Assembly: GCF_024171765.1 (NCBI RefSeq)
Contig: NZ_JAMTCI010000001.1
Coordinates: 1,155,137-1,219,136, forward strand
From: Williamsia deligens
Lineage (GTDB): Bacteria; Actinomycetota; Actinomycetes; Mycobacteriales; Mycobacteriaceae
DNA: 64,000 nucleotides
Direction of reading: 5' to 3'
Shown here: piece by piece, positions 1 through 64,000 of the stretch
Numbering within the stretch: the first letter of the stretch is position 1
Layout: every line of letters starts with the position of its first letter
The notes under the pieces: model-generated
The model's input: only the letters and a program-made list of their open reading frames with translations
Told to the model about the DNA's origin: nothing
The model's database searches: none
Position numbers and translations under genes: made by a program

Positions 1-1
1 G

Positions 2-1555
2 GCGGCCGCGGCGTTCCTGCTCCCGGCGTCGCTCCTGCTCGCCGCGGGTCTCGGTCGCTCGGCCCTGCTCGCCGCGCTGGGCGGGTTCGCGGTCCTCTAC
101 GGCGAGAACCGTCCGTTCCGGATCCGCTGGCGCGTCATCCTCACGGCCGGTCTCGCACTCGTCGCCTCGGCGGCGGTGATGGGCGGTCTGTCCGACCTCG
201 CGGGCGCGACACCCTCGACGGGCGCGTCACTCGGCCTCGTCGCCGCGGCCGTCGTGATGGCGGCGGTCGTCGTCTACGTCGGCAACGCCCTGCGGATCGG
301 CCCGCCGGGTCCCTTCTTCCTCGTCCTCACCGGCGGGGTCGCGCTGAGCGTCGTCCGCCACGGCGTCCACCCGGGGGTGGTCGTCGGGTGCACCGCCGCC
401 GGTGTCGTCGGGTCGCTGATCGCCGGGATGTCCCCCGCGCTCGTCCGACGACGGTCGCCGGAGACCGTCGCGGTCGCCGCCGCCACCTCGGCGGTCGAGG
501 CATACCTCGACGCGGGTGCATCCCGGTCATCGCACCTCCGTCAGGGCGCGGCGGGCGCGCTCCTGCACGCGTGGAGCGTCCTGCACGACGCCGCGCAGGT
601 CGACGGCCCGTTGGCACGGCGCCTGTGGGAGGCCCACCACCGCGTCCACACCGGGGAGCACCCCGACGACCCTGATCCCACGGCGATGGCACCGCTGCCG
701 CGGCCGTCGATCGGGCAACGGCTCCGGTCCGCAGCGCATCCCGACAGCCCCGCAGCGGTCGCGACCCTGCGCGTGACCGTGGCCGCGACGGTCGCCGGTG
801 TCCTGTCGGTGGTCGTCGGCCTCGACCGCCCCGACTGGGCCATCGTCGCCGTCGTCCTGGTCCTGCAGCTCGGCCCCGACCGTGTCCGGGGCGGTCTGCG
901 CGGCGCGCACCGGCTCGTCGGCACGGTCGCCGGTGTCGGACTGTTCGCGCTGATCCACCACCTCGAACCGTCCACCGCGGCTCTCGTCGTGCTGCTGACG
1001 GTCCTGACGTTCGTCATCGAGCTGACCGTGGTCAGCAACTACGGCCTCGCCGTCCTCGCCATCACCCCGCTGGCGTTGTCGATGTCCGCCGTGGGTCCGG
1101 CGATCGCCGCGCCGGCGGTGTCCCGCATCGCCGAGACCGTGATCGGGGTGGTCGTCGGTGTCGGGGCCCTGTGGGTGGTCGCGCCGCACGCACACCGGCG
1201 GACGACCCGGTTCACCCGCGCCGCCACGATCACCGCGCTGCACCGCCTGCTCGCCGACGTCGTCGTCGACCCGCCCGATTCGCGACGGGCGATGACCCGG
1301 CGCCGCGACGTGCAGTGGGCGCTGATGGAGGCCGAGCTCGCGGCCGGGTCGGCTGCGGTCGACGAACCCGCCTTCGCCCACCACGACTGGCCACTCCACC
1401 TGAGACTGCGGGCGGTCGCCCACGAGGTGCTGAGCCTGTGTTGGCGGCACGGGGCGACGCCGCTCGGCGACGGCGACGAGACACGCGCGCTGGACCGCGC
1501 GGTGCGATCCCTGGCCGACGACGCGGTGTTGTCCCCGCCTGCGAGGCGGGGGTAG
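2..1555 (+). CDS. FUSC-type membrane protein, 5' end missing
   Basis: The reading frame is open from the first bases of the window, so the N-terminus lies outside it. The visible part starts with hydrophobic helices, followed by a soluble stretch and a second block of membrane helices (roughly 1030-1190) that resembles the FUSC/aromatic acid exporter fold: two membrane halves separated by a cytoplasmic region. A charged C-terminal tail follows. Family members are thought to export aromatic acids or to act in envelope stress, but nothing here identifies a substrate. An in-frame ATG at 176 exists, but coding clearly continues upstream of it. The stop codon lies inside a GC-rich hairpin just before the leuA leader. 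Confidence 0.75.
   Translation, partial: AAAAFLLPASLLLAAGLGRSALLAALGGFAVLYGENRPFRIRWRVILTAGLALVASAAVMGGLSDLAGATPSTGASLGLVAAAVVMAAVVVYVGNALRIGPPGPFFLVLTGGVALSVVRHGVHPGVVVGCTAAGVVGSLIAGMSPALVRRRSPETVAVAAATSAVEAYLDAGASRSSHLRQGAAGALLHAWSVLHDAAQVDGPLARRLWEAHHRVHTGEHPDDPDPTAMAPLPRPSIGQRLRSAAHPDSPAAVATLRVTVAATVAGVLSVVVGLDRPDWAIVAVVLVLQLGPDRVRGGLRGAHRLVGTVAGVGLFALIHHLEPSTAALVVLLTVLTFVIELTVVSNYGLAVLAITPLALSMSAVGPAIAAPAVSRIAETVIGVVVGVGALWVVAPHAHRRTTRFTRAATITALHRLLADVVVDPPDSRRAMTRRRDVQWALMEAELAAGSAAVDEPAFAHHDWPLHLRLRAVAHEVLSLCWRHGATPLGDGDETRALDRAVRSLADDAVLSPPARRG
1533..1551 (+). terminator. GC hairpin at the stop codon of the FUSC gene
   Basis: An 8-bp perfect stem (CCCCGCCT / AGGCGGGG) with a 3-nt loop overlaps the last codons and stop of the upstream gene and sits just before the leuA leader peptide. 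There is no T-tract, so termination is inferred from position and stem strength only. Confidence 0.35.
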
Positions 1556-1566
1556 GGTCTCCGATC

Positions 1567-1590
1567 GTGCGGCGCAACCTCCTTCTCGGC

Positions 1591-1608
<18 letters not shown>
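1567..1608 (+). CDS. leuL: leuA leader peptide with Leu-Leu-Leu run
   Basis: A 13-codon frame starting with GTG reads MRRNLLLGCRGGV and ends at TGA. Three consecutive leucine codons (CTC CTT CTC) lie about 110 nt before leuA. This is the arrangement expected for ribosome-mediated attenuation, where slow decoding of leucine codons under leucine shortage changes folding of the downstream RNA. Leucine leader peptides ahead of leuA are known in Actinobacteria. Translation of this particular peptide is inferred. Confidence 0.7.
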
Positions 1609-3539
<1,931 letters not shown>

Positions 3540-3548
3540 TCGTGCGGG

Positions 3549-5198
3549 TCACCCGGCCGGCAGCGGCCGGGTGGCCCCGATCTGCTGGGTCGCCCGTTCG
3601 CGCAGCTCGATCTTGCGGACCTTGCCGGTGACGGTCATCGGGAACTCGTCGAGGACCTGGACGTACCGCGGGATCTTGTAGCGAGCCAGGCCATCCCGGC
3701 AGAACTCCCGCAGCGATTCGGGCGTGACCTCGGGCGCCCCGGGTCGCAGCCGCAGGCACGCGACGAGTTCCTCGCCGTACTTCTCGTCGGGGATGCCGAC
3801 CACCTGCGCATCGACGATGTCGGGGTGGCGGTAGAGGAACTCCTCGATCTCCCGGGGGTAGATGTTCTCGCCGCCGCGGATGACCATGTCCTTGATGCGT
3901 CCGGTGACCGCGACGTAGCCGTCGTCGTCCATGACGCCGATGTCGCCGGTGTGCATCCAGCCGTCGCCGTCGATCGCCTGTGCGGTCATCTCCGGGTTGT
4001 CCCAGTAGCCGAGCATCACCGAATATCCACGCGTGCAGAGCTCCCCGGGCTCACCACGCGGGACGCGTTCCCCGGTCGCGGGGTCGACGATCGCGACCTC
4101 GAGGTGTGGTCCGACCCGGCCGACCGTCGACACCCGCTTCTCCACCGGGTCGTCGACGCGGGTCTGCAAGGAGACCGGCGAGGTCTCGGTCATCCCGTAG
4201 GCGATGGACACCTCCGCCATCCCCATCCGGTCGATCACCTGCTTCATGATCTCCATGGGACACGGCGAGCCGGCCATGATCCCGGTCCGCAGGGAGCTGA
4301 GGTCGATGTCGGCGAACCGCGGGTGGTCGAGCTCGGCGATGAACATCGTCGGCACCCCGTACAGCGACGTACACCGTTCGGCGGCAACGGCATCGAGGGT
4401 CGCGCCCGGGTCGAATGCCGGCGCGGGTATCACCATCGTCGACCCGTGGGTGACGCAGGCGAGGTTGCCCATCACCATGCCGAAGCAGTGGTAGAAGGGC
4501 ACAGGGATGCAGACGCGGTCGATCTCGGTGTACCCGCACAGCTCGCCGACGAAGTATCCGTTGTTGAGGATGTTGCGGTGGCTGAGCGTGGCTCCCTTCG
4601 GCGAACCCGTCGTCCCCGAGGTGTACTGGATGTTGATGGGGTCGCCGACCGCGGTGGTCTCACGTGCCCGCTCCACCGCGGCGGCATCGACAGCGCGGCC
4701 CGCGTCGAGGAACTCCGACCAGCTGTCGGTGCCGATCAGCACCACCCGCTCGAGGGTCGGCACCTCCGGCCCGACGTCGGCGAGCATCGCCGCGTAGTCC
4801 GACGACCCGGCGGTCGGTGTCGCGACCACGACCCGGGACGTCGACTGCTGCAGGACATAGCGCAGCTCGTGCGTGCGGTAGGCGGGGTTGACCGTCACGA
4901 GGATCGCGCCGATCGTCGCGGTGGCGAACTGCACGAGCACCCACTCGGCGCAGTTCGGCGCCCAGATCGCGACACGGTCGCCCTTCTGCACACCGGCGGC
5001 CAGCAGTGCGGCGGCCACCTCGTCGACTGCGGTCCTCAGTTCTGCCCACGTCCACCGGCGGCCGGTCGCGACCTCGACGAGTGCGTCGCGGTCCCCGTGT
5101 CGTTCTGCAGTCGCCACGAGTACCGCACCGATCGGGTCCTCGAGCAACGGCGGTTCGGTGGGGCCCGCAGCGTGGCTGGTCGTCGCGTCGGCCTGCAT
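3549..5198 (-). CDS. AMP-binding acyl-CoA synthetase (FadD-like)
   Basis: This is an ANL-superfamily ligase of 549 residues, probably activating a fatty or other carboxylic acid to its CoA thioester through an acyl-AMP intermediate. The AMP-binding P-loop YTSGTTGSPKG lies near residues 191-201, an AYGMTETSP motif near 331, the hinge-region TGD (WMHTGDIG) further on, and the C-terminal catalytic lysine in TVTGKVRK near 525. The start chosen is the ATG preceded by GAGAGGTG; an in-frame extension upstream is possible but runs into the divergent gene. It is divergent from a Baeyer-Villiger-type monooxygenase, suggesting a shared catabolic role, although the substrate cannot be read from sequence. 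Confidence 0.9.
   Translation of the reverse strand: MQADATTSHAAGPTEPPLLEDPIGAVLVATAERHGDRDALVEVATGRRWTWAELRTAVDEVAAALLAAGVQKGDRVAIWAPNCAEWVLVQFATATIGAILVTVNPAYRTHELRYVLQQSTSRVVVATPTAGSSDYAAMLADVGPEVPTLERVVLIGTDSWSEFLDAGRAVDAAAVERARETTAVGDPINIQYTSGTTGSPKGATLSHRNILNNGYFVGELCGYTEIDRVCIPVPFYHCFGMVMGNLACVTHGSTMVIPAPAFDPGATLDAVAAERCTSLYGVPTMFIAELDHPRFADIDLSSLRTGIMAGSPCPMEIMKQVIDRMGMAEVSIAYGMTETSPVSLQTRVDDPVEKRVSTVGRVGPHLEVAIVDPATGERVPRGEPGELCTRGYSVMLGYWDNPEMTAQAIDGDGWMHTGDIGVMDDDGYVAVTGRIKDMVIRGGENIYPREIEEFLYRHPDIVDAQVVGIPDEKYGEELVACLRLRPGAPEVTPESLREFCRDGLARYKIPRYVQVLDEFPMTVTGKVRKIELRERATQQIGATRPLPAG
3550..3573. terminator. bidirectional hairpin between leuA and the acyl-CoA ligase gene
   Basis: CACCCGGCCG (3550-3559) and CGGCCGGGTG (3564-3573) form a perfect 10-bp stem with a GCAG loop. 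It covers the stop codon of the minus-strand ligase gene and lies 10 bp after leuA, so it can serve both convergent transcripts. No T-tract is present. Confidence 0.5.
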
Positions 5199-5337
5199 CG
5201 CAGTCACCTCTCGTCGCGTTCCGTTAAGCGTCGCTAACCGAAAATGGTAGGCGTTCCCTTGACGGCGTCTGACCGGTTCGCGCAGACTGCTCCGGTACCT
5301 GTGACGCAGAGTTATACATAGAAGGGCGGTGTCGACG

Positions 5338-6837
5338 ATGACACCAGAGTTCGACGCGGTGATCGTCGGCGCCGGTTTCGGCGGCATGGGCGCGGCCATC
5401 GCACTGCAGGAGCTGGGCTACCGGAACCTGACGATCCTCGACCGCGAGGACGACCTCGGCGGCACCTGGCACGTCAACCACTACCCCGGCCTGGCCGTCG
5501 ACATCGCCTCGGTGACGTACTCCTACTCGTTCGCACCCAACCCGAACTGGACCCGGCTGTTCGCCCCCGGCGCGGAGCTGAAGCGCTACGCCGAGCACAT
5601 CGCCGATTCCTACGACCTCCGTCGCGCCATGCGGTTCGGCATCCTGGTCGAGCGCGCCGAATGGGATGACGACGCGCAGTTCTGGCGGGTCGTCACCGCG
5701 ACAGGCGAGTCCATCACGGGCCGATTCCTCGTCACCGCGACCGGATTCCTGTCGCAGCCGCACACACCGGACTTCGCCGGCATCGACACCTTCGCCGGGA
5801 CGATCCTGCACACCACCCGATGGGACGACGATCACGACGTCGCCGGTGAACGCGTCGCCGTCATCGGCACCGGGGCCACTGCGGTGCAGCTGATCCCGGA
5901 ACTGGCCGAGCGGGCGCGGCACCTGACCGTGTTCCAGCGGACGCCGATCTGGGTGGTGCCCAAGATCGACTTCCCGATCCCGGCGCCGGTGCGACGCCTG
6001 TTCGCGCGGATCCCCACCACGCAGAAGGCCGCACGGTCGGTGAACAACGCGCTGCTCGAGGCGCTGATGATCGTCGGTGTGCTGCACTTCCGGCAGGCCA
6101 AGCCGATGAACTCCGCGGCCGCGCTGCTGGCCAAGGCCCATCTGCGGCTGTCCGTCCGCGACCGCGCCACGCGACGTGCCCTCACCCCGCACTACAGCTT
6201 CGGATGCAAGCGACCGACGTTCTCCAACAAGTACTTTCGAACGTTCAACCGCAAGGACACCGACCTGCAGACGTCGCCCATCGAGCGCTTCGACGCCGAC
6301 GGGATCGTCACCGCCGACGGCACCCACACCCCCGTCGACACCCTCGTCCTCGCGACCGGCTTCAACCTGTGGGACGTGAACTTCCCCGCCCTGACCATCG
6401 TCGGCCGCGAGGGCCGCGACCTCGGGCAGTGGTGGCGTGACAACCGTTTCCAAGCCTACGAGGGCATCACCGTGTCGCGGTTCCCGAACCTGTTGAGCCT
6501 CAACAGCCCCTATTCGTACAGCGGGCTGTCGTACTTCACGACGATCGAGTCGCAGATGGGCCACATGCGTCGCCTCCTGGGCGAACTGCACCGACGCGGG
6601 GCTGCGTCCTTCGAGGTCACCGACGAGGCGAACGACGCCTTCCTCGCCTACGTCACCCGCCGACTCGACGACTCGGTGTTCTACCGCGGACAATGCTCGA
6701 CGGCCCGCAGCTACTACTTCAACCAGCACGGTGAGGCAGCACTCCTGCGACCGACGTCCACCAGTTCGTCGTTCCGCGCGGCCTCCAGCTTTCCCCTCAA
6801 CGACTACGAGTTCGGTGAGAGCACCCACGCGGGCTGA
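5338..6837 (+). CDS. Baeyer-Villiger-type flavin monooxygenase
   Basis: A roughly 499-residue FAD/NADPH enzyme that would insert oxygen next to a ketone, or oxygenate a heteroatom. The N-terminal FAD Rossmann motif GAGFGG is at residues 11-16. The Baeyer-Villiger fingerprint FxGxxxHxxxW is present as FAGTILHTTRW at about 152-162, followed by the second nucleotide-binding motif VIGTGATAVQ. A GTG at 5329 is an alternative start, but GAAGGG lies only 2 nt before it; the ATG at 5338 gives normal spacing. It lies head-to-head with an acyl-CoA ligase across a 139-bp intergenic region, which suggests joint use of a cyclic or long-chain ketone substrate. That pathway is inference. Confidence 0.9.
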   Translation: MTPEFDAVIVGAGFGGMGAAIALQELGYRNLTILDREDDLGGTWHVNHYPGLAVDIASVTYSYSFAPNPNWTRLFAPGAELKRYAEHIADSYDLRRAMRFGILVERAEWDDDAQFWRVVTATGESITGRFLVTATGFLSQPHTPDFAGIDTFAGTILHTTRWDDDHDVAGERVAVIGTGATAVQLIPELAERARHLTVFQRTPIWVVPKIDFPIPAPVRRLFARIPTTQKAARSVNNALLEALMIVGVLHFRQAKPMNSAAALLAKAHLRLSVRDRATRRALTPHYSFGCKRPTFSNKYFRTFNRKDTDLQTSPIERFDADGIVTADGTHTPVDTLVLATGFNLWDVNFPALTIVGREGRDLGQWWRDNRFQAYEGITVSRFPNLLSLNSPYSYSGLSYFTTIESQMGHMRRLLGELHRRGAASFEVTDEANDAFLAYVTRRLDDSVFYRGQCSTARSYYFNQHGEAALLRPTSTSSSFRAASSFPLNDYEFGESTHAG

Positions 6838-6884
6838 GTGACATCACTCATGCCGGCGACGCGCGGATGCGGTTGCCTCATGGC

Positions 6885-7226
6885 ATGGACGACATGAGCA
6901 ACCGCCCCGCCCCCGACGAGCACGAGCACGACAATCGCCACGGGATCGCACGGGGCTGCGCGGCGGTCGCCGTCATGCTCTGCGCGGCGGCCTGGCTGCT
7001 GTTCCTCTGGACAGCGTTGCGGGAGCTGAGCGGCGTCGCCGACCAGTCCTTCCGCGGGTCCTACGTGGTCGCCGGGATCATGGGAGCCCTCGCCATGATC
7101 GCCACAGCCGTCGCGGGCCGGCTCGGCACCCATGGCGGTGCGAACGTGGGCTGGGTCGACCTTCGTGCTGGTCCTGTGCCGACCTGGTGGGGCATGCACA
7201 TCGCTCTCGTCATGGCGACCTCGTGA
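6885..7226 (+). CDS. small two-helix membrane protein, unknown
   Basis: About 113 residues with an acidic/histidine-rich start (DEHEHDNRHG), then two hydrophobic segments (roughly residues 24-44 and 59-78) and a short tail. I do not recognise a family. ATG codons at 6885 and 6894 are both possible starts and neither has a clear ribosome site. It follows the monooxygenase by about 50 bp on the same strand and converges on a LysR gene, so it could be cotranscribed with the monooxygenase. Coding status rests on codon bias and the membrane pattern. Confidence 0.5.
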   Translation: MDDMSNRPAPDEHEHDNRHGIARGCAAVAVMLCAAAWLLFLWTALRELSGVADQSFRGSYVVAGIMGALAMIATAVAGRLGTHGGANVGWVDLRAGPVPTWWGMHIALVMATS

Positions 7227-7241
7227 CGGCGGGCGAGATCG

Positions 7242-8138
7242 TCACCCCAGTGCGGTCGCAGCACACAGGTCGGCGAGCGCTCCGACGACCGCGGTGGTGG
7301 CCCGCCGGTCGAGCGCACCCGGGCGGTGCAGGATCTCGTAGATCCGCGCGGCCCGTACACCGGACAGCTCGAGTTGGTGGATCCCTGGATGGCGCACCGC
7401 GTACCGCGGGATCAGCGCGACACCGTGCCCGTCGGCGACCATCGTCTCGATGACCGCGAAGTCGTTGATGCGGTGCACGACCCGCGGTTGCACACCGGTG
7501 ATCGTCGCCAACGACAGCAGGACGTCGTCGACGGGGAACCCGCCGCGCACGCTGATCCAGTCCTCGTCCGCGAGGTCGTCGAGCGTGACCGACTCCTGCC
7601 CGACGAGCCGATGCCCGGGCGGGACCACCAGGTCGACGGGTTCGCGCATCAGCACCGACGACCGCACCCGCGGCGACGTGATCGACGGGGCCCGCTCATC
7701 CCGGTGGGTCAGCACGAGGTCATGGTCCGCCAGCGCCTCCGGAGCCGACGGGTAGGGCACGTCGACGTCGGTGGCCACCACCTCGATCCCGGACGCCCGC
7801 ATCGCGGTCAGCAACCCGGGCAGCAACAGAGCCGCTGCCGATGGGAACATCGCGAGCCGCACGGTGCCGAGGGTGGACCTGCTGCGTGCCGCCATCTCCT
7901 CGGTCGCGCGATCGACGGCGGCCAGCACCTCGTCGGCCCGGAGCACGAGTGCCCGCCCGGCGTCGGTCAGTCGCAGGCCGCGGCCGTCCTGCTCGAGGAG
8001 ATCGATGCCGGCCTCCCGTGCCAACACCTTGAACTGCTGGGACACCGCCGACGGAGTGAGCCGCATCGCATCGGCGACAGCCCCGACACTGCCCCTGTCG
8101 GCGAACTCCCTGAGCAGCCGAAGCCGGTGCACGTCCAT
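7242..8138 (-). CDS. LysR-family transcriptional regulator
   Basis: A 298-residue protein with an N-terminal winged helix-turn-helix (LLREFADRGSVGAVADAM then LTPSAVSQQFK, residues 8-45), the LysR linker helix, and a C-terminal substrate-binding domain of the periplasmic-binding-protein type. It is divergent from an EamA-type transporter 65 bp away, the classic arrangement in which a LysR protein controls the adjacent exporter and its own gene. A perfect palindrome overlaps its start codon. The co-inducer cannot be predicted. Confidence 0.92.
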   Translation of the reverse strand: MDVHRLRLLREFADRGSVGAVADAMRLTPSAVSQQFKVLAREAGIDLLEQDGRGLRLTDAGRALVLRADEVLAAVDRATEEMAARSRSTLGTVRLAMFPSAAALLLPGLLTAMRASGIEVVATDVDVPYPSAPEALADHDLVLTHRDERAPSITSPRVRSSVLMREPVDLVVPPGHRLVGQESVTLDDLADEDWISVRGGFPVDDVLLSLATITGVQPRVVHRINDFAVIETMVADGHGVALIPRYAVRHPGIHQLELSGVRAARIYEILHRPGALDRRATTAVVGALADLCAATALG

Positions 8139-8153
8139 GTAGGAAAACTACAT
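8137..8153. promoter_or_regulatory. probable LysR operator palindrome
   Basis: ATGTAG-GAAAA-CTACAT is a perfect 6-bp inverted repeat with a 5-nt spacer, containing the T-N11-A pattern that LysR proteins bind. It covers the start codon of the LysR gene and lies about 50 bp upstream of the transporter start, which suits autorepression and control of the divergent promoter. A weaker GCACA...TGTGC repeat follows at 8162-8181. Confidence 0.55.
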
Positions 8154-8202
8154 CGTCAATGCACATCTATCCAATTGTGCTGCACCCTCGGCGCACCCCA
8201 CG

Positions 8203-9237
8203 ATGACGGACATGAGCACACGGGATCGCCTGATCGGCCTCACGGTCGTCGTGCTGTGGGGGCTGAACTTCCTCGCCATCCACGCCGGCCTCCAGCACTT
8301 CCCACCGTTCTTCTTCGCGGCACTGCGCTTCGCCGTCATGGCGGTGCCGGTCATCCTGTTCGTCCCCCGCCCCCAGGTGCCGCTGCGCTGGCTCCTGCTC
8401 TACGGCACCGGGTTCGGCGTCGTCCAGTTCGCGTTCCTGTTCCTGGCCATGGCGCACGGCATGCCGACGGGACTCGCGTCCCTCGTCCTGCAGTCGTCGG
8501 CGCCGTTCACGGTGGTCCTCGGCGTCCTGCTCCTCGGTGAACGGATGACCATGCGACAGGTGACCGGGATCGCGGTCGCCGTCGGCGGGATGGTGCTGAT
8601 CGCCGTCGACCGCATCGGTCATGGCGCAGGCGCCGGCCTGCTGCCGATGGTCCTGACGCTGATCGCCGGGCTGGGCTGGGCGTTCGGCAACCTGGGCAGT
8701 CGCCTCGCGAAGGCGCCGAACGCCCTGCACCTCACCCTGTGGATGTGCGTGATCCCACCGGTCCCGACGTATCTGGTCAGCCTCGCCATCGAGGGCCCGG
8801 GCGCCGGGTTCCACGCGTTCGCGACGATCGGTGACCACAGCGGTCTCGTCGCCCTCGCAGGCCTGGCGTACGTCGTCGTGCTCGGCACCGCCGCGGGTTC
8901 GGGCCTGTGGACGTACCTGATGGGGCGCTACCCCGCGAGCACGGTCGCACCGATGTCGCTGATGGTGCCCGTGGTGGGGATCACCGCGTGCTGGTTGGTG
9001 CTCGGCGAGACTCCCTCGGCACTGCAGCTCACCGGGGCGGCGGTGGTGATCGTCGGCTGTGTGGCGGGCCTCATGGCACCACGGGCGAGGCGCCCGCTTG
9101 TGACAGACTCGTCGCCATGTCCGACGCCCACGCTCGATCCCGGGCACGCCTTCCCCTCCGTACCCGCACAGCACTCGCAGCGGCTGCCGGAGCCCGATGG
9201 GCCTCCCAGAGAACCGGTCGCGGCAAGGGGTCGATGA
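8203..9237 (+). CDS. EamA-family (DMT) transporter
   Basis: About ten hydrophobic helices in two repeated EamA halves (approximately residues 8-140 and 148-290) identify a drug/metabolite transporter, probably an amino-acid or metabolite exporter. The start gives MTDMSTRD; a second ATG at 8212 is possible. Normal family length is close to 300 residues. Here the protein ends in an extra non-membrane tail of about 45 residues because the frame runs 121 nt into murT in another frame. It is divergent from the LysR gene that probably regulates it. Confidence 0.9.
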   Translation: MTDMSTRDRLIGLTVVVLWGLNFLAIHAGLQHFPPFFFAALRFAVMAVPVILFVPRPQVPLRWLLLYGTGFGVVQFAFLFLAMAHGMPTGLASLVLQSSAPFTVVLGVLLLGERMTMRQVTGIAVAVGGMVLIAVDRIGHGAGAGLLPMVLTLIAGLGWAFGNLGSRLAKAPNALHLTLWMCVIPPVPTYLVSLAIEGPGAGFHAFATIGDHSGLVALAGLAYVVVLGTAAGSGLWTYLMGRYPASTVAPMSLMVPVVGITACWLVLGETPSALQLTGAAVVIVGCVAGLMAPRARRPLVTDSSPCPTPTLDPGHAFPSVPAQHSQRLPEPDGPPREPVAARGR

Positions 9238-10400
9238 TCGGTGGCCTGATCGCGGCGAAGATCGACCCGTCGATCATGCAGCGGCTCGCCGCGGGCAAGC
9301 GGACAGCGGTCATCACCGGCACCAACGGCAAGTCGACGACGACGAAGATGACCGCCGCCGCGCTGGGCACCCTGGGTGAGGTCATCAGCCAGGCCGATGG
9401 CGCGAACATGGACGCCGGGATCATCGCGGCACTGACCCTCGGGCGCACCGCATCCTTCGCGGCCATCGAGGTCGACGAGCTGCATGTGCCCCACGTGAGC
9501 GACGCCGTCGACCCGGATGTCCTGGTGCTGCTCAACCTCTCCCGCGACCAGCTCGACCGCGTCGGAGAGATCACGATCATCGAACGACGGCTGCGGGAGG
9601 GCATCGCACGGCATCCGGACATGACGGTGATCGCGAACTGCGACGACGTCCTGGTCGCCTCCGCTGCCTACGACGCGGCGAACGTGGTGTGGGTGGCCGC
9701 GGGCGCCGGCTGGGCCAACGACTCCGTCAGCTGCCCGCGCTCGGGCGAGCCGATCGCCCGCGACGGCGACGACTGGTGGTCGACGGGCACCGACTTCCGG
9801 CGTCCGACGCCGACGTGGTGGTTCGACGACTCCTCGATCCATGGGCCCGACGGTTTCACCGCCCCACTGAACCTCGTGCTGCCGGGGAAGGCCAACCGCG
9901 GGAACGCAACCCAGGCCGTCGCTGCTGCTGTCGCGATGGGCGCAGAACCGGGGTCGGCCGTCGAGGCTGTCGGGACCGTGGGCGAGGTGGCCGGTCGCTA
10001 CGGCGTCCGCCAGGTCGGTGAGCACTCGGTACGCCTGCTGCTCGCGAAGAACCCCGCCGGGTGGCAGGAGGCGCTGTCGATGATCGATCCCGACGCCGCC
10101 GGACTCGTCATCGCCGTGAACGGCCAGGTCCCCGACGGTGAGGACCTCTCGTGGTTGTGGGACGTGCGGTTCGAGCACTTCGAGAACAACGCCGTCGTGG
10201 CATCCGGTGAGCGCGCAGCCGATCTCGGTGTCCGCCTGCTCTACGCGGGTGCGGAGCACACCACGGTCGACGACCCGCTCGCAGCGATCGCGTCGTGCCC
10301 ACCGGGACGTGTCGACGTCCTCGCGAACTACACGGCGTTCCGCGATCTGGGCGTCGCGATCGACCGCATCGAACGGAGCCGGGAGGCACGTCATGGGTGA
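9117..10400 (+). CDS. murT: lipid II isoglutaminyl synthase, MurT subunit
   Basis: MurT is the Mur-ligase-like, ATP-using half of the MurT/GatD complex that amidates the alpha-carboxyl of D-Glu in lipid II. The 427-residue protein has the P-loop ITGTNGKSTTT at residues 66-76, the Mur-ligase central domain and a C-terminal DUF1727 region. In the position where many MurT proteins carry a four-cysteine ribbon, only one cysteine remains (SCPRSG near 206, then STGT). The start at 9117 lies within the end of the EamA gene in a different frame. The 3' end overlaps gatD by 8 nt, as expected for an obligate complex. Confidence 0.93.
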   Translation: MSDAHARSRARLPLRTRTALAAAAGARWASQRTGRGKGSMIGGLIAAKIDPSIMQRLAAGKRTAVITGTNGKSTTTKMTAAALGTLGEVISQADGANMDAGIIAALTLGRTASFAAIEVDELHVPHVSDAVDPDVLVLLNLSRDQLDRVGEITIIERRLREGIARHPDMTVIANCDDVLVASAAYDAANVVWVAAGAGWANDSVSCPRSGEPIARDGDDWWSTGTDFRRPTPTWWFDDSSIHGPDGFTAPLNLVLPGKANRGNATQAVAAAVAMGAEPGSAVEAVGTVGEVAGRYGVRQVGEHSVRLLLAKNPAGWQEALSMIDPDAAGLVIAVNGQVPDGEDLSWLWDVRFEHFENNAVVASGERAADLGVRLLYAGAEHTTVDDPLAAIASCPPGRVDVLANYTAFRDLGVAIDRIERSREARHG

Positions 10401-11112
10401 GACCTCCACACTGCGTATCGGTCTCGTGCTCGGGGACGTGATGGGCACCTACGGCGACGGCGGCAATGCCCTCGTCCTGCGTCAGCGCGCACTGATGCGC
10501 GGCATCGACGCCGAGATCGTCCAGATCACCCTGGACGACCCCGTCCCCGAGTCGCTCGACGTCTACACACTCGGCGGTGCCGAGGACTACGCCCAGCGAC
10601 TGGCGACCCGACATCTCCTGCGCTACCCGGGATTGCAGCGTGCTGCCGAGCGCGGTGCTCCCGTGTTGGCGATCTGTGCGGCGATCCAGGTGCTCGGCCA
10701 TTGGTACGAGACGTCGGCCGGTGAGCGCGTCGACGGCATCTCGATGCTCGACCTGACGACCATCCCCCAGGAGAAGCGCAGCATCGGCGAACTCGTCGCA
10801 ACGCCCACTCTCGACGGGCTCACCGACACCCTCACCGGCTTCGAGAACCACCGGGGCGGAACCACTCTCGGCCCCGACTCCGTCCCTCTCTCCTGGGTCC
10901 AAGCCGGCGACGGCAACCGCGCGGGTGACCGCGTCGACGGCGCGGTCACCGGATCGGTAATCGGCACCTACCTGCACGGACCGGCGCTCGCCCGCAATCC
11001 GCAGTTGGCAGATCACCTGCTGTCGCAGGCCGTCGGCTCTCCCCTGCCGCCGCTCGACCTCCCCGAGATCGACCGCCTCCGCCAGGAGAGGATCGCCGCG
11101 GGCCGTCGCTGA
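10393..11112 (+). CDS. gatD: lipid II isoglutaminyl synthase, GatD subunit
   Basis: GatD is the class I glutamine amidotransferase that releases ammonia for MurT. The 239-residue protein has an N-terminal GDVMGTYGDGGN segment, a GGAEDYAQ motif, the catalytic nucleophile C95 in AICAAIQVLG and the catalytic histidine H195 in GTYLHGP. The ATG overlaps the murT stop by 8 nt, giving translational coupling. It is the last core gene before the accessory island; in M. tuberculosis the homologous pair (Rv3712-Rv3713) is close to recR, with one gene between. Confidence 0.95.
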   Translation: MGETSTLRIGLVLGDVMGTYGDGGNALVLRQRALMRGIDAEIVQITLDDPVPESLDVYTLGGAEDYAQRLATRHLLRYPGLQRAAERGAPVLAICAAIQVLGHWYETSAGERVDGISMLDLTTIPQEKRSIGELVATPTLDGLTDTLTGFENHRGGTTLGPDSVPLSWVQAGDGNRAGDRVDGAVTGSVIGTYLHGPALARNPQLADHLLSQAVGSPLPPLDLPEIDRLRQERIAAGRR

Positions 11113-11513
11113 GCGTCCCTCCGCCCACTCGTCGTCACATCTACACGATTGGCGTGTACGTGCAACTTTCGGCCCAAGTTGCGGGTTGCGTCAACGTACC
11201 CCGCGTAGGGCACCTATCGGATTTCGGCCATTATCTCGTACAGACCACCCGACAAGTGGTGACAACTGGCTGCGGTTCCGAGGTCGCAGGAACGTGAGGT
11301 ATCCCGACGAACTTGACAGGACGTCTAGATCGGCCGGTACGCGAACGGCTGCTATGCGTTCAGTCGCGCAGCCGCGCGCCGATAACGTAGAATATACCAG
11401 GTCGACGCTCGGAAGTGATGTGCGGCAACCACTTCGTTGACCGCCTGCGCGCCGCGCTCGCGCGCCATGCAGCAATAATAGCCACGGGAACGGTGCGTCG
11501 AAGGCCGTCGGCA
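11113..11513. other. gene-free left edge of the accessory island
   Basis: This 401-bp stretch has no convincing gene on either strand. It contains a hairpin at 11162-11182 and is more AT-rich than the core DNA, for instance around 11385-11400 (AACGTAGAATATACC). Codon-biased core DNA ends with gatD. The stretch probably holds the gatD terminator and the island junction. I could not identify an attachment-site duplication. Confidence 0.4.
11162..11182 (+). terminator. hairpin downstream of gatD
   Basis: GCAACTT (11162-11168) and AAGTTGC (11176-11182) form a perfect 7-bp stem around a TCGGCCC loop, 50 bp after gatD. There is no T-tract, so this is a plausible but unproven terminator; it could also belong to the island junction. 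Confidence 0.35.
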
Positions 11514-12422
11514 TTACGCCTCGAACACGCCATCCAGGTAGGTCAAATCGAGCTGGGATCGCATATCAACGAGGGTTCCGTCGTAGTCGAACGGTTTTGG
11601 GTGCGTCCACGTCTTGGTGTCCATAGACACCAGTGAGCCGCCGTGGGCGGTGTCGACGTAGGACACATCGGGGCCGGCGAGACTTCGATACATCTTCTGG
11701 ACCGCGAAGTGGCTGGGACAGATGAGTCCAGGGGCCACCGCTCGCCCGTTGCGGATGGCGGGGGGAACGCAGGCGAGGTTGCTCGACACCGCGCCGAGGT
11801 AGCTCTCAAAACTGCTGTAGTGCAGTTCGCGGGCAATCATTGTGTTGACCCTGAACTCGGCGGAGATGATCACCACCGGTCCGGCGTGCAGCGCGCTGAA
11901 CCACGACACCCCTCCGTCGGTCGCGCCGGGCTCGCTCTCGAAGCGCATGAAGTCGAATTGTGTGCCCGGGTAGGTATCAAGGGTGAAGATGAGGTGCGTT
12001 CCGAAGTTTTGGGGCTGCCCTGTTCTCGTGAATCTGATCTGGCGTCGGTGCTGGACCGGTACGTCGAACCTGGGGCCTGTCTGCGTTGCGAGTGCGCCGA
12101 CAATCGTCGCCCAGTGGGCCAGTCGGAAAAGGTCTTTCGGGGGCGGAGCGCCGCGTCCACCCATGAGCGATTCGATGATAGGACCGGCAGCCCTCTCGAT
12201 CGGCTCCATCCAGAGTCGATTGCAGGGGTCACACAGCTTCTTGACGTTCATGTCACGAACATCACCTGTGTAGATGAGGTCTTGTACGAGCCCCCGAGCG
12301 ACGCTCGACGCCGCCAGAGTCACCTCCGTGGACTCATTCGGAAGCGCGGCGCGGATGTCCTGATGGAACAGGTGCGCGCGGGTGAGCTTGGCATCAGTTC
12401 CGCAGAAGAAGCACTCGGCCAT
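11514..12422 (-). CDS. HNH-endonuclease-like zinc protein
   Basis: A 302-residue protein beginning MAECFFCGTDAKLTRAHL. The CxxC near the start followed by LTxxH, and a second CDPCNRLWMEPIE motif near residue 64, match the C..CG...LT.EH...C..CN.gWM..lE pattern of a common accessory HNH-like family found in mobile and defence regions. The long C-terminal part is unassigned. The second pair looks structural (zinc-binding). Nuclease activity is not certain because the canonical final histidine of HNH is not obvious. It is the first gene inside the island and reads toward gatD. Confidence 0.65.
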   Translation of the reverse strand: MAECFFCGTDAKLTRAHLFHQDIRAALPNESTEVTLAASSVARGLVQDLIYTGDVRDMNVKKLCDPCNRLWMEPIERAAGPIIESLMGGRGAPPPKDLFRLAHWATIVGALATQTGPRFDVPVQHRRQIRFTRTGQPQNFGTHLIFTLDTYPGTQFDFMRFESEPGATDGGVSWFSALHAGPVVIISAEFRVNTMIARELHYSSFESYLGAVSSNLACVPPAIRNGRAVAPGLICPSHFAVQKMYRSLAGPDVSYVDTAHGGSLVSMDTKTWTHPKPFDYDGTLVDMRSQLDLTYLDGVFEA

Positions 12423-12460
12423 CTTTCCCTAACGTCGTTGTGCCTGGTATTCGGCGTTGT

Positions 12461-12565
12461 CTACTCCGCCAACAAGTGCGAGACCGGAATACCGAAGTGG
12501 TCGGCCAGTCTGAAGGTGAAGGTCTCGGTGTAGTTGGAACCGTCTGATCGTCGGGCTCGCCGCGG
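12461..12565 (-). pseudogene. possible remnant of an XRE-type helix-turn-helix gene
   Basis: Upstream of the HNH gene the minus strand reads SDGSNYTETFTFRLADHF followed by GIPVSHLLAE and a TAG stop. This looks like the C-terminal end of an XRE helix-turn-helix domain (typically ...LAdaLGVPVSeLL). The frame is closed by a TGA only about 35 codons upstream, and no start with a ribosome site is present, so if real it is a fragment. Confidence 0.25.
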
Positions 12566-12618
12566 CCCTCGGCGTCATCATCACGTGGCGTCAGAAGCGG
12601 CGCCACGCCCCGTTGCCC

Positions 12619-13506
12619 TCACTCTCGACTGATAGGGGCCCTGCGCCGGGTGGCGGCCAGGAAACGGTGCACAGGACGAGAGGTGGGCGGGCGGAATCGC
12701 GTCGCATCAAGTCGCAGTGTTTCGCTATCAGTTCCCAGGACCGACCGTGCGAAGAACTGATCGCTATACGAGTTGGAGTGGGGAACCTCTTCGTCGATCG
12801 GGATAGGCCGAATGTCGGAGTTCATCACCGTCAGCGTGTTGGCTGTCAACGATGACCGATCCGGAGGTGGCGACGCAGCGGCTCTGGCATGGCCATCGAT
12901 ATCGGCCAGGGGATGGTGTTCATACGAGCCTGTCGCGAAGGTTTCGTACGACCCGGCATGGAAACCGGCGGCCCCAGCCATGTTCTGCGACAGCCAATAG
13001 GTTTGGTACGCCCCTGGTCGGCCGCCGTAGTACGACTCGTTGTAGTACCATCTGTACGCACCCATCCAGAAAAACTGACTGGCGGACTCAAGAGGTTTGC
13101 CCACGGAATCACGCAGTTGCGCGAACGAATCCCTGCCCAGGTGTCCGCGCATGAGCTGGTGGGTCTGTGCGTCGATGGGGTAGGCCAGATCCCGGTTTGT
13201 GATAGTGATCGAGAAAGCCAGCACCACACCGTCAATCAGCTCCACGGCGACCCACGCTCCATCGAGACGATGGATCTGCTGAGGGCGGTCATCAACCCTG
13301 TTCACGAACATCGGCGGCCCCAGGAGCTCGTCGACGAACTCCCGTGTTGACCCGCACGCGAGCCTGTCGAGAGTGTGCTGCAGCTGTCGGCGGCGCCCCG
13401 CTGTTGTCCGCTGCCCCACCCAGAAAGCCGCACGGATTGCACTGGGTGTCGCGCCGATGATGGTGATGCCAGCAGATGCATAGACGAGGTATGCCAATGC
13501 CGTCAT
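12619..13506 (-). CDS. membrane-anchored protein, ETEC_3214-like, unknown function
   Basis: A 295-residue protein with one N-terminal hydrophobic helix (ALAYLVYASAGITIIGATP) and a long soluble part. The segments FVDELLGPPMFVN, AYRWYYNESYYG and GRPGAYQTYWLSQN resemble, from memory, the ETEC_3214 family of uncharacterised accessory proteins, which share a YsEsYY..nPG.YQt pattern. No catalytic motif is visible. Its ATG overlaps the stop of the Lsr2-like gene (ATGA at 13503-13506), so the two are translated together and probably act together. Confidence 0.55.
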   Translation of the reverse strand: MTALAYLVYASAGITIIGATPSAIRAAFWVGQRTTAGRRRQLQHTLDRLACGSTREFVDELLGPPMFVNRVDDRPQQIHRLDGAWVAVELIDGVVLAFSITITNRDLAYPIDAQTHQLMRGHLGRDSFAQLRDSVGKPLESASQFFWMGAYRWYYNESYYGGRPGAYQTYWLSQNMAGAAGFHAGSYETFATGSYEHHPLADIDGHARAAASPPPDRSSLTANTLTVMNSDIRPIPIDEEVPHSNSYSDQFFARSVLGTDSETLRLDATRFRPPTSRPVHRFLAATRRRAPISRE

Positions 13507-13817
13507 GGCTCTCCTTCAAAAGGGATCCGGTGAGAACAGGTCCGCCCGGCATCTAGACGCCCCCGCGGTCGTCGACCAGGGCGCAGGGCTGATCCGGGCG
13601 CTAGGTCGGCGGCCGCTCGGCGCGGGGTGCAGCGCAGGCACACGTAGCGGCCCTCGTCGATCACGGTGATCGCCCTATCGCCGGACTCGATGCCGGCGAG
13701 ACGCTCGGCTGCGGTATCGAATTCGTAGTCCACTCCCCGCCACGACCACGCCACTGTTGTGGCCTGCTCTGCGGTGATCTCGGTGTCGTCGAGATCGTCG
13801 ACGGTGTAGACGTTCAT
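13503..13817 (-). CDS. Lsr2-N-terminal-like small protein
   Basis: About 104 residues. The first half (VDDLDDTEITAEQATTVAW, then WRGVDYEFDTAAERLAG) resembles the Lsr2 dimerisation domain (VDDLDGSEAdETV.FglDGv.YEIDLs). The usual C-terminal AT-rich-DNA-binding domain with RGR is absent; instead there is a CLRC motif and an arginine-rich tail. It could be a truncated Lsr2 antagonist or a diverged relative. A second possible start lies three codons upstream. It is coupled by a 4-nt overlap to the ETEC_3214-like gene and divergent from the exonuclease-BRCT gene. Confidence 0.5.
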   Translation of the reverse strand: MNVYTVDDLDDTEITAEQATTVAWSWRGVDYEFDTAAERLAGIESGDRAITVIDEGRYVCLRCTPRRAAADLAPGSALRPGRRPRGRLDAGRTCSHRIPFEGEP

Positions 13818-13891
13818 CGCGCGCAAACCTGGCTCGACATGCTACGGCAAACCTCGGGCTTGCGGGCGGTGGCGTTGCTCGCGCCGGAGAC

Positions 13892-13921
13892 CGAACATCG
13901 TGACCACGAACATCGTGACCC
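13892..13921 (+). repeat. 15-bp tandem repeat in a divergent promoter
   Basis: CGAACATCGTGACC occurs at 13892-13905 and again at 13907-13920, i.e. two copies at 15-bp period, between the Lsr2-like gene and the exonuclease gene. The spacing suggests a pair of protein-binding sites on nearly the same helix face only if the protein bends DNA; this is inference. Confidence 0.5.
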
Positions 13922-14019
13922 CGGCATCGTCACGACGAGTCGTACTTCAGACGTGGATGTGTCGGTGCGGCGTTTGATACTCCCGTACGGTCACCTCAAC
14001 TGTGGCGAGGGGAGGCAGA

Positions 14020-15834
14020 GTGGCCGCTGGAGCTCCTGCGGGGTGGTACGCCGATCCGTCGGCTGCGGCGCCGCTGCGATGGTTCGACGGGGTGACGTGG
14101 ACCTCGGCGGTGACGTCGGCGGCCGGCTGGTACGCCGATCCGTGGCAGCACGCACCGTTGCGCTGGTTTGACGGACGCCAGTGGACCCCGGTAATCCATC
14201 CGCCGGCGATAGCGATCGCCGCGTCCCCTCCTCCGGTGCTTGCAGCGGATCGCCCCGTCGCGGCACATACTGCTACGCCATCAACGGCTACGGAGCCGAG
14301 ACTAAACACGTCCGCGCAGCCGCGTCCCGATCGCCAGCGTTCGCCGGGCATACCGGACAGGGACACCGGTCTATTCGTTCCTGAACTGACCGACCTACTG
14401 GGAGCCGCCCGTGGGGTTGCGGTGGTGGATGTGGAGACCACCGGGTTAGGGCGCACAGATCGTGTTGTGGAGATAGCGATCGTCACCCTGGACATCAACG
14501 GCAAGCCGCAAGAGACGTTTCACACGCTGGTTAATCCGCATCGCGATGTTGGTCCGACAGCGATTCACGGTGTTACGCCGTCGATGGTCGCGAGGGCGCC
14601 GGCGTTCGCTGATATCGCTGACGCCGTCGCGGAACGCCTCGACGGGGCGGTCGTCGCGGCACACAACATCGCATTCGACACCCGGATGATCGGTTACGAA
14701 TTGCGTCGCGTCGGCATCAATGTCGACTGGGGTTTCGGGCTAGACACCCTGTCCGTGACCAACCGAAAACTACTTCACGCCTGCCGCGACCATGGTGTCG
14801 AACTCACTGACGCTCACCAGGCGTCGGCCGACGCTACTGCCACTGCGCAGCTGCTCGTCGCAGTCGCTAAGCAGCTCACCCGGTCCACGCGGCCGGCGGC
14901 AGTGCATGCGCCACGTCGTGGAACAGCGCCGAGGCTCCTCCCCCGCGGCGACTCCACCAACGTCGTGGCGTTCGCCCCGGTGGTCGCACTGTCCCGCGAC
15001 ATAGAACCAACCCCGGACGTCGCGCCGTACATGGTGTTGCTCGATCAGGCGCTCGCTGACCTCAAATTGACAGTCGACGAACAAGCGGCACTGCGCGAAC
15101 TCGCCGACGATATCGGTTTGACGAGCAGCGATGTTCACCGCGCGCACCGCGACTTCCTCACCACTCTGATCGACAACGCACTGGACGACGACGTGGTCAC
15201 CGACGACGAGCTCGACATGCTGACCAGGGTGGCCGCGCTACTCGAACTCGACCCGCACATGGTCACCACTCGCACAAACCACCACCGGATGCAGACCTCG
15301 CAACTCGTCCTCGACCAAGAACTAGCAGTGTGTTTCACCGGTGACGCCGACACCCCGCAGCGAGTCCTGACGCGTCAGGAGTTGCACGCGATCGCGACCG
15401 ATCACGGACTGCGCACAGTGGACTCAGTTACCGCGTCGGGATGCCACCTCTTAGTCGCAGTAGACACCGCAACCACATCGGGCAAAGCGATCAAGGCCCA
15501 CAAATTTGGGATCCCGATCGCCTCGGTCGATGGCTTCCTGGAGGCCGTCGCCACCCGGCAACCTCTGCAGGTCGTAACATTAAGCACCGCGGGAGTCGGC
15601 TGCGTCTGCACGCACTGCGGCGATTCATGGACCGCGACTCGCCGCGCTCAGCTGTGCCCAGCGTGCCGGGGCCGACAACACTTCACACCCACCCCGGCGC
15701 GGCCCGGCCCCAAGCACACGGTGTTACCTGCGGTCGACACCTTAACGTGTATCGAATGCCATGCGACCTGGGAACGACCCCGCGTACGCGGACGACGTCC
15801 CCACCGCTGCCCAGCCTGTGCCGCAGCGGCGTGA
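14020..15834 (+). CDS. DUF2510-DEDDh exonuclease-BRCT-zinc-ribbon fusion
   Basis: A 604-residue multidomain protein. It begins with two DUF2510 repeats (AGWYADPSAAAPLRWFDG, then AGWYADPWQHAPLRWFDG). A DnaQ-like DEDDh exonuclease follows, with D137/E139 in DVETTGL, HNIAFD near 214 and HQASAD near 265, so the active site is complete. A helical TerB-like segment spans about 335-405 and a BRCT domain about 435-510 (CFTGD...GKAIKAHKFGIPIAS). The C-terminus has two zinc ribbons (CTHC...CPAC and CIEC...CPAC). GTG at 14020 has GGGAGG six bases upstream and is preferred to the GTG at 14002. The layout suggests a DNA-end-processing enzyme, but the DUF2510 repeats are unusual in such a protein. Confidence 0.8.
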   Translation: MAAGAPAGWYADPSAAAPLRWFDGVTWTSAVTSAAGWYADPWQHAPLRWFDGRQWTPVIHPPAIAIAASPPPVLAADRPVAAHTATPSTATEPRLNTSAQPRPDRQRSPGIPDRDTGLFVPELTDLLGAARGVAVVDVETTGLGRTDRVVEIAIVTLDINGKPQETFHTLVNPHRDVGPTAIHGVTPSMVARAPAFADIADAVAERLDGAVVAAHNIAFDTRMIGYELRRVGINVDWGFGLDTLSVTNRKLLHACRDHGVELTDAHQASADATATAQLLVAVAKQLTRSTRPAAVHAPRRGTAPRLLPRGDSTNVVAFAPVVALSRDIEPTPDVAPYMVLLDQALADLKLTVDEQAALRELADDIGLTSSDVHRAHRDFLTTLIDNALDDDVVTDDELDMLTRVAALLELDPHMVTTRTNHHRMQTSQLVLDQELAVCFTGDADTPQRVLTRQELHAIATDHGLRTVDSVTASGCHLLVAVDTATTSGKAIKAHKFGIPIASVDGFLEAVATRQPLQVVTLSTAGVGCVCTHCGDSWTATRRAQLCPACRGRQHFTPTPARPGPKHTVLPAVDTLTCIECHATWERPRVRGRRPHRCPACAAAA

Positions 15835-15860
15835 ACAGCTCCACGATCTCAGGAGGCCTT

Positions 15861-16406
15861 GTGGATACGTTGTCGACAGTCGCAACAGTCTGGACGCGCA
15901 ATGGCCGGACCGCCATCTGGCACACAGACTGCACCGTCGGCGCCGACACCAACCGCCTCACCGGAGCGTGGGTCGACCCAACCCCGGAACTGGCGCGGCA
16001 CATCCTTTACCGCCGGATGCTGCTGCTCATGCCCGGCACCCCCGCACCCACCCTCGGCGATGCACGCCGCGAGCTAGTGGTGTTCGATGCCGCCGCCACT
16101 CACGCGGAAATCGTGGGCGAAACAGATCGCCTCGACGATCTACACACCGCGACCCGCACTGCCTCCGGCGCCCGTCGCCCACCTATCTCCTGGCCGGAGG
16201 TCCCTCGGATGCTGAACGTGACTGACCTGCCCGCCCCGCCGACGGGCGTCACCACTGACCCGTTGATCGCCGACACCATCGCCGTCGCGAGCTGGGTCGC
16301 CGCTCTTGCCAACGCCTGGACCAGTATCGAAAACCGCCGCACAGGCCGCGAACACCTCAGAGAGCTGCACCCGACAGCAAGACCATTTCCCGCCATCGCG
16401 AAGTAG
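15861..16406 (+). CDS. hypothetical protein downstream of the exonuclease-BRCT gene
   Basis: A 181-residue soluble protein starting at GTG with AGGAGG four bases upstream (15851-15856). It begins MDTLSTVATVWTRNGRTAIW. I see no known motif, membrane segment or signal peptide. It follows the exonuclease-BRCT gene by 26 bp on the same strand and is probably its cotranscribed partner. Because the frame is open well upstream of 15861 inside the previous gene, start choice rests on the ribosome site. Confidence 0.6.
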   Translation: MDTLSTVATVWTRNGRTAIWHTDCTVGADTNRLTGAWVDPTPELARHILYRRMLLLMPGTPAPTLGDARRELVVFDAAATHAEIVGETDRLDDLHTATRTASGARRPPISWPEVPRMLNVTDLPAPPTGVTTDPLIADTIAVASWVAALANAWTSIENRRTGREHLRELHPTARPFPAIAK

Positions 16407-16569
16407 TTGCGGAAGGGTGCTTGTCCACACAGAGCGACTTGCGTCGTCCGGGCCACCAGCCGCCTCGAAGTTCGAGCCGACGGCTCCGAGGATCTAGAGC
16501 GCGCCGACACCGGCGATTCAGTCGCTCCGTATCGAGGAATTGGCGTAATTGGCAAGTAGTGTTTTGGAC

Positions 16570-17358
16570 ATGGCCCAGAACTCCCTGCGGGATCGTGTCC
16601 CCCCCGCCCAGGAGAAGGTGGTTCTTGCTCGAAGTGGCAACAAGTGCGCCTACCCCAATTGTGGTCAGGACCTAGCAATCGATCCGCAGGCCGACGGCGA
16701 CCGCCCAAAGGCGACAGGCAGGGTTGCGCACATCGCTGCGGCCAGTCCCGGCGGCCCTAGGTACGACCCGAGCATGACTCCGGAGGAGCGAGGGTCGGCG
16801 CAAAATCTCATCTATATGTGCGGCCCACATCACGACGCCGCTGACACACAACTCGAGTATCACACGCGCGCGTTTCTCGAGGAGGCGAAGCGCATTCACG
16901 AGACCGCGGTGGAGCGCGCCGTGCGGAACGCCCTTGGCGAGGTCACCTACGAAGAGCTTATGGTTGTGTGCACTGTAATCGCCAGTACATCGGCGGCACC
17001 CCAGAAGTTGGGTGTCGAGCTCGCCGTGCCCTTGCAGCAAAAGATCGAAGTGAACGAGCTGGGACCAGCGTCTGTGCAGCGGATCACTGATGGCCTGTCG
17101 CAGGCGGCGCGCGTCGAGGCGTTTATTGGCTTCCAAAACGCCGCGACACCCTCGTTCGGGCGCAGCCTGGTCGCGAGATTTAAGAGCGACTATTACGCCG
17201 CGCGCGCAGAGAATCTTGAGGCTGATGCGGTTTTCGACTACTTAGTCGACACTGCGATTGAGAACTCCGGTCCGCGAGATACCCCTAAGGTTCGAGCGGC
17301 CGCGCTCGCGGTAATCGCTTATCTGTTCGAGATCTGCGAGATCTTTGAACGTGAGTGA
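16570..17358 (+). CDS. ABC-3C system effector with HNH nuclease domain
   Basis: A 262-residue protein. The N-terminal HNH domain shows C26, C31, H54 (GRVAHI), N79 (QNLIYMC), C84 and H87/H88 in CGPHHD, all expected metal and catalytic positions. The C-terminal two thirds has no recognisable catalytic motif and fits the C-terminal adaptor domain of ABC-three-component systems, which ties an effector to the middle component and SMC-like ATPase. ATG 16570 is chosen; a TTG 21 bases upstream is weaker. The gene overlaps the next one by 8 nt. Expected role, from the family: nucleic-acid cleavage released on sensing of phage or plasmid DNA. Effector identity is inferred from order and motifs. Confidence 0.8.
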   Translation: MAQNSLRDRVPPAQEKVVLARSGNKCAYPNCGQDLAIDPQADGDRPKATGRVAHIAAASPGGPRYDPSMTPEERGSAQNLIYMCGPHHDAADTQLEYHTRAFLEEAKRIHETAVERAVRNALGEVTYEELMVVCTVIASTSAAPQKLGVELAVPLQQKIEVNELGPASVQRITDGLSQAARVEAFIGFQNAATPSFGRSLVARFKSDYYAARAENLEADAVFDYLVDTAIENSGPRDTPKVRAAALAVIAYLFEICEIFERE

Positions 17359-17581
17359 ATTTTTTCCCGACAAGTTCACGCCCCTAGACCGCACCATTGT
17401 TGGTGAAGCTGCCGCGCTGCTGGCTCTTCTGGGAGGCCGCGGCCTAAGCGTTGGGCAGCTGTATGTCGAACATCGGCAAACGTCAGTTGCCTCGACATAT
17501 GACGGTTTTGTTGCGGCGTTAACTCTTCTGTATGGCGCCGCTGTGGTCGATTACAAGGACGGGACGGTAAGGGAAAGCTAG
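17351..17581 (+). CDS. ABC-3C system middle component (MC6-like)
   Basis: A 76-residue protein starting at GTG (a TTG two codons earlier is possible). It reads as one compact winged-helix-like unit, with TIVGEAAALLALLGGRGLSV and then FVAALTLLYGAAVVDYKDG, matching the short middle components (type 6) that bridge effector and ATPase in ABC-3C systems. It overlaps the effector gene by 8 nt and its TAG stop shares one base with the ATPase GTG start. Such tight packing supports an obligate three-protein complex. Confidence 0.75.
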   Translation: MSEFFPDKFTPLDRTIVGEAAALLALLGGRGLSVGQLYVEHRQTSVASTYDGFVAALTLLYGAAVVDYKDGTVRES

Positions 17582-19302
17582 TGTTTATCCGCCTCGGTGC
17601 TAACCGCGATGAGTTCAGAACAATCAACTTTCAGCCTGGCTTCAATGCGATTATTGCCGATCGGGCCCACGATTCGACCGATCAGGATAGCCGCAATGCT
17701 CGCGGCAAGTCGACGCTTCTCTTGCTGATGAATTATGTCTTGGCCGGCGCTCTGCACCCCAGCTTGCGCCCGCTGGCCGACGACGGGTGGGAAATCACCC
17801 TGACTCTGGAAATGTTTGGCGGAACGGTCGCTGCGACCCGTTCTCTGGCAAGCGGTCGCAGACTCTCTATCGAGGCGGACGGCCCTGCGCGCGGGGTGAT
17901 GAGTCCTTGGTTTTCGGAAGGTCAGATCACCGTCGATAGCTGGAAACAGCTCCTGGGGCTCGCGCTTTTCCGGTTGGAGCCTTTGCAACAGGAAGTAAGC
18001 GGCGGGCTATCGGTGCGCACGCTGCTGTCGTACGTCGTCCGGACCGACACTCCCAAGGACCCGCTTAAGGTATTGGCCCAGCAGAGCGCGACCAGCAGCC
18101 GCGAGCACGTCGCGTTTCTTCTCGGACTCGATTGGGAGGTAATCCATGAGCTAGCCGCCGTTAAAAAGGGCTTAGAACAATTAAAGGCAATCACCGCGGC
18201 GTCTAAAGAGGGATTGGTTGCTACGCTTCGACCCGAGCACGAACTGGTGCTTACCCGTGCCGCTCTTCGAAACGAGGCCGACGCGTGGCAACAACGAATT
18301 TCGGGATTCCGCATCCTTGAAGACCCGAACTCGCTGGTCGGTCGTGCAGATCAATTAACGGCGGAGATCAGCCGTCTGCGGGACGCGGCCGTCATAGATC
18401 GACGCATGCGCGAATTGTATCTTTCATCCTTGTCCGATACGCAGGTTGCTGACAGTGCGATTCCTGTCGAAGAAATCTTTAGCGCAGCAGGCGCGGTTCT
18501 TGCCGATGGCTTTAAACGTCAGACCAGCGAGGTCCGCGACTTCCACGCCGCTCTGCTTGCCAACCGCCGGATATTTCTGCGCGGCGAACTTGAAGTACTC
18601 GACGAACGAATTAATGTGCGCTCAGCTGAGTTGACGCGCCTCGATGAGCAACGCGACGGCATCTTGCGAACGCTCGATGCGGGAGGTGCACTACAAGAGC
18701 TAAACGATATGCGTGCGGAGCTAAGTAACATTGAAGTTCGTATCGCTGCATTAGATCTCCAGATCGAACAAGCGCGCGAGCTGGTCACCCGCCGCGAGGA
18801 GCTCAAGCTCGAGCAGTCTACGAGGCGGAGCGAAGCGACCCGCTACCTGACGACGTCACGCGAAAAGTTGGACCGAATCGGTGACCGGTTCAGCCAGAAG
18901 ATGCGGCAGCTTTACGGAAAAGACGCCGCGTTAACGGTCTCCGTCGACGACGCAGGCTACAAGTTCGCGCTTCGCGCCTCAGGCTCTGGCAGCAGTGGAG
19001 TCGATCGCATGACCCTCTTCTGCTTCGACCTCACGATGCTGGAGGAGGGCATCACCACCGCACACCACCCCGACTTTCTCGTGCACGACTCGTCGGTCTT
19101 CGACGGTGTCGATCCTCGTCAACGAGCGGGCGCACTGCACTTTGCTCAAGCGATGGTCGAGTCAACGGGTGGACAATACATCTGCACCATCAATAGCAAT
19201 GACGTTCCCGACGAAGTCCTTGATCAGGAATGGTTCAAGGCTGGGGTTGTCCGCACTGTCTTAGATACGGAAATTGGGGGATTGCTCGGACGAGAGTTCT
19301 AG
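17581..19302 (+). CDS. ABC-3C system SMC-like ATPase (DUF2326)
   Basis: A 573-residue ABC/SMC-type ATPase. The N-terminal half-site has SRNARGKSTLLLL (G42-K43-S44); many relatives have Gly where this has Ala40. A central coiled coil runs roughly 195-450 with charged heptads. The C-terminal half holds the signature-like GSGSSGVDRMTLF and a Walker-B-like segment PDFLVHDSSVFDGVDPRQ, the DUF2326 hallmark. It starts at GTG, sharing one base with the preceding stop. Known members form the sensor/motor of ABC-3C conflict systems that trigger a nuclease or other effector. Codon use here is more AT-rich than in the core genes, a sign of transfer. Confidence 0.85.
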   Translation: MFIRLGANRDEFRTINFQPGFNAIIADRAHDSTDQDSRNARGKSTLLLLMNYVLAGALHPSLRPLADDGWEITLTLEMFGGTVAATRSLASGRRLSIEADGPARGVMSPWFSEGQITVDSWKQLLGLALFRLEPLQQEVSGGLSVRTLLSYVVRTDTPKDPLKVLAQQSATSSREHVAFLLGLDWEVIHELAAVKKGLEQLKAITAASKEGLVATLRPEHELVLTRAALRNEADAWQQRISGFRILEDPNSLVGRADQLTAEISRLRDAAVIDRRMRELYLSSLSDTQVADSAIPVEEIFSAAGAVLADGFKRQTSEVRDFHAALLANRRIFLRGELEVLDERINVRSAELTRLDEQRDGILRTLDAGGALQELNDMRAELSNIEVRIAALDLQIEQARELVTRREELKLEQSTRRSEATRYLTTSREKLDRIGDRFSQKMRQLYGKDAALTVSVDDAGYKFALRASGSGSSGVDRMTLFCFDLTMLEEGITTAHHPDFLVHDSSVFDGVDPRQRAGALHFAQAMVESTGGQYICTINSNDVPDEVLDQEWFKAGVVRTVLDTEIGGLLGREF

Positions 19303-19417
19303 ATAAGCGTACCAACCGATGCTACGGCGAAGTCCTGCCGCCGCGGCGGGCAACTAAAAACCCTTTCTCAGGTCATTTGCAAGGAGGGGCTATCTTAGGC
19401 GGACAATTAAAAACATA

Positions 19418-19837
19418 GGTCGCGCCGATCAGATCCGATCGGCCCTCGACTATTACTTCACATTCCGGCTCAGCGACACCGCGGCCATCTAGGCCGGAAT
19501 CAAGGGCGCCCGCGACCGCCAGGACGCCGCGCTTTCTGTGCTAACAGCCGACTCCGCCCCGCGGTCCGTCCCGGACGTTGTCGAGGAAGGGGAGGGCGCC
19601 GATGGCGAGCGCCCGCGGCTGGACAAGCCGGTGACGCAGCGCGTCCGGAGCCGTGCTTTCGACCAGCTCACCGCGTTCTCGCTCATCGACGACGTGTCGT
19701 TGGCCGACGTGTTGAGGTCGGCAATTCACTGGTACATCGCCTACCGCGAAGACGACCCCGATTTGCGTCGAGCGCTGCGGCAGGCGAAGGCAAATTATGA
19801 AACCACAATGGCGGTGCTGGCGGCCGGGTCTGAGTAG
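19418..19837 (+). pseudogene. duplicated ribbon-helix-helix-like gene interrupted by TAG
   Basis: One reading frame runs from before 19430 to 19837 but is broken by TAG at 19490-19492. Before the stop it reads ADQIRSALDYYFTFRL; near the end it reads ADVLRSAIHWYIAYRE. The two are clearly related, so the protein was a tandem duplication of a small helical module resembling ribbon-helix-helix DNA-binding proteins. The remaining intact part can start at GTG 19538 and give 99 residues (VTQRVRSRAFDQLTAFSL). It follows the ABC-3C ATPase by about 120 bp. CAG to TAG is a one-base change. The 3' half may still be expressed. Confidence 0.5.
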
Positions 19838-20047
19838 CGAACGACGCGAAGACAAATCCCACTACGTATTCGATCGTCACTCGACCGCGGACGCGAGTTT
19901 CCCTGGCCGCTCGCGCAACAGCGGAATCCTGCTCGTCACCGCGGGCGCTGTCGTGGCGCGTGGCTCGCGGTACGGGCGGCCGTCCCCTATAGACGCTCCC
20001 GTGTATGACGGGTGCAGCGCTGTTCACCCGTGCGGCATGATGCCCGG

Positions 20048-20415
20048 ATGAGCTAGAACTCCGCGTTCTGGTGCGGTGGTGATGATTTCGACGCCGAGCA
20101 TGTCTATCACCAGCTGTCCGCCGTTGAACGAGTCACCGGTCGGAAGATCGTCGATCGATCGCAGACGCCCTCGAACAGCGCGACGTCACCCGCCTCGAAA
20201 CCGGGATGGTGATTCTCGGAGACTGGCAACCATCGGTCCAGGCCGACACCGAGTATGACCGCGCCAGCGAACAACACCGGCGCGAGGCCATCGCTGCGCT
20301 CGCCACCGAGCTCCCCATCTCCCCCGACACCGTCGAGGACGTCTACAAGCTCGCACGGCGCCGCCACCGGCATCCGCGTCTCACGCACTCACGGACCGAC
20401 AGGAACCCGCAATGA
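20048..20415 (+). pseudogene. broken accessory gene (nonsense at codon 3 plus frameshift)
   Basis: ATG AGC TAG at 20048-20056 is followed in frame by NSAFWCGGDDFDAEHVYHQL and SAVERVTGRKIVD. The protein-like sequence then continues in another frame as DALEQRDVTRLETGMVILGD to a stop at 20415, so a frameshift lies near 20150-20165 beside GATCGATCG. I do not recognise the family. An ATG at 20206 in the second frame could still give a 69-residue fragment. Its stop overlaps the next start (ATGA-like, 20412-20415), the usual spacing of an operon. Confidence 0.5.
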
Positions 20416-20647
20416 GCCACTCGCACAGCAACGTCGACATCGTGAAGATCGACGACACCATTACCGACGGCGAACCCAACACCTGGTACGTCGGGCCTAC
20501 GGCCCCACCCGCGCCGGCCAGGTCGCCTCCAGCCTCGATTCCAAGGCGCAGCGGCCACGGACATGCACCGTCATCCCCCTGTTTTCCGACGACGAATGCC
20601 TCGTCGTCCAGGACTACGGCCGCGCCACCACCAGATCCCTGCACTGA
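20412..20647 (+). pseudogene. small accessory gene with a frameshift
   Basis: The gene starts MSHSHSNVDIVKIDDTITDG and continues EPNTWYV; the coherent sequence then moves to another frame as RAYGPTRAGQVASSLDSKAQ and ends VVQDYGRATTRSLH with a stop at 20647. The frame change lies near 20487-20495. Without it the protein would be about 78 residues. Function unknown. A programmed frameshift is possible, but neighbouring genes carry similar lesions, which makes decay more likely. Confidence 0.5.
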
Positions 20648-20657
20648 CCACCTACAG

Positions 20658-20750
20658 AGCTACCGCGACCCCGGCGACTTCCCGGACCCGCGCCGCTCCC
20701 GGGCAACCACCACGAGCTGGTGGTGCGGTGGAGCCACTCACCCCACCACC
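20658..20750 (+). repeat. diverged direct repeat, copy 1
   Basis: The 53 nt at 20658-20710 (beginning AGCTACCGCGACCCCGGCGA) match about 44 of 53 positions of 22395-22447, and weaker similarity continues for roughly 40 nt more. Both copies lie just downstream of small accessory genes. The repeat may mark an old duplication or a conserved RNA/DNA element. Confidence 0.55.
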
Positions 20751-20937
20751 GGCGACGCGGCCCAGTCGCCCGGCGAGCACCCACGACAGACACCCGCGGT
20801 GCTGCGGTTGCTTCGTCGACGAGCGTCCAGCCATGATGAGCCGCCACCTTCGAGAGGCCCACGGTGGCAGGGGTGCCTTCGCAGTTCGGTGTACCCGACC
20901 GTCCGGGCTCGACCGGTTCCACGGCTGGACCGAGTAA

Positions 20938-21387
20938 CTACCAGGAACTGACTGGACGTGCGCGTGCCCAGAATGTTGCCCCGATGACTGTCAGCAGGAT
21001 TGCGCCTACGAGAAGGCCGACTCCGAGTGCGACGTGGGAAATGGCGACGTTCTGGCATTGATCCTGGAACATTTGCGCAGCGCGGGCGCCACTCTCGCTC
21101 GAGGTGTCCATTCCCGTGGTCACAACGGTGGGGTGGAACAATACGGTCACTGCGGACTGTCAGCTCGAGCCGACACCACACCACCCGTTGGGCTGTGCAG
21201 GGAGCGGCTCGAAACTTGTGATGACCGCCCAAACCAGCACTGTTACGGCGCTCACAATAAAGATGATGGCCGCAGGTCGCTGCAAACGGTTCCCGCTCGG
21301 CGGTGCCCACTGCTGCCCGTCCCACCATCGCGCAACGCCGTCCCCGCGGTCGTACCGGCCTGGCGGCGGCGGCGGCCCGTCTGGGTT
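20938..21387 (-). pseudogene. DUF2510 membrane protein split by TGA
   Basis: Starting at ATG 21387, the minus strand reads MNPDGPPPPPGRYDRGDGVA followed by RWWDGQQWAP, a DUF2510 repeat, then a membrane helix (PAAIIFIVSAVTVLVWAVI). TGA at 21160-21162 stops it. The same frame continues with QSAVTVLFHPTVVTTG and a second membrane helix (ALGVGLLVGAILLTVIGATF) to 20938. The uninterrupted product would be about 149 residues with two helices. Either a nonsense mutation or two separately translated halves (GTG at 21150 could restart) explains it. DUF2510 also occurs in the exonuclease fusion of this island. Confidence 0.6.
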
Positions 21388-21566
21388 CATGTCACGGACT
21401 TTACCGTCGTCCGACGACGTTCTGGCGCTACAGGTCGTAACCGTGATCGCCCTCCGCACCCTCTGAGAGGTGTTTTTCGTGTCTTCATAGCACGGCCTGG
21501 GCCCGGCGATTCCACACGAACCCAGTGCGCACCCCCCGGCCACGCATGCGTGCAGAATTACCCGTC

Positions 21567-22349
21567 ATGGTCAAACCGCACGCAGAGGCGCTAGCCGACA
21601 GAATCGTCGAGGGCAGATGGCCCAGTATCGAATGTCCCGTGTGTGAGTCCGGACATTTGGTGGCCCAAAACTTCGGTGAGGATGTCCCAGACTGGCTCGG
21701 AGATTCAGCAAGTTCGTCCTGGTCAGACTGGGGTGATCCCAGCGACATCACCGGAACGTTCGGAATTAGGTTTCGTTGCAACAACTCCGCGCGGTGCGGG
21801 GACTATGTCCACATCGTGGGCGACGCCGAGGTCGACTACAACCGGACGACACTGCTGAACCGCGATGACCCATTTGAAACCTACTTCACTGTCCGGTACG
21901 CCTACCCGCCCCTTCGCGTAGTTCAGCACCCGGCGGACACCCCAAAGGCCGTCCAGGCCGAGCTTCGCAACGTCGGGGCGCTTATCTGGTCGAATCCGGA
22001 CGCCGCAATGTGGACCCTGCGGAAGGCAGAGGAATTTTTACTAGATGATCAGGGGGTCGAGAAGCAGAAATCGAACGGCTCACCTATCCCGCTGAACGAT
22101 CGACTCAAGACCTTCGCACGCGAAAAGCCTGAGTATGCAGACGTATCCGAGCTACTGCTTGCCGTCAAATGGGTTGGCAACGACAGCACACATGGCACCA
22201 CCCGCAATGTCCGGGAGGTGCTAAAGATGGCCCGATTCGTCGAGCTGGCGCTAGAGAGTCTCTACTCGGAGTCCGATCGAGATGCCGCGTTGAGACACGC
22301 TCGAACAATCAACGAAAACCGCCGGTATACCGCCCCGCCCGCGCCGTAG
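21567..22349 (+). CDS. DUF4145-domain protein
   Basis: A protein of about 260 residues. The N-terminal part has ECPVCESG and a later CNNSARCG, suggesting zinc binding. The C-terminal half matches DUF4145: TPKAVQAELRNVG, AMWTLRKAEEFLLDDQGV, PLNDRLKTFAREKPEYADV and LLAVKWVGNDSTHGT. DUF4145 domains are frequent in restriction and anti-phage loci, alone or fused to effectors, but their activity is not established. ATGs at 21546 and 21567 are both possible. It is intact although surrounded by broken genes, which argues for selection or recent arrival. Confidence 0.75.
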   Translation: MVKPHAEALADRIVEGRWPSIECPVCESGHLVAQNFGEDVPDWLGDSASSSWSDWGDPSDITGTFGIRFRCNNSARCGDYVHIVGDAEVDYNRTTLLNRDDPFETYFTVRYAYPPLRVVQHPADTPKAVQAELRNVGALIWSNPDAAMWTLRKAEEFLLDDQGVEKQKSNGSPIPLNDRLKTFAREKPEYADVSELLLAVKWVGNDSTHGTTRNVREVLKMARFVELALESLYSESDRDAALRHARTINENRRYTAPPAP

Positions 22350-22797
22350 CTGTCGTCCCTCGTGAGCCTGGTCAGACCACTCCGGTAGCCCCATAGCTAC
22401 CGCGGCCCCGGTGACCTCCCGGACAAACGCCGCTCCCGCACAACCAGCTCCCAGCAGTGTTGCGGTTGAGCTACCCACCTACCGCGGTCGGCGCCGGTCG
22501 GCCGGGCCTGCCGGCCGGGGCGAGCCGGGCCATGCTGCGCATCCCCACTCGGAGCTCCCTGCGGTCGCACTGCCAGAAGAATTGTTGGTTTCCCTTCTGG
22601 CCGTCCGATTTTGACCGGCGTCGTCCGCCGCGCAACCCCCTGACGCTGACGCGCCCTGTCGGGTCGAGAAACTTTCAACCCCCTCACTGCTTTCGGTGAA
22701 CCTTTCCCGATCGCGGGGTTGTGCTCTGTCCTCCTATTCCGGTCTTTATCTCCCTTGCCAGAAGGGCAAAAGAATTGGCGGACAACAGGAGGCAGCC
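22350..22797. other. gene-free stretch with repeat remnant
   Basis: No convincing gene is present. The stretch holds copy 2 of the diverged repeat (22395-22485), followed by GC-rich sequence without codon structure and a short leader region ending in AACAGGAGGCAGCC ahead of the gene at 22798. Confidence 0.4.
22395..22485 (+). repeat. diverged direct repeat, copy 2
   Basis: Second copy of the repeat at 20658. It starts AGCTACCGCGGCCCCGGTGA; about 44 of the first 53 positions agree, with weaker similarity beyond. It lies 45 bp after the DUF4145 gene. Confidence 0.55.
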
Positions 22798-22971
22798 ATG
22801 ACCGGTATCGATCCCATCCAGGCCGCGCGCATCGCGTGGCGAAAGCTAGCAACCCCCACTGACGGGGCGTTCGACGTCCTGAGCGTTGACGACAAGGTCG
22901 CGCTGATGGAGCTGGGCCTGGACGACCCCGCCATCCGCGAGGCCGCGACCGTCACCGTCGAGATCGCCTGA
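22798..22971 (+). CDS. small hypothetical protein
   Basis: A 57-residue protein, MTGIDPIQAARIAWRKLATP then GAFDVLSVDDKVALMELGLD, with a strong ribosome site (AGGAGGCAGCC-ATG). It is helical with no known motif. It precedes, by 13 bp, the frameshifted gene at 22985 and the ParB-like remnant, so it probably belonged to a plasmid or conjugative-element operon. Confidence 0.6.
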   Translation: MTGIDPIQAARIAWRKLATPTDGAFDVLSVDDKVALMELGLDDPAIREAATVTVEIA

Positions 22972-22984
22972 GAGCAGGGACGAC

Positions 22985-23352
22985 ATGACCACCACCGACG
23001 TGCACCTCGACCCCGACGCCCTGACCGTGGACGGGCCGGATCTGACAGCGGTCGCGGTGATCGCCGCGACACGAGGGATCACAAAGCCCAGGCCCGCGAA
23101 CAGCTCCTCGCCGAATGGGACGAGCGGCTGGTGGCGGGGATCAACAGCGAGGCGCAGATGGCCACCGACTGGCTGGGCAAGGCCCGCGACGACACGAGCG
23201 CCGGGGACCTCGCCACCGCAGCCCTCGACATCATCGCCGACCAGGAGTGCCACGCCGCGATGGAGGTCTACCGCACCAAGCGCGAACAGTGCGCCGCGAT
23301 GCGCCGCATGAACCGCGAGCACTCCCAGCTCGGGGACCAGAACTACCGCTGA
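22985..23352 (+). pseudogene. plasmid-type hypothetical gene with a frameshift
   Basis: The gene starts MTTTDVHLDPDALTVDGPDL then TAVAVIAATR; from about 23070 the coherent sequence is in another frame, RDHKAQAREQLLAEWDERLV through GKARDDTSAGDLATAALDII to GDQNYR and a stop at 23352. Restoring one base gives a helical protein of about 121 residues. Function unknown. It lies between the small gene at 22798 and the ParB-like pseudogene. Confidence 0.6.
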
Positions 23353-23403
23353 CCCGATCCGGGTCCGTGGACAGCCCGACCGGGGTTGCCGCACAAACAA
23401 AAA

Positions 23404-23432
23404 CAACCAGCCATCCGCAAAATGGCTGGTTG
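23404..23432. terminator. 11-bp perfect hairpin with flanking A/T tract
   Basis: CAACCAGCCAT (23404-23414) and ATGGCTGGTTG (23422-23432) form a perfect 11-bp stem. On the plus strand an A-rich run (AAACAAAAA) precedes it, so on the minus strand the hairpin is followed by a T-rich run, the signature of an intrinsic terminator for leftward transcripts. It separates two plus-strand pseudogenes and could also shield the island from leftward transcription. Confidence 0.6.
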
Positions 23433-23460
23433 CTTCCCCACCAGATTAGGAGACACATCC

Positions 23461-24147
23461 GTGGGAATCAACCAGGACACCACCGCCCCCGCCGAGACCA
23501 CCGAAGCGGTCCTCGAACACGTCGACCCGACCACGCTGGTGGTCGACGCGAACGTGCGCACCGAGGCCACGTGGACCGGGCGTTCGTCGCGTCGATCACA
23601 GAGCGCGGGGTGATTCAGCCGGTGCTCGCGACCCGTGACAGCGCGGGCACGCTGCACGTGCGTGACGGGCAGCGCCGCACCCTGGCCGCACGCGAGGCCG
23701 AGCTGACGAGCATTCCGGTCTACGTGATCGCCACCCGCCGGTGACGACGAGGTGATCGAGCGGGTCACTGATCAGCTCATCGCCAACGAGCACCGCGCGG
23801 ACCTCACCACGACCCAGCGCGCCGCCGCGGCGCAGCAGCTCATCGAGTTGGGTGTGTCGCGCACCAATGTCGCCAAGGCGACCCCGCCTGGGTCGACCAA
23901 GGCTGTCGACGCCGCCGTGACCGTCGCAGGGTTCGAGGCCGCAATCACCGGCCTGGCGTGGGGTCTGACGATCGAGCAGGCCGCGATCGTCGCCGGATAC
24001 GAAGACGACGGTGACACCCAGGCGGTCGAGGCTCTGATGAGTGCCACGACCGAGGGCCGTTTCGACCACAAGGCGGCCGAGCTGGTCGCCACCGCCGATG
24101 ACCGGTCCGCGCCCCGTGCAGCAGCCGAACCGCTGATCGCCCATTAG
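23461..24147 (+). pseudogene. ParB-like partition gene with two frameshifts
   Basis: GTG at 23461 follows an AGGAGA site. The first frame reads VGINQDTTAPAETTEAVLEH then VDPTTLVVDANVRTEA; it shifts near 23570 to VASITERGVIQPVLATRDSA with LHVRDGQRRTLAAREAELTS, the ParB N-terminal nuclease-like core (GVIQPV...GQRR..AA). Near 23740 it shifts back to DDEVIERVTDQLIANEHRAD and TTTQRAAAAQQLIELGVSRT (the helix-turn-helix region) to the stop at 24147. With both shifts corrected the gene is about 229 codons. The 3' part could still make a fragment from GTG 23752. It indicates a plasmid or integrative-element origin. Confidence 0.7.
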
Positions 24148-24337
24148 TACACGATCCTCGAATCTCGCCCTGTGGGGGTGCGGCAGCGAGTACACGCCGC
24201 TGAGCCGGTTGGTCCACATCAAAACCGGCGACGAAGTGACCCGACGATCAGGTGCCGTCGCTGACGCGCGAGTACCTCGCCGCCGACGTTTGTCTCGCCA
24301 ACTGCATGGGGGGCAACCCACTTGACCGTCACCCCCG

Positions 24338-24886
24338 TCAGGCGTCGAGGACCCGGCACCGCTCGCGGGTGCGGTCGACGGCGAACCAGCCGGTCTCGAA
24401 GTCCTGCCAGCGACGCAAGTGGGGGCGGGCGGACTCCCCGTCGCGGGCGACGGCACGTTCGAGACGGGCGTCGCGGTCGTCACCGTTGATCCAGAACGCC
24501 TGCGACACATCGCCACTCACGCGTCGACGAGCGGACGTGACGCCCTCGATGACCAACAGCGGTTCCCACCGACGCCACACGCGCGGGCCGGGTTCGGCGA
24601 CGTCCCCGGACCACACGCGAGGTCGGTGCCGGTAGTCGTGTCCGCGGCGATAGGCCTGCAGCACTTCCCGTTCGAGTTCCGGCCACCAGCCGGCGGGGTC
24701 GTCCCAGGTGGCGAACTCGTCGGTGCGCACGAGCGCCGCATGCACCCGTCGGGCAGCGAGCTCACGCATCAGCGCGTCGGCGAACGTGGATTTCCCCGCG
24801 CCCGACGGGCCGTCGATGACGACGATCCCGGACTCCAACTCGGCGGCGACAGCCGCGGCCGCGGAGTCGACGTCGAACCGGGTCAC
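24338..24886 (-). CDS. P-loop nucleoside/uridine-kinase-like protein
   Basis: A 182-residue P-loop kinase fold: Walker [15 protein letters not shown] near residues 23-36, a DEFATWDDP motif, a VIEGV Walker-B-like strand, and a basic lid segment ([13 protein letters not shown]). It resembles uridine kinase/panthothenate kinase-like small kinases found beside recR in actinobacteria. The substrate is unknown. GTG 24886 overlaps the recR stop (GTGA), so it is translationally coupled to recR at the end of the leftward core operon. Confidence 0.75.
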
Positions 24887-25494
24887 GTCAGGATCCGACG
24901 TCCCGACAACGCGCGACCCAGCGTCAACTCGTCGGCGAACTCGAGGTCGCCACCCATCGGCAACCCCGAGGCGAGCCGTGTCACCGACAGCCCCGGGAAG
25001 TCCTTGAGCATGCGCACCAGATAGGTGGCCGTCGCCTCGCCCTCGGTGTTGGGGTCGGTCGCGACGATCACCTCGGTGACGTCGACGCCGTCGGCCTGGT
25101 TGGCCAGCCGCCGCAGGAGCTCGCGGATGCGCAGCTGGTCGGGTCCGACCCCGCCCAGCGGATCCAGCGCCCCACCGAGCACGTGGTACCGCCCGACGAA
25201 CTCCTTGGTCCGCTCGATCGCCTGCACGTCCTTGGGCTCCTCGACGACGCAGATCTTCGACGCGTCGCGACGCCCGTCGGAGCAGATCCGGCAGAGGCGG
25301 TCCGCGGAGACGTTGCCGCACTCCGCGCAGAAGGTGACGTTGTCGCGGACGTTTCCGAGCGCGGCGATCAGACGGTCGATGTCGGTGCGTTCGCCGGCCA
25401 GGAGGTGGAACGCGATGCGCTGGGCACCCTTGGGACCGAGACCGGGCTGTTTGGCCAGCTCGTCGATCAGATCCTGGATCGGCCCCTCGTACAC
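24883..25494 (-). CDS. recR: recombination mediator RecR
   Basis: A 203-residue RecR with the N-terminal helix-hairpin-helix ([14 protein letters not shown]), the four-cysteine zinc finger (CAECGN...CRIC, residues 56-71) and the Toprim domain ([12 protein letters not shown]...[17 protein letters not shown]). It acts with RecO/RecF to load RecA at gaps. It follows ybaB by 7 bp, the usual dnaX-ybaB-recR neighbourhood, although here dnaX has been separated by other genes. Confidence 0.97.
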
Positions 25495-25501
25495 CGGCCG
25501 G

Positions 25502-25846
25502 TCACTGCCCCAGGCCGGGGCCGCCGAATCCGGGGATGCCCCCGCCCAGGCCTCCGGCGAGCGGGCCCATCGTCGACGACGTCAGCTCGTCCCGCTTCTG
25601 CGCGAGGTCCGCCAGGGCCCCGACGAGGAGGTCCTGCAACGTCTCGACGTCGGTCGGGTCGACGACCGCGGGGTCGATGGTGACACCGGTGACGTCTCCG
25701 GCTCCGGTGCCGGAGACGGTCACGCGACCGTTGCCGGCAGTGCCCGTCAGCTCGGTCGCCGCGATCGTGTTCTGGGCCTCGAGCAGCTGCTGCTGCATCT
25801 TCTGTGCCTGCTCGAGCAGGCCGGCCATCGGGTTCTCGGGATCCAC
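25502..25846 (-). CDS. YbaB/EbfC nucleoid-associated protein
   Basis: A 114-residue YbaB/EbfC family protein with the characteristic [19 protein letters not shown] start, the beta strand region ([20 protein letters not shown]) and [20 protein letters not shown]. The family forms dimers that bind DNA. A glycine-rich tail ([14 protein letters not shown]) is typical of actinobacterial members. It lies directly upstream of recR in one transcription unit. Confidence 0.93.
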
Positions 25847-25877
25847 GTCCCCGAGAGTAGTGCGCGGCGGCGACAGG

Positions 25878-26288
25878 TCAGCAGACGAGGCGCTCGACGT
25901 GGTCGGCGATGTCGGCGAGCGTCATCCCGTCGGCGGGTTCCACCACGAACGACAGCACGTCGGCGCCTCCGAAGATCCGGGCGGCGCGCGGGGTGAGCGC
26001 GAACTCGAAGCGGTCGTCGACCCGTCGCCAGTCGTCGATCCCGCCGGGCAGCGGCGCCGACACCCCGGTGGTCAGGTGGTAGGTCGGCGCGGTGTCGGTG
26101 ACGACCGCGGGCAGGTCACGCTGGATCTGGAAGCACTCGCCGCTCTCGGTGTCGAGGAAGACGACGGCCTCCACCCCGTGCCGCTCGAGGCGGTCGTACG
26201 ACGCGACGATCACCCGCCCATCGTCGCACTGTGCCCGGCAGACCACCGCGAGCGTGCACTCGAATCGTCGCGTCCTGACGAAGTGCAC
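25878..26288 (-). CDS. hypothetical protein, start uncertain
   Basis: Up to 136 residues, alpha/beta in appearance, ending GMTLADIADHVERLVC. No catalytic motif is visible; the second half (FALTPRAARIFGGADVLSFV) is reminiscent of Imm10-type immunity proteins, but I would not assign it. The first possible GTG (26288) lies inside the 22-bp repeat array, so a later start such as GTG 26246 may be the real one. It lies 31 bp upstream of ybaB on the same strand. Confidence 0.55.
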   Translation of the reverse strand: MHFVRTRRFECTLAVVCRAQCDDGRVIVASYDRLERHGVEAVVFLDTESGECFQIQRDLPAVVTDTAPTYHLTTGVSAPLPGGIDDWRRVDDRFEFALTPRAARIFGGADVLSFVVEPADGMTLADIADHVERLVC

Positions 26289-26348
26289 GCTCGGCGCTCA
26301 GTTTGTGCACGCTCGGCGGCGAGTTTGTGCACGCTCGGCGGTCAGCGG
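26283..26348 (+). repeat. 22-bp tandem repeat, three copies (CTCGGCG family)
   Basis: Three consecutive 22-bp units start at 26283, 26305 and 26327. Each begins GTGCACGCTCGGCG, continues with a variable base pair or two and ends AGTTT in the first two copies. An inverted partial copy (GAGCGTGCAC) lies about 25 bp to the left, inside the 5' end of the preceding gene. The same core occurs at 31168-31294, so this is a dispersed family. Confidence 0.8.
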
Positions 26349-27259
26349 GGCGACGTGAACTCCCGACGGCGACCGGTGATCGGATCGTCGAAGGCCAGTC
26401 GGTGCGCGACGAGCCGCAGCGGCCGGGAGAAGTCGCCGTGGTCGGGCAGGGCGGCGAGGTCCGGTCGGACGTCGGGATAGAGCGGGTCGTCGACGATGGG
26501 CACGCCGAGCCGGGCCATGTGCAGGCGCAGCTGATGGGTCCGACCGGTCAGCGGCAGCAGCCGGTACAGCGACGTCCCCACCTCGGGCCCCGGGCCGAGC
26601 ACCTCGATCCGGGAGCGGGCGTTGACCGGCCCGTCGACGACTCGGGCACGCAGATCCCCGGCCGTCTTCTCGATCCTGTCGGCGACATCGCACGGCAACG
26701 ACAGGCCGTCCGGTGGCGACGGCGCGAGCGCCCGGTACTCCTTCTCGACGCGACGGTCGGCGAAGAGCTCCTGGTAGGGCCGTCGCACCTCGGGTCGGCG
26801 CGTGAACAGCAGGACTCCGGCGGTGAGCCGGTCCAGGCGGTGCGCCGGGCTCACCGCGTCGTCGTCGAGGAGACGACGCAGGCGCACCAGTGCCGTCTGC
26901 GACACGTGGGCACCGCGGGGCATCGTCGCCAGGAAGTGCGGTTTGTCGACCACGACGATGTCGTCGTCGAGGTGCAGGACGGTCAGCTCGAACGGGACCG
27001 GCGTCTCGACGGGGAGATCCCGGTACATCCACAACGGCTGGCGGGCGGGCACCGGGTCGTCGGCGCGGAGCGGCCGCCCGGCGCCGTCCACCACCTCACC
27101 GTCGGCGAAGCGGGCCAGGATCGCCTCGTCGCCCAGGTCCGCGAGCGACGGCGCGGCTCGCAGGGCGTCGACGGCGAGAGCATCGACGCGCGGGACGATC
27201 CGGGTCGCGTCCACGCCGTCCCGCGCGGGCAGCGGCACCGGCCGCCGCCGACGGGACAT
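26342..27259 (-). CDS. RluA-family pseudouridine synthase
   Basis: A 305-residue pseudouridine synthase. The catalytic motif HRLDRLTAGVLLF lies near residues 138-150, with the family aspartate in HRLD. DIVVVDKPHFLATMPRG upstream and GRTHQLRLHMARLGVPI downstream complete the RluA core. A long N-terminal part could be an S4-like or lineage-specific domain. The target RNA (23S rRNA or tRNA) cannot be told from sequence. Its stop codon lies in the third unit of the 22-bp repeat. Confidence 0.9.
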   Translation of the reverse strand: MSRRRRPVPLPARDGVDATRIVPRVDALAVDALRAAPSLADLGDEAILARFADGEVVDGAGRPLRADDPVPARQPLWMYRDLPVETPVPFELTVLHLDDDIVVVDKPHFLATMPRGAHVSQTALVRLRRLLDDDAVSPAHRLDRLTAGVLLFTRRPEVRRPYQELFADRRVEKEYRALAPSPPDGLSLPCDVADRIEKTAGDLRARVVDGPVNARSRIEVLGPGPEVGTSLYRLLPLTGRTHQLRLHMARLGVPIVDDPLYPDVRPDLAALPDHGDFSRPLRLVAHRLAFDDPITGRRREFTSPR

Positions 27260-27265
27260 CGCCCG

Positions 27266-27703
27266 CTACTTCTCCAGGCGCGACTTGAGGTTGCCCAGCA
27301 GCGCGGCCTGGATGCGGTTGAGGCCCTTGGGCGCGAAGGTCTTCTCGAAGAACCCGCCGATGCCGCCGGCGCCCTGCCACGACGTCGTGGTCGACACGGT
27401 CGAGCCCGATCCGCTCGGCGTCACGGTGTAGGTGGTCACCATCGTCGAGTTCGCGTCGGTCTCGGTGATCGTCGAGCCCTGGACGGCGACGGTGGCCTTC
27501 ACGTTCCGTGAGCGCTTCTTGGTCGCCTGCAGCGTCCACTGCGCGACGGTCCCGCTCCCGGTCTTGCCCTCGAGCACCTGGTAGTCGAGGTACTGCTCGG
27601 GAAGGATCTGCGGGCGCACGGTCGCGTAGTCCGCCAACGCCGTCAGCGTCGCATCGGGCGCGGCCGCGATGTCGATCGACTGGGTCGCGGTCACCTGTGC
27701 CAC
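27266..27703 (-). CDS. SRPBCC-fold lipid-binding-like protein
   Basis: A 145-residue SRPBCC (START/Bet v 1 fold) protein with the usual N-terminal TATQSIDIAAAPDATLTALAD strand and the long C-terminal helix (GLNRIQAALLGNLKSRLEK). From gene order it corresponds to M. tuberculosis Rv3718c. Family proteins bind hydrophobic ligands; the ligand is unknown. GTG start with CAGGAG upstream. Six bases separate it from the pseudouridine synthase gene. Confidence 0.85.
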   Translation of the reverse strand: MAQVTATQSIDIAAAPDATLTALADYATVRPQILPEQYLDYQVLEGKTGSGTVAQWTLQATKKRSRNVKATVAVQGSTITETDANSTMVTTYTVTPSGSGSTVSTTTSWQGAGGIGGFFEKTFAPKGLNRIQAALLGNLKSRLEK

Positions 27704-27773
27704 GTCGTCACTCCTGGGTCGTCTCGGATGGATGTCGGCATCGAGGGTACGGCGACCGGGACGCGCGGGCGTC

Positions 27774-28271
27774 TCAGCCCCGGCGCACCGCGACCGGGAC
27801 GCCGAGCGTCTGCGCGACGACGCAGTACCGCTCGGTCAGCTCCAGCAGCTTGGCCACCTTCGCGTCGTCGGCGTCGGTCTCGAAGGTGAAGGTCAGGCCG
27901 ACGTCGTACATGCCCACCGGCGCCTCACGGTCGATGCCGAGGGTGCCGCGGGCGTCGAAGGCACCGTCGGCGCGGACCGCGACGTCACGCACGTCGATCG
28001 ACATGGCCGTCGCGACGGACCGGAACGTGACCCCCGCGCAGCCCACCAGCGCCTGCAGGAGCATGTCGGCCGAGCACGCGTCGCTGCCGTCGCCGCCGGT
28101 GGTCGGGTGGAACCCGGCGCGCACCGGCCCGGCCCAGGTGTCGACGGTCGCGGTGATCCCCGCGTCGGCGAACAACCCGTCGGCGTGCACGTGGGCGACC
28201 GCGGCCGACGGGTCCGTCTTGTAGGTGTCCTTGAGCGGCTTCTGGAGTTCGCGCAGCGAAGAGGCATCCAT
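27774..28271 (-). CDS. OsmC-family peroxidase-like protein
   Basis: A 165-residue OsmC/Ohr-fold protein. The two expected cysteines are present, one in LVGCAGVTF and one in ERYCVVAQTLG. Family members reduce organic hydroperoxides with thiol reductants. It lies on the minus strand beside the SRPBCC gene and is divergent from the FAD oxidoreductase 63 bp away. Confidence 0.88.
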   Translation of the reverse strand: MDASSLRELQKPLKDTYKTDPSAAVAHVHADGLFADAGITATVDTWAGPVRAGFHPTTGGDGSDACSADMLLQALVGCAGVTFRSVATAMSIDVRDVAVRADGAFDARGTLGIDREAPVGMYDVGLTFTFETDADDAKVAKLLELTERYCVVAQTLGVPVAVRRG

Positions 28272-28334
28272 GCCCCGATGCTCCCACGGGGTCCGCCGCG
28301 CACCCGCGCGCGAGGGGTCCTAGGCTCATCGGTG

Positions 28335-29771
28335 ATGACTGCTGACGACTCCGGTGCGGCCGGGCGGGAGATGGGCTGGGACGCCTTCTCCCGCGGAGTC
28401 GACACACTGCAGGCGAGCTACCGGGCGATACCGCCGGAGGCGACCGTCCGTCTGGCGAAGAAGACGTCGAACCTCTTCCGACGTCGTGCCGCCAACCCCC
28501 ACCCCGGTCTGGACGTGTCCGGCCTCGACGCCGTGATCGAGGTCCACCCGGACGACCTCACCGCCGACGTCGCGGGCATGTGCACCTACGAGGACCTCGT
28601 CGCCGCGACCTTGCCGTACGGCCTCGCACCGCTCGTGGTCCCGCAGTTGAAGACCATCACCCTCGGCGGCGCGGTCACCGGTCTCGGCATCGAGAGCACG
28701 TCCTTCCGCAACGGCCTCCCGCACGAGTCGGTCCTCGAGATGGACATCCTCACCGGCAGCGGCGACATCGTCACCGCGAGCCCCGACGGCCCCGAGTCGG
28801 CGCTCTTCTTCGGGTTCCCCAACTCCTACGGGACGCTCGGGTACGCGACGCGTCTGCGGATCCGGCTCGAACGGGTCCAGCCCTACGTCGAACTGCGGCA
28901 CGTGCGGTTCACCGACGTCGACGAGCTGCAGGCCACGATGGACGCGATCGTCACCAGCCGCACCCACGACGGCGAGCCCGTCGACTATCTCGACGGCGTC
29001 GTGTTCTCCGCGACGGAGAGCTACCTGACGCTCGGCCGTCGCACCGACGTCGCCGGCGCGGTGAGTGACTACACGGGCTCGCAGATCTACTACCGGTCGA
29101 TGCAGCACGCGGCCGCGCACACCCCGCTCCGGGACCGGTTGACCATCCACGACTACCTGTGGCGCTGGGACACCGACTGGTTCTGGTGTTCGCGGGCGTT
29201 CGGGGCGCAGAACCCCCGGATCCGCCGTCTGTGGCCGAAGCGCCTGCTGCGCAGCAGCTTCTACTGGAAGCTCATCGCGCTCGACCATCGTTTCGACATC
29301 GCCGACCGACTCAACGCGCGCAAGGGTCTGCCCGCGAACGAACGCGTAGTGCAGGACATCGAGGTGCCGATCGAGCGCACCGCGGAGTTCGTCACCTGGT
29401 TCCTGGATAACATCCCGATCGAGCCGATCTGGTTGTGTCCGTTGCGTCTCGCCGACCCCGGTCCGCCCGGGTCCGACCCTGTGCGTCCCTGGCCGCTGTA
29501 CCCGCTGGAACCGCGGCGGACCTACGTCAACGTCGGCTTCTGGTCGGCGGTGCCCATCGAGCCCGGCGCTCCCGAGGGCCGCGCGAACCGTCTGATCGAG
29601 ACGATGGTGTCGAAGCTGGACGGTCACAAATCCCTGTACTCCGACGCGTTCTACGACGAGGCGGAGTTCGACGAGTTGTACGGCGGCGACGCCCTTCGCC
29701 TCCTCAAGAAGCAGTACGACCCCGGGTCGCGACTGCTCGGCCTGTACGCGAAAGCAGTGAGAAGACAGTGA
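28335..29771 (+). CDS. FAD-binding oxidoreductase (Rv3719-like)
   Basis: A 478-residue FAD_binding_4 protein related to delta-24-sterol reductases. FAD-site segments LVVPQLKTITLGGAVTGLGI and ESTSFRNGLPHESVLEMDIL are clear, with GFPNSYGTLGYATRLRI after. It stands next to a cyclopropane-synthase-like methyltransferase. Paired enzymes of this type (BfaA/BfaB or TmsA/TmsB) make 10-methyl branched fatty acids by methylation and reduction; by order this is the Rv3719-Rv3720 pair, so the same chemistry is an inference, not shown. ATG 28335 is used; GTG 28332 adjoins it. Confidence 0.88.
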   Translation: MTADDSGAAGREMGWDAFSRGVDTLQASYRAIPPEATVRLAKKTSNLFRRRAANPHPGLDVSGLDAVIEVHPDDLTADVAGMCTYEDLVAATLPYGLAPLVVPQLKTITLGGAVTGLGIESTSFRNGLPHESVLEMDILTGSGDIVTASPDGPESALFFGFPNSYGTLGYATRLRIRLERVQPYVELRHVRFTDVDELQATMDAIVTSRTHDGEPVDYLDGVVFSATESYLTLGRRTDVAGAVSDYTGSQIYYRSMQHAAAHTPLRDRLTIHDYLWRWDTDWFWCSRAFGAQNPRIRRLWPKRLLRSSFYWKLIALDHRFDIADRLNARKGLPANERVVQDIEVPIERTAEFVTWFLDNIPIEPIWLCPLRLADPGPPGSDPVRPWPLYPLEPRRTYVNVGFWSAVPIEPGAPEGRANRLIETMVSKLDGHKSLYSDAFYDEAEFDELYGGDALRLLKKQYDPGSRLLGLYAKAVRRQ

Positions 29772-29781
29772 TGGTGACCCG

Positions 29782-31119
29782 ATGACCACATCCCGCGAAC
29801 GCGCGCGTACCGACCACCCGAACGCCCGCGCACTGCTCGACGCCCCGCGGATGACCCTCGCCCAGATCGTCGAGTCCATCGCCGGAGGCGATCTGCGGGT
29901 CCGCGTCACCGCCTACGACGGGAGCACCGCCGGGCCGCAGGACGCGGAGTTCGGTCTGGATCTCGTGTCGCCGCGCGGGACGACCTACCTCGTCACCGCG
30001 CCCGGCGATCTCGGGTTGGCGCGCGCCTACATCGCGGGCGACCTCCGTCTGCACGGCAGTCCTCCCGGTGACCCCTACGACGCGTTGAAGGCGTTGTCGG
30101 ACACCGTGAGTTTCCGCCGTCCCGACGCGTTGACCCTGGCCACGATCGCCCGCTCGCTCGGGCGTGAGCACTTCAAGCCGATCGCCCCGCCCGCCCAGGA
30201 GGCGCTGCCGCGGTGGCGCCGGATCGCGGAGGGGTTGCGCCACAGCAAGACCCGGGATGCCGAGGCCATCCATCACCACTACGACGTCTCGAACACGTTC
30301 TACGAGTACGTCCTCGGGCCGTCGATGACCTACACCTGCGCCTGCTACCCCGAGCGGGACGCGAGCCTGGAGACCGCGCAGGACAACAAGTACCGGCTCG
30401 TGTTCGAGAAGCTCGGCCTCAAGGCCGGCGACCGTCTCCTCGACATCGGGTGCGGCTGGGGCGGAATGGTGCGCTACGCCGCCCGCCAGGGTGTGCACGC
30501 GATCGGTGCGACGCTGTCCGCGGAGCAGGCGGCCTGGGCGCAGAAGGCGATCGCCGACGAGGGACTCGCCGAGTTCGCCGAGGTGCGTCACAGCGACTAC
30601 CGCGACATCACCGAGAGCGGTTTCGACGCGGTCTCCTCGATCGGGCTCACCGAGCACATCGGCGTCGCGAACTATCCGTCGTACTTCGGGTTCATGCACG
30701 ACAAGGTGAAGCCCGGCGGGCTGATCCTGAACCACTGCATCACCCGGCCAGACAACAAGGGCAAGCACAAGGCCGGCGCGTTCATCGACCGCTACGTCTT
30801 CCCCGACGGCGAACTCACCGGCTCGGGCACCATCATCAGCGCCATCCAGAACCTGGGTGGGCTCGAGGTCATGCACGAGGAGAACCTCCGCGAGCACTAC
30901 GCGATGACGCTGCGTGACTGGAACCGCAACCTGGTGGAGAACTGGGACGCCGCGGTCGCGGAGGTCGACGAGTCGACCGCGCGGCTCTGGGGTCTGTACA
31001 TGGCGGCGTGCCGGATCGGGTTCGACCGCAACGTCATCCAGCTGCACCAGGTGCTCGCGGTCCGCCTGCACGACGACGGGTCGAACGGCCTGCCGCTGCG
31101 TCCGTGGTGGAGCGCCTGA
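29782..31119 (+). CDS. cyclopropane-fatty-acyl-phospholipid-synthase-like methyltransferase
   Basis: A 445-residue SAM-dependent lipid methyltransferase. It shows HHYDVSNTFYEYVLGPSMTY (substrate region), the SAM motif LLDIGCGWGGM, and the later segments EHIGVANYPSYFGFMHDKVK and LREHYAMTLRDWNRNL of the CFA-synthase family. The N-terminal 120 residues match the lipid-binding SCP2-like part of bacterial CFA synthases. It follows the FAD oxidoreductase by 10 bp and probably works with it on unsaturated membrane acyl chains. Confidence 0.92.
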   Translation: MTTSRERARTDHPNARALLDAPRMTLAQIVESIAGGDLRVRVTAYDGSTAGPQDAEFGLDLVSPRGTTYLVTAPGDLGLARAYIAGDLRLHGSPPGDPYDALKALSDTVSFRRPDALTLATIARSLGREHFKPIAPPAQEALPRWRRIAEGLRHSKTRDAEAIHHHYDVSNTFYEYVLGPSMTYTCACYPERDASLETAQDNKYRLVFEKLGLKAGDRLLDIGCGWGGMVRYAARQGVHAIGATLSAEQAAWAQKAIADEGLAEFAEVRHSDYRDITESGFDAVSSIGLTEHIGVANYPSYFGFMHDKVKPGGLILNHCITRPDNKGKHKAGAFIDRYVFPDGELTGSGTIISAIQNLGGLEVMHEENLREHYAMTLRDWNRNLVENWDAAVAEVDESTARLWGLYMAACRIGFDRNVIQLHQVLAVRLHDDGSNGLPLRPWWSA

Positions 31120-31167
31120 CCCGGGGCCTCTGACCCCAGGCGTCTGGCCTCAGCCGCCGGCACCCCC

Positions 31168-31294
31168 GCCGAGCGTGCCGAAACTCGCCGCCGAGTGTGC
31201 CGACACTGGTCGCCGACCGTGCCAGAAATCCGCGGCGAGTCAGCGCTCACGCAGGTTCGGCCCACTCGGCGAGGGGTTTTGGCACGCTCGGCGC
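31168..31294. repeat. second array of CTCGGCG-family repeats
   Basis: The gene-free gap between the methyltransferase and dnaX carries GCCGAGCGTGCCGAAACTC at 31168, a related GCCGAGTGTGCCGACACT unit next to it, a GCCGACCGTGCCAGAAATC unit, and an opposite-facing TTTTGGCACGCTCGGCGC ending at 31294. Read on the other strand these share the core of the tandem array at 26283. Head-to-head units could fold into a hairpin between the two convergent genes. Confidence 0.75.
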
Positions 31295-31317
31295 AGTAGG
31301 TCGGGGGTACCCGTCGG

Positions 31318-33453
31318 TCAGTCGATGCGGCGGGCGCCGAGCTCGGACTGCAGCAACTCCAGCGCCAGCGTGTCCGGGTCCTGGTGGGGGTCCGGATCGC
31401 TGTCGCGGGCGTCGGCGATCATCTCGTCGCGTTCGGCCTCACTGAGGTCCTCGTCGGCGACAGGCGGCCCGGGTTCCGGCGCAGGCTCCTCCGGCGGCGG
31501 CTCGTCACCCGCCGACACAGCCGGGGAGGGCTTGTTCCGCCGGGTGTAGGTCGGCGTCGTCGCGGCTTTGGCCGGCTTGCCGCCCTGGGGTGTGGGCGGT
31601 GCCGCGTCCGCGGGCATGTGCACGCAGCGCATGCTCCACTCGCCGCCGAAGATCGACCCCATCGCTGTCCCGACCGCCGCGGACGCGCGTGCGTCCGACA
31701 GACGCGCGACGAGTGGTGCGGTGTCGTGGCTGATCACCAGCGTCGACCCCTCGACGGCACGGACCACCGCCGCCGACAGCATCACCTGGATGACCTTGTC
31801 GCTCTCGCCGACCTTCGCCCGGACATCGCTCCACGCGGCGCGCACCGCATCGATGTCGACGGACGGCCCGGCAGCGGGTTCGGCCTGCTGTGCGGGTTCC
31901 GGCTCGGGCTCAGGTTCGGGCTCTGGATCAGGCTCCGCGGCCGGCTCGGGCCCCGGATCGAACTCCGGTTCCGGCTCGGACTGCACGACCGGCTCGGGCT
32001 CCCGCTCCGGCTCGGGCTCGACGGCCGGCGCTGCCTGGGGCTCCGACTCCGGCTCCGGCGCAGGGACCGGCTCCGGCTCGACGGCCGGGACCGGTGCGGG
32101 AGCAGCCGCGTCAGGTTCGGGCTCGGGGGCGGGGACCTGCTGCGACCGGCGGACGAACCGCGATCCGGCCTCCGACGAGTCCACCGACGCCGGGGGCGCG
32201 GTCACCGGGGCACTCGGGGCCTGCACCGAAACGCTCGGCGACGGGCCATCGGCCGCAGACGCTGCCCGCGCGGGCGGAGCGGCGACAGCCGGTGCGCCAC
32301 CGGCGAGCTGGGCCTCGATGCGTTCGAGGCGCTGCAACAGTGCCGATTCCTCGTCGGAAGCGGCCGGAAGCAGCATCCGCGCGCACATCACCTCGAGCAG
32401 AAGGCGCGGTGACGTGGTGCCGCGCATCTCGCCGAGTGCTGCGTGCACGGTCTCCGCATAGCGGGTGAGCGTCGCGGGTCCGATGCGGGCGATCTCCTCC
32501 CGCAGGTGTTCCAGCTGTTCGCCGGGTGCCTCGACCAACCCACGCTCGGCGGCGTCGGGCACGGCCTGCAACAGGATCAGGTCGCGGAAGCGCTCCAACA
32601 GGTCGACGGCGAACCGACGGGGATCGTGACCGGCGTCCACGAGGCGCTCGACGGCGGAGAACAACGACGCGCCGTCCCCGCCGGCCAGGGCGTCGACGGC
32701 GGCGTCGATGAGGGCGACGTCGGTGACGCCGAGCAACGTCAGCGCGCGGGCGTAGGTGACGCCGGTGTCGTCGGCGCCGGCCAACAGCTGGTCCAACACG
32801 CTGAGCGAGTCACGGGGCGAGCCGCCGCCCGCGCGGATCACGAGCGGGAACACCAGCGGGTCGACGGTGACGCCCTCCCGGGCGCAGATCGACTCGAGCA
32901 GACCGCGCATCACCGGCGGCGGAAGCAACCGGAACGGGTAGTGGTGCGTCCGCGACCGGATCGTCGGCAGCACCTTCTCGGGTTCGGTGGTGGCGAACAC
33001 GAAGATCAGGTGTTCCGGCGGCTCCTCGACGATCTTGAGCAGCGCGTTGAAGCCGGCCGTCGTGACCATGTGCGCCTCGTCGACGATGAACACGCGGTAG
33101 CGCGACTCGGCGGGTGCGAAGAACGCGCGGTCGCGGAGTTCACGGGTGTCGTCGACACCGCCGTGGCTCGCGGCGTCGAGCTCGATGACGTCGAGGTTGC
33201 CGGGCCCTCCGGGTGCGAGCGCCACACACGACGAACAGACCCCACACGGTGTCGAGGTGGGGCCCTGCACGCAGTTCAGGGAGCGCGCGAGGATCCGCGC
33301 CGACGACGTCTTGCCACAGCCGCGCGGTCCGGAGAACAGATAGGCGTGGTTGATGCGACCCGAATCGAGCGCGCGGCAGAGCGGCTCGGTCACATGTTCC
33401 TGGCCGATGACCTCGGCGAATGTCGACGGTCGATACGTCCGGTACAGCGCCAC
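31318..33453 (-). CDS. dnaX: DNA polymerase III subunits gamma and tau
   Basis: A 711-residue clamp-loader ATPase. Walker [14 protein letters not shown] at about 41-53, a four-cysteine zinc module (CVQG...CGVCSSC), Walker [10 protein letters not shown] and the sensor/SRC region ([20 protein letters not shown]) are all present. Between about residues 420 and 540 there is a long Pro-Glu repeat ([12 protein letters not shown]) before the C-terminal tau-like part. No slippery site for a programmed gamma frameshift was noticed. It converges on the methyltransferase across the repeat array. Confidence 0.96.
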
Positions 33454-33462
33454 GGGTAGAGA

Positions 33463-34764
33463 CTACCGGCGGACCCCGACGCTCTCCCGGCCCGTCACGG
33501 CAGCCTGTGGACGGCGCTGTCGACGGGCATACACCACGATCGTGACCACGGCCGTCACCGCGAACGCCCACAGGTACGGCTGGGCCGCGAACCACTTCAG
33601 CGCGGGATGGACGGGGTTCATGAACATGCCGATCCCGTAGAAGGGCCGCAGGGCTCCCACACCCTCGGGCGCGAAGAACTTCCAGATGAACGCGTCGAGC
33701 ACGACGGCGAGCGGGGCGACCACGAGTGCGGCGGCCGCGAGACGACGGCCCTGTGCCCACGCCCGCAGGACGAGGTCGATCGCGATCACGAGGAGCGGGA
33801 CGAACCACACCCAGTGATGGCCCCACGAGAACGGCGACACCGCGGTGGTGGTCATGCCCGTCAGCGTCAGCGCCAGGAGGGCGTTGCCGTTCCGGTGCGC
33901 GAGCCAGGCCGCGGTCAGCCCGAGCCCGGCGGCGGCCAGGCACAGGAGGATCCAGAGGACCGGGTTCGGCTGGGCGTCACCGAGCGAGATGGCCAGGGCG
34001 CCCCGCAACGACTGGTTCGCGGGGTTGAGGTTCGCCCCGACGCGCTGGGAGTCGAAGACCTTGTCGGTCCAGAACATCCACGACTGGCGGGGGATGACGG
34101 CGAAGCCCAGGGCGACGGTCCCGACGAACGTCGTGACGGCGACGGCAGCTGCACGCCACTGGCGGGTCACGGCGAGGTGGACGACGAAGAAGGCGGGTGT
34201 CAGCTTCACGCCCGCGGCGAGACCCACCGCGAAACCCCGGGCCCGTGATTCGGTGCCCCGCATCAGATCCCACAGGATCGCCGCCATCAGGAAGATGTTG
34301 ACCTGGCCGTACCAGATGGTGGTCCGCACGGGCTCCAGCACCGACGCGACCGCCGCTGTCGCCACCGTGAGCAGCATCAACGTGACACCGGGCCGATGAC
34401 CCAACCGGCGGAAGCTCATCCACACGACCCACAGCAGGGCCGCCAGCTCCAGTCCCGTCCAGACCCCGATCGCGACGTCTCGGCTCAGGAGGGCGAACGG
34501 CGTCAACACGATCGTCGAGAACGGCGGGTACGTGTACTCGAAGCGGCCGAGGACGGTCCCGTCGTAGATGGGCAGTCCGTGGAGGAGGCGGGCTGCACCC
34601 GCGCGGTAGACCCTCAGGTCGACCTGGTTGTCGAACAGCCCGAACACCCTGGCCGACAGGGGGATGTAGCGGTACTGGACATACAGTGCGAATCCGGTCA
34701 CGAGCACCAACAGCACCCGGAACGTCGTGTGTCGGGGCAACACTCGGGCACCTGGGGTGGTCAC
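33463..34764 (-). CDS. GT87-family mannosyltransferase-like membrane protein
   Basis: About 433 residues with some ten membrane helices. The first extracellular loop motif FDNQVDLRVYRAGAARLL holds the aspartates expected for polyprenyl-phosphate-mannose-dependent GT-C enzymes, and MSPFSWGHHWVW-like sequence (TTAVSPFSWGHHWVWFVPLL) near the C-terminal third is typical of GT87. Mycobacterial relatives add alpha-1,2-mannose to lipomannan and lipoarabinomannan. GTG 34764 is chosen; an in-frame GTG at 34842 would add 26 residues without membrane character. A close paralogue lies at 35691. Confidence 0.82.
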   Translation of the reverse strand: MTTPGARVLPRHTTFRVLLVLVTGFALYVQYRYIPLSARVFGLFDNQVDLRVYRAGAARLLHGLPIYDGTVLGRFEYTYPPFSTIVLTPFALLSRDVAIGVWTGLELAALLWVVWMSFRRLGHRPGVTLMLLTVATAAVASVLEPVRTTIWYGQVNIFLMAAILWDLMRGTESRARGFAVGLAAGVKLTPAFFVVHLAVTRQWRAAAVAVTTFVGTVALGFAVIPRQSWMFWTDKVFDSQRVGANLNPANQSLRGALAISLGDAQPNPVLWILLCLAAAGLGLTAAWLAHRNGNALLALTLTGMTTTAVSPFSWGHHWVWFVPLLVIAIDLVLRAWAQGRRLAAAALVVAPLAVVLDAFIWKFFAPEGVGALRPFYGIGMFMNPVHPALKWFAAQPYLWAFAVTAVVTIVVYARRQRRPQAAVTGRESVGVRR

Positions 34765-34894
34765 GGAAACGAACTCGGCTCGATCGGGGGACTCGGGCGT
34801 CTGTGATGCTATAGCCAGACGCGCCGATCGCGGCCCGTGCACCGCTGGAACCCCCGCTCGAACCCCCGCTCGAGCCCACCGTCAGGAGTTCACC

Positions 34895-35719
34895 ATGCCC
34901 GCTGTCCTCGTCACCGGAGCCGGGCGCGGCATCGGGCTCGCGACCACCCGGCGTCTGGCCGTGGCCGGGATCACCGTCTACGCGGGCGCCCGATCGCAGA
35001 CGCAGCGCGACGAGCTCGCGGCAATCGACGGCGTCGTCCCCGTCGAGCTCGACATCACGTCCGAGGCGCATGTCGACGCACTCGTCGAGAACCTGCCCGA
35101 GCGTCTCGACGGGCTGGTGAACAACGCCGGTGTCGCGATCCACGGGCCGATCGAGGCGCTGTCCCGCGCCGACGTCGACCGCCAACTGCAGATCAACGTC
35201 GCCGCCCAGGTGGCTGTCACCCAGGCTGCGCTACCGCTGCTGCGCCGTGCGCGCGGTCGGATCGTGTTCGTGTCGTCGGTCAGCGGTCGTGTGGCGACGC
35301 CGGGCACCGGGATCTACTGCGCGTCGAAGTACGCCGTCGAGGGACTGGCCGACGCGCTGCGCATCGAGCTACGCCCGTGGCGGATCGGCGTCTCGCTGGT
35401 GGAGCCCGGACCCACGCGCACCGACATGTGGACCGGCGTGTTCGACGACTTCGACGCCGCGACCGCGGCGATGAGCGAGGAACACCGGCAGCTGTACCGC
35501 CCACAGCTCACCGGGATGCGTCGACTGCTCCCCGCGATGCAGCGCAGTGCCGTCGACCCGGATGTGGTCGCGCAGCGGATCGAGCACGCCCTGACCGCCC
35601 AGCGTCCGCGGCGGCGTTATCTGTGCGACACGGCCAGTCGGGCGCAGGTGGTCAGCACGCTCCTCACGCCCGCCGCGGTCACGGACCGGATCATCTCGCG
35701 GGTGACGCGGTCTCGCTGA
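34895..35719 (+). CDS. SDR-family oxidoreductase
   Basis: A 274-residue short-chain dehydrogenase: NAD(P)-binding TGAGRGIGLATTRRL, NNAG at about residue 79, catalytic Ser in VSSVSGR and Tyr/Lys in YCASKYAVEGLADAL (YxxxK). ATG with CAGGAG upstream. It sits between two GT87 genes on the opposite strand and overlaps the downstream one tail-to-tail by 29 bp. Substrate unknown. Confidence 0.92.
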   Translation: MPAVLVTGAGRGIGLATTRRLAVAGITVYAGARSQTQRDELAAIDGVVPVELDITSEAHVDALVENLPERLDGLVNNAGVAIHGPIEALSRADVDRQLQINVAAQVAVTQAALPLLRRARGRIVFVSSVSGRVATPGTGIYCASKYAVEGLADALRIELRPWRIGVSLVEPGPTRTDMWTGVFDDFDAATAAMSEEHRQLYRPQLTGMRRLLPAMQRSAVDPDVVAQRIEHALTAQRPRRRYLCDTASRAQVVSTLLTPAAVTDRIISRVTRSR

Positions 35720-37010
35720 CCCGGGCGTCGACCGCCGCGACGTCGCGCGGTCGACGCAGGGTCACCAGCGTGACCACCGCGGTCACGACCAACACCCAGA
35801 CGTACGGCGCGAGGGTGAACCACCGCAGCCAGTCGATGCCGTACTTGAAGAACAGGCCGGTGTAGAGCGCATACGGGTGGTCGGTCCCGACGTAGATCAT
35901 CGGGCCGTCGATGCGGGTCCGCCAGGCGAACGACGTCAGCACCAGAGCGACAACACCGACCCCCGCCGCGACGGCGACGGTCCGCCGACCGTCGAGCAGG
36001 TGGTGCACGCCGATCACCAGCAACGGGACGAACCAGACCCAGTGATGTCCCCACGACATCGGCGACACCGCGCACGACGTCATCCCGACGAGGGTGACGG
36101 CGAGCAGTTCCTGGCCGCATCGATGGGCGCGGTGCGCGGCGGCGAACCCCAGCACGCCGACGACCGCCGCGAGCACCACCCACAGCAGGGTCGACGGCGA
36201 GTCCGTGCGGCCGAGGTTCGCGATGAGACCCCGCAGGGACTGGTTGCCCGCGGTGTCCGGGTCGCCGACGCGGTCGGAGTCGACGAATGTGCCCGTCCAG
36301 TACTTCCAGGAGTCGCCCGGCAGGACGGCGAACGCGACGGCGATGGTGCCGAGGAAGCCGGCGAGGCTGGTCATCGCGGCGCGGGTCCGGCGCGTCATCA
36401 GCAGGTAGACGGTGAAGATCAGCGGCGTCAGCTTGATCCCCGCCGCGATCCCCGCGCCGAGACCCCGCGCGCGAGACCCCCTGCGTCGCAGCAGGTCCGC
36501 CAGGACGACAGCCATGAGGAACACGTTGACCTGACCGAACCAGATGGTGCTGCGTACCGGCTCGAGCATCGTCGACACCGCGACGAGTGCGATGGCGACC
36601 ACACGCAGCCGCCAGGTGACGTCCCGGCCGAGTGCACGGAAGGACGCGACGATCACCCAGTACAGCGCCGCGAACACCAGTGCGGTCCAGAGGATCCGGG
36701 CGACGAGGAACGGGACCGCGGCGAACGGGGTGAACACCAGCACCGAGATGGGTGCGTAGGTGTAGTCCATGTGACCGAGCAGCTTGGCGTCGTAGAGGTT
36801 CCCGCCGTCGAGGACCGTCTGCGCTCCGGCGCGGTAGACGTCGAGGTCGAGCTGGTTGTCGAACAGCCCCCAGAACGGCTCGTCGAACGCCGTGATCAGG
36901 TGTTGCAGCCAGATCGACACCAGACCGAGCACCACGAACGCGACGAGCACGACGCCCCGGACATCACGCGGTGGTCGAGTACCGGCGAGCGGCTCCCCGA
37001 CTGTCGTCAC
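35691..37010 (-). CDS. GT87-family mannosyltransferase-like membrane protein (paralogue)
   Basis: About 439 residues, many-helix GT-C fold. FWGLFDNQLDLDVYRAGAQT and CAVSPMSWGHHWVWFVPLLV mirror the paralogue at 33463, as does the EPVRSTIWFGQVNVFLMAVV segment. GTG 37010 gives a start 7 bp after the aminotransferase stop, implying cotranscription with it. Its last 29 bp overlap the SDR gene on the other strand. The likely job is mannosylation in lipoglycan assembly using polyprenyl-phosphomannose, inferred from family. Confidence 0.82.
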   Translation of the reverse strand: MTTVGEPLAGTRPPRDVRGVVLVAFVVLGLVSIWLQHLITAFDEPFWGLFDNQLDLDVYRAGAQTVLDGGNLYDAKLLGHMDYTYAPISVLVFTPFAAVPFLVARILWTALVFAALYWVIVASFRALGRDVTWRLRVVAIALVAVSTMLEPVRSTIWFGQVNVFLMAVVLADLLRRRGSRARGLGAGIAAGIKLTPLIFTVYLLMTRRTRAAMTSLAGFLGTIAVAFAVLPGDSWKYWTGTFVDSDRVGDPDTAGNQSLRGLIANLGRTDSPSTLLWVVLAAVVGVLGFAAAHRAHRCGQELLAVTLVGMTSCAVSPMSWGHHWVWFVPLLVIGVHHLLDGRRTVAVAAGVGVVALVLTSFAWRTRIDGPMIYVGTDHPYALYTGLFFKYGIDWLRWFTLAPYVWVLVVTAVVTLVTLRRPRDVAAVDARVSETASPAR

Positions 37011-37017
37011 GGCGGAC

Positions 37018-38304
<1,287 letters not shown>

Positions 38305-38529
38305 TCACCGGCGGCTGCGGCCGGTCGATCCCGGGAAATTAAGGGGACCCCGCGCACCCGAGAGAGCCCGTTGACCCTTGCTGTCTTCCGACCCTGGGGG
38401 AGTTCACAGGATGCACGCCGCGCGGGATCCGTGGCCAAGTGTAGACGCCCCGCCGCTGCCACCCGAATCCATCCTCTGACCTGGTGCGTTGTGTCGGTCG
38501 CCGCGGGCGCGGCTACTATCTTCCCCACT

Positions 38530-38618
38530 GGAGGATTCGCCTAGTGGCCTATGGCGCTCGCCTGGAACGCGGGTTGGGTTAACAGCCCTCAGGGGTTCGA
38601 ATCCCCTATCCTCCGCCA
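38530..38618 (+). tRNA. tRNA-Ser (GGA anticodon)
   Basis: The acceptor stem GGAGGAT / ATCCTCC is perfect, followed by discriminator G and encoded CCA. The anticodon stem CTCGC/GCGGG encloses CTGGAAC, anticodon GGA. A long variable arm (TTGGGTTAACAGCCC region) and the T arm AGGGG-TTCGAAT-CCCCT confirm a class II serine tRNA. Its position after the aminotransferase agrees with the mycobacterial order. Confidence 0.97.
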
Positions 38619-38625
38619 CACCTCT

Positions 38626-38658
38626 CACGGCTCGGTCACCCACGGTGACCGGGCCGTG
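38626..38658 (+). terminator. hairpin after tRNA-Ser
   Basis: CACGGCTCGGTCACC (38626-38640) and GGTGACCGGGCCGTG (38644-38658) form a 15-bp stem with one wobble and a 3-nt loop, seven bases after the tRNA CCA. A short TCGTCT follows instead of a clean T-tract. Confidence 0.65.
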
Positions 38659-38754
38659 GTCGTCTCGTGACCCCTCTGTGACCACCGTGGGTCTCGGCTG
38701 TGTCGGCCCGTGACGACCATGGCGGACACGCGTCGATCCAACAGAGGGGTTCAC

Positions 38755-39264
38755 ATGTCCGTCACCACACGTCGTATCGCCGCCACCGGCGCATTCACCC
38801 TGTTCGCCGGTGCGGGGATCGCATTCGCCGCGGCTCCCGCCTCCGCCGCACCTCTGGCCTGCCCGGCACTGCCGAACCAGACGTCGGTCACGGACAACTG
38901 CTCGGCGACCTCGTCACCCACCGGCACCTCGGCCGGCATCGGCGACACGAAGGGCGCCGCCTCCGCGAACGCCAAGGCGAACGGCCTGTCGTTGGCGATC
39001 GGACTCGGCGGCGGCAAGGCCACCTCGCAGGCGCAGAACTTCGCGGCGCCGGCGGCGATCGCCAACGGCAAGGGCGCCGTCGTCGACCTCACCGGCGTGA
39101 AGCCCGGCCTGGCGATCGGTATCGCGGGCCCCGGCGCCACCGTCACGGTGACCGGCACCTCCGCGGCCACCTGCACCGGCGGGCAGGGCTTCGCGGGTGA
39201 CTTCCAGACGTTCTCCGGATGCATCAACTTCGGCAACGGATCCATCCCGCTCGGCAACCGCTGA
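38755..39264 (+). CDS. small secreted protein
   Basis: A 169-residue protein with a clear Sec signal peptide: positively charged start, hydrophobic core (IAATGAFTLFAGAGIAFAAA) and a cleavage site near ASA-AP. The mature part is alanine/glycine/threonine rich with four cysteines (CPALPNQ, DNC, TCTGG, GCINF) and repeated AN-G-K segments. No enzyme motif. Similar short secreted proteins occur in mycolata; role unknown. ATG with AGAGGGG upstream. A strong hairpin follows. Confidence 0.75.
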   Translation: MSVTTRRIAATGAFTLFAGAGIAFAAAPASAAPLACPALPNQTSVTDNCSATSSPTGTSAGIGDTKGAASANAKANGLSLAIGLGGGKATSQAQNFAAPAAIANGKGAVVDLTGVKPGLAIGIAGPGATVTVTGTSAATCTGGQGFAGDFQTFSGCINFGNGSIPLGNR

Positions 39265-39270
39265 CCCGTT

Positions 39271-39316
39271 CATCAGGGGCGGTTCTTCCTGTGACCAGGG
39301 GGAACCGCCCCTGATG
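39271..39316. terminator. 15-bp perfect terminator hairpin
   Basis: CATCAGGGGCGGTTC (39271-39285) and GAACCGCCCCTGATG (39302-39316) are exact complements with a 16-nt loop, seven bases after the secreted-protein gene. The stem is strong enough to end transcription even without a T-tract. Confidence 0.75.
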
Positions 39317-39425
39317 CATGTCCGTGGAAAGTTTTCCTCCCGCCGGGAACCTTTCGCGTCGTCGACCGCATCCAACGCTGTGACCGACCGGAGACCACTT
39401 CGGTCGCCGACACACGGAGGCACCG

Positions 39426-40184
39426 ATGACCACGCGCAACTACGACACCAACCACGACGGCCGCACCGATGTCCGCCTCACCGACACCAACGGTGACGGC
39501 CGCGCCGACATCGAGGAGAAGGACACGAACTTCGACGGGCGCGTCGACGTCAAGCTCACCGACACCGACGGGGACGGCCGGGCCGACATCAAGCAGACCG
39601 ACACCGACCACGACGGACGCTTCGACCGCACCGTCCGCGACACCGACCACGACGGACGGGCCGACAGCACGGGCGTCGGCGGGACGTCGGTGACGACCAC
39701 GTCGGACACGACCGGCGGCAGCGCGACGACCTCCGACTCGACCTCGTCCTCCAGCTCGAGCTCGTCCTCGTCCTCGTCCTCAGCCCACGCCGACAGGTAC
39801 GGGATCACCCACACCACCGACTCCCGCGGAGACGCCGTCGTCCTCATGGACACCGACCGCGACGGCCGCACCGACATCAAGCTCTGGGACACCGACCACG
39901 ACGGCAAGGCGGACGTCACCACCGCCGACACCGACCACGACGGCAAGGTCGACATCACCATGTGGGACACCGACCACGACGGCTACTACGACACCGCGCA
40001 GACCGATCGGGACGGCGACGGCACGGGTGACCACACCTTCTCGGTGCACATCGCCTCGTCGACGATGCCCGAGGACACCTCGTCGGACAGCTACTCCTCC
40101 GGCAGCGACAGCTACTCCGGGCACGACAGCTACTCGGGCAGCGACAGCCACAGCTCGGGCGCGTACGACCACTACGGGGCCTGA
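39426..40184 (+). CDS. acidic DTDxDGR-repeat protein (calcium-motif repeats)
   Basis: A 252-residue protein composed of tandem 11-residue repeats DT(D/N)xDGR(A/V/F)D, six near the N-terminus and six more after a serine run of more than a dozen residues (about 105-119). The pattern equals the calcium loops of thrombospondin type-3 and dockerin/EF-hand repeats. The C-terminus is a Ser/Gly/Tyr/Asp-rich tail (SDSYSGHDSYSGSDSHSSGA). There is no signal peptide or membrane segment, so secretion, if any, is non-classical. ATG with GGAGGCACCG upstream. Likely calcium-binding or adhesive; function inferred from repeat type only. Confidence 0.7.
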   Translation: MTTRNYDTNHDGRTDVRLTDTNGDGRADIEEKDTNFDGRVDVKLTDTDGDGRADIKQTDTDHDGRFDRTVRDTDHDGRADSTGVGGTSVTTTSDTTGGSATTSDSTSSSSSSSSSSSSSAHADRYGITHTTDSRGDAVVLMDTDRDGRTDIKLWDTDHDGKADVTTADTDHDGKVDITMWDTDHDGYYDTAQTDRDGDGTGDHTFSVHIASSTMPEDTSSDSYSSGSDSYSGHDSYSGSDSHSSGAYDHYGA

Positions 40185-40233
40185 GATGCGAGGTCGGCCG
40201 GCCCGGGACCCCACGCCCGGGCCGGTCGGCCGG

Positions 40234-41499
40234 TCAGTTCGCGTTCTGGTCGGCCTGGGTGAGGACGAGATATTGCGCCGAGATCTGTTGCGCCGCGGCT
40301 GTTGCCGATTCGTCGTTGCTCTCCCCGACGTACCGACCCACGACGACGACGCAGGAGTTCTGGGAGCCGGAGCTCGCGTCGCGGGTGAGACACGTGGCGA
40401 TGGGCAGTCCTCGTGGCGAGGGCGCCCTGGTCCACCCGGAGGCCAGGGACGACGTCACCAGGGTGTCGCGCAGACGCTCGGCGGCGGTCCCCGTCGACGC
40501 GCGGTACACCGAGGTCAGCCAGTAGGCGTTGTGCTCCGCGCCGGCCGCCGTCAGCGCGCGGAACACGGTGTCGGGGGATCCGCTGATGTGCGCGATGCCG
40601 CGAGGCCCGTACACCGCGCGATCGGTCCCGTTGACGGCGTCCGCCTTGGGGTTCGGGAGCGCGTAGATCAGGATGCGGTTGGCGTCGACCTGCGCAGACG
40701 GCGTCCGACCCCCGTTCTGGGAGCGGGTGGGCGTCTTGGGGAACCGGTCGAGCAACGGCACCTGGAGCGCCAGCGCCTTCTGGATCGCCGGCACCTGGCG
40801 GGGCTCCTCCGCCGGAGGTGTGGAGGACCAGGTGTAGACCACGTAGTCGTTGTGGGCGGTGAACGCCGACAACGACGTGTTGGGGTCCTTGTCCTGGAAC
40901 CGCACCCCGGGCACCCGGACGCCGACCGTGTCCGGTGCACCGGGGATCGTGACCCGCGTGGCCCCCGCCTGGCGCGCGAACGCCGTCGACATCTGTTGCG
41001 CGGCAGTGGTCGCCGTGGCGGGATCGGCGTACCGGATCACCATCTCGATGACCGTGCGGCTCGGATCGGTCTGCCGCAGGGTGGGCGTCGACGCCGCCGA
41101 GACGAACCCGGCGAGGAACTTCTCGTTCGCCGGCACGAACGCCGCCTCCTTGCCGACGACGGCGGAGATGTTGGCACGACTACGGATGATCTCCGTGGGA
41201 AGGACGGTCCTCGTGGCATCGCTGTCGATCTCGAAGGGCACCACCGTGAACTCCGCCATCCGCTGGCCCTCCACCGGGACGATGTCGTCACCGGTCACGG
41301 CGGCGAACGGCCGCGACGGGGTCTTCTGGTACGTCCCGGTGTCCAGGGCTGCGATGTCGACCTCGCCGGACGGGACGGCCGAGGACGAGGGCGCACCGGA
41401 GTCGGTGGCGCTGCCGGAGCGGCCGCCCTCCCCGCAGGCCCCGCACAGCAGTGCCGCCGCGGTCACCGCGCAGGCCAGCCGCACTACCCTCATCCGCAT
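40234..41499 (-). CDS. secreted lipoprotein (DUF7373-like)
   Basis: A 421-residue protein with a lipoprotein signal peptide, hydrophobic core CAVTAAALLCGAC with lipobox LCGAC, then a Ser/Gly linker. The mature part has two alpha/beta halves and resembles the DUF7373 lipoproteins of mycobacteria, whose role is unknown. ATG 41499 has AGGAGGCGAC upstream, so the longer frame to 41568 is not used. It is divergent from the dynamin/Hsp70 operon across 96 bp; shared control is possible. Confidence 0.75.
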   Translation of the reverse strand: MRMRVVRLACAVTAAALLCGACGEGGRSGSATDSGAPSSSAVPSGEVDIAALDTGTYQKTPSRPFAAVTGDDIVPVEGQRMAEFTVVPFEIDSDATRTVLPTEIIRSRANISAVVGKEAAFVPANEKFLAGFVSAASTPTLRQTDPSRTVIEMVIRYADPATATTAAQQMSTAFARQAGATRVTIPGAPDTVGVRVPGVRFQDKDPNTSLSAFTAHNDYVVYTWSSTPPAEEPRQVPAIQKALALQVPLLDRFPKTPTRSQNGGRTPSAQVDANRILIYALPNPKADAVNGTDRAVYGPRGIAHISGSPDTVFRALTAAGAEHNAYWLTSVYRASTGTAAERLRDTLVTSSLASGWTRAPSPRGLPIATCLTRDASSGSQNSCVVVVGRYVGESNDESATAAAQQISAQYLVLTQADQNAN

Positions 41500-41595
41500 G
41501 TCGCCTCCTGCCGACGTCGCCTCGGGGCGGGCCCCCGTCTCGGTGGTCGACGTCTGGTTCGCGGGCAACAGTCAATCAGATCGGTCAGGTGTCCG

Positions 41596-43422
41596 ATGAG
41601 TCATGAGTCCGCCACCGCCGCCCCCGACGGGGTCGAATCGGTGATCAGCGCGGCGTCGTCGGTGCTGCGCGCGTACCGCCTCGGGGACATCGCCGACCTG
41701 GCGGCCCGCAAGGCTGCGCGCGAGAGCCAGCGGCGCACCGTCGTCGTGGTCGGCGAGGTTGCCCGCGGCAAGAGTTCGCTGGTCAACGCCCTGGTGGGGC
41801 GGCGCGACCTGTGCCCTGTCGGGGTGGACGCCACCACCACCGTCGCGATCGGTGTGGTGCCGACGGACGACCCCCCGCTCGACGGCACCGCCGAACTGCT
41901 CTTCGCCGACCGTGCCGAGCAGGTGCCGTTGAGCACCCTGGCCGACTGGGCCACCACCGGCGGGTCCCACGTCACCGATCCCCGCACGCCGTCCCTCCCG
42001 ACCAGCGCCAGCATCCCCGTCACCGACACCGCCCTGCCCGGCGTCACGATCGTCGACACCCCGGGCGTCGGTGGGCTCGACCCGGCGATGGCCGCGCTGG
42101 CGACGCAGACGGCGCAGACCGCGTGCGTCGTCGTCGTCGTGTGCGACGCCTCGAGTCCCCTCACCGCTCCGGAGATGGCGTTCATCCGTGAGGCCGGCGC
42201 CTCGGTCGACTCGCTGATCGTCGCGGTGACCAAGACCGACAAGCACCTGCGCCGGTGGCGGGCCATCGTCGACGACGACCGCCGACTGCTCACCGAACAC
42301 CTGCAGCGCGACATCACCGTCGTCGGTGTGTCCAGCCTGCGGGCCTCGCTCGCCCGCGACATGCCGACCGGCCCCGATCGTGATCGCGCGGAGGAGGCGT
42401 CCGGCATCGTCGCCCTCCGATCGCTCGTCCTCGATCGTCTCGACGCCGCAGCGGGTCTGCCGGCCGCGGACGCTCTGCGCACCCTGCGCGAGGGGCTCGT
42501 CCGTGTCCGGACCCAGGTCTCCGCCGAGCGGGACGCCATCGACGGCCGCGGCGCGACGGTCCCCGACCTCACCGCGAAGCTCGACGAGCTCAACGCTTTC
42601 CGTGAGCAGAGCCGCGAGTGGGAGCAGTTCCTCGCCCGCGATCTCACCGAGCTGCGACAGAAGGCCATCGAGGACAGCGACCGGCGCCTGGAGGACATCC
42701 GCCGGCGGTGGACCGAGCGCATCACGAAGAGCGGCATCGCCGTGCTCCGTCGCAGCCCACAACAGTTCACCGCAGAGATGCAGTCGGAGCTGGAGGTGGC
42801 TCTGGCGGAGACGATCTCGGGATTCCTGCAGAGCCTGTACACGACGGTCGTCGAGCCGCGGTTCGCCTCCGACGCCGTGTGGGAGCAGATCTGCGGACGG
42901 ATCGTCGAGTCGATGGCCGGCCCCCGGATCGATGCCCCGCCCGTGGGCAGTCGCAAGCAGGGTCTCTTCGACCCGACGTTGCTGAACATGGGCGTGATGG
43001 GGTCGTCGGTGATCGGCGGGATGGTCGGCCTGTCCGCCGTCCTGGGCGTCGGCGCCGTCGTCGGGACCCTCTGGGTCGGCGTGAATCTCGGGTTCCGCGC
43101 GATGCGCACCGGGAAGTCGAACCTGCTGTCCTGGTTGCGGGAGACGCTCGCGACCACGAAGACGGTGACAGCCCGGCTGCTGGAGATGGCCATCGCGCAG
43201 GCCCGCCCCGAGATCGTCGTGCGCCACCGCGAGTACCTCCGGGTGTCCATCGAGGACCTGCAGCGTCAGATCACCGTCGCCCGGGAGTCCGCCACCGCCG
43301 ACGCCTCGCGTCGGGAGAAGGACCTGGCGCGCGTCACGTCCAACCTGGAGATCATCGGCAAGCGCCTCGTCGAGGTCGAGACAGCGCTCGGCGCGCTCGC
43401 ACCGGCGGGAGCGCTCCGATGA
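41596..43422 (+). CDS. dynamin-like GTPase (IniA-like)
   Basis: A 608-residue bacterial dynamin-like protein. P-loop GEVARGKSSLVNAL at about 52-65, G2 region ATTTVAIGVV, G3 DTPGVGG and G4 TKTD near 215 form a complete GTPase. A helical stalk follows, then a hydrophobic paddle (about 461-500: MGVMGSSVIGGMVGLSAVLG and VGAVVGTLWVGVNLGF) and a terminal coiled coil. Such proteins bind and remodel membranes; mycobacterial IniA responds to cell-wall drugs. It is first in a five-gene operon and overlaps the second GTPase by ATGA. The IniA link is by domain type, not by a search. Confidence 0.85.
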   Translation: MSHESATAAPDGVESVISAASSVLRAYRLGDIADLAARKAARESQRRTVVVVGEVARGKSSLVNALVGRRDLCPVGVDATTTVAIGVVPTDDPPLDGTAELLFADRAEQVPLSTLADWATTGGSHVTDPRTPSLPTSASIPVTDTALPGVTIVDTPGVGGLDPAMAALATQTAQTACVVVVVCDASSPLTAPEMAFIREAGASVDSLIVAVTKTDKHLRRWRAIVDDDRRLLTEHLQRDITVVGVSSLRASLARDMPTGPDRDRAEEASGIVALRSLVLDRLDAAAGLPAADALRTLREGLVRVRTQVSAERDAIDGRGATVPDLTAKLDELNAFREQSREWEQFLARDLTELRQKAIEDSDRRLEDIRRRWTERITKSGIAVLRRSPQQFTAEMQSELEVALAETISGFLQSLYTTVVEPRFASDAVWEQICGRIVESMAGPRIDAPPVGSRKQGLFDPTLLNMGVMGSSVIGGMVGLSAVLGVGAVVGTLWVGVNLGFRAMRTGKSNLLSWLRETLATTKTVTARLLEMAIAQARPEIVVRHREYLRVSIEDLQRQITVARESATADASRREKDLARVTSNLEIIGKRLVEVETALGALAPAGALR

Positions 43423-44876
43423 CCGGGGTCGGGATCGATCCCGTGCACGCTGCACTCGACCGTGGTCTGCACGCGCTCGCCGCCATCGGGGGCGATCTCG
43501 TCGAGCACGCGAACGCGATCGGCGCGACACTGTGGGCGCCACCGCGTCTCGTGGTGGTCGGCCGGCTGAAGGCGGGCAAGTCGACCCTGGTGAACGCGAT
43601 CGTCGGCGCACCGATCGCGGAGACCGCGGCCCTGGAGGCGACGAGGGTCGTCGCGGTGTACTCCGACGGTCAGCCGTCGCGCGCCGAGGTCGTCGCGCTG
43701 GACGGCACCCGCATGCCGGTCCCGTTGGGGCCCGGGCACGTCCGCGAACTGCCCCTGCCCGACGAGGAGATCGCCTACCTGCAGCGGTGGCTGCCGTCGG
43801 CCGCGATCCGCGACCTCACCTTCGTCGACACCCCCGGACTGGCGACGCTCACCGCACGGAACGACCGCGCGACCCGGCGGGTGCTCATCGACGGCGTGGA
43901 GCAGACGCGCGCTGCGTCGGTGGACGCCGACGCAGCCGTCTTCCTGTTCGACGCGACACCCCGCCAGGACGAGCTGGATTTCCTGCGGAAGCTGCCGCTG
44001 TCGCCGCTGAACACCATCGGGGTCCTCTCCCGCGCAGACGGTTTCGCCGAGGGCGCCCTCGGACGACGGGACCCGATGCAGCATGCCGCCGAACACGCCC
44101 GCCACCTCGCGTCCCGCCTCGCGGGGACCGTCGCGACGGTGGTGCCCGTCTCGGGACTGATGGCCCAGACCGCGCGGACGGGTGCGGTGTCGGAGGCGGA
44201 CGCGCGGGCGTTGGCCGCGCTCGACGGGCTGCCCGCCCTCGACCTGGTCGAACTGCTCGAGTCCGACGCCCCCGGGCCTGTGTCGCCGGAGACGCGGGAT
44301 CGACTGCTCGATCTCGTCGGCGAGTACGGGATGATCCACGGACGCACCGTCGCCGGCCGGGGCGCCGCCGCACTCACGGCCTGGCTCGATTCGACGTCGG
44401 GCATGGCCGAGCTCATGAGCGTCGTGCGGTCGTCGTTGCGGGAGTACGCGGTGCTGAACCGGGCCCGACGGGTACTCGACCAGATCGAGGCGTTGGCGTG
44501 GTCGCATCCCGACCGCGACCGCATCCGGGGAGTTGTCCACGAGGTGCGATCCGATCCGGTGATGCTGCGCGTCGCGCTGCTGCGGGACCTGCAGAACGTC
44601 CTCACCGCGGATCCGACAGCGCTCGTGGCCGACGATCTGCGGACGCTCCTGGTCGGCCGCACGCCCGCAGCACAGGTGGGGCTCTCGCCGGACGCCCCGG
44701 ACCACGAGGTACGCCGGGTGGCGCGTGACCGCGCCGCCGAGGTGGGTTCGCGAGCACTGGCCTCGGCGAGCGCCGCCGAGGACGCCGCGATCGTCGACGT
44801 GGTGCGCGCCTACACCGCCATCGCGAGCGGACCGGGCGCCGGCCCCGCACAGTCATACGGGAGGATGCAGCCATGA
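43419..44876 (+). CDS. dynamin-like GTPase (IniC-like)
   Basis: A 485-residue partner GTPase: P-loop GRLKAGKSTLVNAI near 48-61, G3 DTPGLAT, and a SRAD-like G4 (LSRADGF). It lacks the long hydrophobic paddle of its neighbour, which fits a two-subunit dynamin pair as in IniA/IniC. ATGA overlaps join it to both the previous and the next gene, so equal translation is expected. Confidence 0.82.
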   Translation: MTGVGIDPVHAALDRGLHALAAIGGDLVEHANAIGATLWAPPRLVVVGRLKAGKSTLVNAIVGAPIAETAALEATRVVAVYSDGQPSRAEVVALDGTRMPVPLGPGHVRELPLPDEEIAYLQRWLPSAAIRDLTFVDTPGLATLTARNDRATRRVLIDGVEQTRAASVDADAAVFLFDATPRQDELDFLRKLPLSPLNTIGVLSRADGFAEGALGRRDPMQHAAEHARHLASRLAGTVATVVPVSGLMAQTARTGAVSEADARALAALDGLPALDLVELLESDAPGPVSPETRDRLLDLVGEYGMIHGRTVAGRGAAALTAWLDSTSGMAELMSVVRSSLREYAVLNRARRVLDQIEALAWSHPDRDRIRGVVHEVRSDPVMLRVALLRDLQNVLTADPTALVADDLRTLLVGRTPAAQVGLSPDAPDHEVRRVARDRAAEVGSRALASASAAEDAAIVDVVRAYTAIASGPGAGPAQSYGRMQP

Positions 44877-46618
44877 GCACGGGGAACTGGCTCCTCAGCG
44901 TCGATTTCGGGACCTCCAACACGGCGGCCGCGCATTCGGCTGCGGTGAGCGGTGCGACAGAGACACTCCCGCTGTCGCACACCTCCAACGTGATGCCGTC
45001 GGGCGTGTTCGTCGCCGGACCGGACCGGATCGCCGTCGGCGACCATGCACTGGATGAGGCTCAGCGGTTCCCCGCCGGGTTCCTCCCCGCCCCCAAGAGG
45101 CTCGTCGGCCAGGGTTCGGTGTCGGTGAACGGCGTCGACCTGCCGACGTGGCAGCCGGTGGCGGCCATCTTCCGCACGGTGTTCTCGCGCGCCGCCGCGG
45201 TCCACGCGGGGCAGATGCCGGAGCGGCTGGTGCTCACCCATCCCGAGGCGTGGTCGCCCGCCCAGGTCGACGTCCTCCGGCAGGCCGCTGCGGCAGCGGG
45301 GATGGATCCGGCCGCGACGGTCACCGTCTCCGAACCGCGAGCTGCAGCAGCACATTACGCACGCGGCAACCGGGTCCCGCCGGGTGGCCGCATCGCGGTG
45401 TTCGATTTCGGTGGCGGCACACTCGACGTCGCCGTGCTCGGGACGGACACGGACGGCGGGTTCGAAGTGGTCGCGGCGCGGGGCGACAACGCGTTGGGCG
45501 GCAAGACACTCGACGCCACCGTGCGCAGCTGGGTGATCGAGCAGCTCGATGCGCGCGATCCCGACCTGTCCACCGCGCTGCGGTCGCCGGTGGCGCGACG
45601 CGCGCTGGACGAGTCGATCCGCCGTGCCAAGGAGTTCCTGTCGGAAGCGCCGTCGGCCACGATCAGCGTCTCGGGCGACGGCGTCGCCGAGACCCTCCAG
45701 ATCACGCGCGACGAGTTCGAGGAGTTGATCGCCGACCCCGTCGCGGCCGCGGTGCGGTTGGCGCGGGCGGTGTTCGACGACGCCGGCGTGTCCGCCGAGA
45801 ACCCGCTGTCCGCGATCTTCCTGACGGGCGGCACGTCCCGGGTTCCCCTCGTCCAGCGCGCCCTGCAGGATCTCGGTCCCGTCGCCACCCTCGACGATCC
45901 GAAGACCGTGGTCGCCCGCGGCGCGATCGCTGCCGTCACCACAGCGGGTCGTCAGCCGTCGATGCCTGCCGCCGGCGATCTGCTCACCCGGTGGGACACG
46001 GCGCCGACGCCGGCCGCGCGCGCCGACGACCAGCCCCAGCGTCGTGGCCGACGGCCGCTGATCGCTGCGGGTGTCGCGGCCGTGCTGGTCGTCGCCGCGG
46101 TGGTGACGGCGGTGGTCCTGACCCGCGGCGGTTCCGACGAGAACCCCTCGGCAGGGGGCGCATCACCGTCGGCGGCCGCGTCGTCGTCGGTCGCGTCGGC
46201 GACCACCGCGGAGCAGGTCCAGGCCGCACTCCCCGACCGCCTGCGGGGGTCGCTGCGCGGGTGCACGCAGAGTTCGGCGATGGTGGGCAGCCCGTTCGCG
46301 ATCACCTGCAGCATCGACTCGTCGAGCGGCCTGGTCACCGGCCTGCTCGACAGCAGGGCCCGCATCATCCTGGCCGTGGACGACGGCAACGCCCGCCGCG
46401 ACGTGGTGCGGATCCGTCAGGGCGCCGGGGCTTCTGCCGACGACGTGCTGGTGGAGAACACCGCACGGACAGCCGCGGCCACCATCAGTCAGGACCCCGG
46501 GTCGTCGGCGACGATCATGTACGCCGGCTCCGCCAACGGCATCCGGATGTTCCTCACCGGCGTGCTCGGTGCCACGGAGGGCAAGACCTTCCTCACCCGA
46601 TCGGAGTTGATCCAGTGA
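44873..46618 (+). CDS. membrane-anchored Hsp70-family protein
   Basis: A 581-residue protein whose first 370 residues are an actin/Hsp70 ATPase: phosphate-1 VDFGTSNTAAAH near residue 10, phosphate-2 VFDFGGGTLDVAVLG near 178 and adenosine motif IFLTGGTSRVPLV near 320. The substrate-binding domain of DnaK is absent; instead a basic stretch and one membrane helix (GVAAVLVVAAVVTAVVLT, about 398-415) lead to an exported C-terminal domain with two cysteines (RGCTQSS and ITCSIDS). It overlaps the IniC-like gene by ATGA. The arrangement suggests a chaperone-like ATPase coupling cytoplasm and envelope. Confidence 0.85.
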   Translation: MSTGNWLLSVDFGTSNTAAAHSAAVSGATETLPLSHTSNVMPSGVFVAGPDRIAVGDHALDEAQRFPAGFLPAPKRLVGQGSVSVNGVDLPTWQPVAAIFRTVFSRAAAVHAGQMPERLVLTHPEAWSPAQVDVLRQAAAAAGMDPAATVTVSEPRAAAAHYARGNRVPPGGRIAVFDFGGGTLDVAVLGTDTDGGFEVVAARGDNALGGKTLDATVRSWVIEQLDARDPDLSTALRSPVARRALDESIRRAKEFLSEAPSATISVSGDGVAETLQITRDEFEELIADPVAAAVRLARAVFDDAGVSAENPLSAIFLTGGTSRVPLVQRALQDLGPVATLDDPKTVVARGAIAAVTTAGRQPSMPAAGDLLTRWDTAPTPAARADDQPQRRGRRPLIAAGVAAVLVVAAVVTAVVLTRGGSDENPSAGGASPSAAASSSVASATTAEQVQAALPDRLRGSLRGCTQSSAMVGSPFAITCSIDSSSGLVTGLLDSRARIILAVDDGNARRDVVRIRQGAGASADDVLVENTARTAAATISQDPGSSATIMYAGSANGIRMFLTGVLGATEGKTFLTRSELIQ

Positions 46619-46986
46619 CCGATCCCGACGAACCGGTGCTGCGCGGCCTCGCGCTGACCGACACCGTCCCGGACGACGTGTGGACGCGAGCGCTGTCGGT
46701 CGCGTTCGATCCGGACGCCCACGCGGCGGACGCGTCGGTGGTGCCGACGATGGACGACGCCGGCGACCTGCCGGACACCGCCGACGACAGCGATGTCGGG
46801 ATCGTCCACCACGCCGGTCACGACGACGGCGCTCACGAGGGACACGACGCGATCGACCTGGGTGGCCACGAACACGACGGGGTCCACGACGACGAGACGC
46901 ATCACGACACCGGCGCGCACGACATCGATCACGGACACGACGACGGCCCCGGTCACGATCCCCATGATTCGGGGTGGCATGTCTGA
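46615..46986 (+). CDS. His/Asp-rich small protein
   Basis: A 123-residue protein starting at GTG 46615, overlapping the Hsp70 stop by GTGA. The first third (VLRGLALTDTVPDDVWTRAL) looks folded; the remainder is very rich in His, Asp and Gly (HDDGAHEGHDAIDLGGHEHD and HHDTGAHDIDHGHDDG), suggesting metal binding or a disordered tail. No known domain. Its stop overlaps the sigma-factor start by 8 nt. Position between an Hsp70 and an ECF sigma makes an adaptor or anti-sigma role conceivable, which is inference. Confidence 0.7.
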   Translation: MTDPDEPVLRGLALTDTVPDDVWTRALSVAFDPDAHAADASVVPTMDDAGDLPDTADDSDVGIVHHAGHDDGAHEGHDAIDLGGHEHDGVHDDETHHDTGAHDIDHGHDDGPGHDPHDSGWHV

Positions 46987-47521
46987 CGCGGCGACGCTGA
47001 TGGCCGCCCGGACCGGCGACCAGCAGGCGTTCGCGCAGTTGGTCGGCGAGCACCGCAACCACATCTGGGCGGTGTGTGTGTCGATCACGGGGAACGCGCA
47101 GGACGCCGAGGACGCGCTGCAGGAGACGTTGATCTCGGCGTGGCAGCACCTCGACCGCTTCCGGGGTGACGCGAAGTTCGGGACGTGGCTGCACCGCATC
47201 GCCGCGAACTGCGCACTCGCCGTGGTGCGGCGGCGGAAACCGAACACCGACACCGTCGACTTCACCGACACGGAGCGTCCCGTCGTCCTGGTCGACACCG
47301 CCCCCGCTGTCGACGAGCGCGTCGCGCGTGAGGATCAGGTGCGGGCTGCGCTGGCGACGCTGTCGGAGGACTTCCGCGAGGCGATCGTGTTGCGGGAGTT
47401 CGGCGATCTCAGTTACGAGGACATCGCGACCCACCAGGGGGTGGGTGTGCAGACTGTTCGGTCGCGGCTCAATCGTGCGCGCAGCCAACTCGCCGCGGCG
47501 CTCGCGACGTCCGACGCATAG
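46979..47521 (+). CDS. ECF-type sigma factor
   Basis: A 180-residue sigma-70 family protein with region 2 (DAEDALQETLISAWQHLDRF then FGTWLHRIAANCAL) and region 4 (FGDLSYEDIATHQGVGVQTV then RSRLNRARSQL). It starts at ATG 46979, 8 nt before the stop of the His/Asp-rich gene, and ends the five-gene operon. No typical zinc anti-sigma gene follows. It may direct the operon itself or an envelope-stress regulon. Confidence 0.9.
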   Translation: MSDAATLMAARTGDQQAFAQLVGEHRNHIWAVCVSITGNAQDAEDALQETLISAWQHLDRFRGDAKFGTWLHRIAANCALAVVRRRKPNTDTVDFTDTERPVVLVDTAPAVDERVAREDQVRAALATLSEDFREAIVLREFGDLSYEDIATHQGVGVQTVRSRLNRARSQLAAALATSDA

Positions 47522-47530
47522 TCGGGTCCT

Positions 47531-49066
47531 TCAGCACTCGGCGAATCCGTACGCGGACGGATGGATTCCCGGGACGGTACGGACATCGATGACCGTGATC
47601 GGCGGCGGGATGGTCTCGCGCAGAATGGTTCTCAGACCATGCTCGACCGCGGACTCGACATCCGGTGGTGCGTGGTCGGCGAGTATCTGATCCGGTCGGT
47701 GCAGATGGTTGGTGCGGGGTGGATCGGTGGTGCCGTTGGCGGTCCATCCGAACTTTCCGCGGTCGGGGCCCTCGGTGATCTTGCGGGTCTGCCATCCGCC
47801 GGGTCTGTCGTGGACGGCGCGGTTGTGGGGTCCGCAGGCTGGGGCGAGGTCGGTGATGTCGGTGTTGCCGCCTTGGGCCCAGTCCTGTTCGGCGTGATGG
47901 GCCTCGGTGTGGGAGAACGGCGCCGGGCAGCCGGGCATGGAGCAGCCACCGTACTGGGCGAACGTCATGAACCGTTGCGCCTCCGAGGCCAGGCGGCGGC
48001 TGCGGCCGTAGAACAGGGCTTCGCCGGTGATGTCGTCGAACACGGCCAGGTGCATCTGGGCTTGCGCGGCGAGTTTGATGATCTCGCTCATGGGCAGGTC
48101 GGTCCCGGTCGCGGTGTGCCCGATCCCCGCGCGCTCGCGGAGTTGGGTGTCGGTGATGGAGATGATCAGGTGCGGCGGCAACCCACGGTGGGATTTACCG
48201 AGCAGCCCGCCGTCCGCGGCGGCACGCAGCAGCGCGTTCAGTGCGTCGTGGTTGCGCTGCGGCTGCGACCGCGAATCCCGTTCTGCCGCCGCTGTGAGTG
48301 CGTCGGTGTCGATGCCGGCGTCATCGACCCCGCCGCGCGGTGAGGCCTCGTCGTCGGGGTTGTTCATGCCCGGCTTGGCCCACTTCGCCAACACCACCTC
48401 GAACAACGCCCGCGTGACCGGATCGAGATTCCCGCGCAGCTTCGACATCAATTGCGGGTCCTGGTTGCCCAACGACAGCGACCGCTGCCGGGCCCGATCA
48501 CGATCCGACGGTTCCTCGCCGTCGGGGTCGAGGTGGGCGAGCAGCCGCGCCCCCGCGCGGTGAATGTCCTTCGGCGAGTGATGCCGAGCGATCTCAGCCA
48601 TCTGCTCCTCGGCCTTCTCCCGCACCTCCGGCGGTGTCGCGGCCGGGACCTTGTCCATCACGCCCAGTACCGCATCCACGTGCTCGTGGGTGAGGTCGCC
48701 GTCGGCCATCGCCGCCGCGGTCTCGGGGCACTTCGCGGGCAGTTTCTCGCCGGTCACCGAGTGCATCTCCGACAGTGCCAGCACCTGCTTCAACCGCCGC
48801 TTGGGGTTCGGCACCCGCAATCGTTCGGCCACGAACTGCGTCAGCGTCGAGCACTGCACCGACGTGTGGGCATCACGATCGCTCACATCGAGAATGCGTC
48901 GCAGCCCGATCGACCCCATCGTGCGGACCGCACGCTCATGCGTGATCGCCAACTTCGCGACCTCCGCCTCGGAGCACGAGTCGGACGTCGTGGCAGCAAT
49001 ACGATCCAGGAGCTGTTCCAGCGCAGCGTAATCCGCGATCAGAGAATCCTCGACGACGTCACTCAC
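47531..49066 (-). CDS. DUF222/HNH endonuclease-domain protein (13E12 type)
   Basis: A 511-residue protein of the actinobacterial 13E12 repeat family. A long helical DUF222 N-terminal region (residues about 30-330) is followed by an HNH motif: GCSMPGCPAPFSHTEAHH, NTDITDLAPACGPHNRAVHD. The family is present in many copies per genome, often near mobile elements; its function is not known. It converges on the sigma-factor gene with 9 bp between. Confidence 0.92.
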   Translation of the reverse strand: MSDVVEDSLIADYAALEQLLDRIAATTSDSCSEAEVAKLAITHERAVRTMGSIGLRRILDVSDRDAHTSVQCSTLTQFVAERLRVPNPKRRLKQVLALSEMHSVTGEKLPAKCPETAAAMADGDLTHEHVDAVLGVMDKVPAATPPEVREKAEEQMAEIARHHSPKDIHRAGARLLAHLDPDGEEPSDRDRARQRSLSLGNQDPQLMSKLRGNLDPVTRALFEVVLAKWAKPGMNNPDDEASPRGGVDDAGIDTDALTAAAERDSRSQPQRNHDALNALLRAAADGGLLGKSHRGLPPHLIISITDTQLRERAGIGHTATGTDLPMSEIIKLAAQAQMHLAVFDDITGEALFYGRSRRLASEAQRFMTFAQYGGCSMPGCPAPFSHTEAHHAEQDWAQGGNTDITDLAPACGPHNRAVHDRPGGWQTRKITEGPDRGKFGWTANGTTDPPRTNHLHRPDQILADHAPPDVESAVEHGLRTILRETIPPPITVIDVRTVPGIHPSAYGFAEC

Positions 49067-49149
49067 GATGCACCTCCCCCAGCTACAGCGACACCTCCAT
49101 CATAGAACAGGCGTACGACATTCGCAAGGGTGTTCGAACGCGAACAGGG

Positions 49150-49779
49150 CTACCGGCGGCTTCTCTCGACGTAGCGGGCGACCATCGTGGCGACGGCCTC
49201 GTCGACCACCTGGCCGACACGCTCAGCGGACACCGTCCACCCCGACACCAGCAACGCCGGCCAGAAGACGTAGTTCGAGATCATCCCCAGGAACTGGGTC
49301 GCGGCGAGGTCCGGGTCGTCGAGATCGAGTCCACCGGAATGCTTCTCGGTCACCAGGTATCGGCGGACCGATTCGAAGTAGGGCAGTTTGCCGCGCGTGA
49401 ACTGTGCATCGGCGAGGTCGGGGAATCGTGGGAGTTCTGCGATGACGATGCGGAAGAGGTCGACCATCTGCGGACGGAGCAGCAGGTCGGCGTAGCGGCG
49501 CCCGATGGTCGTCAGGCCGGCGGCGAGGTCGCCGGGAGGCGGCGCTTCGTCGTCATGGTCGGTGGACCACGCCTCGCCGACGATGGCCTCGAACAGCGCG
49601 GCTTTCGTCGGGAACTGCTTGAACAAGGTGGCCCGAGAGACGCCCGACTGGGTGGCGATGCGGGCCAGGGAGGTCCTGTCGTACCCCAGCTCGAGGAACA
49701 GGTCCGTCGCCGCCTGCACGATGACGGCGCGCTTCTCCTCAGCCACACGCTGGTGGTACGTCGAGACGGCCTTGGTCAC
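49150..49779 (-). CDS. TetR-family transcriptional regulator
   Basis: A 209-residue TetR protein. The helix-turn-helix (ATDLFLELGYDRTSLARIAT then QSGVSRATLFKQFPTKAALF) is at residues 22-60, followed by a helical ligand domain with a TetR_C-like C-terminus. It is divergent from an SDR gene; a perfect 10-bp inverted repeat lies between them and is the probable operator. The ligand is unknown. Confidence 0.92.
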   Translation of the reverse strand: MTKAVSTYHQRVAEEKRAVIVQAATDLFLELGYDRTSLARIATQSGVSRATLFKQFPTKAALFEAIVGEAWSTDHDDEAPPPGDLAAGLTTIGRRYADLLLRPQMVDLFRIVIAELPRFPDLADAQFTRGKLPYFESVRRYLVTEKHSGGLDLDDPDLAATQFLGMISNYVFWPALLVSGWTVSAERVGQVVDEAVATMVARYVERSRR

Positions 49780-49791
49780 CTCGCCACCTTA

Positions 49792-49817
49792 TGAGGTGAG
49801 TGGCTTGACTCACCTCA
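49792..49817. promoter_or_regulatory. probable TetR operator
   Basis: TGAGGTGAGT (49792-49801) and ACTCACCTCA (49808-49817) form a perfect 10-bp inverted repeat with a 6-nt spacer, between the TetR gene and the SDR gene. A second half-site pair GGTGAG (49841-49846) / CTCACC (49855-49860) follows, so two dimers may bind. Placement over both promoters supports control of both genes. Confidence 0.7.
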
Positions 49818-49881
49818 CTGCCCGGCCTACCGTCGTCAATGGTGAGTCACCGGGCTCACCACTACGACAGGGAGAGCAACC

Positions 49882-50661
49882 ATGGGCCGCTTCACCGATC
49901 AGACCGTGCTCGTGACCGGCGGGACCGGCGGGCAGGGTGCGAACCACGTCCGCGCCTTCCATGCCGAGGGCGCCAACGTGGTCATCGGTGCCACCGACCC
50001 CGACCGTGGGGCCGCTCTCGCATCCGAGCTCGGCAGCCGCACTCTGGTGGCATCCCTCGACGTCACCGACGAGAGGGCGTGGACCGGTGCCGTCCGAGAC
50101 GCGGAACGCTCGTTCGGATCTCTCGACGTGCTGGTCAACAACGCGGGCGTGCAGAATCCCCCGGCGCTGATCGAACACACGGATCAGGCGACCTGGTCGC
50201 GCATCCTCGACATCAACCTCACCGGCGCCTTTCTCGGCATCAAGGCAGCGGTGCCCGCGCTGCGTCGTGCCGGCGGCGGATCGGTGGTCACCGTCGGCTC
50301 AGTCATGGGCATCGGCGGAACGGCCCATTACGCCCCGTATGTCGCGAGCAAGTGGGCGCTGCGCGGCCTGACGCGGACGGCGGCCCTGGAACTGGGTCGC
50401 GACCTCATCCGGGTCAACGCCATCCATCCGGGGGTGATCTCGACCCCGTTCATCCACCAGCCCGCACTCGGGGCCGCCGCCGCGATCGCCGACCACTTCT
50501 CCCCCGAGCCTTTCGCCGTCTCCCGGCTCGGAGAGCCCGCCGACGTCACTCAGCTCCTGCTGTTCCTCGCATCGTCCGACGCGTCGTTCGTCACCGGCTC
50601 CGAGTACGTCGTCGACGGCGGACTGCACCTCGGCCCGGCGCTCGCGCACGACGCGGCGTGA
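49882..50661 (+). CDS. SDR-family oxidoreductase
   Basis: A 259-residue classical short-chain dehydrogenase: TGGTGGQGANHVRAF nucleotide-binding start (a TGxxxGxG variant), NNAG near residue 88, catalytic Ser in TVGSVMG, YAPYVASKWALRG (YxxxK) and NAIHPG. The C-terminal YVVDGGLHLG is typical. It is probably repressed by the divergent TetR protein. 3-alpha/20-beta-hydroxysteroid dehydrogenase-like enzymes have similar lengths and motifs, but the substrate is not proven. Confidence 0.92.
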   Translation: MGRFTDQTVLVTGGTGGQGANHVRAFHAEGANVVIGATDPDRGAALASELGSRTLVASLDVTDERAWTGAVRDAERSFGSLDVLVNNAGVQNPPALIEHTDQATWSRILDINLTGAFLGIKAAVPALRRAGGGSVVTVGSVMGIGGTAHYAPYVASKWALRGLTRTAALELGRDLIRVNAIHPGVISTPFIHQPALGAAAAIADHFSPEPFAVSRLGEPADVTQLLLFLASSDASFVTGSEYVVDGGLHLGPALAHDAA

Positions 50662-50668
50662 CGGCCCC

Positions 50669-51355
50669 TCAGCCGGCCGGGTTCTTTGCGCAGACGATCA
50701 CCCCTGGGGGTACGGACGCCTCGGGCGACGGCACGCGCAGCTCGACGGTCCGGCGGAGACCGGCGTCCTCGACCAGTCCCGCCAACTCGTCCGGCTGATA
50801 CAGGTGCGAGGTCCAGTCGACAGGGACGTCGCCGTAGCAGCGCGTGCGACGCAGATCCCCGTCGCCGCAGTGCATCCCCATCAGGAGCTGTCCGCCCGGA
50901 CGGAGTGCACCTGCCATGGTCGCGATGATTCGTGGGAGCCACGGCCGCGGGAGGTCGAACCAGGACCACCAGCCGAGGACACCACCGAGAGACCACGGAT
51001 CGGGGCGGAACTCCGTCACCGACGCCACGTCGAACGTGATGTCGGGGTGCCGCCGCCGCGCGTGGTCGATCATGCGCGGCGACAGATCGATGCCGTGGAT
51101 GTCGACGCCCCTGTCGTGCAGGTAGCCCGTGACCCAGCCGGGCCCGCACCCGGCATCCAGCACCGGACCGACGGGCCGAACCTGCTCGGCGAACGCGTCG
51201 AGAACCGCGCGATGCCATGGACCGGGGTCGCCCACCATCGCGACATAGTTGTCGGCCACGGCGTCGTAGGACGCGCGCACCGCGTCCAGATCCGGGGGCG
51301 GCTCAGGGTCCACACCGAGCACAGTAACGAGGGTCCGCCGGTCGGTGACGAGCAC
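50669..51355 (-). CDS. class I SAM-dependent methyltransferase
   Basis: A 228-residue methyltransferase with SAM motif [16 protein letters not shown], post-I acidic [14 protein letters not shown] and the motif IV region [11 protein letters not shown]. No substrate-specific signature. GTG start at 51355 is the longest; a later GTG at about 51322 is possible. It converges on the SDR gene and is divergent from the leucine-degradation operon. Confidence 0.85.
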
Positions 51356-51426
51356 TGGACAGCGTCGTCTCGTCAGACGTACTCTTCGGTCAGTTATTCA
51401 CGATTAACCGAACCGGGGGTCGAGCT

Positions 51427-53019
51427 GTGGCCGTGGATCGTGCGCGCAACCGTGCCGAGCACGAACGTCTCGTCGCCGAGCTGCGCGAGCGGACGGCCGT
51501 GGCCGCCCGGGGTGGGCCGGAGAAGGCCCGCGATCGCCATGTGGCGCGCGGGAAACTGCTCCCCCGCGACCGCGTCGACACCCTTCTCGACCCGGGCAGT
51601 CCCTTCCTCGAGCTGTCGCCGCTGGCGGCGTTCGGCATGTACGACGACGCCTGCCCCGGCGCCGGGATGATCGGCGGGATCGGGCGGGTGTCGGGCCGCG
51701 AGTGCCTCGTGGTGGCCAACGACGCGACGGTCAAGGGCGGCACCTACTACCCGATGAGCGTGAAGAAGCACCTCCGCGCGCAGGAGGTGGCCGCGGCCAA
51801 CAACCTGCCGTGCATCTACCTCGTCGACTCCGGTGGCGCCTTCCTCCCACTCCAGGACGAGGTCTTCCCCGACCGCGATCACTTCGGCCGGATCTTCTTC
51901 AACCAGGCGACGATGAGCGCACGCGGTATCCCGCAGATCGCCGCGGTGCTCGGATCCTGCACCGCGGGAGGCGCGTACGTGCCGGCCATGAGCGACGAGG
52001 CCGTGATCGTCGCCAACCAGGGCACGATCTTCCTCGGCGGTCCGCCGCTGGTGAAGGCGGCCACCGGTGAGGACGTCACCCCCGAGGAACTCGGTGGCGG
52101 CCTGTTGCACTCGCAGACGTCGGGCGTCACCGACCATCTCGCCGCCGACGACAGCGACGCGCTCGCCCGGGTCCGGTCGATCGTCGCGACGCTCGGGCCG
52201 AGGAGCCCGTCACCGTGGGAGGTCGCCGAGACGGTCTCTCCCGCCTACGATCCCGACGAGCTGTACGACGTCGTGCCGGTGGACCTGCGCACCCCCTACG
52301 ACGTGCGGGAGGTGATCACGAGGGTCGTCGACGGCCGCCCCGACGGTTCGTCGTCGTTCGACGAGTTCAAGGCCCTGTACGGGACCACCCTCGTGACGGG
52401 GTTCGCCCGCATCCACGGCCACCCCGTGGGCATCGTCGCCAACAACGGTGTGCTGTTCGCCGAGTCGGCGATGAAGGGCGCGCACTTCATCGAGCTGTGT
52501 GACAAGCGCTCCATCCCACTCCTGTTCCTGCAGAACATCTCCGGCTTCATGGTCGGGCGTGAGTACGAGGCGGGCGGCATCGCCAAACACGGCGCGAAGA
52601 TGGTCACCGCCGTGGCGTGCGCCCGGGTGCCGAAGCTGACCGTCGTTATCGGCGGGTCGTACGGGGCGGGCAACTACTCCATGTGCGGACGCGCGTATTC
52701 GCCACGTTTCCTGTGGATGTGGCCCAACGCCCGGGTGTCGGTGATGGGCGGAGAACAGGCCGCCTCGGTGCTGGCGACCGTCCGCGGCGACCAGCTCGAC
52801 GCGGCCGGCGAGCCGTGGTCCGAGGACGACGTCGAGGCGTTCAAGGCGCCGATCCGCGACCAGTACGAACAGCAGGGCAATCCGTACCATTCGACTGCCC
52901 GGCTGTGGGACGACGGGATCATCGACCCCCTCGACACCCGGCGCATCGTCGGCCTGGCCCTGGGGGCGTGCGCCAACGCGCCCCTCGCGCCGGTCTCCTA
53001 CGGCGTCTTCAGGATGTGA
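51427..53019 (+). CDS. accD1: acyl-CoA carboxylase beta subunit (methylcrotonyl-CoA type)
   Basis: A 530-residue carboxyltransferase. [55 protein letters not shown], and the oxyanion-hole glycines in [13 protein letters not shown] and [17 protein letters not shown] match methylcrotonyl-CoA carboxylase beta rather than propionyl-CoA carboxylase. It transfers CO2 from carboxybiotin to 3-methylcrotonyl-CoA in leucine breakdown. It leads an operon with the biotin carboxylase and an acyl-CoA dehydrogenase, the same trio as accD1-accA1-fadE19 in M. tuberculosis. GTG start with only a weak ribosome site. Confidence 0.9.
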
Positions 53020-53024
53020 CCGCG

Positions 53025-55034
53025 ATGACCGGGAACCGTTCCATCGACTGCGTCCTCGTCGCGAACCGCGGCGAGATCGCCGTGCGCGTGATGCGCACCC
53101 TGCGCGCCATGAACATCCGGTCCGTCGCGGTGTTCAGCGACGCCGATGCCGACGCACCGCACGTCCACGCCGCTGACGACGCCGTCCGGGTCGGTCCGGC
53201 GCCCGCCCGCGAGAGCTACCTCGATGTCGCCGCGGTGCTTGCCGCCGCGAAGGCGACCGGGGCCGACGCCATCCATCCCGGCTACGGGTTCCTCTCCGAG
53301 AACGCGGCGTTCGCCCATGCCTGTGCGGACGCGGGGATCGTGTTCATCGGTCCGCCGGCGGAGGCCATCCGCGTCATGGGCGACAAGATCACCGCGAAGG
53401 CGACGGTCACCGGCCACGGAGTCCCTGTGGTCCCGGGGATCTCGCGCCCCGGGCTGACCGACGACGACCTGCTCTCCGCCGCGCCCGAGATCGGCTTCCC
53501 GGTCCTGGTCAAGCCGTCCGCCGGCGGCGGGGGCAAGGGGATGCGCGTCGTCGCGGCGATCGACGACCTCCCTGCTGCGCTGGCGGGCGCACGACGCGAG
53601 GCCGCGGCGTCCTTCGGCGACGACGCCCTGTTCCTGGAACGATTCGTCCACCGCCCCCGCCACATCGAGGTGCAGGTCCTCGCCGACGGACAGGGAGGCG
53701 TCGTCCATCTCGGCGAGCGCGAGTGCAGCCTCCAACGCCGCCACCAGAAGGTGATCGAGGAGGCCCCGTCACCCCTTCTCGACGAGGCGACCCGCGCCCG
53801 TATCGGCGAGGCGGCCTGCGCCACCGCGCGCAGCGTCGACTACTCCGGCGCCGGCACCGTCGAGTTCATCGTGTCCGCCGACGCACCCGACGAGTTCTTC
53901 TTCATGGAGATGAACACGCGGCTGCAGGTGGAGCACCCCGTCACCGAGATGGTCACCGGGATCGACCTGGTGGAGTGGCAGATCAGGGTCGCCCGCGGTG
54001 AGCGGCTCACCATCGCGCAGTCCGACATCACCATGACGGGCCACGCCGTCGAAGCGCGCGTCTACGCCGAGGACCCGGCAGCCGGGTTCGTCCCGACCGG
54101 CGGCACGGTCGCCCGCGCACTTGTCGCCGACGGCCCCGGGATCCGCGTCGACACCGGCATCGCCGACGGCACCGTGGTCGGCGGCCACTACGACCCGATG
54201 CTCGCCAAGGTGATCGCCCACGCGCCCGACCGGACGGCAGCCCTCGCACGACTCGACCGAGCACTCGCCGACACCGCCGTCGTCGGCGTCGGTACGAACA
54301 TCGACTTCCTGCGGTACCTGCTGTCGGACAGCGAGGTACAGGCCGGACGCCTCGACACCGCACTTCTCGACACGATCGCCGCCGACTACGCACCCACTCC
54401 CGCACCCGACGACGTCGTCGCGGCGGTGGCGGCTGTCGAGGTCGCGAGGCGATGGGCCGCCGCGGACGACGACCTGTGGTCCCGACCGGACGGCTGGCGC
54501 AGCGGCAGCTCGTCCGCTCCCCACCGCATCACCCTGGGCGTGGAGGATTCCGAGACAGTCGTCGAGGTCACCGGACCCCCGACGGGCATGCAGGTGGTCA
54601 TCGACGCCACCCCACACCCGACGACGGTGGGGCGACTCGATTCGACGGGGATCACGACGACAGCACAGGTGACCGTCGACGGACGTCGGCGGTCCTACGT
54701 GCTCACGACGACACCGGATCGCTGGTGGGTCGCGCGCAGCGGTGGGTGTTGGGAGGTGCGCCGCGTCGACGCGGAGCGAGCCGAGGCGGGCTCGACGGTC
54801 GGGGGCGACACCGATGTGCGGAGTCCCATGCCGGGCAGCGTCATCGCGCTCCCCGTCGAGACCGGCAGCACGGTCACCGCGGGAACCGTCGTCGCCGTCG
54901 TCGAGGCGATGAAGATGGAACATTCACTGACCGCAGCCGTCGACGGTGTCGTCGACGTGACCGTCGCGGTCGGGGACCAGGTCAAGGTCGGTGACGTGCT
55001 GGCGCATGTCACCGCGGAGGGAGACGAGACATGA
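53025..55034 (+). CDS. accA1: acyl-CoA carboxylase alpha subunit (biotin carboxylase and carrier)
   Basis: A 669-residue protein. The biotin carboxylase start [23 protein letters not shown]-grasp glycine loop [14 protein letters not shown], and [20 protein letters not shown] then [12 protein letters not shown] are standard. The C-terminal biotinyl carrier has [10 protein letters not shown] near residue 625-633 with the biotinylated lysine. It charges biotin with CO2 for AccD1. Five bases separate it from accD1 and ATGA overlaps the dehydrogenase. Confidence 0.94.
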
Positions 55035-56194
55035 GCGGGTTCTTGAGCACCGAGGATCTACCCGAGGACTACCGCGACCTGAAGGCGACGGTGGCCGACT
55101 TCGCCCAGAGCGTCGTCGCACCCGTTGCGGCGCAGCATGATCGCGACCACACGTTCCCGTACGAGGTCGTGAAGGGCATGGCCGACATGGGCTTGTTCGG
55201 CCTCCCGTTCCCGGAGGAGTACGGCGGGATGGGTGGCGACTACTTCGCGCTGTGTCTGGCGCTGGAGGAGCTCGGCAAGGTCGACCAGAGCGTCGCGATC
55301 ACGCTGGAGGCGGCGGTCTCCCTCGGCGCCATGCCGATCCACCGTTTCGGGACCGAGGAGCAGAAGCAGGAGTGGCTGCCCCGCCTGACGTCCGGGCAGT
55401 CCCTGGGTGCGTTCGGCCTCACCGAACCCGGCGCGGGCAGCGACGCCGGCGGCACGACCACCACGGCCGTGCTCGACGACGACGAGTGGGTGATCAACGG
55501 CGCCAAGCAGTTCATCACCAACTCCGGCACCGACATCACCGCGCTCGTCACCGTCGCCGCGGTGACCGGTACCGACACCGCCGGCCGCAAACAGATCTCG
55601 ACGATCATCGTCCCGAGTGACACCCCCGGCTTCGAGGTCGGCCCCGCCTACGACAAGGTCGGCTGGAACGCTTCGGACACCCATCCCCTCTCGTTCACCG
55701 ACGTCCGGGTTCCCCGCGAGAACCTGCTGGGTCAGGAGGGGCGTGGGTACGCCAACTTCCTGCGCATCCTCGACGAGGGGCGTATCGCGATCGCCGCCCT
55801 GGCGGTCGGTGTGGCGCAGGGATGCGTCGACGAGTGCGTGCGATACGCCAAGGAGCGCAGCGCCTTCGGCAAGCCCATCGGCGCGAATCAGTCGATCGCC
55901 TTCACCATCGCCCGTATGCAGGCACGGGCGTACGCGGCACGGACCGCGTACTACGACGCCGCAGCACTGATGCTGTCGGGCAAGCCCTTCAAGCGTCAGG
56001 CGTCGATCGCGAAGATGGTGGCGTCCGAGGCCGCCATGGACAACGCCCGCGATGGCACACAGGTGCACGGCGGCTACGGCTTCATGAACGAGTACCTGGT
56101 GTCGCGGCACTACCGCGACTCCAAGATCCTCGAGATCGGTGAGGGCACCACCGAGGTGCAGTTGATGCTCATCGCCCGCGACCTCGGCCTCTGA
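55031..56194 (+). CDS. acyl-CoA dehydrogenase (isovaleryl-CoA type, FadE19-like)
   Basis: A 387-residue FAD acyl-CoA dehydrogenase. [17 protein letters not shown], the FAD/substrate segment [14 protein letters not shown] and the C-terminal [20 protein letters not shown] then [19 protein letters not shown] are canonical; the catalytic glutamate lies in the last segment region (LEIGEGT) or at the equivalent short-chain site. In an operon with methylcrotonyl-CoA carboxylase it most likely oxidises isovaleryl-CoA or 2-methylbutyryl-CoA. ATGA overlap with accA1. Confidence 0.92.
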
Positions 56195-56219
56195 GCACAG
56201 ACTGATCTGACCGAAGCCG

Positions 56220-56720
56220 TCAGGAGCCGTGGGACGCGACGACCCCCGGTAGCGCGTCGACGAACCGTTGCAGCATCGCCGCGACCACCGGTCGGCCCGC
56301 TCTCACACCGAGTTTCGCGGGTGCGGTCCTCGGTGCCATCGCGACGACCCACGTCAGCCGACACCCCGTCGCGGTTCTCTCCAACCGGTAGTCCTCGAGG
56401 AACGCCGACAGCGCCGAGGACGACGTCGCGTCGAATCGGAAGACAAGTCGGCTGCCGCGGTCCCACACCAGGAACTTCTCGTAACCGGTGAGGCCGGCGA
56501 GCATCGACACCGTCCGTTCGGAGTCGACGCCGTAGGGCTCACCCGTCGTCCACCGCGCGTGCCGGACGACCTTCGCCCACTTCGGGAGCGCGATGGCGTC
56601 GACGAGGACGTCGAAGACGACCTCGGGCGTCGCGTCGATCTCGACCGTGCTGTCGAACCGGACCGGTGCCGCATCCGCGTAGTCGGGCCCGACCTTCTCG
56701 AACTCGTGTCGTGCAGCCAT
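56220..56720 (-). CDS. SRPBCC-family protein
   Basis: A 166-residue START-like protein: VRFDSTVEIDATPEVVFDVL is the typical first strand and the C-terminal helix is RPVVAAMLQRFVDALPGVV. Members act as lipid or polyketide binders or cyclases; none can be chosen here. It converges on the dehydrogenase operon and is divergent from the PEP-mutase-like gene across a long inverted repeat. Confidence 0.78.
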   Translation of the reverse strand: MAARHEFEKVGPDYADAAPVRFDSTVEIDATPEVVFDVLVDAIALPKWAKVVRHARWTTGEPYGVDSERTVSMLAGLTGYEKFLVWDRGSRLVFRFDATSSSALSAFLEDYRLERTATGCRLTWVVAMAPRTAPAKLGVRAGRPVVAAMLQRFVDALPGVVASHGS

Positions 56721-56751
56721 CGCCCCATCCTCTCGGACAACGGACCCGCAG

Positions 56752-56807
56752 AACGAGCGTTCTCACATCGTGGGACGGACGGGAATCGACCCCGGAGAAC
56801 GCTCGTT
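56752..56807. promoter_or_regulatory. 13-bp inverted repeat in divergent promoter
   Basis: AACGAGCGTTCTC (56752-56764) and GAGAACGCTCGTT (56795-56807) are exact complements separated by 30 nt, between the SRPBCC gene (minus) and the PEP-mutase-like gene (plus; start at 56817). Each arm also has internal near-symmetry (GAACG..CGTTC), so each may be a separate binding site of the same regulator. The right arm sits about 10 bp before the start codon. Confidence 0.6.
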
Positions 56808-56816
56808 GTCGGGGCC

Positions 56817-57569
56817 ATGACGAACTTGAGCGACAAGGCCACCACCCTCCTGCAGCTGCACAAGCCGGGCGACCCCGTGATCCTCCCGACCGTGTGGGAC
56901 GCGTGGTCGGCGAACCTCGCCGTCAGCGCAGGGTTCACCGCCCTGACCGTCGGAAGCCACCCGATCTCGGACTCGATCGGCAAGCCCGACAACGAGGGAC
57001 TCACCTTCGACGAGGTGCTCACCCGCATCCGTCAGATCACCGCTGCCGTCGACGTCCCCATCTCCGTCGACATCGAGAGCGGGTACGGGGAGGACCCGAA
57101 GCGCCTGATCGAGGGGCTCATCGACGCCGGGGCGGTCGGCCTGAACATCGAGGACACCGTGCACAGCGAGGGCGGCCGGCTCCGCGAGGCACAGGAACAC
57201 GCGGACTTCGTCGCGGCACTGCGCGCCGCGTCGGACGCGACCGACGTCCACGTCGTCGTGAACGCCCGCACCGACCTGTTCGTGAAGCAGATCGGCGACG
57301 AGGCCGACCGGGTCGATCGCGCGATCGAGCGCCTGAACCTCGCCGCCCAGGCCGGCGCCGACGTCCTGTACCCCGTCGGGTTCCACAGCGACGCCGACCA
57401 GAAGCGCCTGGCCGACGAGCTGGCGAAGCCGATCAACGCCATCGGCCACCCGGCGAAGAACGACAAGGCGTCGCTCGCCGCACTCGGTGTCGCCCGGGTC
57501 AGCTTCGGCCCCCTGCTGCAGGCCACTCTCGCCGAGCGCGCGACGGAGCTGCTCAACCGCTGGAACTGA
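56817..57569 (+). CDS. isocitrate lyase/PEP-mutase-family protein
   Basis: A 250-residue enzyme of the ICL/PEP-mutase superfamily. VILPTVWDAWSANLAVSAGF, the metal-binding DIESGYG, GLNIEDTVH and NARTDLF are the family markers. Members include phosphonopyruvate hydrolase and carboxyvinyl-phosphonate or 2-methylisocitrate lyase-like enzymes; the KKCGH-type cysteine loop of lyases is not seen, so true lyase activity is uncertain. ATG 56817 follows GAGAACGCTCG repeat sequence. It ends at a hairpin terminator. Confidence 0.85.
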   Translation: MTNLSDKATTLLQLHKPGDPVILPTVWDAWSANLAVSAGFTALTVGSHPISDSIGKPDNEGLTFDEVLTRIRQITAAVDVPISVDIESGYGEDPKRLIEGLIDAGAVGLNIEDTVHSEGGRLREAQEHADFVAALRAASDATDVHVVVNARTDLFVKQIGDEADRVDRAIERLNLAAQAGADVLYPVGFHSDADQKRLADELAKPINAIGHPAKNDKASLAALGVARVSFGPLLQATLAERATELLNRWN

Positions 57570-57589
57570 GGAATTCTCCCGCCCAGACG

Positions 57590-57638
57590 CATCGCACACC
57601 CGCCGGCCTCCGGGTCATGAGGTCGGCGGTGTGCGATG
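57590..57638 (+). terminator. hairpin after the PEP-mutase-like gene
   Basis: CATCGCACACC plus GCCG (57590-57605, one bulged C) pairs with CGGCGGTGTGCGATG (57624-57638), a 15-bp stem with one bulge, 20 bp after the gene. No clear T-tract. Confidence 0.55.
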
Positions 57639-57722
57639 TGGCGGCGCCGCGTGTGGTGGACTGACCACCGGTGTTGAACCATGCTGCACCCGAGATGAAG
57701 CATGACGGACAGGCGGTGATGC

Positions 57723-58796
57723 ATGACCGCCGGTGGACAGAGGCTCCAACCGCGGTGGGCGCGGCCACCGCTGTACGTCCCGGGGCGTGACCGCCGCCTC
57801 GACTGGGTGGTGCGGTCCGCCGTCGTCGCGGGGAGCGTCAGCCTCGCGGTGTACGGCGCCGTCGCGGCCGCAACCGGACTCGGGAGGCCCGGTCCCGGCA
57901 CCTACGCCCTGTGGGTGCTCAGCGCGATCGCGGTGTGCAGCGTGCTCGTGTGGGTGAGCACTCCCCGCATCCTCAGCGGAACGCCGGCCGCGGGCTTCGC
58001 CGCCCTCGCGGACGTGACCGTCGCTGCCGCGCTCTGGGGGTTGGACGACCCGCGGATCACCCTGTTCGGCTGCGTGTTGTTCGCCCTGCACGCGACGTAC
58101 GTGGCGATGCATGTCCCGGCCGTCGGACTGGTCCTGCACATGCTCTTCGTCACCGCGTTCGTCAGCTGGGTCGGGGTGCATGTCGCGATGACGACCGACA
58201 TCTCGTCCACCGTCGTCGCGATCGGCACCACGACGTTGCTGTGGGTGCTGGTCGGTGTTCCGCTCATCGTCCGCCAGGTGTGGGTCGGTCTCTCCAGGGT
58301 CGCCGAGTCGGCCAGCTACGACCCGCTCACCGGAGTGCTCAACCGCGGAGGCCTCGAACGGCAGTTCCGCCGACTCACGGAGGACGCTGCGGACGAGCGC
58401 GTCGAGGTGTTGGTCGTCGCCGTCGACCTGGACCACTTCAAGGCCGTCAACGACCGCTACGGACATGGCGTGGGCGACGCCGTGCTCATCGAGACCGCTC
58501 ACCACCTCACACAGCATTTCGGACCCGACGCGGCGGTCGCGCGGAGCGGCGGCGAGGAGTTCACCGTCGTCGCGATCGGACCACGACCCCACCTCACGCA
58601 CGTCCTCGGCGGCCTGCGCACCGTGTCACCCGGTGTGCACGGCCCGCCGACCACCATGAGCGTCGGAGCCGTCTGGTGCCGGGAATCGCGCGCCCCGAAG
58701 GCGCTCACACGGGCCATGGCCGCCGCCGACTACGCGATGTACACGGCGAAATCGGCCGGTGGCGATCGCGCGCACCTCGTCGACGGGGTCGTCTGA
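57723..58796 (+). CDS. membrane-bound diguanylate cyclase (GGDEF)
   Basis: A 357-residue protein with five to six N-terminal membrane helices (about 28-190) and a C-terminal GGDEF domain. SYDPLTGVLNRGGLERQFRR, VDLDHFKAVNDRYGHGVGDA and the active site SGGEEF near 276-281 are intact, so it should make cyclic di-GMP. No EAL domain or sensory PAS is fused; the membrane part probably senses. An inhibitory RxxD site is not seen five residues before the active-site loop. Confidence 0.92.
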   Translation: MTAGGQRLQPRWARPPLYVPGRDRRLDWVVRSAVVAGSVSLAVYGAVAAATGLGRPGPGTYALWVLSAIAVCSVLVWVSTPRILSGTPAAGFAALADVTVAAALWGLDDPRITLFGCVLFALHATYVAMHVPAVGLVLHMLFVTAFVSWVGVHVAMTTDISSTVVAIGTTTLLWVLVGVPLIVRQVWVGLSRVAESASYDPLTGVLNRGGLERQFRRLTEDAADERVEVLVVAVDLDHFKAVNDRYGHGVGDAVLIETAHHLTQHFGPDAAVARSGGEEFTVVAIGPRPHLTHVLGGLRTVSPGVHGPPTTMSVGAVWCRESRAPKALTRAMAAADYAMYTAKSAGGDRAHLVDGVV

Positions 58797-58808
58797 CGCA
58801 GCGTCCGG

Positions 58809-59135
58809 TCAGCGCGTCGGCGCCGCGCCGAGTTCGATCGCGAGGACTCCGGCCGCGATGAGCACGATCCCCATCAGCATCCGGCGCGTCAGCGGCTCGG
58901 CGAACAGGAACCGCGAGGCGATCGCGGTCAGCGCGACCCCCGCCGCGGCCCAGACGCCATAGGCGACGCCCAACGCCAACCCCGCGCGGAGCGTCCAGAT
59001 CAGCGCGAAGAACGACAGGACATAGCCGACCGCGACGCCGACGTAGAACACCCGGCGGCCGGTGGCCGCCGCCCGCAACGCCAGCGTGCCGAGGACCTCC
59101 GACACGATCGCCAGGGTCAGGTAGAGGTACGCCAT
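58809..59135 (-). CDS. SMR-family efflux protein, second subunit
   Basis: A 108-residue small multidrug resistance protein with four helices, AIVSEVLGTLALRAA (conserved Glu in helix 1) and GLALGVAYGVWAAAGVAL in helix 3. Its ATG shares one base with the stop of the upstream SMR gene (TGATG), so the two form a heteromeric pair like EbrAB/YkkCD. Quaternary-ammonium or guanidinium export is typical; substrate not proven. Confidence 0.88.
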   Translation of the reverse strand: MAYLYLTLAIVSEVLGTLALRAAATGRRVFYVGVAVGYVLSFFALIWTLRAGLALGVAYGVWAAAGVALTAIASRFLFAEPLTRRMLMGIVLIAAGVLAIELGAAPTR

Positions 59136-59479
59136 CACGGGGTTCGCCCCGGCTCGACGGCCTCGTGGCGAGATCCGGTCTCGACCAGCAGGACGCCCGC
59201 GATGACGAGGACGATCCCCCCGATCATCACCGGGGTCAGACCCTCGCCGAAGACGAGCCACGCCGCCACTGCGGTGAGTGCGACGCCGGCTGCGCCCCAG
59301 ATGCCATACGCCACACCGAGAGCCAGCCCGCGCTTCAACACAGCGGTCAGACAGATGAACGCTGCGACGTAGCCGAGGACGACGACGACATACAGGGCCG
59401 GGTGCGACTGCGACCCCTTCAGCGACAGCGTCGCCGCGACCTCGGCGAGGATCGCGCCGAGGAGGATGAGCCAGGTCAT
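59135..59479 (-). CDS. SMR-family efflux protein, first subunit
   Basis: A 114-residue SMR protein starting MTWLILLGAILAEVAATLSL (helix-1 glutamate present) with GLALGVAYGIWGAAGVALTA in helix 3. ATG 59479 is preferred to the longer frame to 59515, because the extra residues precede the usual SMR start. It overlaps the second subunit by one base. No known guanidine riboswitch could be recognised upstream. Confidence 0.88.
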   Translation of the reverse strand: MTWLILLGAILAEVAATLSLKGSQSHPALYVVVVLGYVAAFICLTAVLKRGLALGVAYGIWGAAGVALTAVAAWLVFGEGLTPVMIGGIVLVIAGVLLVETGSRHEAVEPGRTP

Positions 59480-59630
59480 CCGGTGACTCCACCATCCGAC
59501 GGGCGCCGCACGCAAAACTCGAACCGTCGTCCCCTTTCAGCATATGAGAGGTACCGGGTCTTGCGGCAAGACCCCTGCGCCGATGCAGAATCCCCCCGGC
59601 CACCACAGATGCCACGAGGCGGGAGCGACC

Positions 59631-60056
59631 TTGGACCACACGCAGACACCACTCGACACAGGGCCGTTCTTCCACGGGACGCGCGCCCACCTTGCGCCCG
59701 GCGACCTGCTGACCGCCGGGCGCCGATCGAACTACCGGCCCGAGGTCGTCATGAACCACATCTACTTCACCGCATTGCGGGATGGCGCCGGGCTGGCAGC
59801 GGAGATCGCCGCGATGGACGTCGACGGGGCGTCGCCGCATGTGTACGAGGTGGTCCCGACAGGCCCGTTCGAGGACGACCCCAACGTGACCGACAAGAAG
59901 TTCCCCGGCAACCCGACCCGATCGTTCCGCAGCACCGAGCCGCTGCGGGTGGTTCGGGAAGTGACCGACTGGACACGCCTCACCGACGCCGATCTGCAGA
60001 TGTGGCGTCAGCGACTCGGGGCCATCCGCGACCGACGCGGCGAGATCATCAACTAG
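59631..60056 (+). CDS. arr: rifamycin ADP-ribosyltransferase
   Basis: A 141-residue Arr enzyme that transfers ADP-ribose from NAD+ to rifamycins and so confers resistance. FFHGTRAHLAPGDLL, HIYFTALRDGAGLAAEIA and PTGPFEDDPNVTDKKFPGNP and RSFRSTEPLRVV are near-identical to known Arr. TTG 59631 with GGGAG five bases before it gives the usual length; the frame is open further upstream to 59544, but that part does not look like Arr. Being intact suggests intrinsic rifampicin tolerance. Confidence 0.93.
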   Translation: MDHTQTPLDTGPFFHGTRAHLAPGDLLTAGRRSNYRPEVVMNHIYFTALRDGAGLAAEIAAMDVDGASPHVYEVVPTGPFEDDPNVTDKKFPGNPTRSFRSTEPLRVVREVTDWTRLTDADLQMWRQRLGAIRDRRGEIIN

Positions 60057-60130
60057 ACGCGACGCGAGGCGTCGTCGAGCCGTGCGCCTCGGTCACCCGC
60101 CTTCACGGGGCATGTGCTGCCTGTGGCGGT

Positions 60131-61036
60131 TCATGATTCGCCGATGAGCCATGAGTTGATGTCGCCGAGGGCGGCGCGTGCGAGGGGTGTGGGGTGGTGC
60201 GTGAACCCGTGTGGTGCGTCCGGGTAGACGCGCAGATCGACGTCCACCCCTTGGGCCGACAACCGAGCTGCCATGGCGAGGTTGTCGTTCAGCAGGATGT
60301 CCCGATCGCCCACGATCATGAGAACCGCGGGTAGGCCGGTGAGGTCGGCGAAGATCGGGGACAGATCCGGGTGGGTGCGGTCTGGGGTGTCGGCCGCATA
60401 GGCGGAGATGAAGTACTCGTCGGTGATGAGCCGTCCGGCCGGGGTCTGTCCACTGAGGTCGTAGGTTCCGAACTGCAACACGGCACCACTGATGCTCGCC
60501 ATCGCGCGATCACGGAGCCGGAGCATGGTGGTGGTGGCCAGAGTTGCACCGGCGGAGAACCCGAGCACGGTCAACCGGGTGGTGCCGAACCGGGCTTCGG
60601 CGTTGTCGCAGAGCCACAGCGCGGCGGTTTCGCAGTCGTCTGGTGCCGCGGGCCACGGGTGTTCGGGGGCGAGCCGGTAGTCCACGCTCACGACCGCGAC
60701 TCCGGCGCCGTCGGCCAGCTGCTGGTTTCGGACGGCGCCGTCCGCTGCAGATCCCATGGAGAAGCCGCCGCCGTGCATCTCCAGGACCACGCCGGTCGCT
60801 GGTCGCGTCTCGGGGTGGTGGACACGGATCGGCACCGATCGGCCGCCTGCCTGCGCCATCTCGACCAGACCCGGTGGTGATGCGACCGCTTGCCGAGTGG
60901 CGGCGCCTCGGACATCCCGTAGCTCGGCCAGGCCGGCCGGTCCGCGCCCGGGCGTACGGCCCGCGTAGAAGTGTTGCGAGTCGCGACTCAGGGGGATCAG
61001 GCGGGGATCGATCAGATCGGCGAGACCCAGCTTCAT
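60131..61036 (-). CDS. alpha/beta hydrolase, HSL-type esterase
   Basis: A 301-residue hormone-sensitive-lipase-family hydrolase: HGGGFSMGS oxyanion motif, nucleophile elbow GFSAGA with Ser, the aspartate in VGDRDILLND and a C-terminal histidine in APHGFTHHP. Carboxylester substrates are expected. ATG 61036 is chosen; GTG a few codons upstream is possible. It converges on arr. Confidence 0.9.
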   Translation of the reverse strand: MKLGLADLIDPRLIPLSRDSQHFYAGRTPGRGPAGLAELRDVRGAATRQAVASPPGLVEMAQAGGRSVPIRVHHPETRPATGVVLEMHGGGFSMGSAADGAVRNQQLADGAGVAVVSVDYRLAPEHPWPAAPDDCETAALWLCDNAEARFGTTRLTVLGFSAGATLATTTMLRLRDRAMASISGAVLQFGTYDLSGQTPAGRLITDEYFISAYAADTPDRTHPDLSPIFADLTGLPAVLMIVGDRDILLNDNLAMAARLSAQGVDVDLRVYPDAPHGFTHHPTPLARAALGDINSWLIGES

Positions 61037-61127
61037 CACGACACCATACGAGCCGCAGCACCGGCTTCTCGGTCGCACGAGCAGAACTGCAGAGCTCTGA
61101 CGGCACGACTCGATATCGTTGCGCACC

Positions 61128-61574
61128 ATGAGCGACAGCCTCCGGATCACGGTGGAGTTGGAGAAGCGCGGGCCGGCCGCCGCGATCGTCCTCACCGACG
61201 AGCAGATCGCGACACTGGGGTCCGCCAAGACTCCACCGGTGCGGTTCACCATCGGCGGCCAGACCGTCGAGGGCCGCATCGGGCGGATGGGCGGCGAGAA
61301 CCTCCTGGGCCTGAGCAAGGCGGTGCGTACACAACTCGGCGTCGAGGCCGGCGACACCGTCGACGTGCTCATCGAGGCCGACACCGCACCGCGCGAGGTC
61401 GAACTCCCCGGCGACCTCGCCGCCGCACTCGACGCCGAGCCCGGACTTCGGCCGGCGTTCGACGCCCTCGCTCCGTCGCGTCGCAAGGAGCACGCGCGGT
61501 CCGTCGCCGACGCGAAGAAACCCGAGACCCGGGAACGTCGGATCGTCGCGGTCCTCGACGCCGTGCGCGGCTGA
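61128..61574 (+). CDS. YdeI/OmpD-associated family protein (DUF1905)
   Basis: A 148-residue protein with a DUF1905 N-terminal beta domain (KTPPVRFTIGGQTVEGRIGR, LGLSKAVRTQLGVEAGDTVD) and a C-terminal YdeI-type helix pair (FDALAPSRRKEHARSVADAK). Role unknown; relatives in Bacillus contribute to resistance to antimicrobial peptides. ATG at 61128 is preferred to the TTG at 61119. It converges on a LysR gene with one base between stops. Confidence 0.85.
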   Translation: MSDSLRITVELEKRGPAAAIVLTDEQIATLGSAKTPPVRFTIGGQTVEGRIGRMGGENLLGLSKAVRTQLGVEAGDTVDVLIEADTAPREVELPGDLAAALDAEPGLRPAFDALAPSRRKEHARSVADAKKPETRERRIVAVLDAVRG

Positions 61575-61575
61575 C

Positions 61576-62454
61576 TCAGTCCGGACGCGCGTCAGCCGTA
61601 CCGAGAACGGCCGCAACGGGATCGAGCCAGGTGTCCGCCGCTCGTCGCACCAGGTAGGTGGTGAGGGTCTCGGACATGTCGTCGACGGGCAGGACGGCGA
61701 ACTCGGTGCGGTCCAGCGACGCCGCCACCTCCGACTCCAGCGGGACGACGGTGAACGCCGCGGCGCCCCGCAGGAAGATGAGCATCCCGCTCACGTCGGT
61801 GAACTGGGCGTCGGTGTCGATCACCGCGCCCACCGCCGCCAGTCGATCGGTGCGGCCCGAGCCGAGATCCCAGTGGCGTGGGCCCTGGATGTAGCGCATG
61901 CCCCGGAGGTCCTCCGACGTCAACGACGTCCGGTCGGGGAAGCGGGAGGCATCGACGACCGCGCCGAGCGGCTCCCGATAGAGGACCCGCGACGAGAGGG
62001 TCGGGTGCGTCGTCCCGACGTGGGAGACGGCGACGTCGATGGACGAGCTGGCCAGGGCGGACTCCATATCCAACGACGGCATCTGCCGCAGTGCGACCGC
62101 CCAGTCGGTCTCGAGGTCGCGGATCGCGTCTCCCAGCGCACGTCGATGCCGCGGGTTGAGGACGTCGGGGACCGCGATGCGGACCTCGCGCCGCACCGCG
62201 TCGCGGCCGACGAGCTGGGGGATCGCGTCGAAGTCCGCCACCACCGACGACGCCAACGGCACCAGCGCCTCACCGGCCGCGGTCAGCCGCGTGTGGTGGG
62301 TCGAGCGCTCGAACAGCGGGGTGCCGAGCTCGCGCTCGAGGGTCCGGATCCGTTGGCTGAGCGGCGGCACCGACATGTTCAACGACCGTGCCGCCCGCGT
62401 GAAGTTCAGCTCGCGCGCGACGGCGAGGAAGTAGCGCAGATGGTGCATCTCCAC
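61576..62454 (-). CDS. LysR-family transcriptional regulator
   Basis: A 292-residue LysR protein: MHHLRYFLAVARELNFTRAA, then SLNMSVPPLSQRIRTLERE forms the winged helix-turn-helix, and the rest is a substrate-binding domain. It is divergent from the CaiB operon 128 bp away and probably controls it. The inducer is unknown, perhaps an acyl-CoA or its free acid. Confidence 0.92.
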   Translation of the reverse strand: MEMHHLRYFLAVARELNFTRAARSLNMSVPPLSQRIRTLERELGTPLFERSTHHTRLTAAGEALVPLASSVVADFDAIPQLVGRDAVRREVRIAVPDVLNPRHRRALGDAIRDLETDWAVALRQMPSLDMESALASSSIDVAVSHVGTTHPTLSSRVLYREPLGAVVDASRFPDRTSLTSEDLRGMRYIQGPRHWDLGSGRTDRLAAVGAVIDTDAQFTDVSGMLIFLRGAAAFTVVPLESEVAASLDRTEFAVLPVDDMSETLTTYLVRRAADTWLDPVAAVLGTADARPD

Positions 62455-62582
62455 CGGTCACACGCTACCCGCGGTGTTATCGCTGTGGACATACCGTCCT
62501 GAGTCCATCGGACATTCCCTTACCTGCAGTAACGACCTAGCGTCGAAGACACAGGGAAAGAGTTCCGGACGAAGGAGGACGC

Positions 62583-63767
62583 ATGACCGTCCAGCAGACC
62601 ACCGACACCGAGCCGACAGGGCCTCTCGCAGGCGTGAAGGTCGTCGACATCTCGACAGTCGTGATGGGGCCGTACGCCACGCAGATCCTCGGCGACTTCG
62701 GCGCCGACGTCATCCGCATCGAGCCGCCCTTCGACACCGCGCGGACCTCCCCGGCCAACACCGGTCGCAATCCCGGCATGGCGCCTCTCTACATGCAGGT
62801 GAACCGCAACAAGCGCAGCGTCGCCCTGAACCTCAAGGACCCCGAGGGCCTCGCCGACCTGTTCGCGATCCTCGCCGACGCCGATGTGCTCGTCACGAAC
62901 ATGCGTGCCGGCGCGCTGGCTCGCCTCGGCCTCGACTACGACGCCGTCCACGAGCGCTTCCCCCACCTGATCTACGCCCACGCACAGGGTTTCGCACCGC
63001 AGTCGTCACAGGGCAGCCGACCCGCCTATGACGAGGTCATCCAGGCCGTGTCCGGGCTCGTCAGCCTGCAGGACCGCGCCGGCGACTCGCTCCAGTTCAT
63101 GCCGACGTTCATCGCCGACAAGACCGCGGCGCTGTACCTGCTCAACGGCATCCTCGCCGCACTCTTCCACCAGCAACGGACCGGTGAGGGCCAGCACGTG
63201 GCGCTCGCCATGGCCGACGCGATGATCGCCGTGAACCTCGTCGAGCACATGGCCGGCGACGTGTTCGTCCCCGCCGCAGGCGATGTGGGCAACCCGCTCA
63301 GCCTCACCGGCGCCCACGCCGCGATGCGCACCAAGGACGGTGGCGCGATCGCCGCCGTGCCCTACACGAACGAGGCTGTCCGGAAGCTGCTCATCGGCGC
63401 CGGACTCGACGACGACGCAGCCGATCCGGCCTGGCAGTCACCCACCATCGACCGGCCGGTCTTCACCGCCGGGATCGAGAAGGTGTTGGCGCACTCGACG
63501 AACAAGACCACCGCGGAGTGGGAGGCGTACCTCACCGCCAACGACATGCCGTACGGCATCGTCGTGGACATCGCCGACCTGCCGAACGACCCGTACGTGC
63601 GGGAGATGGACCTCATCACCGAGGTCGAACACCCCACCGAGGGCACCATCCGCGTGATCGCCAACCCGCTGCACTTCTCGGCGACACCCACCGAGTACCG
63701 CCGTCACGCCGAACGCGCCGGCGCCAGCACCGACGAGGTGCTGAGCAGCGTCCGCACCAACGCCTGA
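62583..63767 (+). CDS. CaiB/BaiF-family CoA-transferase
   Basis: A 394-residue class III CoA-transferase or acyl-CoA racemase. GVKVVDISTVVMGPYATQIL, the N-rich NRNKRSVALNLKDPEGLADL and the catalytic region PAYDEVIQAVSGLVSLQ are standard. Strong ribosome site AAGGAGG seven bases before the ATG. It is the first gene of an operon with an acyl-CoA dehydrogenase, so it probably activates a branched or aromatic acid by CoA transfer before oxidation. Confidence 0.9.
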   Translation: MTVQQTTDTEPTGPLAGVKVVDISTVVMGPYATQILGDFGADVIRIEPPFDTARTSPANTGRNPGMAPLYMQVNRNKRSVALNLKDPEGLADLFAILADADVLVTNMRAGALARLGLDYDAVHERFPHLIYAHAQGFAPQSSQGSRPAYDEVIQAVSGLVSLQDRAGDSLQFMPTFIADKTAALYLLNGILAALFHQQRTGEGQHVALAMADAMIAVNLVEHMAGDVFVPAAGDVGNPLSLTGAHAAMRTKDGGAIAAVPYTNEAVRKLLIGAGLDDDAADPAWQSPTIDRPVFTAGIEKVLAHSTNKTTAEWEAYLTANDMPYGIVVDIADLPNDPYVREMDLITEVEHPTEGTIRVIANPLHFSATPTEYRRHAERAGASTDEVLSSVRTNA

Positions 63768-63814
63768 CGCCGGCTCGACACACCGACCACTCCACCCGAA
63801 CGATCAAGGGAGAC

Positions 63815-64000
63815 ATGATGGACCTCGAACTCTCGAGCGCCGACATCGAGTTCCGCGACAATCTGCGCGAGGTGTTCCTCGGCGAGATCCCCGCCGACAT
63901 CCGCCGCCGCAGCGCGCTGAACCAGACCACCCACGACGACATCGTCACCAGCCAGCGCATCCTCAACCGCCACGGACTCGCGGTGCCGCACTGGCCCGCC
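63815..64000 (+). CDS. acyl-CoA dehydrogenase, 3' end missing
   Basis: The first 62 residues (MMDLELSSADIEFRDNLREV then FLGEIPADIRRRSALNQ) are the helical N-terminus of an acyl-CoA dehydrogenase, cut off by the window end. AAGGGAGAC precedes two adjacent ATGs. It follows the CaiB gene by 47 bp and probably works on the same CoA ester. Confidence 0.8.
   Translation, partial: MMDLELSSADIEFRDNLREVFLGEIPADIRRRSALNQTTHDDIVTSQRILNRHGLAVPHWPA

Follow-up and report, generated by a model that had tools for sequence, protein, structure and literature searches.

A conserved dynamin, Hsp70 and ECF sigma factor gene neighbourhood in Williamsia deligens with a possible role in membrane protection

IniA of the mycobacterial iniBAC locus is a membrane-fission protein linked to tolerance of cell-wall drugs, with GTP-dependent fission in vitro (PMC6715688). 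Expression of iniBAC is reportedly governed by the regulators IniR (PMC5760070) and HpoR (PMC13413693), and the passages of these two papers considered here describe no linked ECF sigma factor. GTPase genes also occur in the GAP1-N2 conflict systems, where they lie beside genes for HSP70, GrpE and an Hsp70 without a peptide-binding domain (PMC7159879); the words “dynamin” and “sigma factor” are absent from the main text of that account. A word search of a review of non-canonical ECF sigma factors (PMC8999054) found no mention of dynamin, Hsp70, DnaK, chaperone or GTPase, and no dynamin-Hsp70-ECF module was found among the matches listed in a search of literature titles and the first parts of abstracts.

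Here we analyze a locus within a 64,000-nucleotide window of the Williamsia deligens genome, in which genes for two dynamins and an Hsp70-like ATPase precede that for a sigma factor. On balance, this locus is probably the form taken in Williamsia by an actinobacterial module for membrane protection that has an ECF sigma factor of its own. If so, bacterial dynamins, about whose role in the cell little is settled, would gain a regulator dedicated to them, a partner ATPase and a small number of co-workers amenable to immediate testing. An ECF sigma factor would have a predicted promoter and target genes in hand ahead of its signal, and a recurrent set of “hypothetical” genes, found in Rhodococcus, Gordonia and Williamsia and on some of their plasmids, would acquire a context.

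Layout of the operon and its products

A sequence-only reading of the window had proposed a five-gene operon at 41596..47521, and we confirm both the coordinates and the overlaps, which are, in gene order, ATGA, ATGA, GTGA and 8 nt. Of seven further genomes of the genus that were examined, six keep the same gene order, one of these six having dynamin 1 cut by a contig end. In the seventh (G002), a search at E 1e-70 finds no dynamin 2, and the Hsp70 matches reach DnaK level only. Several of the six order-keeping genomes have a gap with an extra tiny ORF at the fourth gene’s upstream junction, so the GTGA overlap is not general in the genus. Immediately upstream, the conserved neighbourhood also includes a repeat-protein gene and a divergent lipoprotein gene; neither had been mentioned in the earlier reading.

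The first gene (41596..43422, + strand) encodes a 608-aa dynamin-like GTPase (Dynamin_N, E 2e-16) that carries the P-loop, DTPG and TKTD motifs and is hydrophobic over a stretch near residue 472. It matches the IniA structure 6j72 (E 4e-15) over query residues 19-453. Dynamin 2 (43419..44876, + strand; 485 aa; Dynamin_N, E 5e-10) holds the position of IniC, and a search of the protein for a strong hydrophobic stretch found none. PADLOC reports only the dynamins at this operon, with weak matches to LeoA and LeoBC: dynamin 1 matches the LeoBC profile over most of its length (E 2e-11) and LeoA at E 2e-11.

The third gene (44873..46618, + strand) encodes a 581-aa membrane-anchored Hsp70-like ATPase (HSP70, E 2e-31). 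Its ATPase domain spans approximately residues 1-360 and retains the phosphate motifs of the nucleotide-binding domain (DFGTSN, DFGGGT and GGTSR). In the Pfam alignment, positions 115-368 of the 599 in the profile are matched, all inside the ATPase part; by sequence, the earlier claim that a peptide-binding domain is missing therefore holds. A single strong hydrophobic stretch (residues 397-415) follows, and then a region unlike the DnaK peptide-binding domain. From the inferred topology, this C-terminal domain is predicted to lie outside the membrane. It contains a cysteine at position 464 that is invariant in 25 sequences and another at 479 that is present in at least 90% of them. In a Smaragdicoccus locus, the DUF7373 domain pair of the upstream lipoprotein described below is fused to the Hsp70 C-terminus.

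The fourth gene (46615..46986, + strand; GTG start) encodes an acidic protein of 123 aa, here designated HisR, with 17 histidines, 29 aspartates and no cysteine. Searches of the Pfam, NCBIfam, PADLOC and PHROGs libraries gave no match to it. Its relatives share a short N-terminal motif (like PDDVWxxALxxALDPDTPxxDxxLVP; VPDDVWTRALSVAFDPDAHAADASVVP in W. deligens) and an acidic body, and same-genus homologs have no hydrophobic stretch. Although the protein of this strain is His-rich, as first described, histidine richness varies widely, from 1 to 18 residues among full-length relatives; of the 26 entries listed, 23 lack cysteine. We ruled out the usual zinc anti-sigma factor as an identity for HisR, given that it has no cysteine here and that its histidine number is not conserved. 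A HisR profile, trained mostly on Williamsia sequences, detects the protein in 20 of the 43 sigma-bearing loci defined below. Other small acidic ORFs adjoin the sigma gene in Corynebacterium and Gordonia.

The last gene (46979..47521, + strand) encodes a 180-aa protein with sigma-70 regions 2 and 4 only (Sigma70_r2, 7e-18; r4_2, 1e-14), as fits an ECF (group 4) sigma factor. No membrane or zinc-binding (HxxxCxxC) anti-sigma factor was recognized beside it; HisR lacks cysteine and has no Pfam or NCBIfam family.

The upstream repeat protein, or TSP (39426..40184, + strand; 252 aa), lies just outside 41596..47521. It contains 11 DT[DN]xDGxxD-type repeats with a 13-residue period in two blocks of six and five, which resemble the calcium-binding loops of thrombospondin type 3 repeats. 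The spelling of these 11 DxDxDG loops suggests a link to calcium. TSP has no signal peptide by eye and no Pfam family above cut-off. The DUF7373 lipoprotein (40234..41568, − strand; PF24088, E 3e-42; PF24092, E 4e-23) is divergent from the operon; its annotated start is 41568, and a start at 41499 is likelier, giving a lipoprotein-like signal by eye (MRMRVVRLACAVTAAALLCGACG).

Relatives carry additional genes for GrpE, a C39 peptidase, DUF7373 lipoproteins and, in some, IFITM-family (CD225) proteins. The C39 peptidase was rejected as a component in this strain, since PF13529 finds none genome-wide; that profile would miss divergent members, one from a related locus scoring 19.8 against a cut-off of 24. 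CD225 was likewise excluded from the regulon of this strain, there being no match in the W. deligens genome. It was found in three of the nine genomes searched.

Conservation and distribution of the gene set

We retrieved 80 loci by dynamin similarity, so chosen and not independent of one another, and counted the 56 that were 12 kb or longer and carried both dynamins by set thresholds; the other 24 were short or lacked one dynamin by these thresholds. The two dynamin genes lie within 2.6 kb on the same strand in 46 of the 56, and 43 also carry an ECF sigma factor of one clade. The 46 module-linked sigma factors form a single clade separate from the nine other ECF sigma factors of the W. deligens genome. 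TSP is present in 39 of the 43 sigma loci and Hsp70 in 37. TSP accompanies the sigma factor closely, occurring in 39/43 sigma loci versus 2/13 loci without a detected one (Fisher p 6e-7, ignoring relatedness), and both exceptions belong to a group of three loci (L055, L061 and L077) that may be cut off or have a sigma gene beyond the stretch retrieved. HisR is weakly commoner in sigma loci (p 0.02), and Hsp70 (p 0.1), C39 (0.34), lipoprotein (0.51) and GrpE (1) are not significantly so. By comparison of gene neighbourhoods, two dynamins, a membrane-anchored Hsp70-like ATPase, a repeat protein and one sigma clade are kept together, in at least 15 named actinobacterial genera, and this conservation of the gene set rules out chance neighbours. 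The survey of the five-gene order that had been proposed thus finds the order in most same-genus genomes and the set far more widely; outside the genus the genes are rearranged, and a universal order is ruled out.

These data bear on whether the locus is simply an ordinary iniBAC-type dynamin pair for tolerance of cell-wall drugs, the sigma gene being unrelated and lying downstream by chance. The IniA-like character of dynamin 1 fits such an account, as does a locus of Mycobacterium sp. M26 (L111) in which the dynamin pair follows an IniB-like protein. We take L111 to be iniBAC-like; the sole such locus mapped, it differs in having no linked clade sigma factor and no repeat protein, and its only Hsp70 match is a weak one, some 2 kb upstream and on the opposite strand. 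The conservation of one sigma clade near the dynamins in 43/56 loci largely refutes this account, and a promoter motif also accompanies the sigma factor, leaving it improbable. A role in cell division or development is less probable still. The Streptomyces DynA/DynB pair stabilizes FtsZ rings and is likewise formed by two paired actinobacterial dynamins, but the present genes are accessory, plasmid-borne in many species and associated with a dedicated stress-type sigma factor.

The distribution is patchy: of 121 genomes of the family, 37 have a dynamin 2 match with E of 1e-70 or better, in 15 of 31 genera, and dynamin 1 occurs on 33 plasmid records, in one of which it adjoins a type I restriction system. 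This pattern would also suit defence, in the form of an anti-phage or anti-plasmid conflict system in which dynamins, Hsp70, IFITM-family proteins and the peptidase of relatives block entry or kill the cell upon membrane breach by phage DNA injection or conjugation. The weak LeoA/LeoBC matches of the dynamins point the same way, as do the Hsp70, GrpE and GTPase genes of published predicted conflict systems (PMC7159879). Against this, Hsp70, HisR and the sigma factor match no PADLOC family, no recognized toxin domain was found among the module proteins scanned, the module persists in all but one of the seven other genomes of the genus examined, and a dedicated ECF regulon with DUF7373 lipoproteins looks more like envelope upkeep. 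We regard a conflict system as the less probable explanation.

A promoter-like motif that accompanies the sigma factor

A promoter-like motif, GGGAAC-(16/17)-GCATC, occurs at 69 sites in 28 of the 43 sigma loci, compared with a mean of 1.9 and a maximum of 11 sites for scrambled motifs. Sixty-three of the 69 stand just upstream of a module gene, and a count against a reversed control gives 103 to 2; the motif was first spotted by eye, and the loci used for counting were those in which it had been seen. The strict form is absent from 15 of the 43, including eight from the W. muralis clade and three from Gordonia, and the loci inspected in these two groups have variant sites only, by eye. In several relatives and on the Rhodococcus opacus plasmid pLPS8, the motif precedes HisR-sigma or operon genes. 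Plasmid pLPS8, taken after the motif was fixed but close to one of the loci (L056), has sites upstream of its lipoprotein, Hsp70, repeat-protein and HisR-sigma genes; among Gordonia plasmids, pG135 has one site and pGKT3 none.

Genome-wide, 16 genomes with the sigma gene at the module locus contain 124 sites versus 53 for the reversed control, the count not exceeding the control in three (G041, G053 and G054) and being 7 versus 6 in a fourth (G051). Four genomes with a sigma-less dynamin locus contain 7 versus 14. Of the six Williamsia CD225 genes found, three follow a motif site; each genome has one paralog with such a site and another without.

The window contains one strong site, a predicted promoter at 39345..39372 (+ strand; GGGAACCTTTCGCGTCGTCGACCGCATC) that lies 53 bp upstream of the repeat-protein gene and has a matrix score of 30.6, the next best in the window scoring 13.2. 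A looser pattern is found once in the window versus 1.26 expected, which is not significant; support for the site comes from conservation of the motif upstream of homologous genes elsewhere. The repeat-protein gene is the predicted target of the sigma factor in this strain. Upstream of the operon itself, no sigma site is recognizable. Among sites outside modules, a selection of those that looked closest to the strict motif was inspected; the second strict site of the W. deligens genome (C4:12235) precedes a gene for a 437-aa, Ser-rich, apparently secreted protein.

Proposed function and comparison with known systems

The membrane-protection reading is favoured by the conservation of the set, the single sigma clade, the association of TSP with the sigma factor, the motif counts relative to controls, the pLPS8 sites, the Hsp70-DUF7373 fusion, GrpE in relatives, and the homology of dynamin 1 to IniA with its in vitro fission. 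It is weakened by the operon of the window having no motif site, by the 15/43 sigma loci without the strict motif, and by partners other than TSP and HisR not being significantly commoner in sigma loci. The envelope-stress system proposed earlier is supported in part, as a unit that extends beyond the strain, with a dedicated ECF sigma factor, an IniA-like dynamin and a promoter-like motif that goes with the sigma factor; the exact gene order is a trait of the genus alone, the histidine richness of the fourth protein varies, and no sigma site is recognizable upstream of the operon in this strain.

In such a membrane-protection module, envelope damage would be read by the outer part of Hsp70 and the DUF7373 lipoprotein, and the signal would free or activate the sigma factor, perhaps via Hsp70 or the acidic HisR. 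The sigma factor would then raise the repeat protein, the commonest target and the sole clear one in the window, and, in relatives, also the lipoprotein, Hsp70, the dynamins, the HisR-sigma operon and some IFITM-family proteins. Damaged membrane may be reshaped or cut by the two dynamins, in the manner of IniA in vitro, with Hsp70 (plus GrpE in some relatives) driving dynamin assembly or disassembly, and the repeat protein may sense an inward leak of calcium. A bolder and rather unlikely elaboration is a membrane-wound response, in which the cytosolic repeat protein would catch entering calcium and direct an Hsp70-worked dynamin pair to excise and reseal the wound; with a dynamin and an IFITM-family (CD225) protein in one predicted sigma regulon in some species, phage or plasmid entry may also be stopped. 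The pairing of dynamin-like and CD225 genes occurs in some species, W. deligens not being among them. It parallels the interferon-induced pair of Mx and IFITM, and such co-regulation, if it holds, would tie bacterial membrane stress to two antiviral protein families of animals.

Among described systems, the bacterial dynamins of LeoABC are distantly resembled by dynamin 1, which is similar to both LeoBC and LeoA; we know of no Hsp70 or sigma factor at a LeoABC locus. The GAP1-N2 systems share the context of a GTPase with HSP70 and GrpE and are described as having FNIII and GAP1 parts. Like the module, iniBAC (IniA, IniC and IniB) has an adjacent dynamin pair whose first member shows IniA homology, but an IniB-type protein is encoded upstream, where W. 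deligens has the DUF7373 lipoprotein gene on the opposite strand and the repeat-protein gene. Pfam and NCBIfam report no IniB family for these two upstream proteins, a result that depends on an IniB model being among those in the libraries. The ECF/anti-sigma circuits of actinobacteria (such as SigE, SigM and SigD) likewise combine regions 2 and 4 with a GGGAAC-type −35 box before the factor’s own neighbours, as seen here in relatives. Those circuits feature a canonical anti-sigma factor, whereas the module sigma factor is usually accompanied by the dynamins, the Hsp70-like ATPase and the repeat protein.

The five-gene operon and its relatives

The operon (41596–47521, forward strand) encodes two dynamins, an Hsp70-like protein, a His/Asp-rich protein (HisR) and an ECF sigma factor. 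On rereading the sequence, we recovered all five genes and the four overlapping junctions described in the sequence-only reading, and Pfam, as that reading had held, shows no peptide-binding domain in the Hsp70-like protein. Dynamin 1 (608 aa) carries a P-loop and DTPG and TKTD motifs and shows a hydrophobic segment around residue 472; dynamin 2 (485 aa) has a P-loop and DTPG, with SRAD at the position of dynamin 1's TKTD. Mycobacterial IniA (6j72) matches dynamin 1 at E 4e-15 and dynamin 2 at E 8e-7, and a sequence search of solved structures gave no other relative of either at E 0.001 or better. The Hsp70-like protein contains three nucleotide-binding motifs, a hydrophobic stretch at residues 397–415 and, in its C-terminal region, two conserved cysteines; because of this stretch and these cysteines, the C-terminal region probably lies outside the membrane. 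HisR comprises 123 residues (17 His, 29 Asp, no Cys), and the sigma factor is an ordinary two-domain ECF protein.

Upstream lie a DxDxDG-repeat protein gene (39426–40184, forward) and a divergent DUF7373 lipoprotein gene (40234–41568, reverse). A tRNA-Ser gene (GGA; 38530–38618) and a DUF6764 protein gene (38710–39264) separate the repeat-protein gene from that of an Rv3722c-type aminotransferase; at one related locus (L034, genome G004), a DUF6764-like gene is found after that of the sigma factor instead. Elsewhere in the window, G+C falls to 0.60–0.66 between 12000 and 24000, compared with about 0.70 over most of the remainder, possibly marking a mobile stretch.

Gene order extends beyond the source strain. 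Of seven other genomes in the genus, a search of relatives, gene maps and a dynamin 2 search show it in six (in one, a contig end interrupts dynamin 1) and not in the seventh, G002. A scan of named genomes based on an alignment of dynamin 1 yielded 80 loci, the closest from Williamsia; they were mapped in six frames with profile HMMs made from earlier-obtained loci; 56 loci of at least 12 kb with both dynamins were used for counting. The HMMs detect the sigma factor in 43 of these, accompanied by the repeat protein (39), Hsp70 (37), HisR (20), a C39 peptidase (17), the DUF7373 lipoprotein (16) and GrpE (7). The remaining 13 contain Hsp70 (8), C39 (3), lipoprotein (3), repeat protein (2), GrpE (2) and HisR (1). 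By Fisher's test, which ignores relatedness, the repeat protein is tied to sigma (p 6e-7, 43 versus 13 loci) and HisR weakly so (p 0.02); the test gives no tie for the other partners across the 56 loci. HisR lies within 1.2 kb of sigma on the same strand in 16 of its 20 sigma loci. Sigma-bearing genera include Williamsia, Rhodococcus, Prescottella, Gordonia, Corynebacterium, Dietzia, Smaragdicoccus, Speluncibacter, Actinoplanes, Jidongwangia, Nocardioides, Aeromicrobium, Isoptericola, Gulosibacter and Leifsonia. One record titled Kitasatospora arboriphila (NZ_JNYV01000002.1, L073) is near-identical in gene content and order to Williamsia muralis loci L072 and L074; a mislabelled record or a contaminated assembly may account for this.

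The sigma clade and its predicted promoter

The 4.4-Mb source genome has ten ECF matches, a density at which chance alone would place about 0.05 in a 20-kb stretch. In a quick FastTree phylogeny (midpoint rooted, few outgroups), 46 module-linked sigma factors (one from the window, two from shorter loci and the rest from the 43 loci) group in a single clade; the genome's nine other ECFs and three stray ECFs from the loci examined fall outside it. This clade may already have a group in the main ECF classification.

By eye, the same two boxes precede most repeat-protein genes whose upstream regions were inspected. The pattern GGGAAC[ACT][TA]N12-15GC[AC]TC has 103 matches in 1.46 Mb from 78 loci (some genomes included twice), versus 2 for its reverse. 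The 43 sigma loci hold 69 sites, spread over 28 loci; 40 scrambled versions average 1.9 (maximum 11). Box spacing is 16 at 47 sites, 17 at 21 and 14 at one. For 63 sites, a module domain lies no more than 700 bp downstream. The repeat protein accounts for 29 of these and is the most frequent predicted sigma target, followed by lipoprotein (9), Hsp70 (7), dynamin 1 (6), HisR (5), C39 (3), sigma (2) and GrpE (2). Strict sites are absent from 15 of the 43 loci; the W. muralis clade contributes eight of these 15 and Gordonia three. Four of the 13 loci with no detected sigma carry sites (8 altogether); three of these four may lack sigma only through truncation or location elsewhere. Genome-wide, a related pattern occurs 124 times in 16 sigma genomes versus 53 for the reversed control, and 7 versus 14 times in four genomes with no sigma at the dynamin locus. 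Among the 16 sigma genomes, G041 (2 versus 6), G053 (1 versus 5), G054 (4 versus 4) and G051 (7 versus 6) show no clear excess.

The source genome holds two copies of the strict form, against 0 for the reversed control, and 17 of a looser form, against 8. One strict copy (39345–39372, forward) precedes the repeat-protein gene and has a matrix score of 30.6, the next best in the window being 13.2; the looser pattern matches the window once versus 1.26 expected, which is not significant alone. The other copy (contig C4, 12235–12262) lies ahead of the gene for a Ser-rich protein of 437 aa that is apparently secreted. Around chosen sites we examined 13 stretches, 10 of them outside main module loci. 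Genes following sites encode CD225/IFITM-family proteins (L159, Pfam E 1e-15; L166, E 3e-11), a DUF7373 lipoprotein (also L159), a paralog of the repeat protein (L162) and proteins that are Gly-rich or secreted (L158, L163, L164, L167); no telling gene follows the sites in L160, L161 and L165. One of two CD225 paralogs follows a site in three Williamsia genomes, and the source genome has no CD225 match. From these comparisons, a co-regulated module is likely.

HisR relatives and additional components

HisR relatives share an N-terminal motif and an acidic body, with 1 (L053) to 18 (L069) histidines and no cysteine in 23 of 26. Two Corynebacterium loci (L083, L084) and a Gordonia locus (L086) have an acidic ORF of 132–150 aa directly before sigma that is negative with the HisR profile, preceded by a motif site in both Corynebacterium loci. 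Since such ORFs escape the profile, the HisR count of 20 in 43 may understate how general an acidic small protein next to sigma is. Three loci (L031, L032 and L033; genomes G007, G003 and G006) have a second tiny ORF of about 40–55 aa between Hsp70 and HisR; it resembles the HisR N-terminal motif alone, with no His/Asp-rich tail, and looks like a duplicated docking segment. In L046 (genome G027, 18314–19162), a 282-aa protein has, by eye, a HisR-like start followed by DxDxDG repeats, hinting at a functional relation between HisR and the repeat protein.

Distant dynamin pairs in Actinophytocola (L104), Haloechinothrix (L105), Arthrobacter (L106) and Streptomyces (L117) have an Hsp70 of the module type, and profile HMMs find neither the clade sigma nor the repeat protein in these stretches; the Hsp70–dynamin tie may thus predate the one with sigma. 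In Mycobacterium, locus L111 has two dynamins, a protein that we take to be IniB-like, and only a weak Hsp70 match ~2 kb upstream on the opposite strand. In some relatives (L063, L101), the two dynamins flank a Pfam-confirmed GrpE. Rhodococcus has a C39-type peptidase between the repeat protein and HisR, and in Aeromicrobium such a peptidase and DxDxDG repeats form one fused protein. The Smaragdicoccus Hsp70 ends in the DUF7373 domain pair of the divergent lipoprotein, a fusion that ties the two proteins.

A possible role and its nearest precedents

A less likely reading, an anti-phage or anti-plasmid system, draws on the patchy spread of dynamin 2 (37 of 121 family genomes) and on plasmid-borne dynamin 1 (33 records). 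A Rhodococcus opacus plasmid is publicly annotated with dynamin, GTPase, Hsp70, hypothetical, C39 peptidase, hypothetical and sigma-70 genes; Gordonia plasmids pG135 and pGKT3 (L177, L178) carry dynamin, GTPase and Hsp70, then MspA porin genes, the repeat protein and a HisR–sigma pair.

Membrane upkeep under envelope stress is the simplest reading, given that IniA uses GTP to sever tubular membranes and has been connected with drug tolerance (PMC6715688), and that iniBAC reportedly changes envelope permeability, as a decrease in the abstract and seemingly an increase in a results passage (PMC13413693). The mechanism is inferred, and the module's components belong to known kinds. As a sensor, the best candidate is the anchored Hsp70, which in one genus has a DUF7373 domain as its outer part; the Hsp70, joined by GrpE in some relatives, is also the likeliest candidate to serve the dynamins as an ATP-driven partner.

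The original finding holds up and widens, giving direct ways to test what bacterial dynamins do. The literature searched yielded no description of the dynamin–Hsp70–ECF sigma combination, and a word search of a PSP survey (PMC11237479) found neither dynamin nor Hsp70. The nearest systems in that literature are iniBAC and the GTPase/HSP70 conflict systems (PMC7159879).
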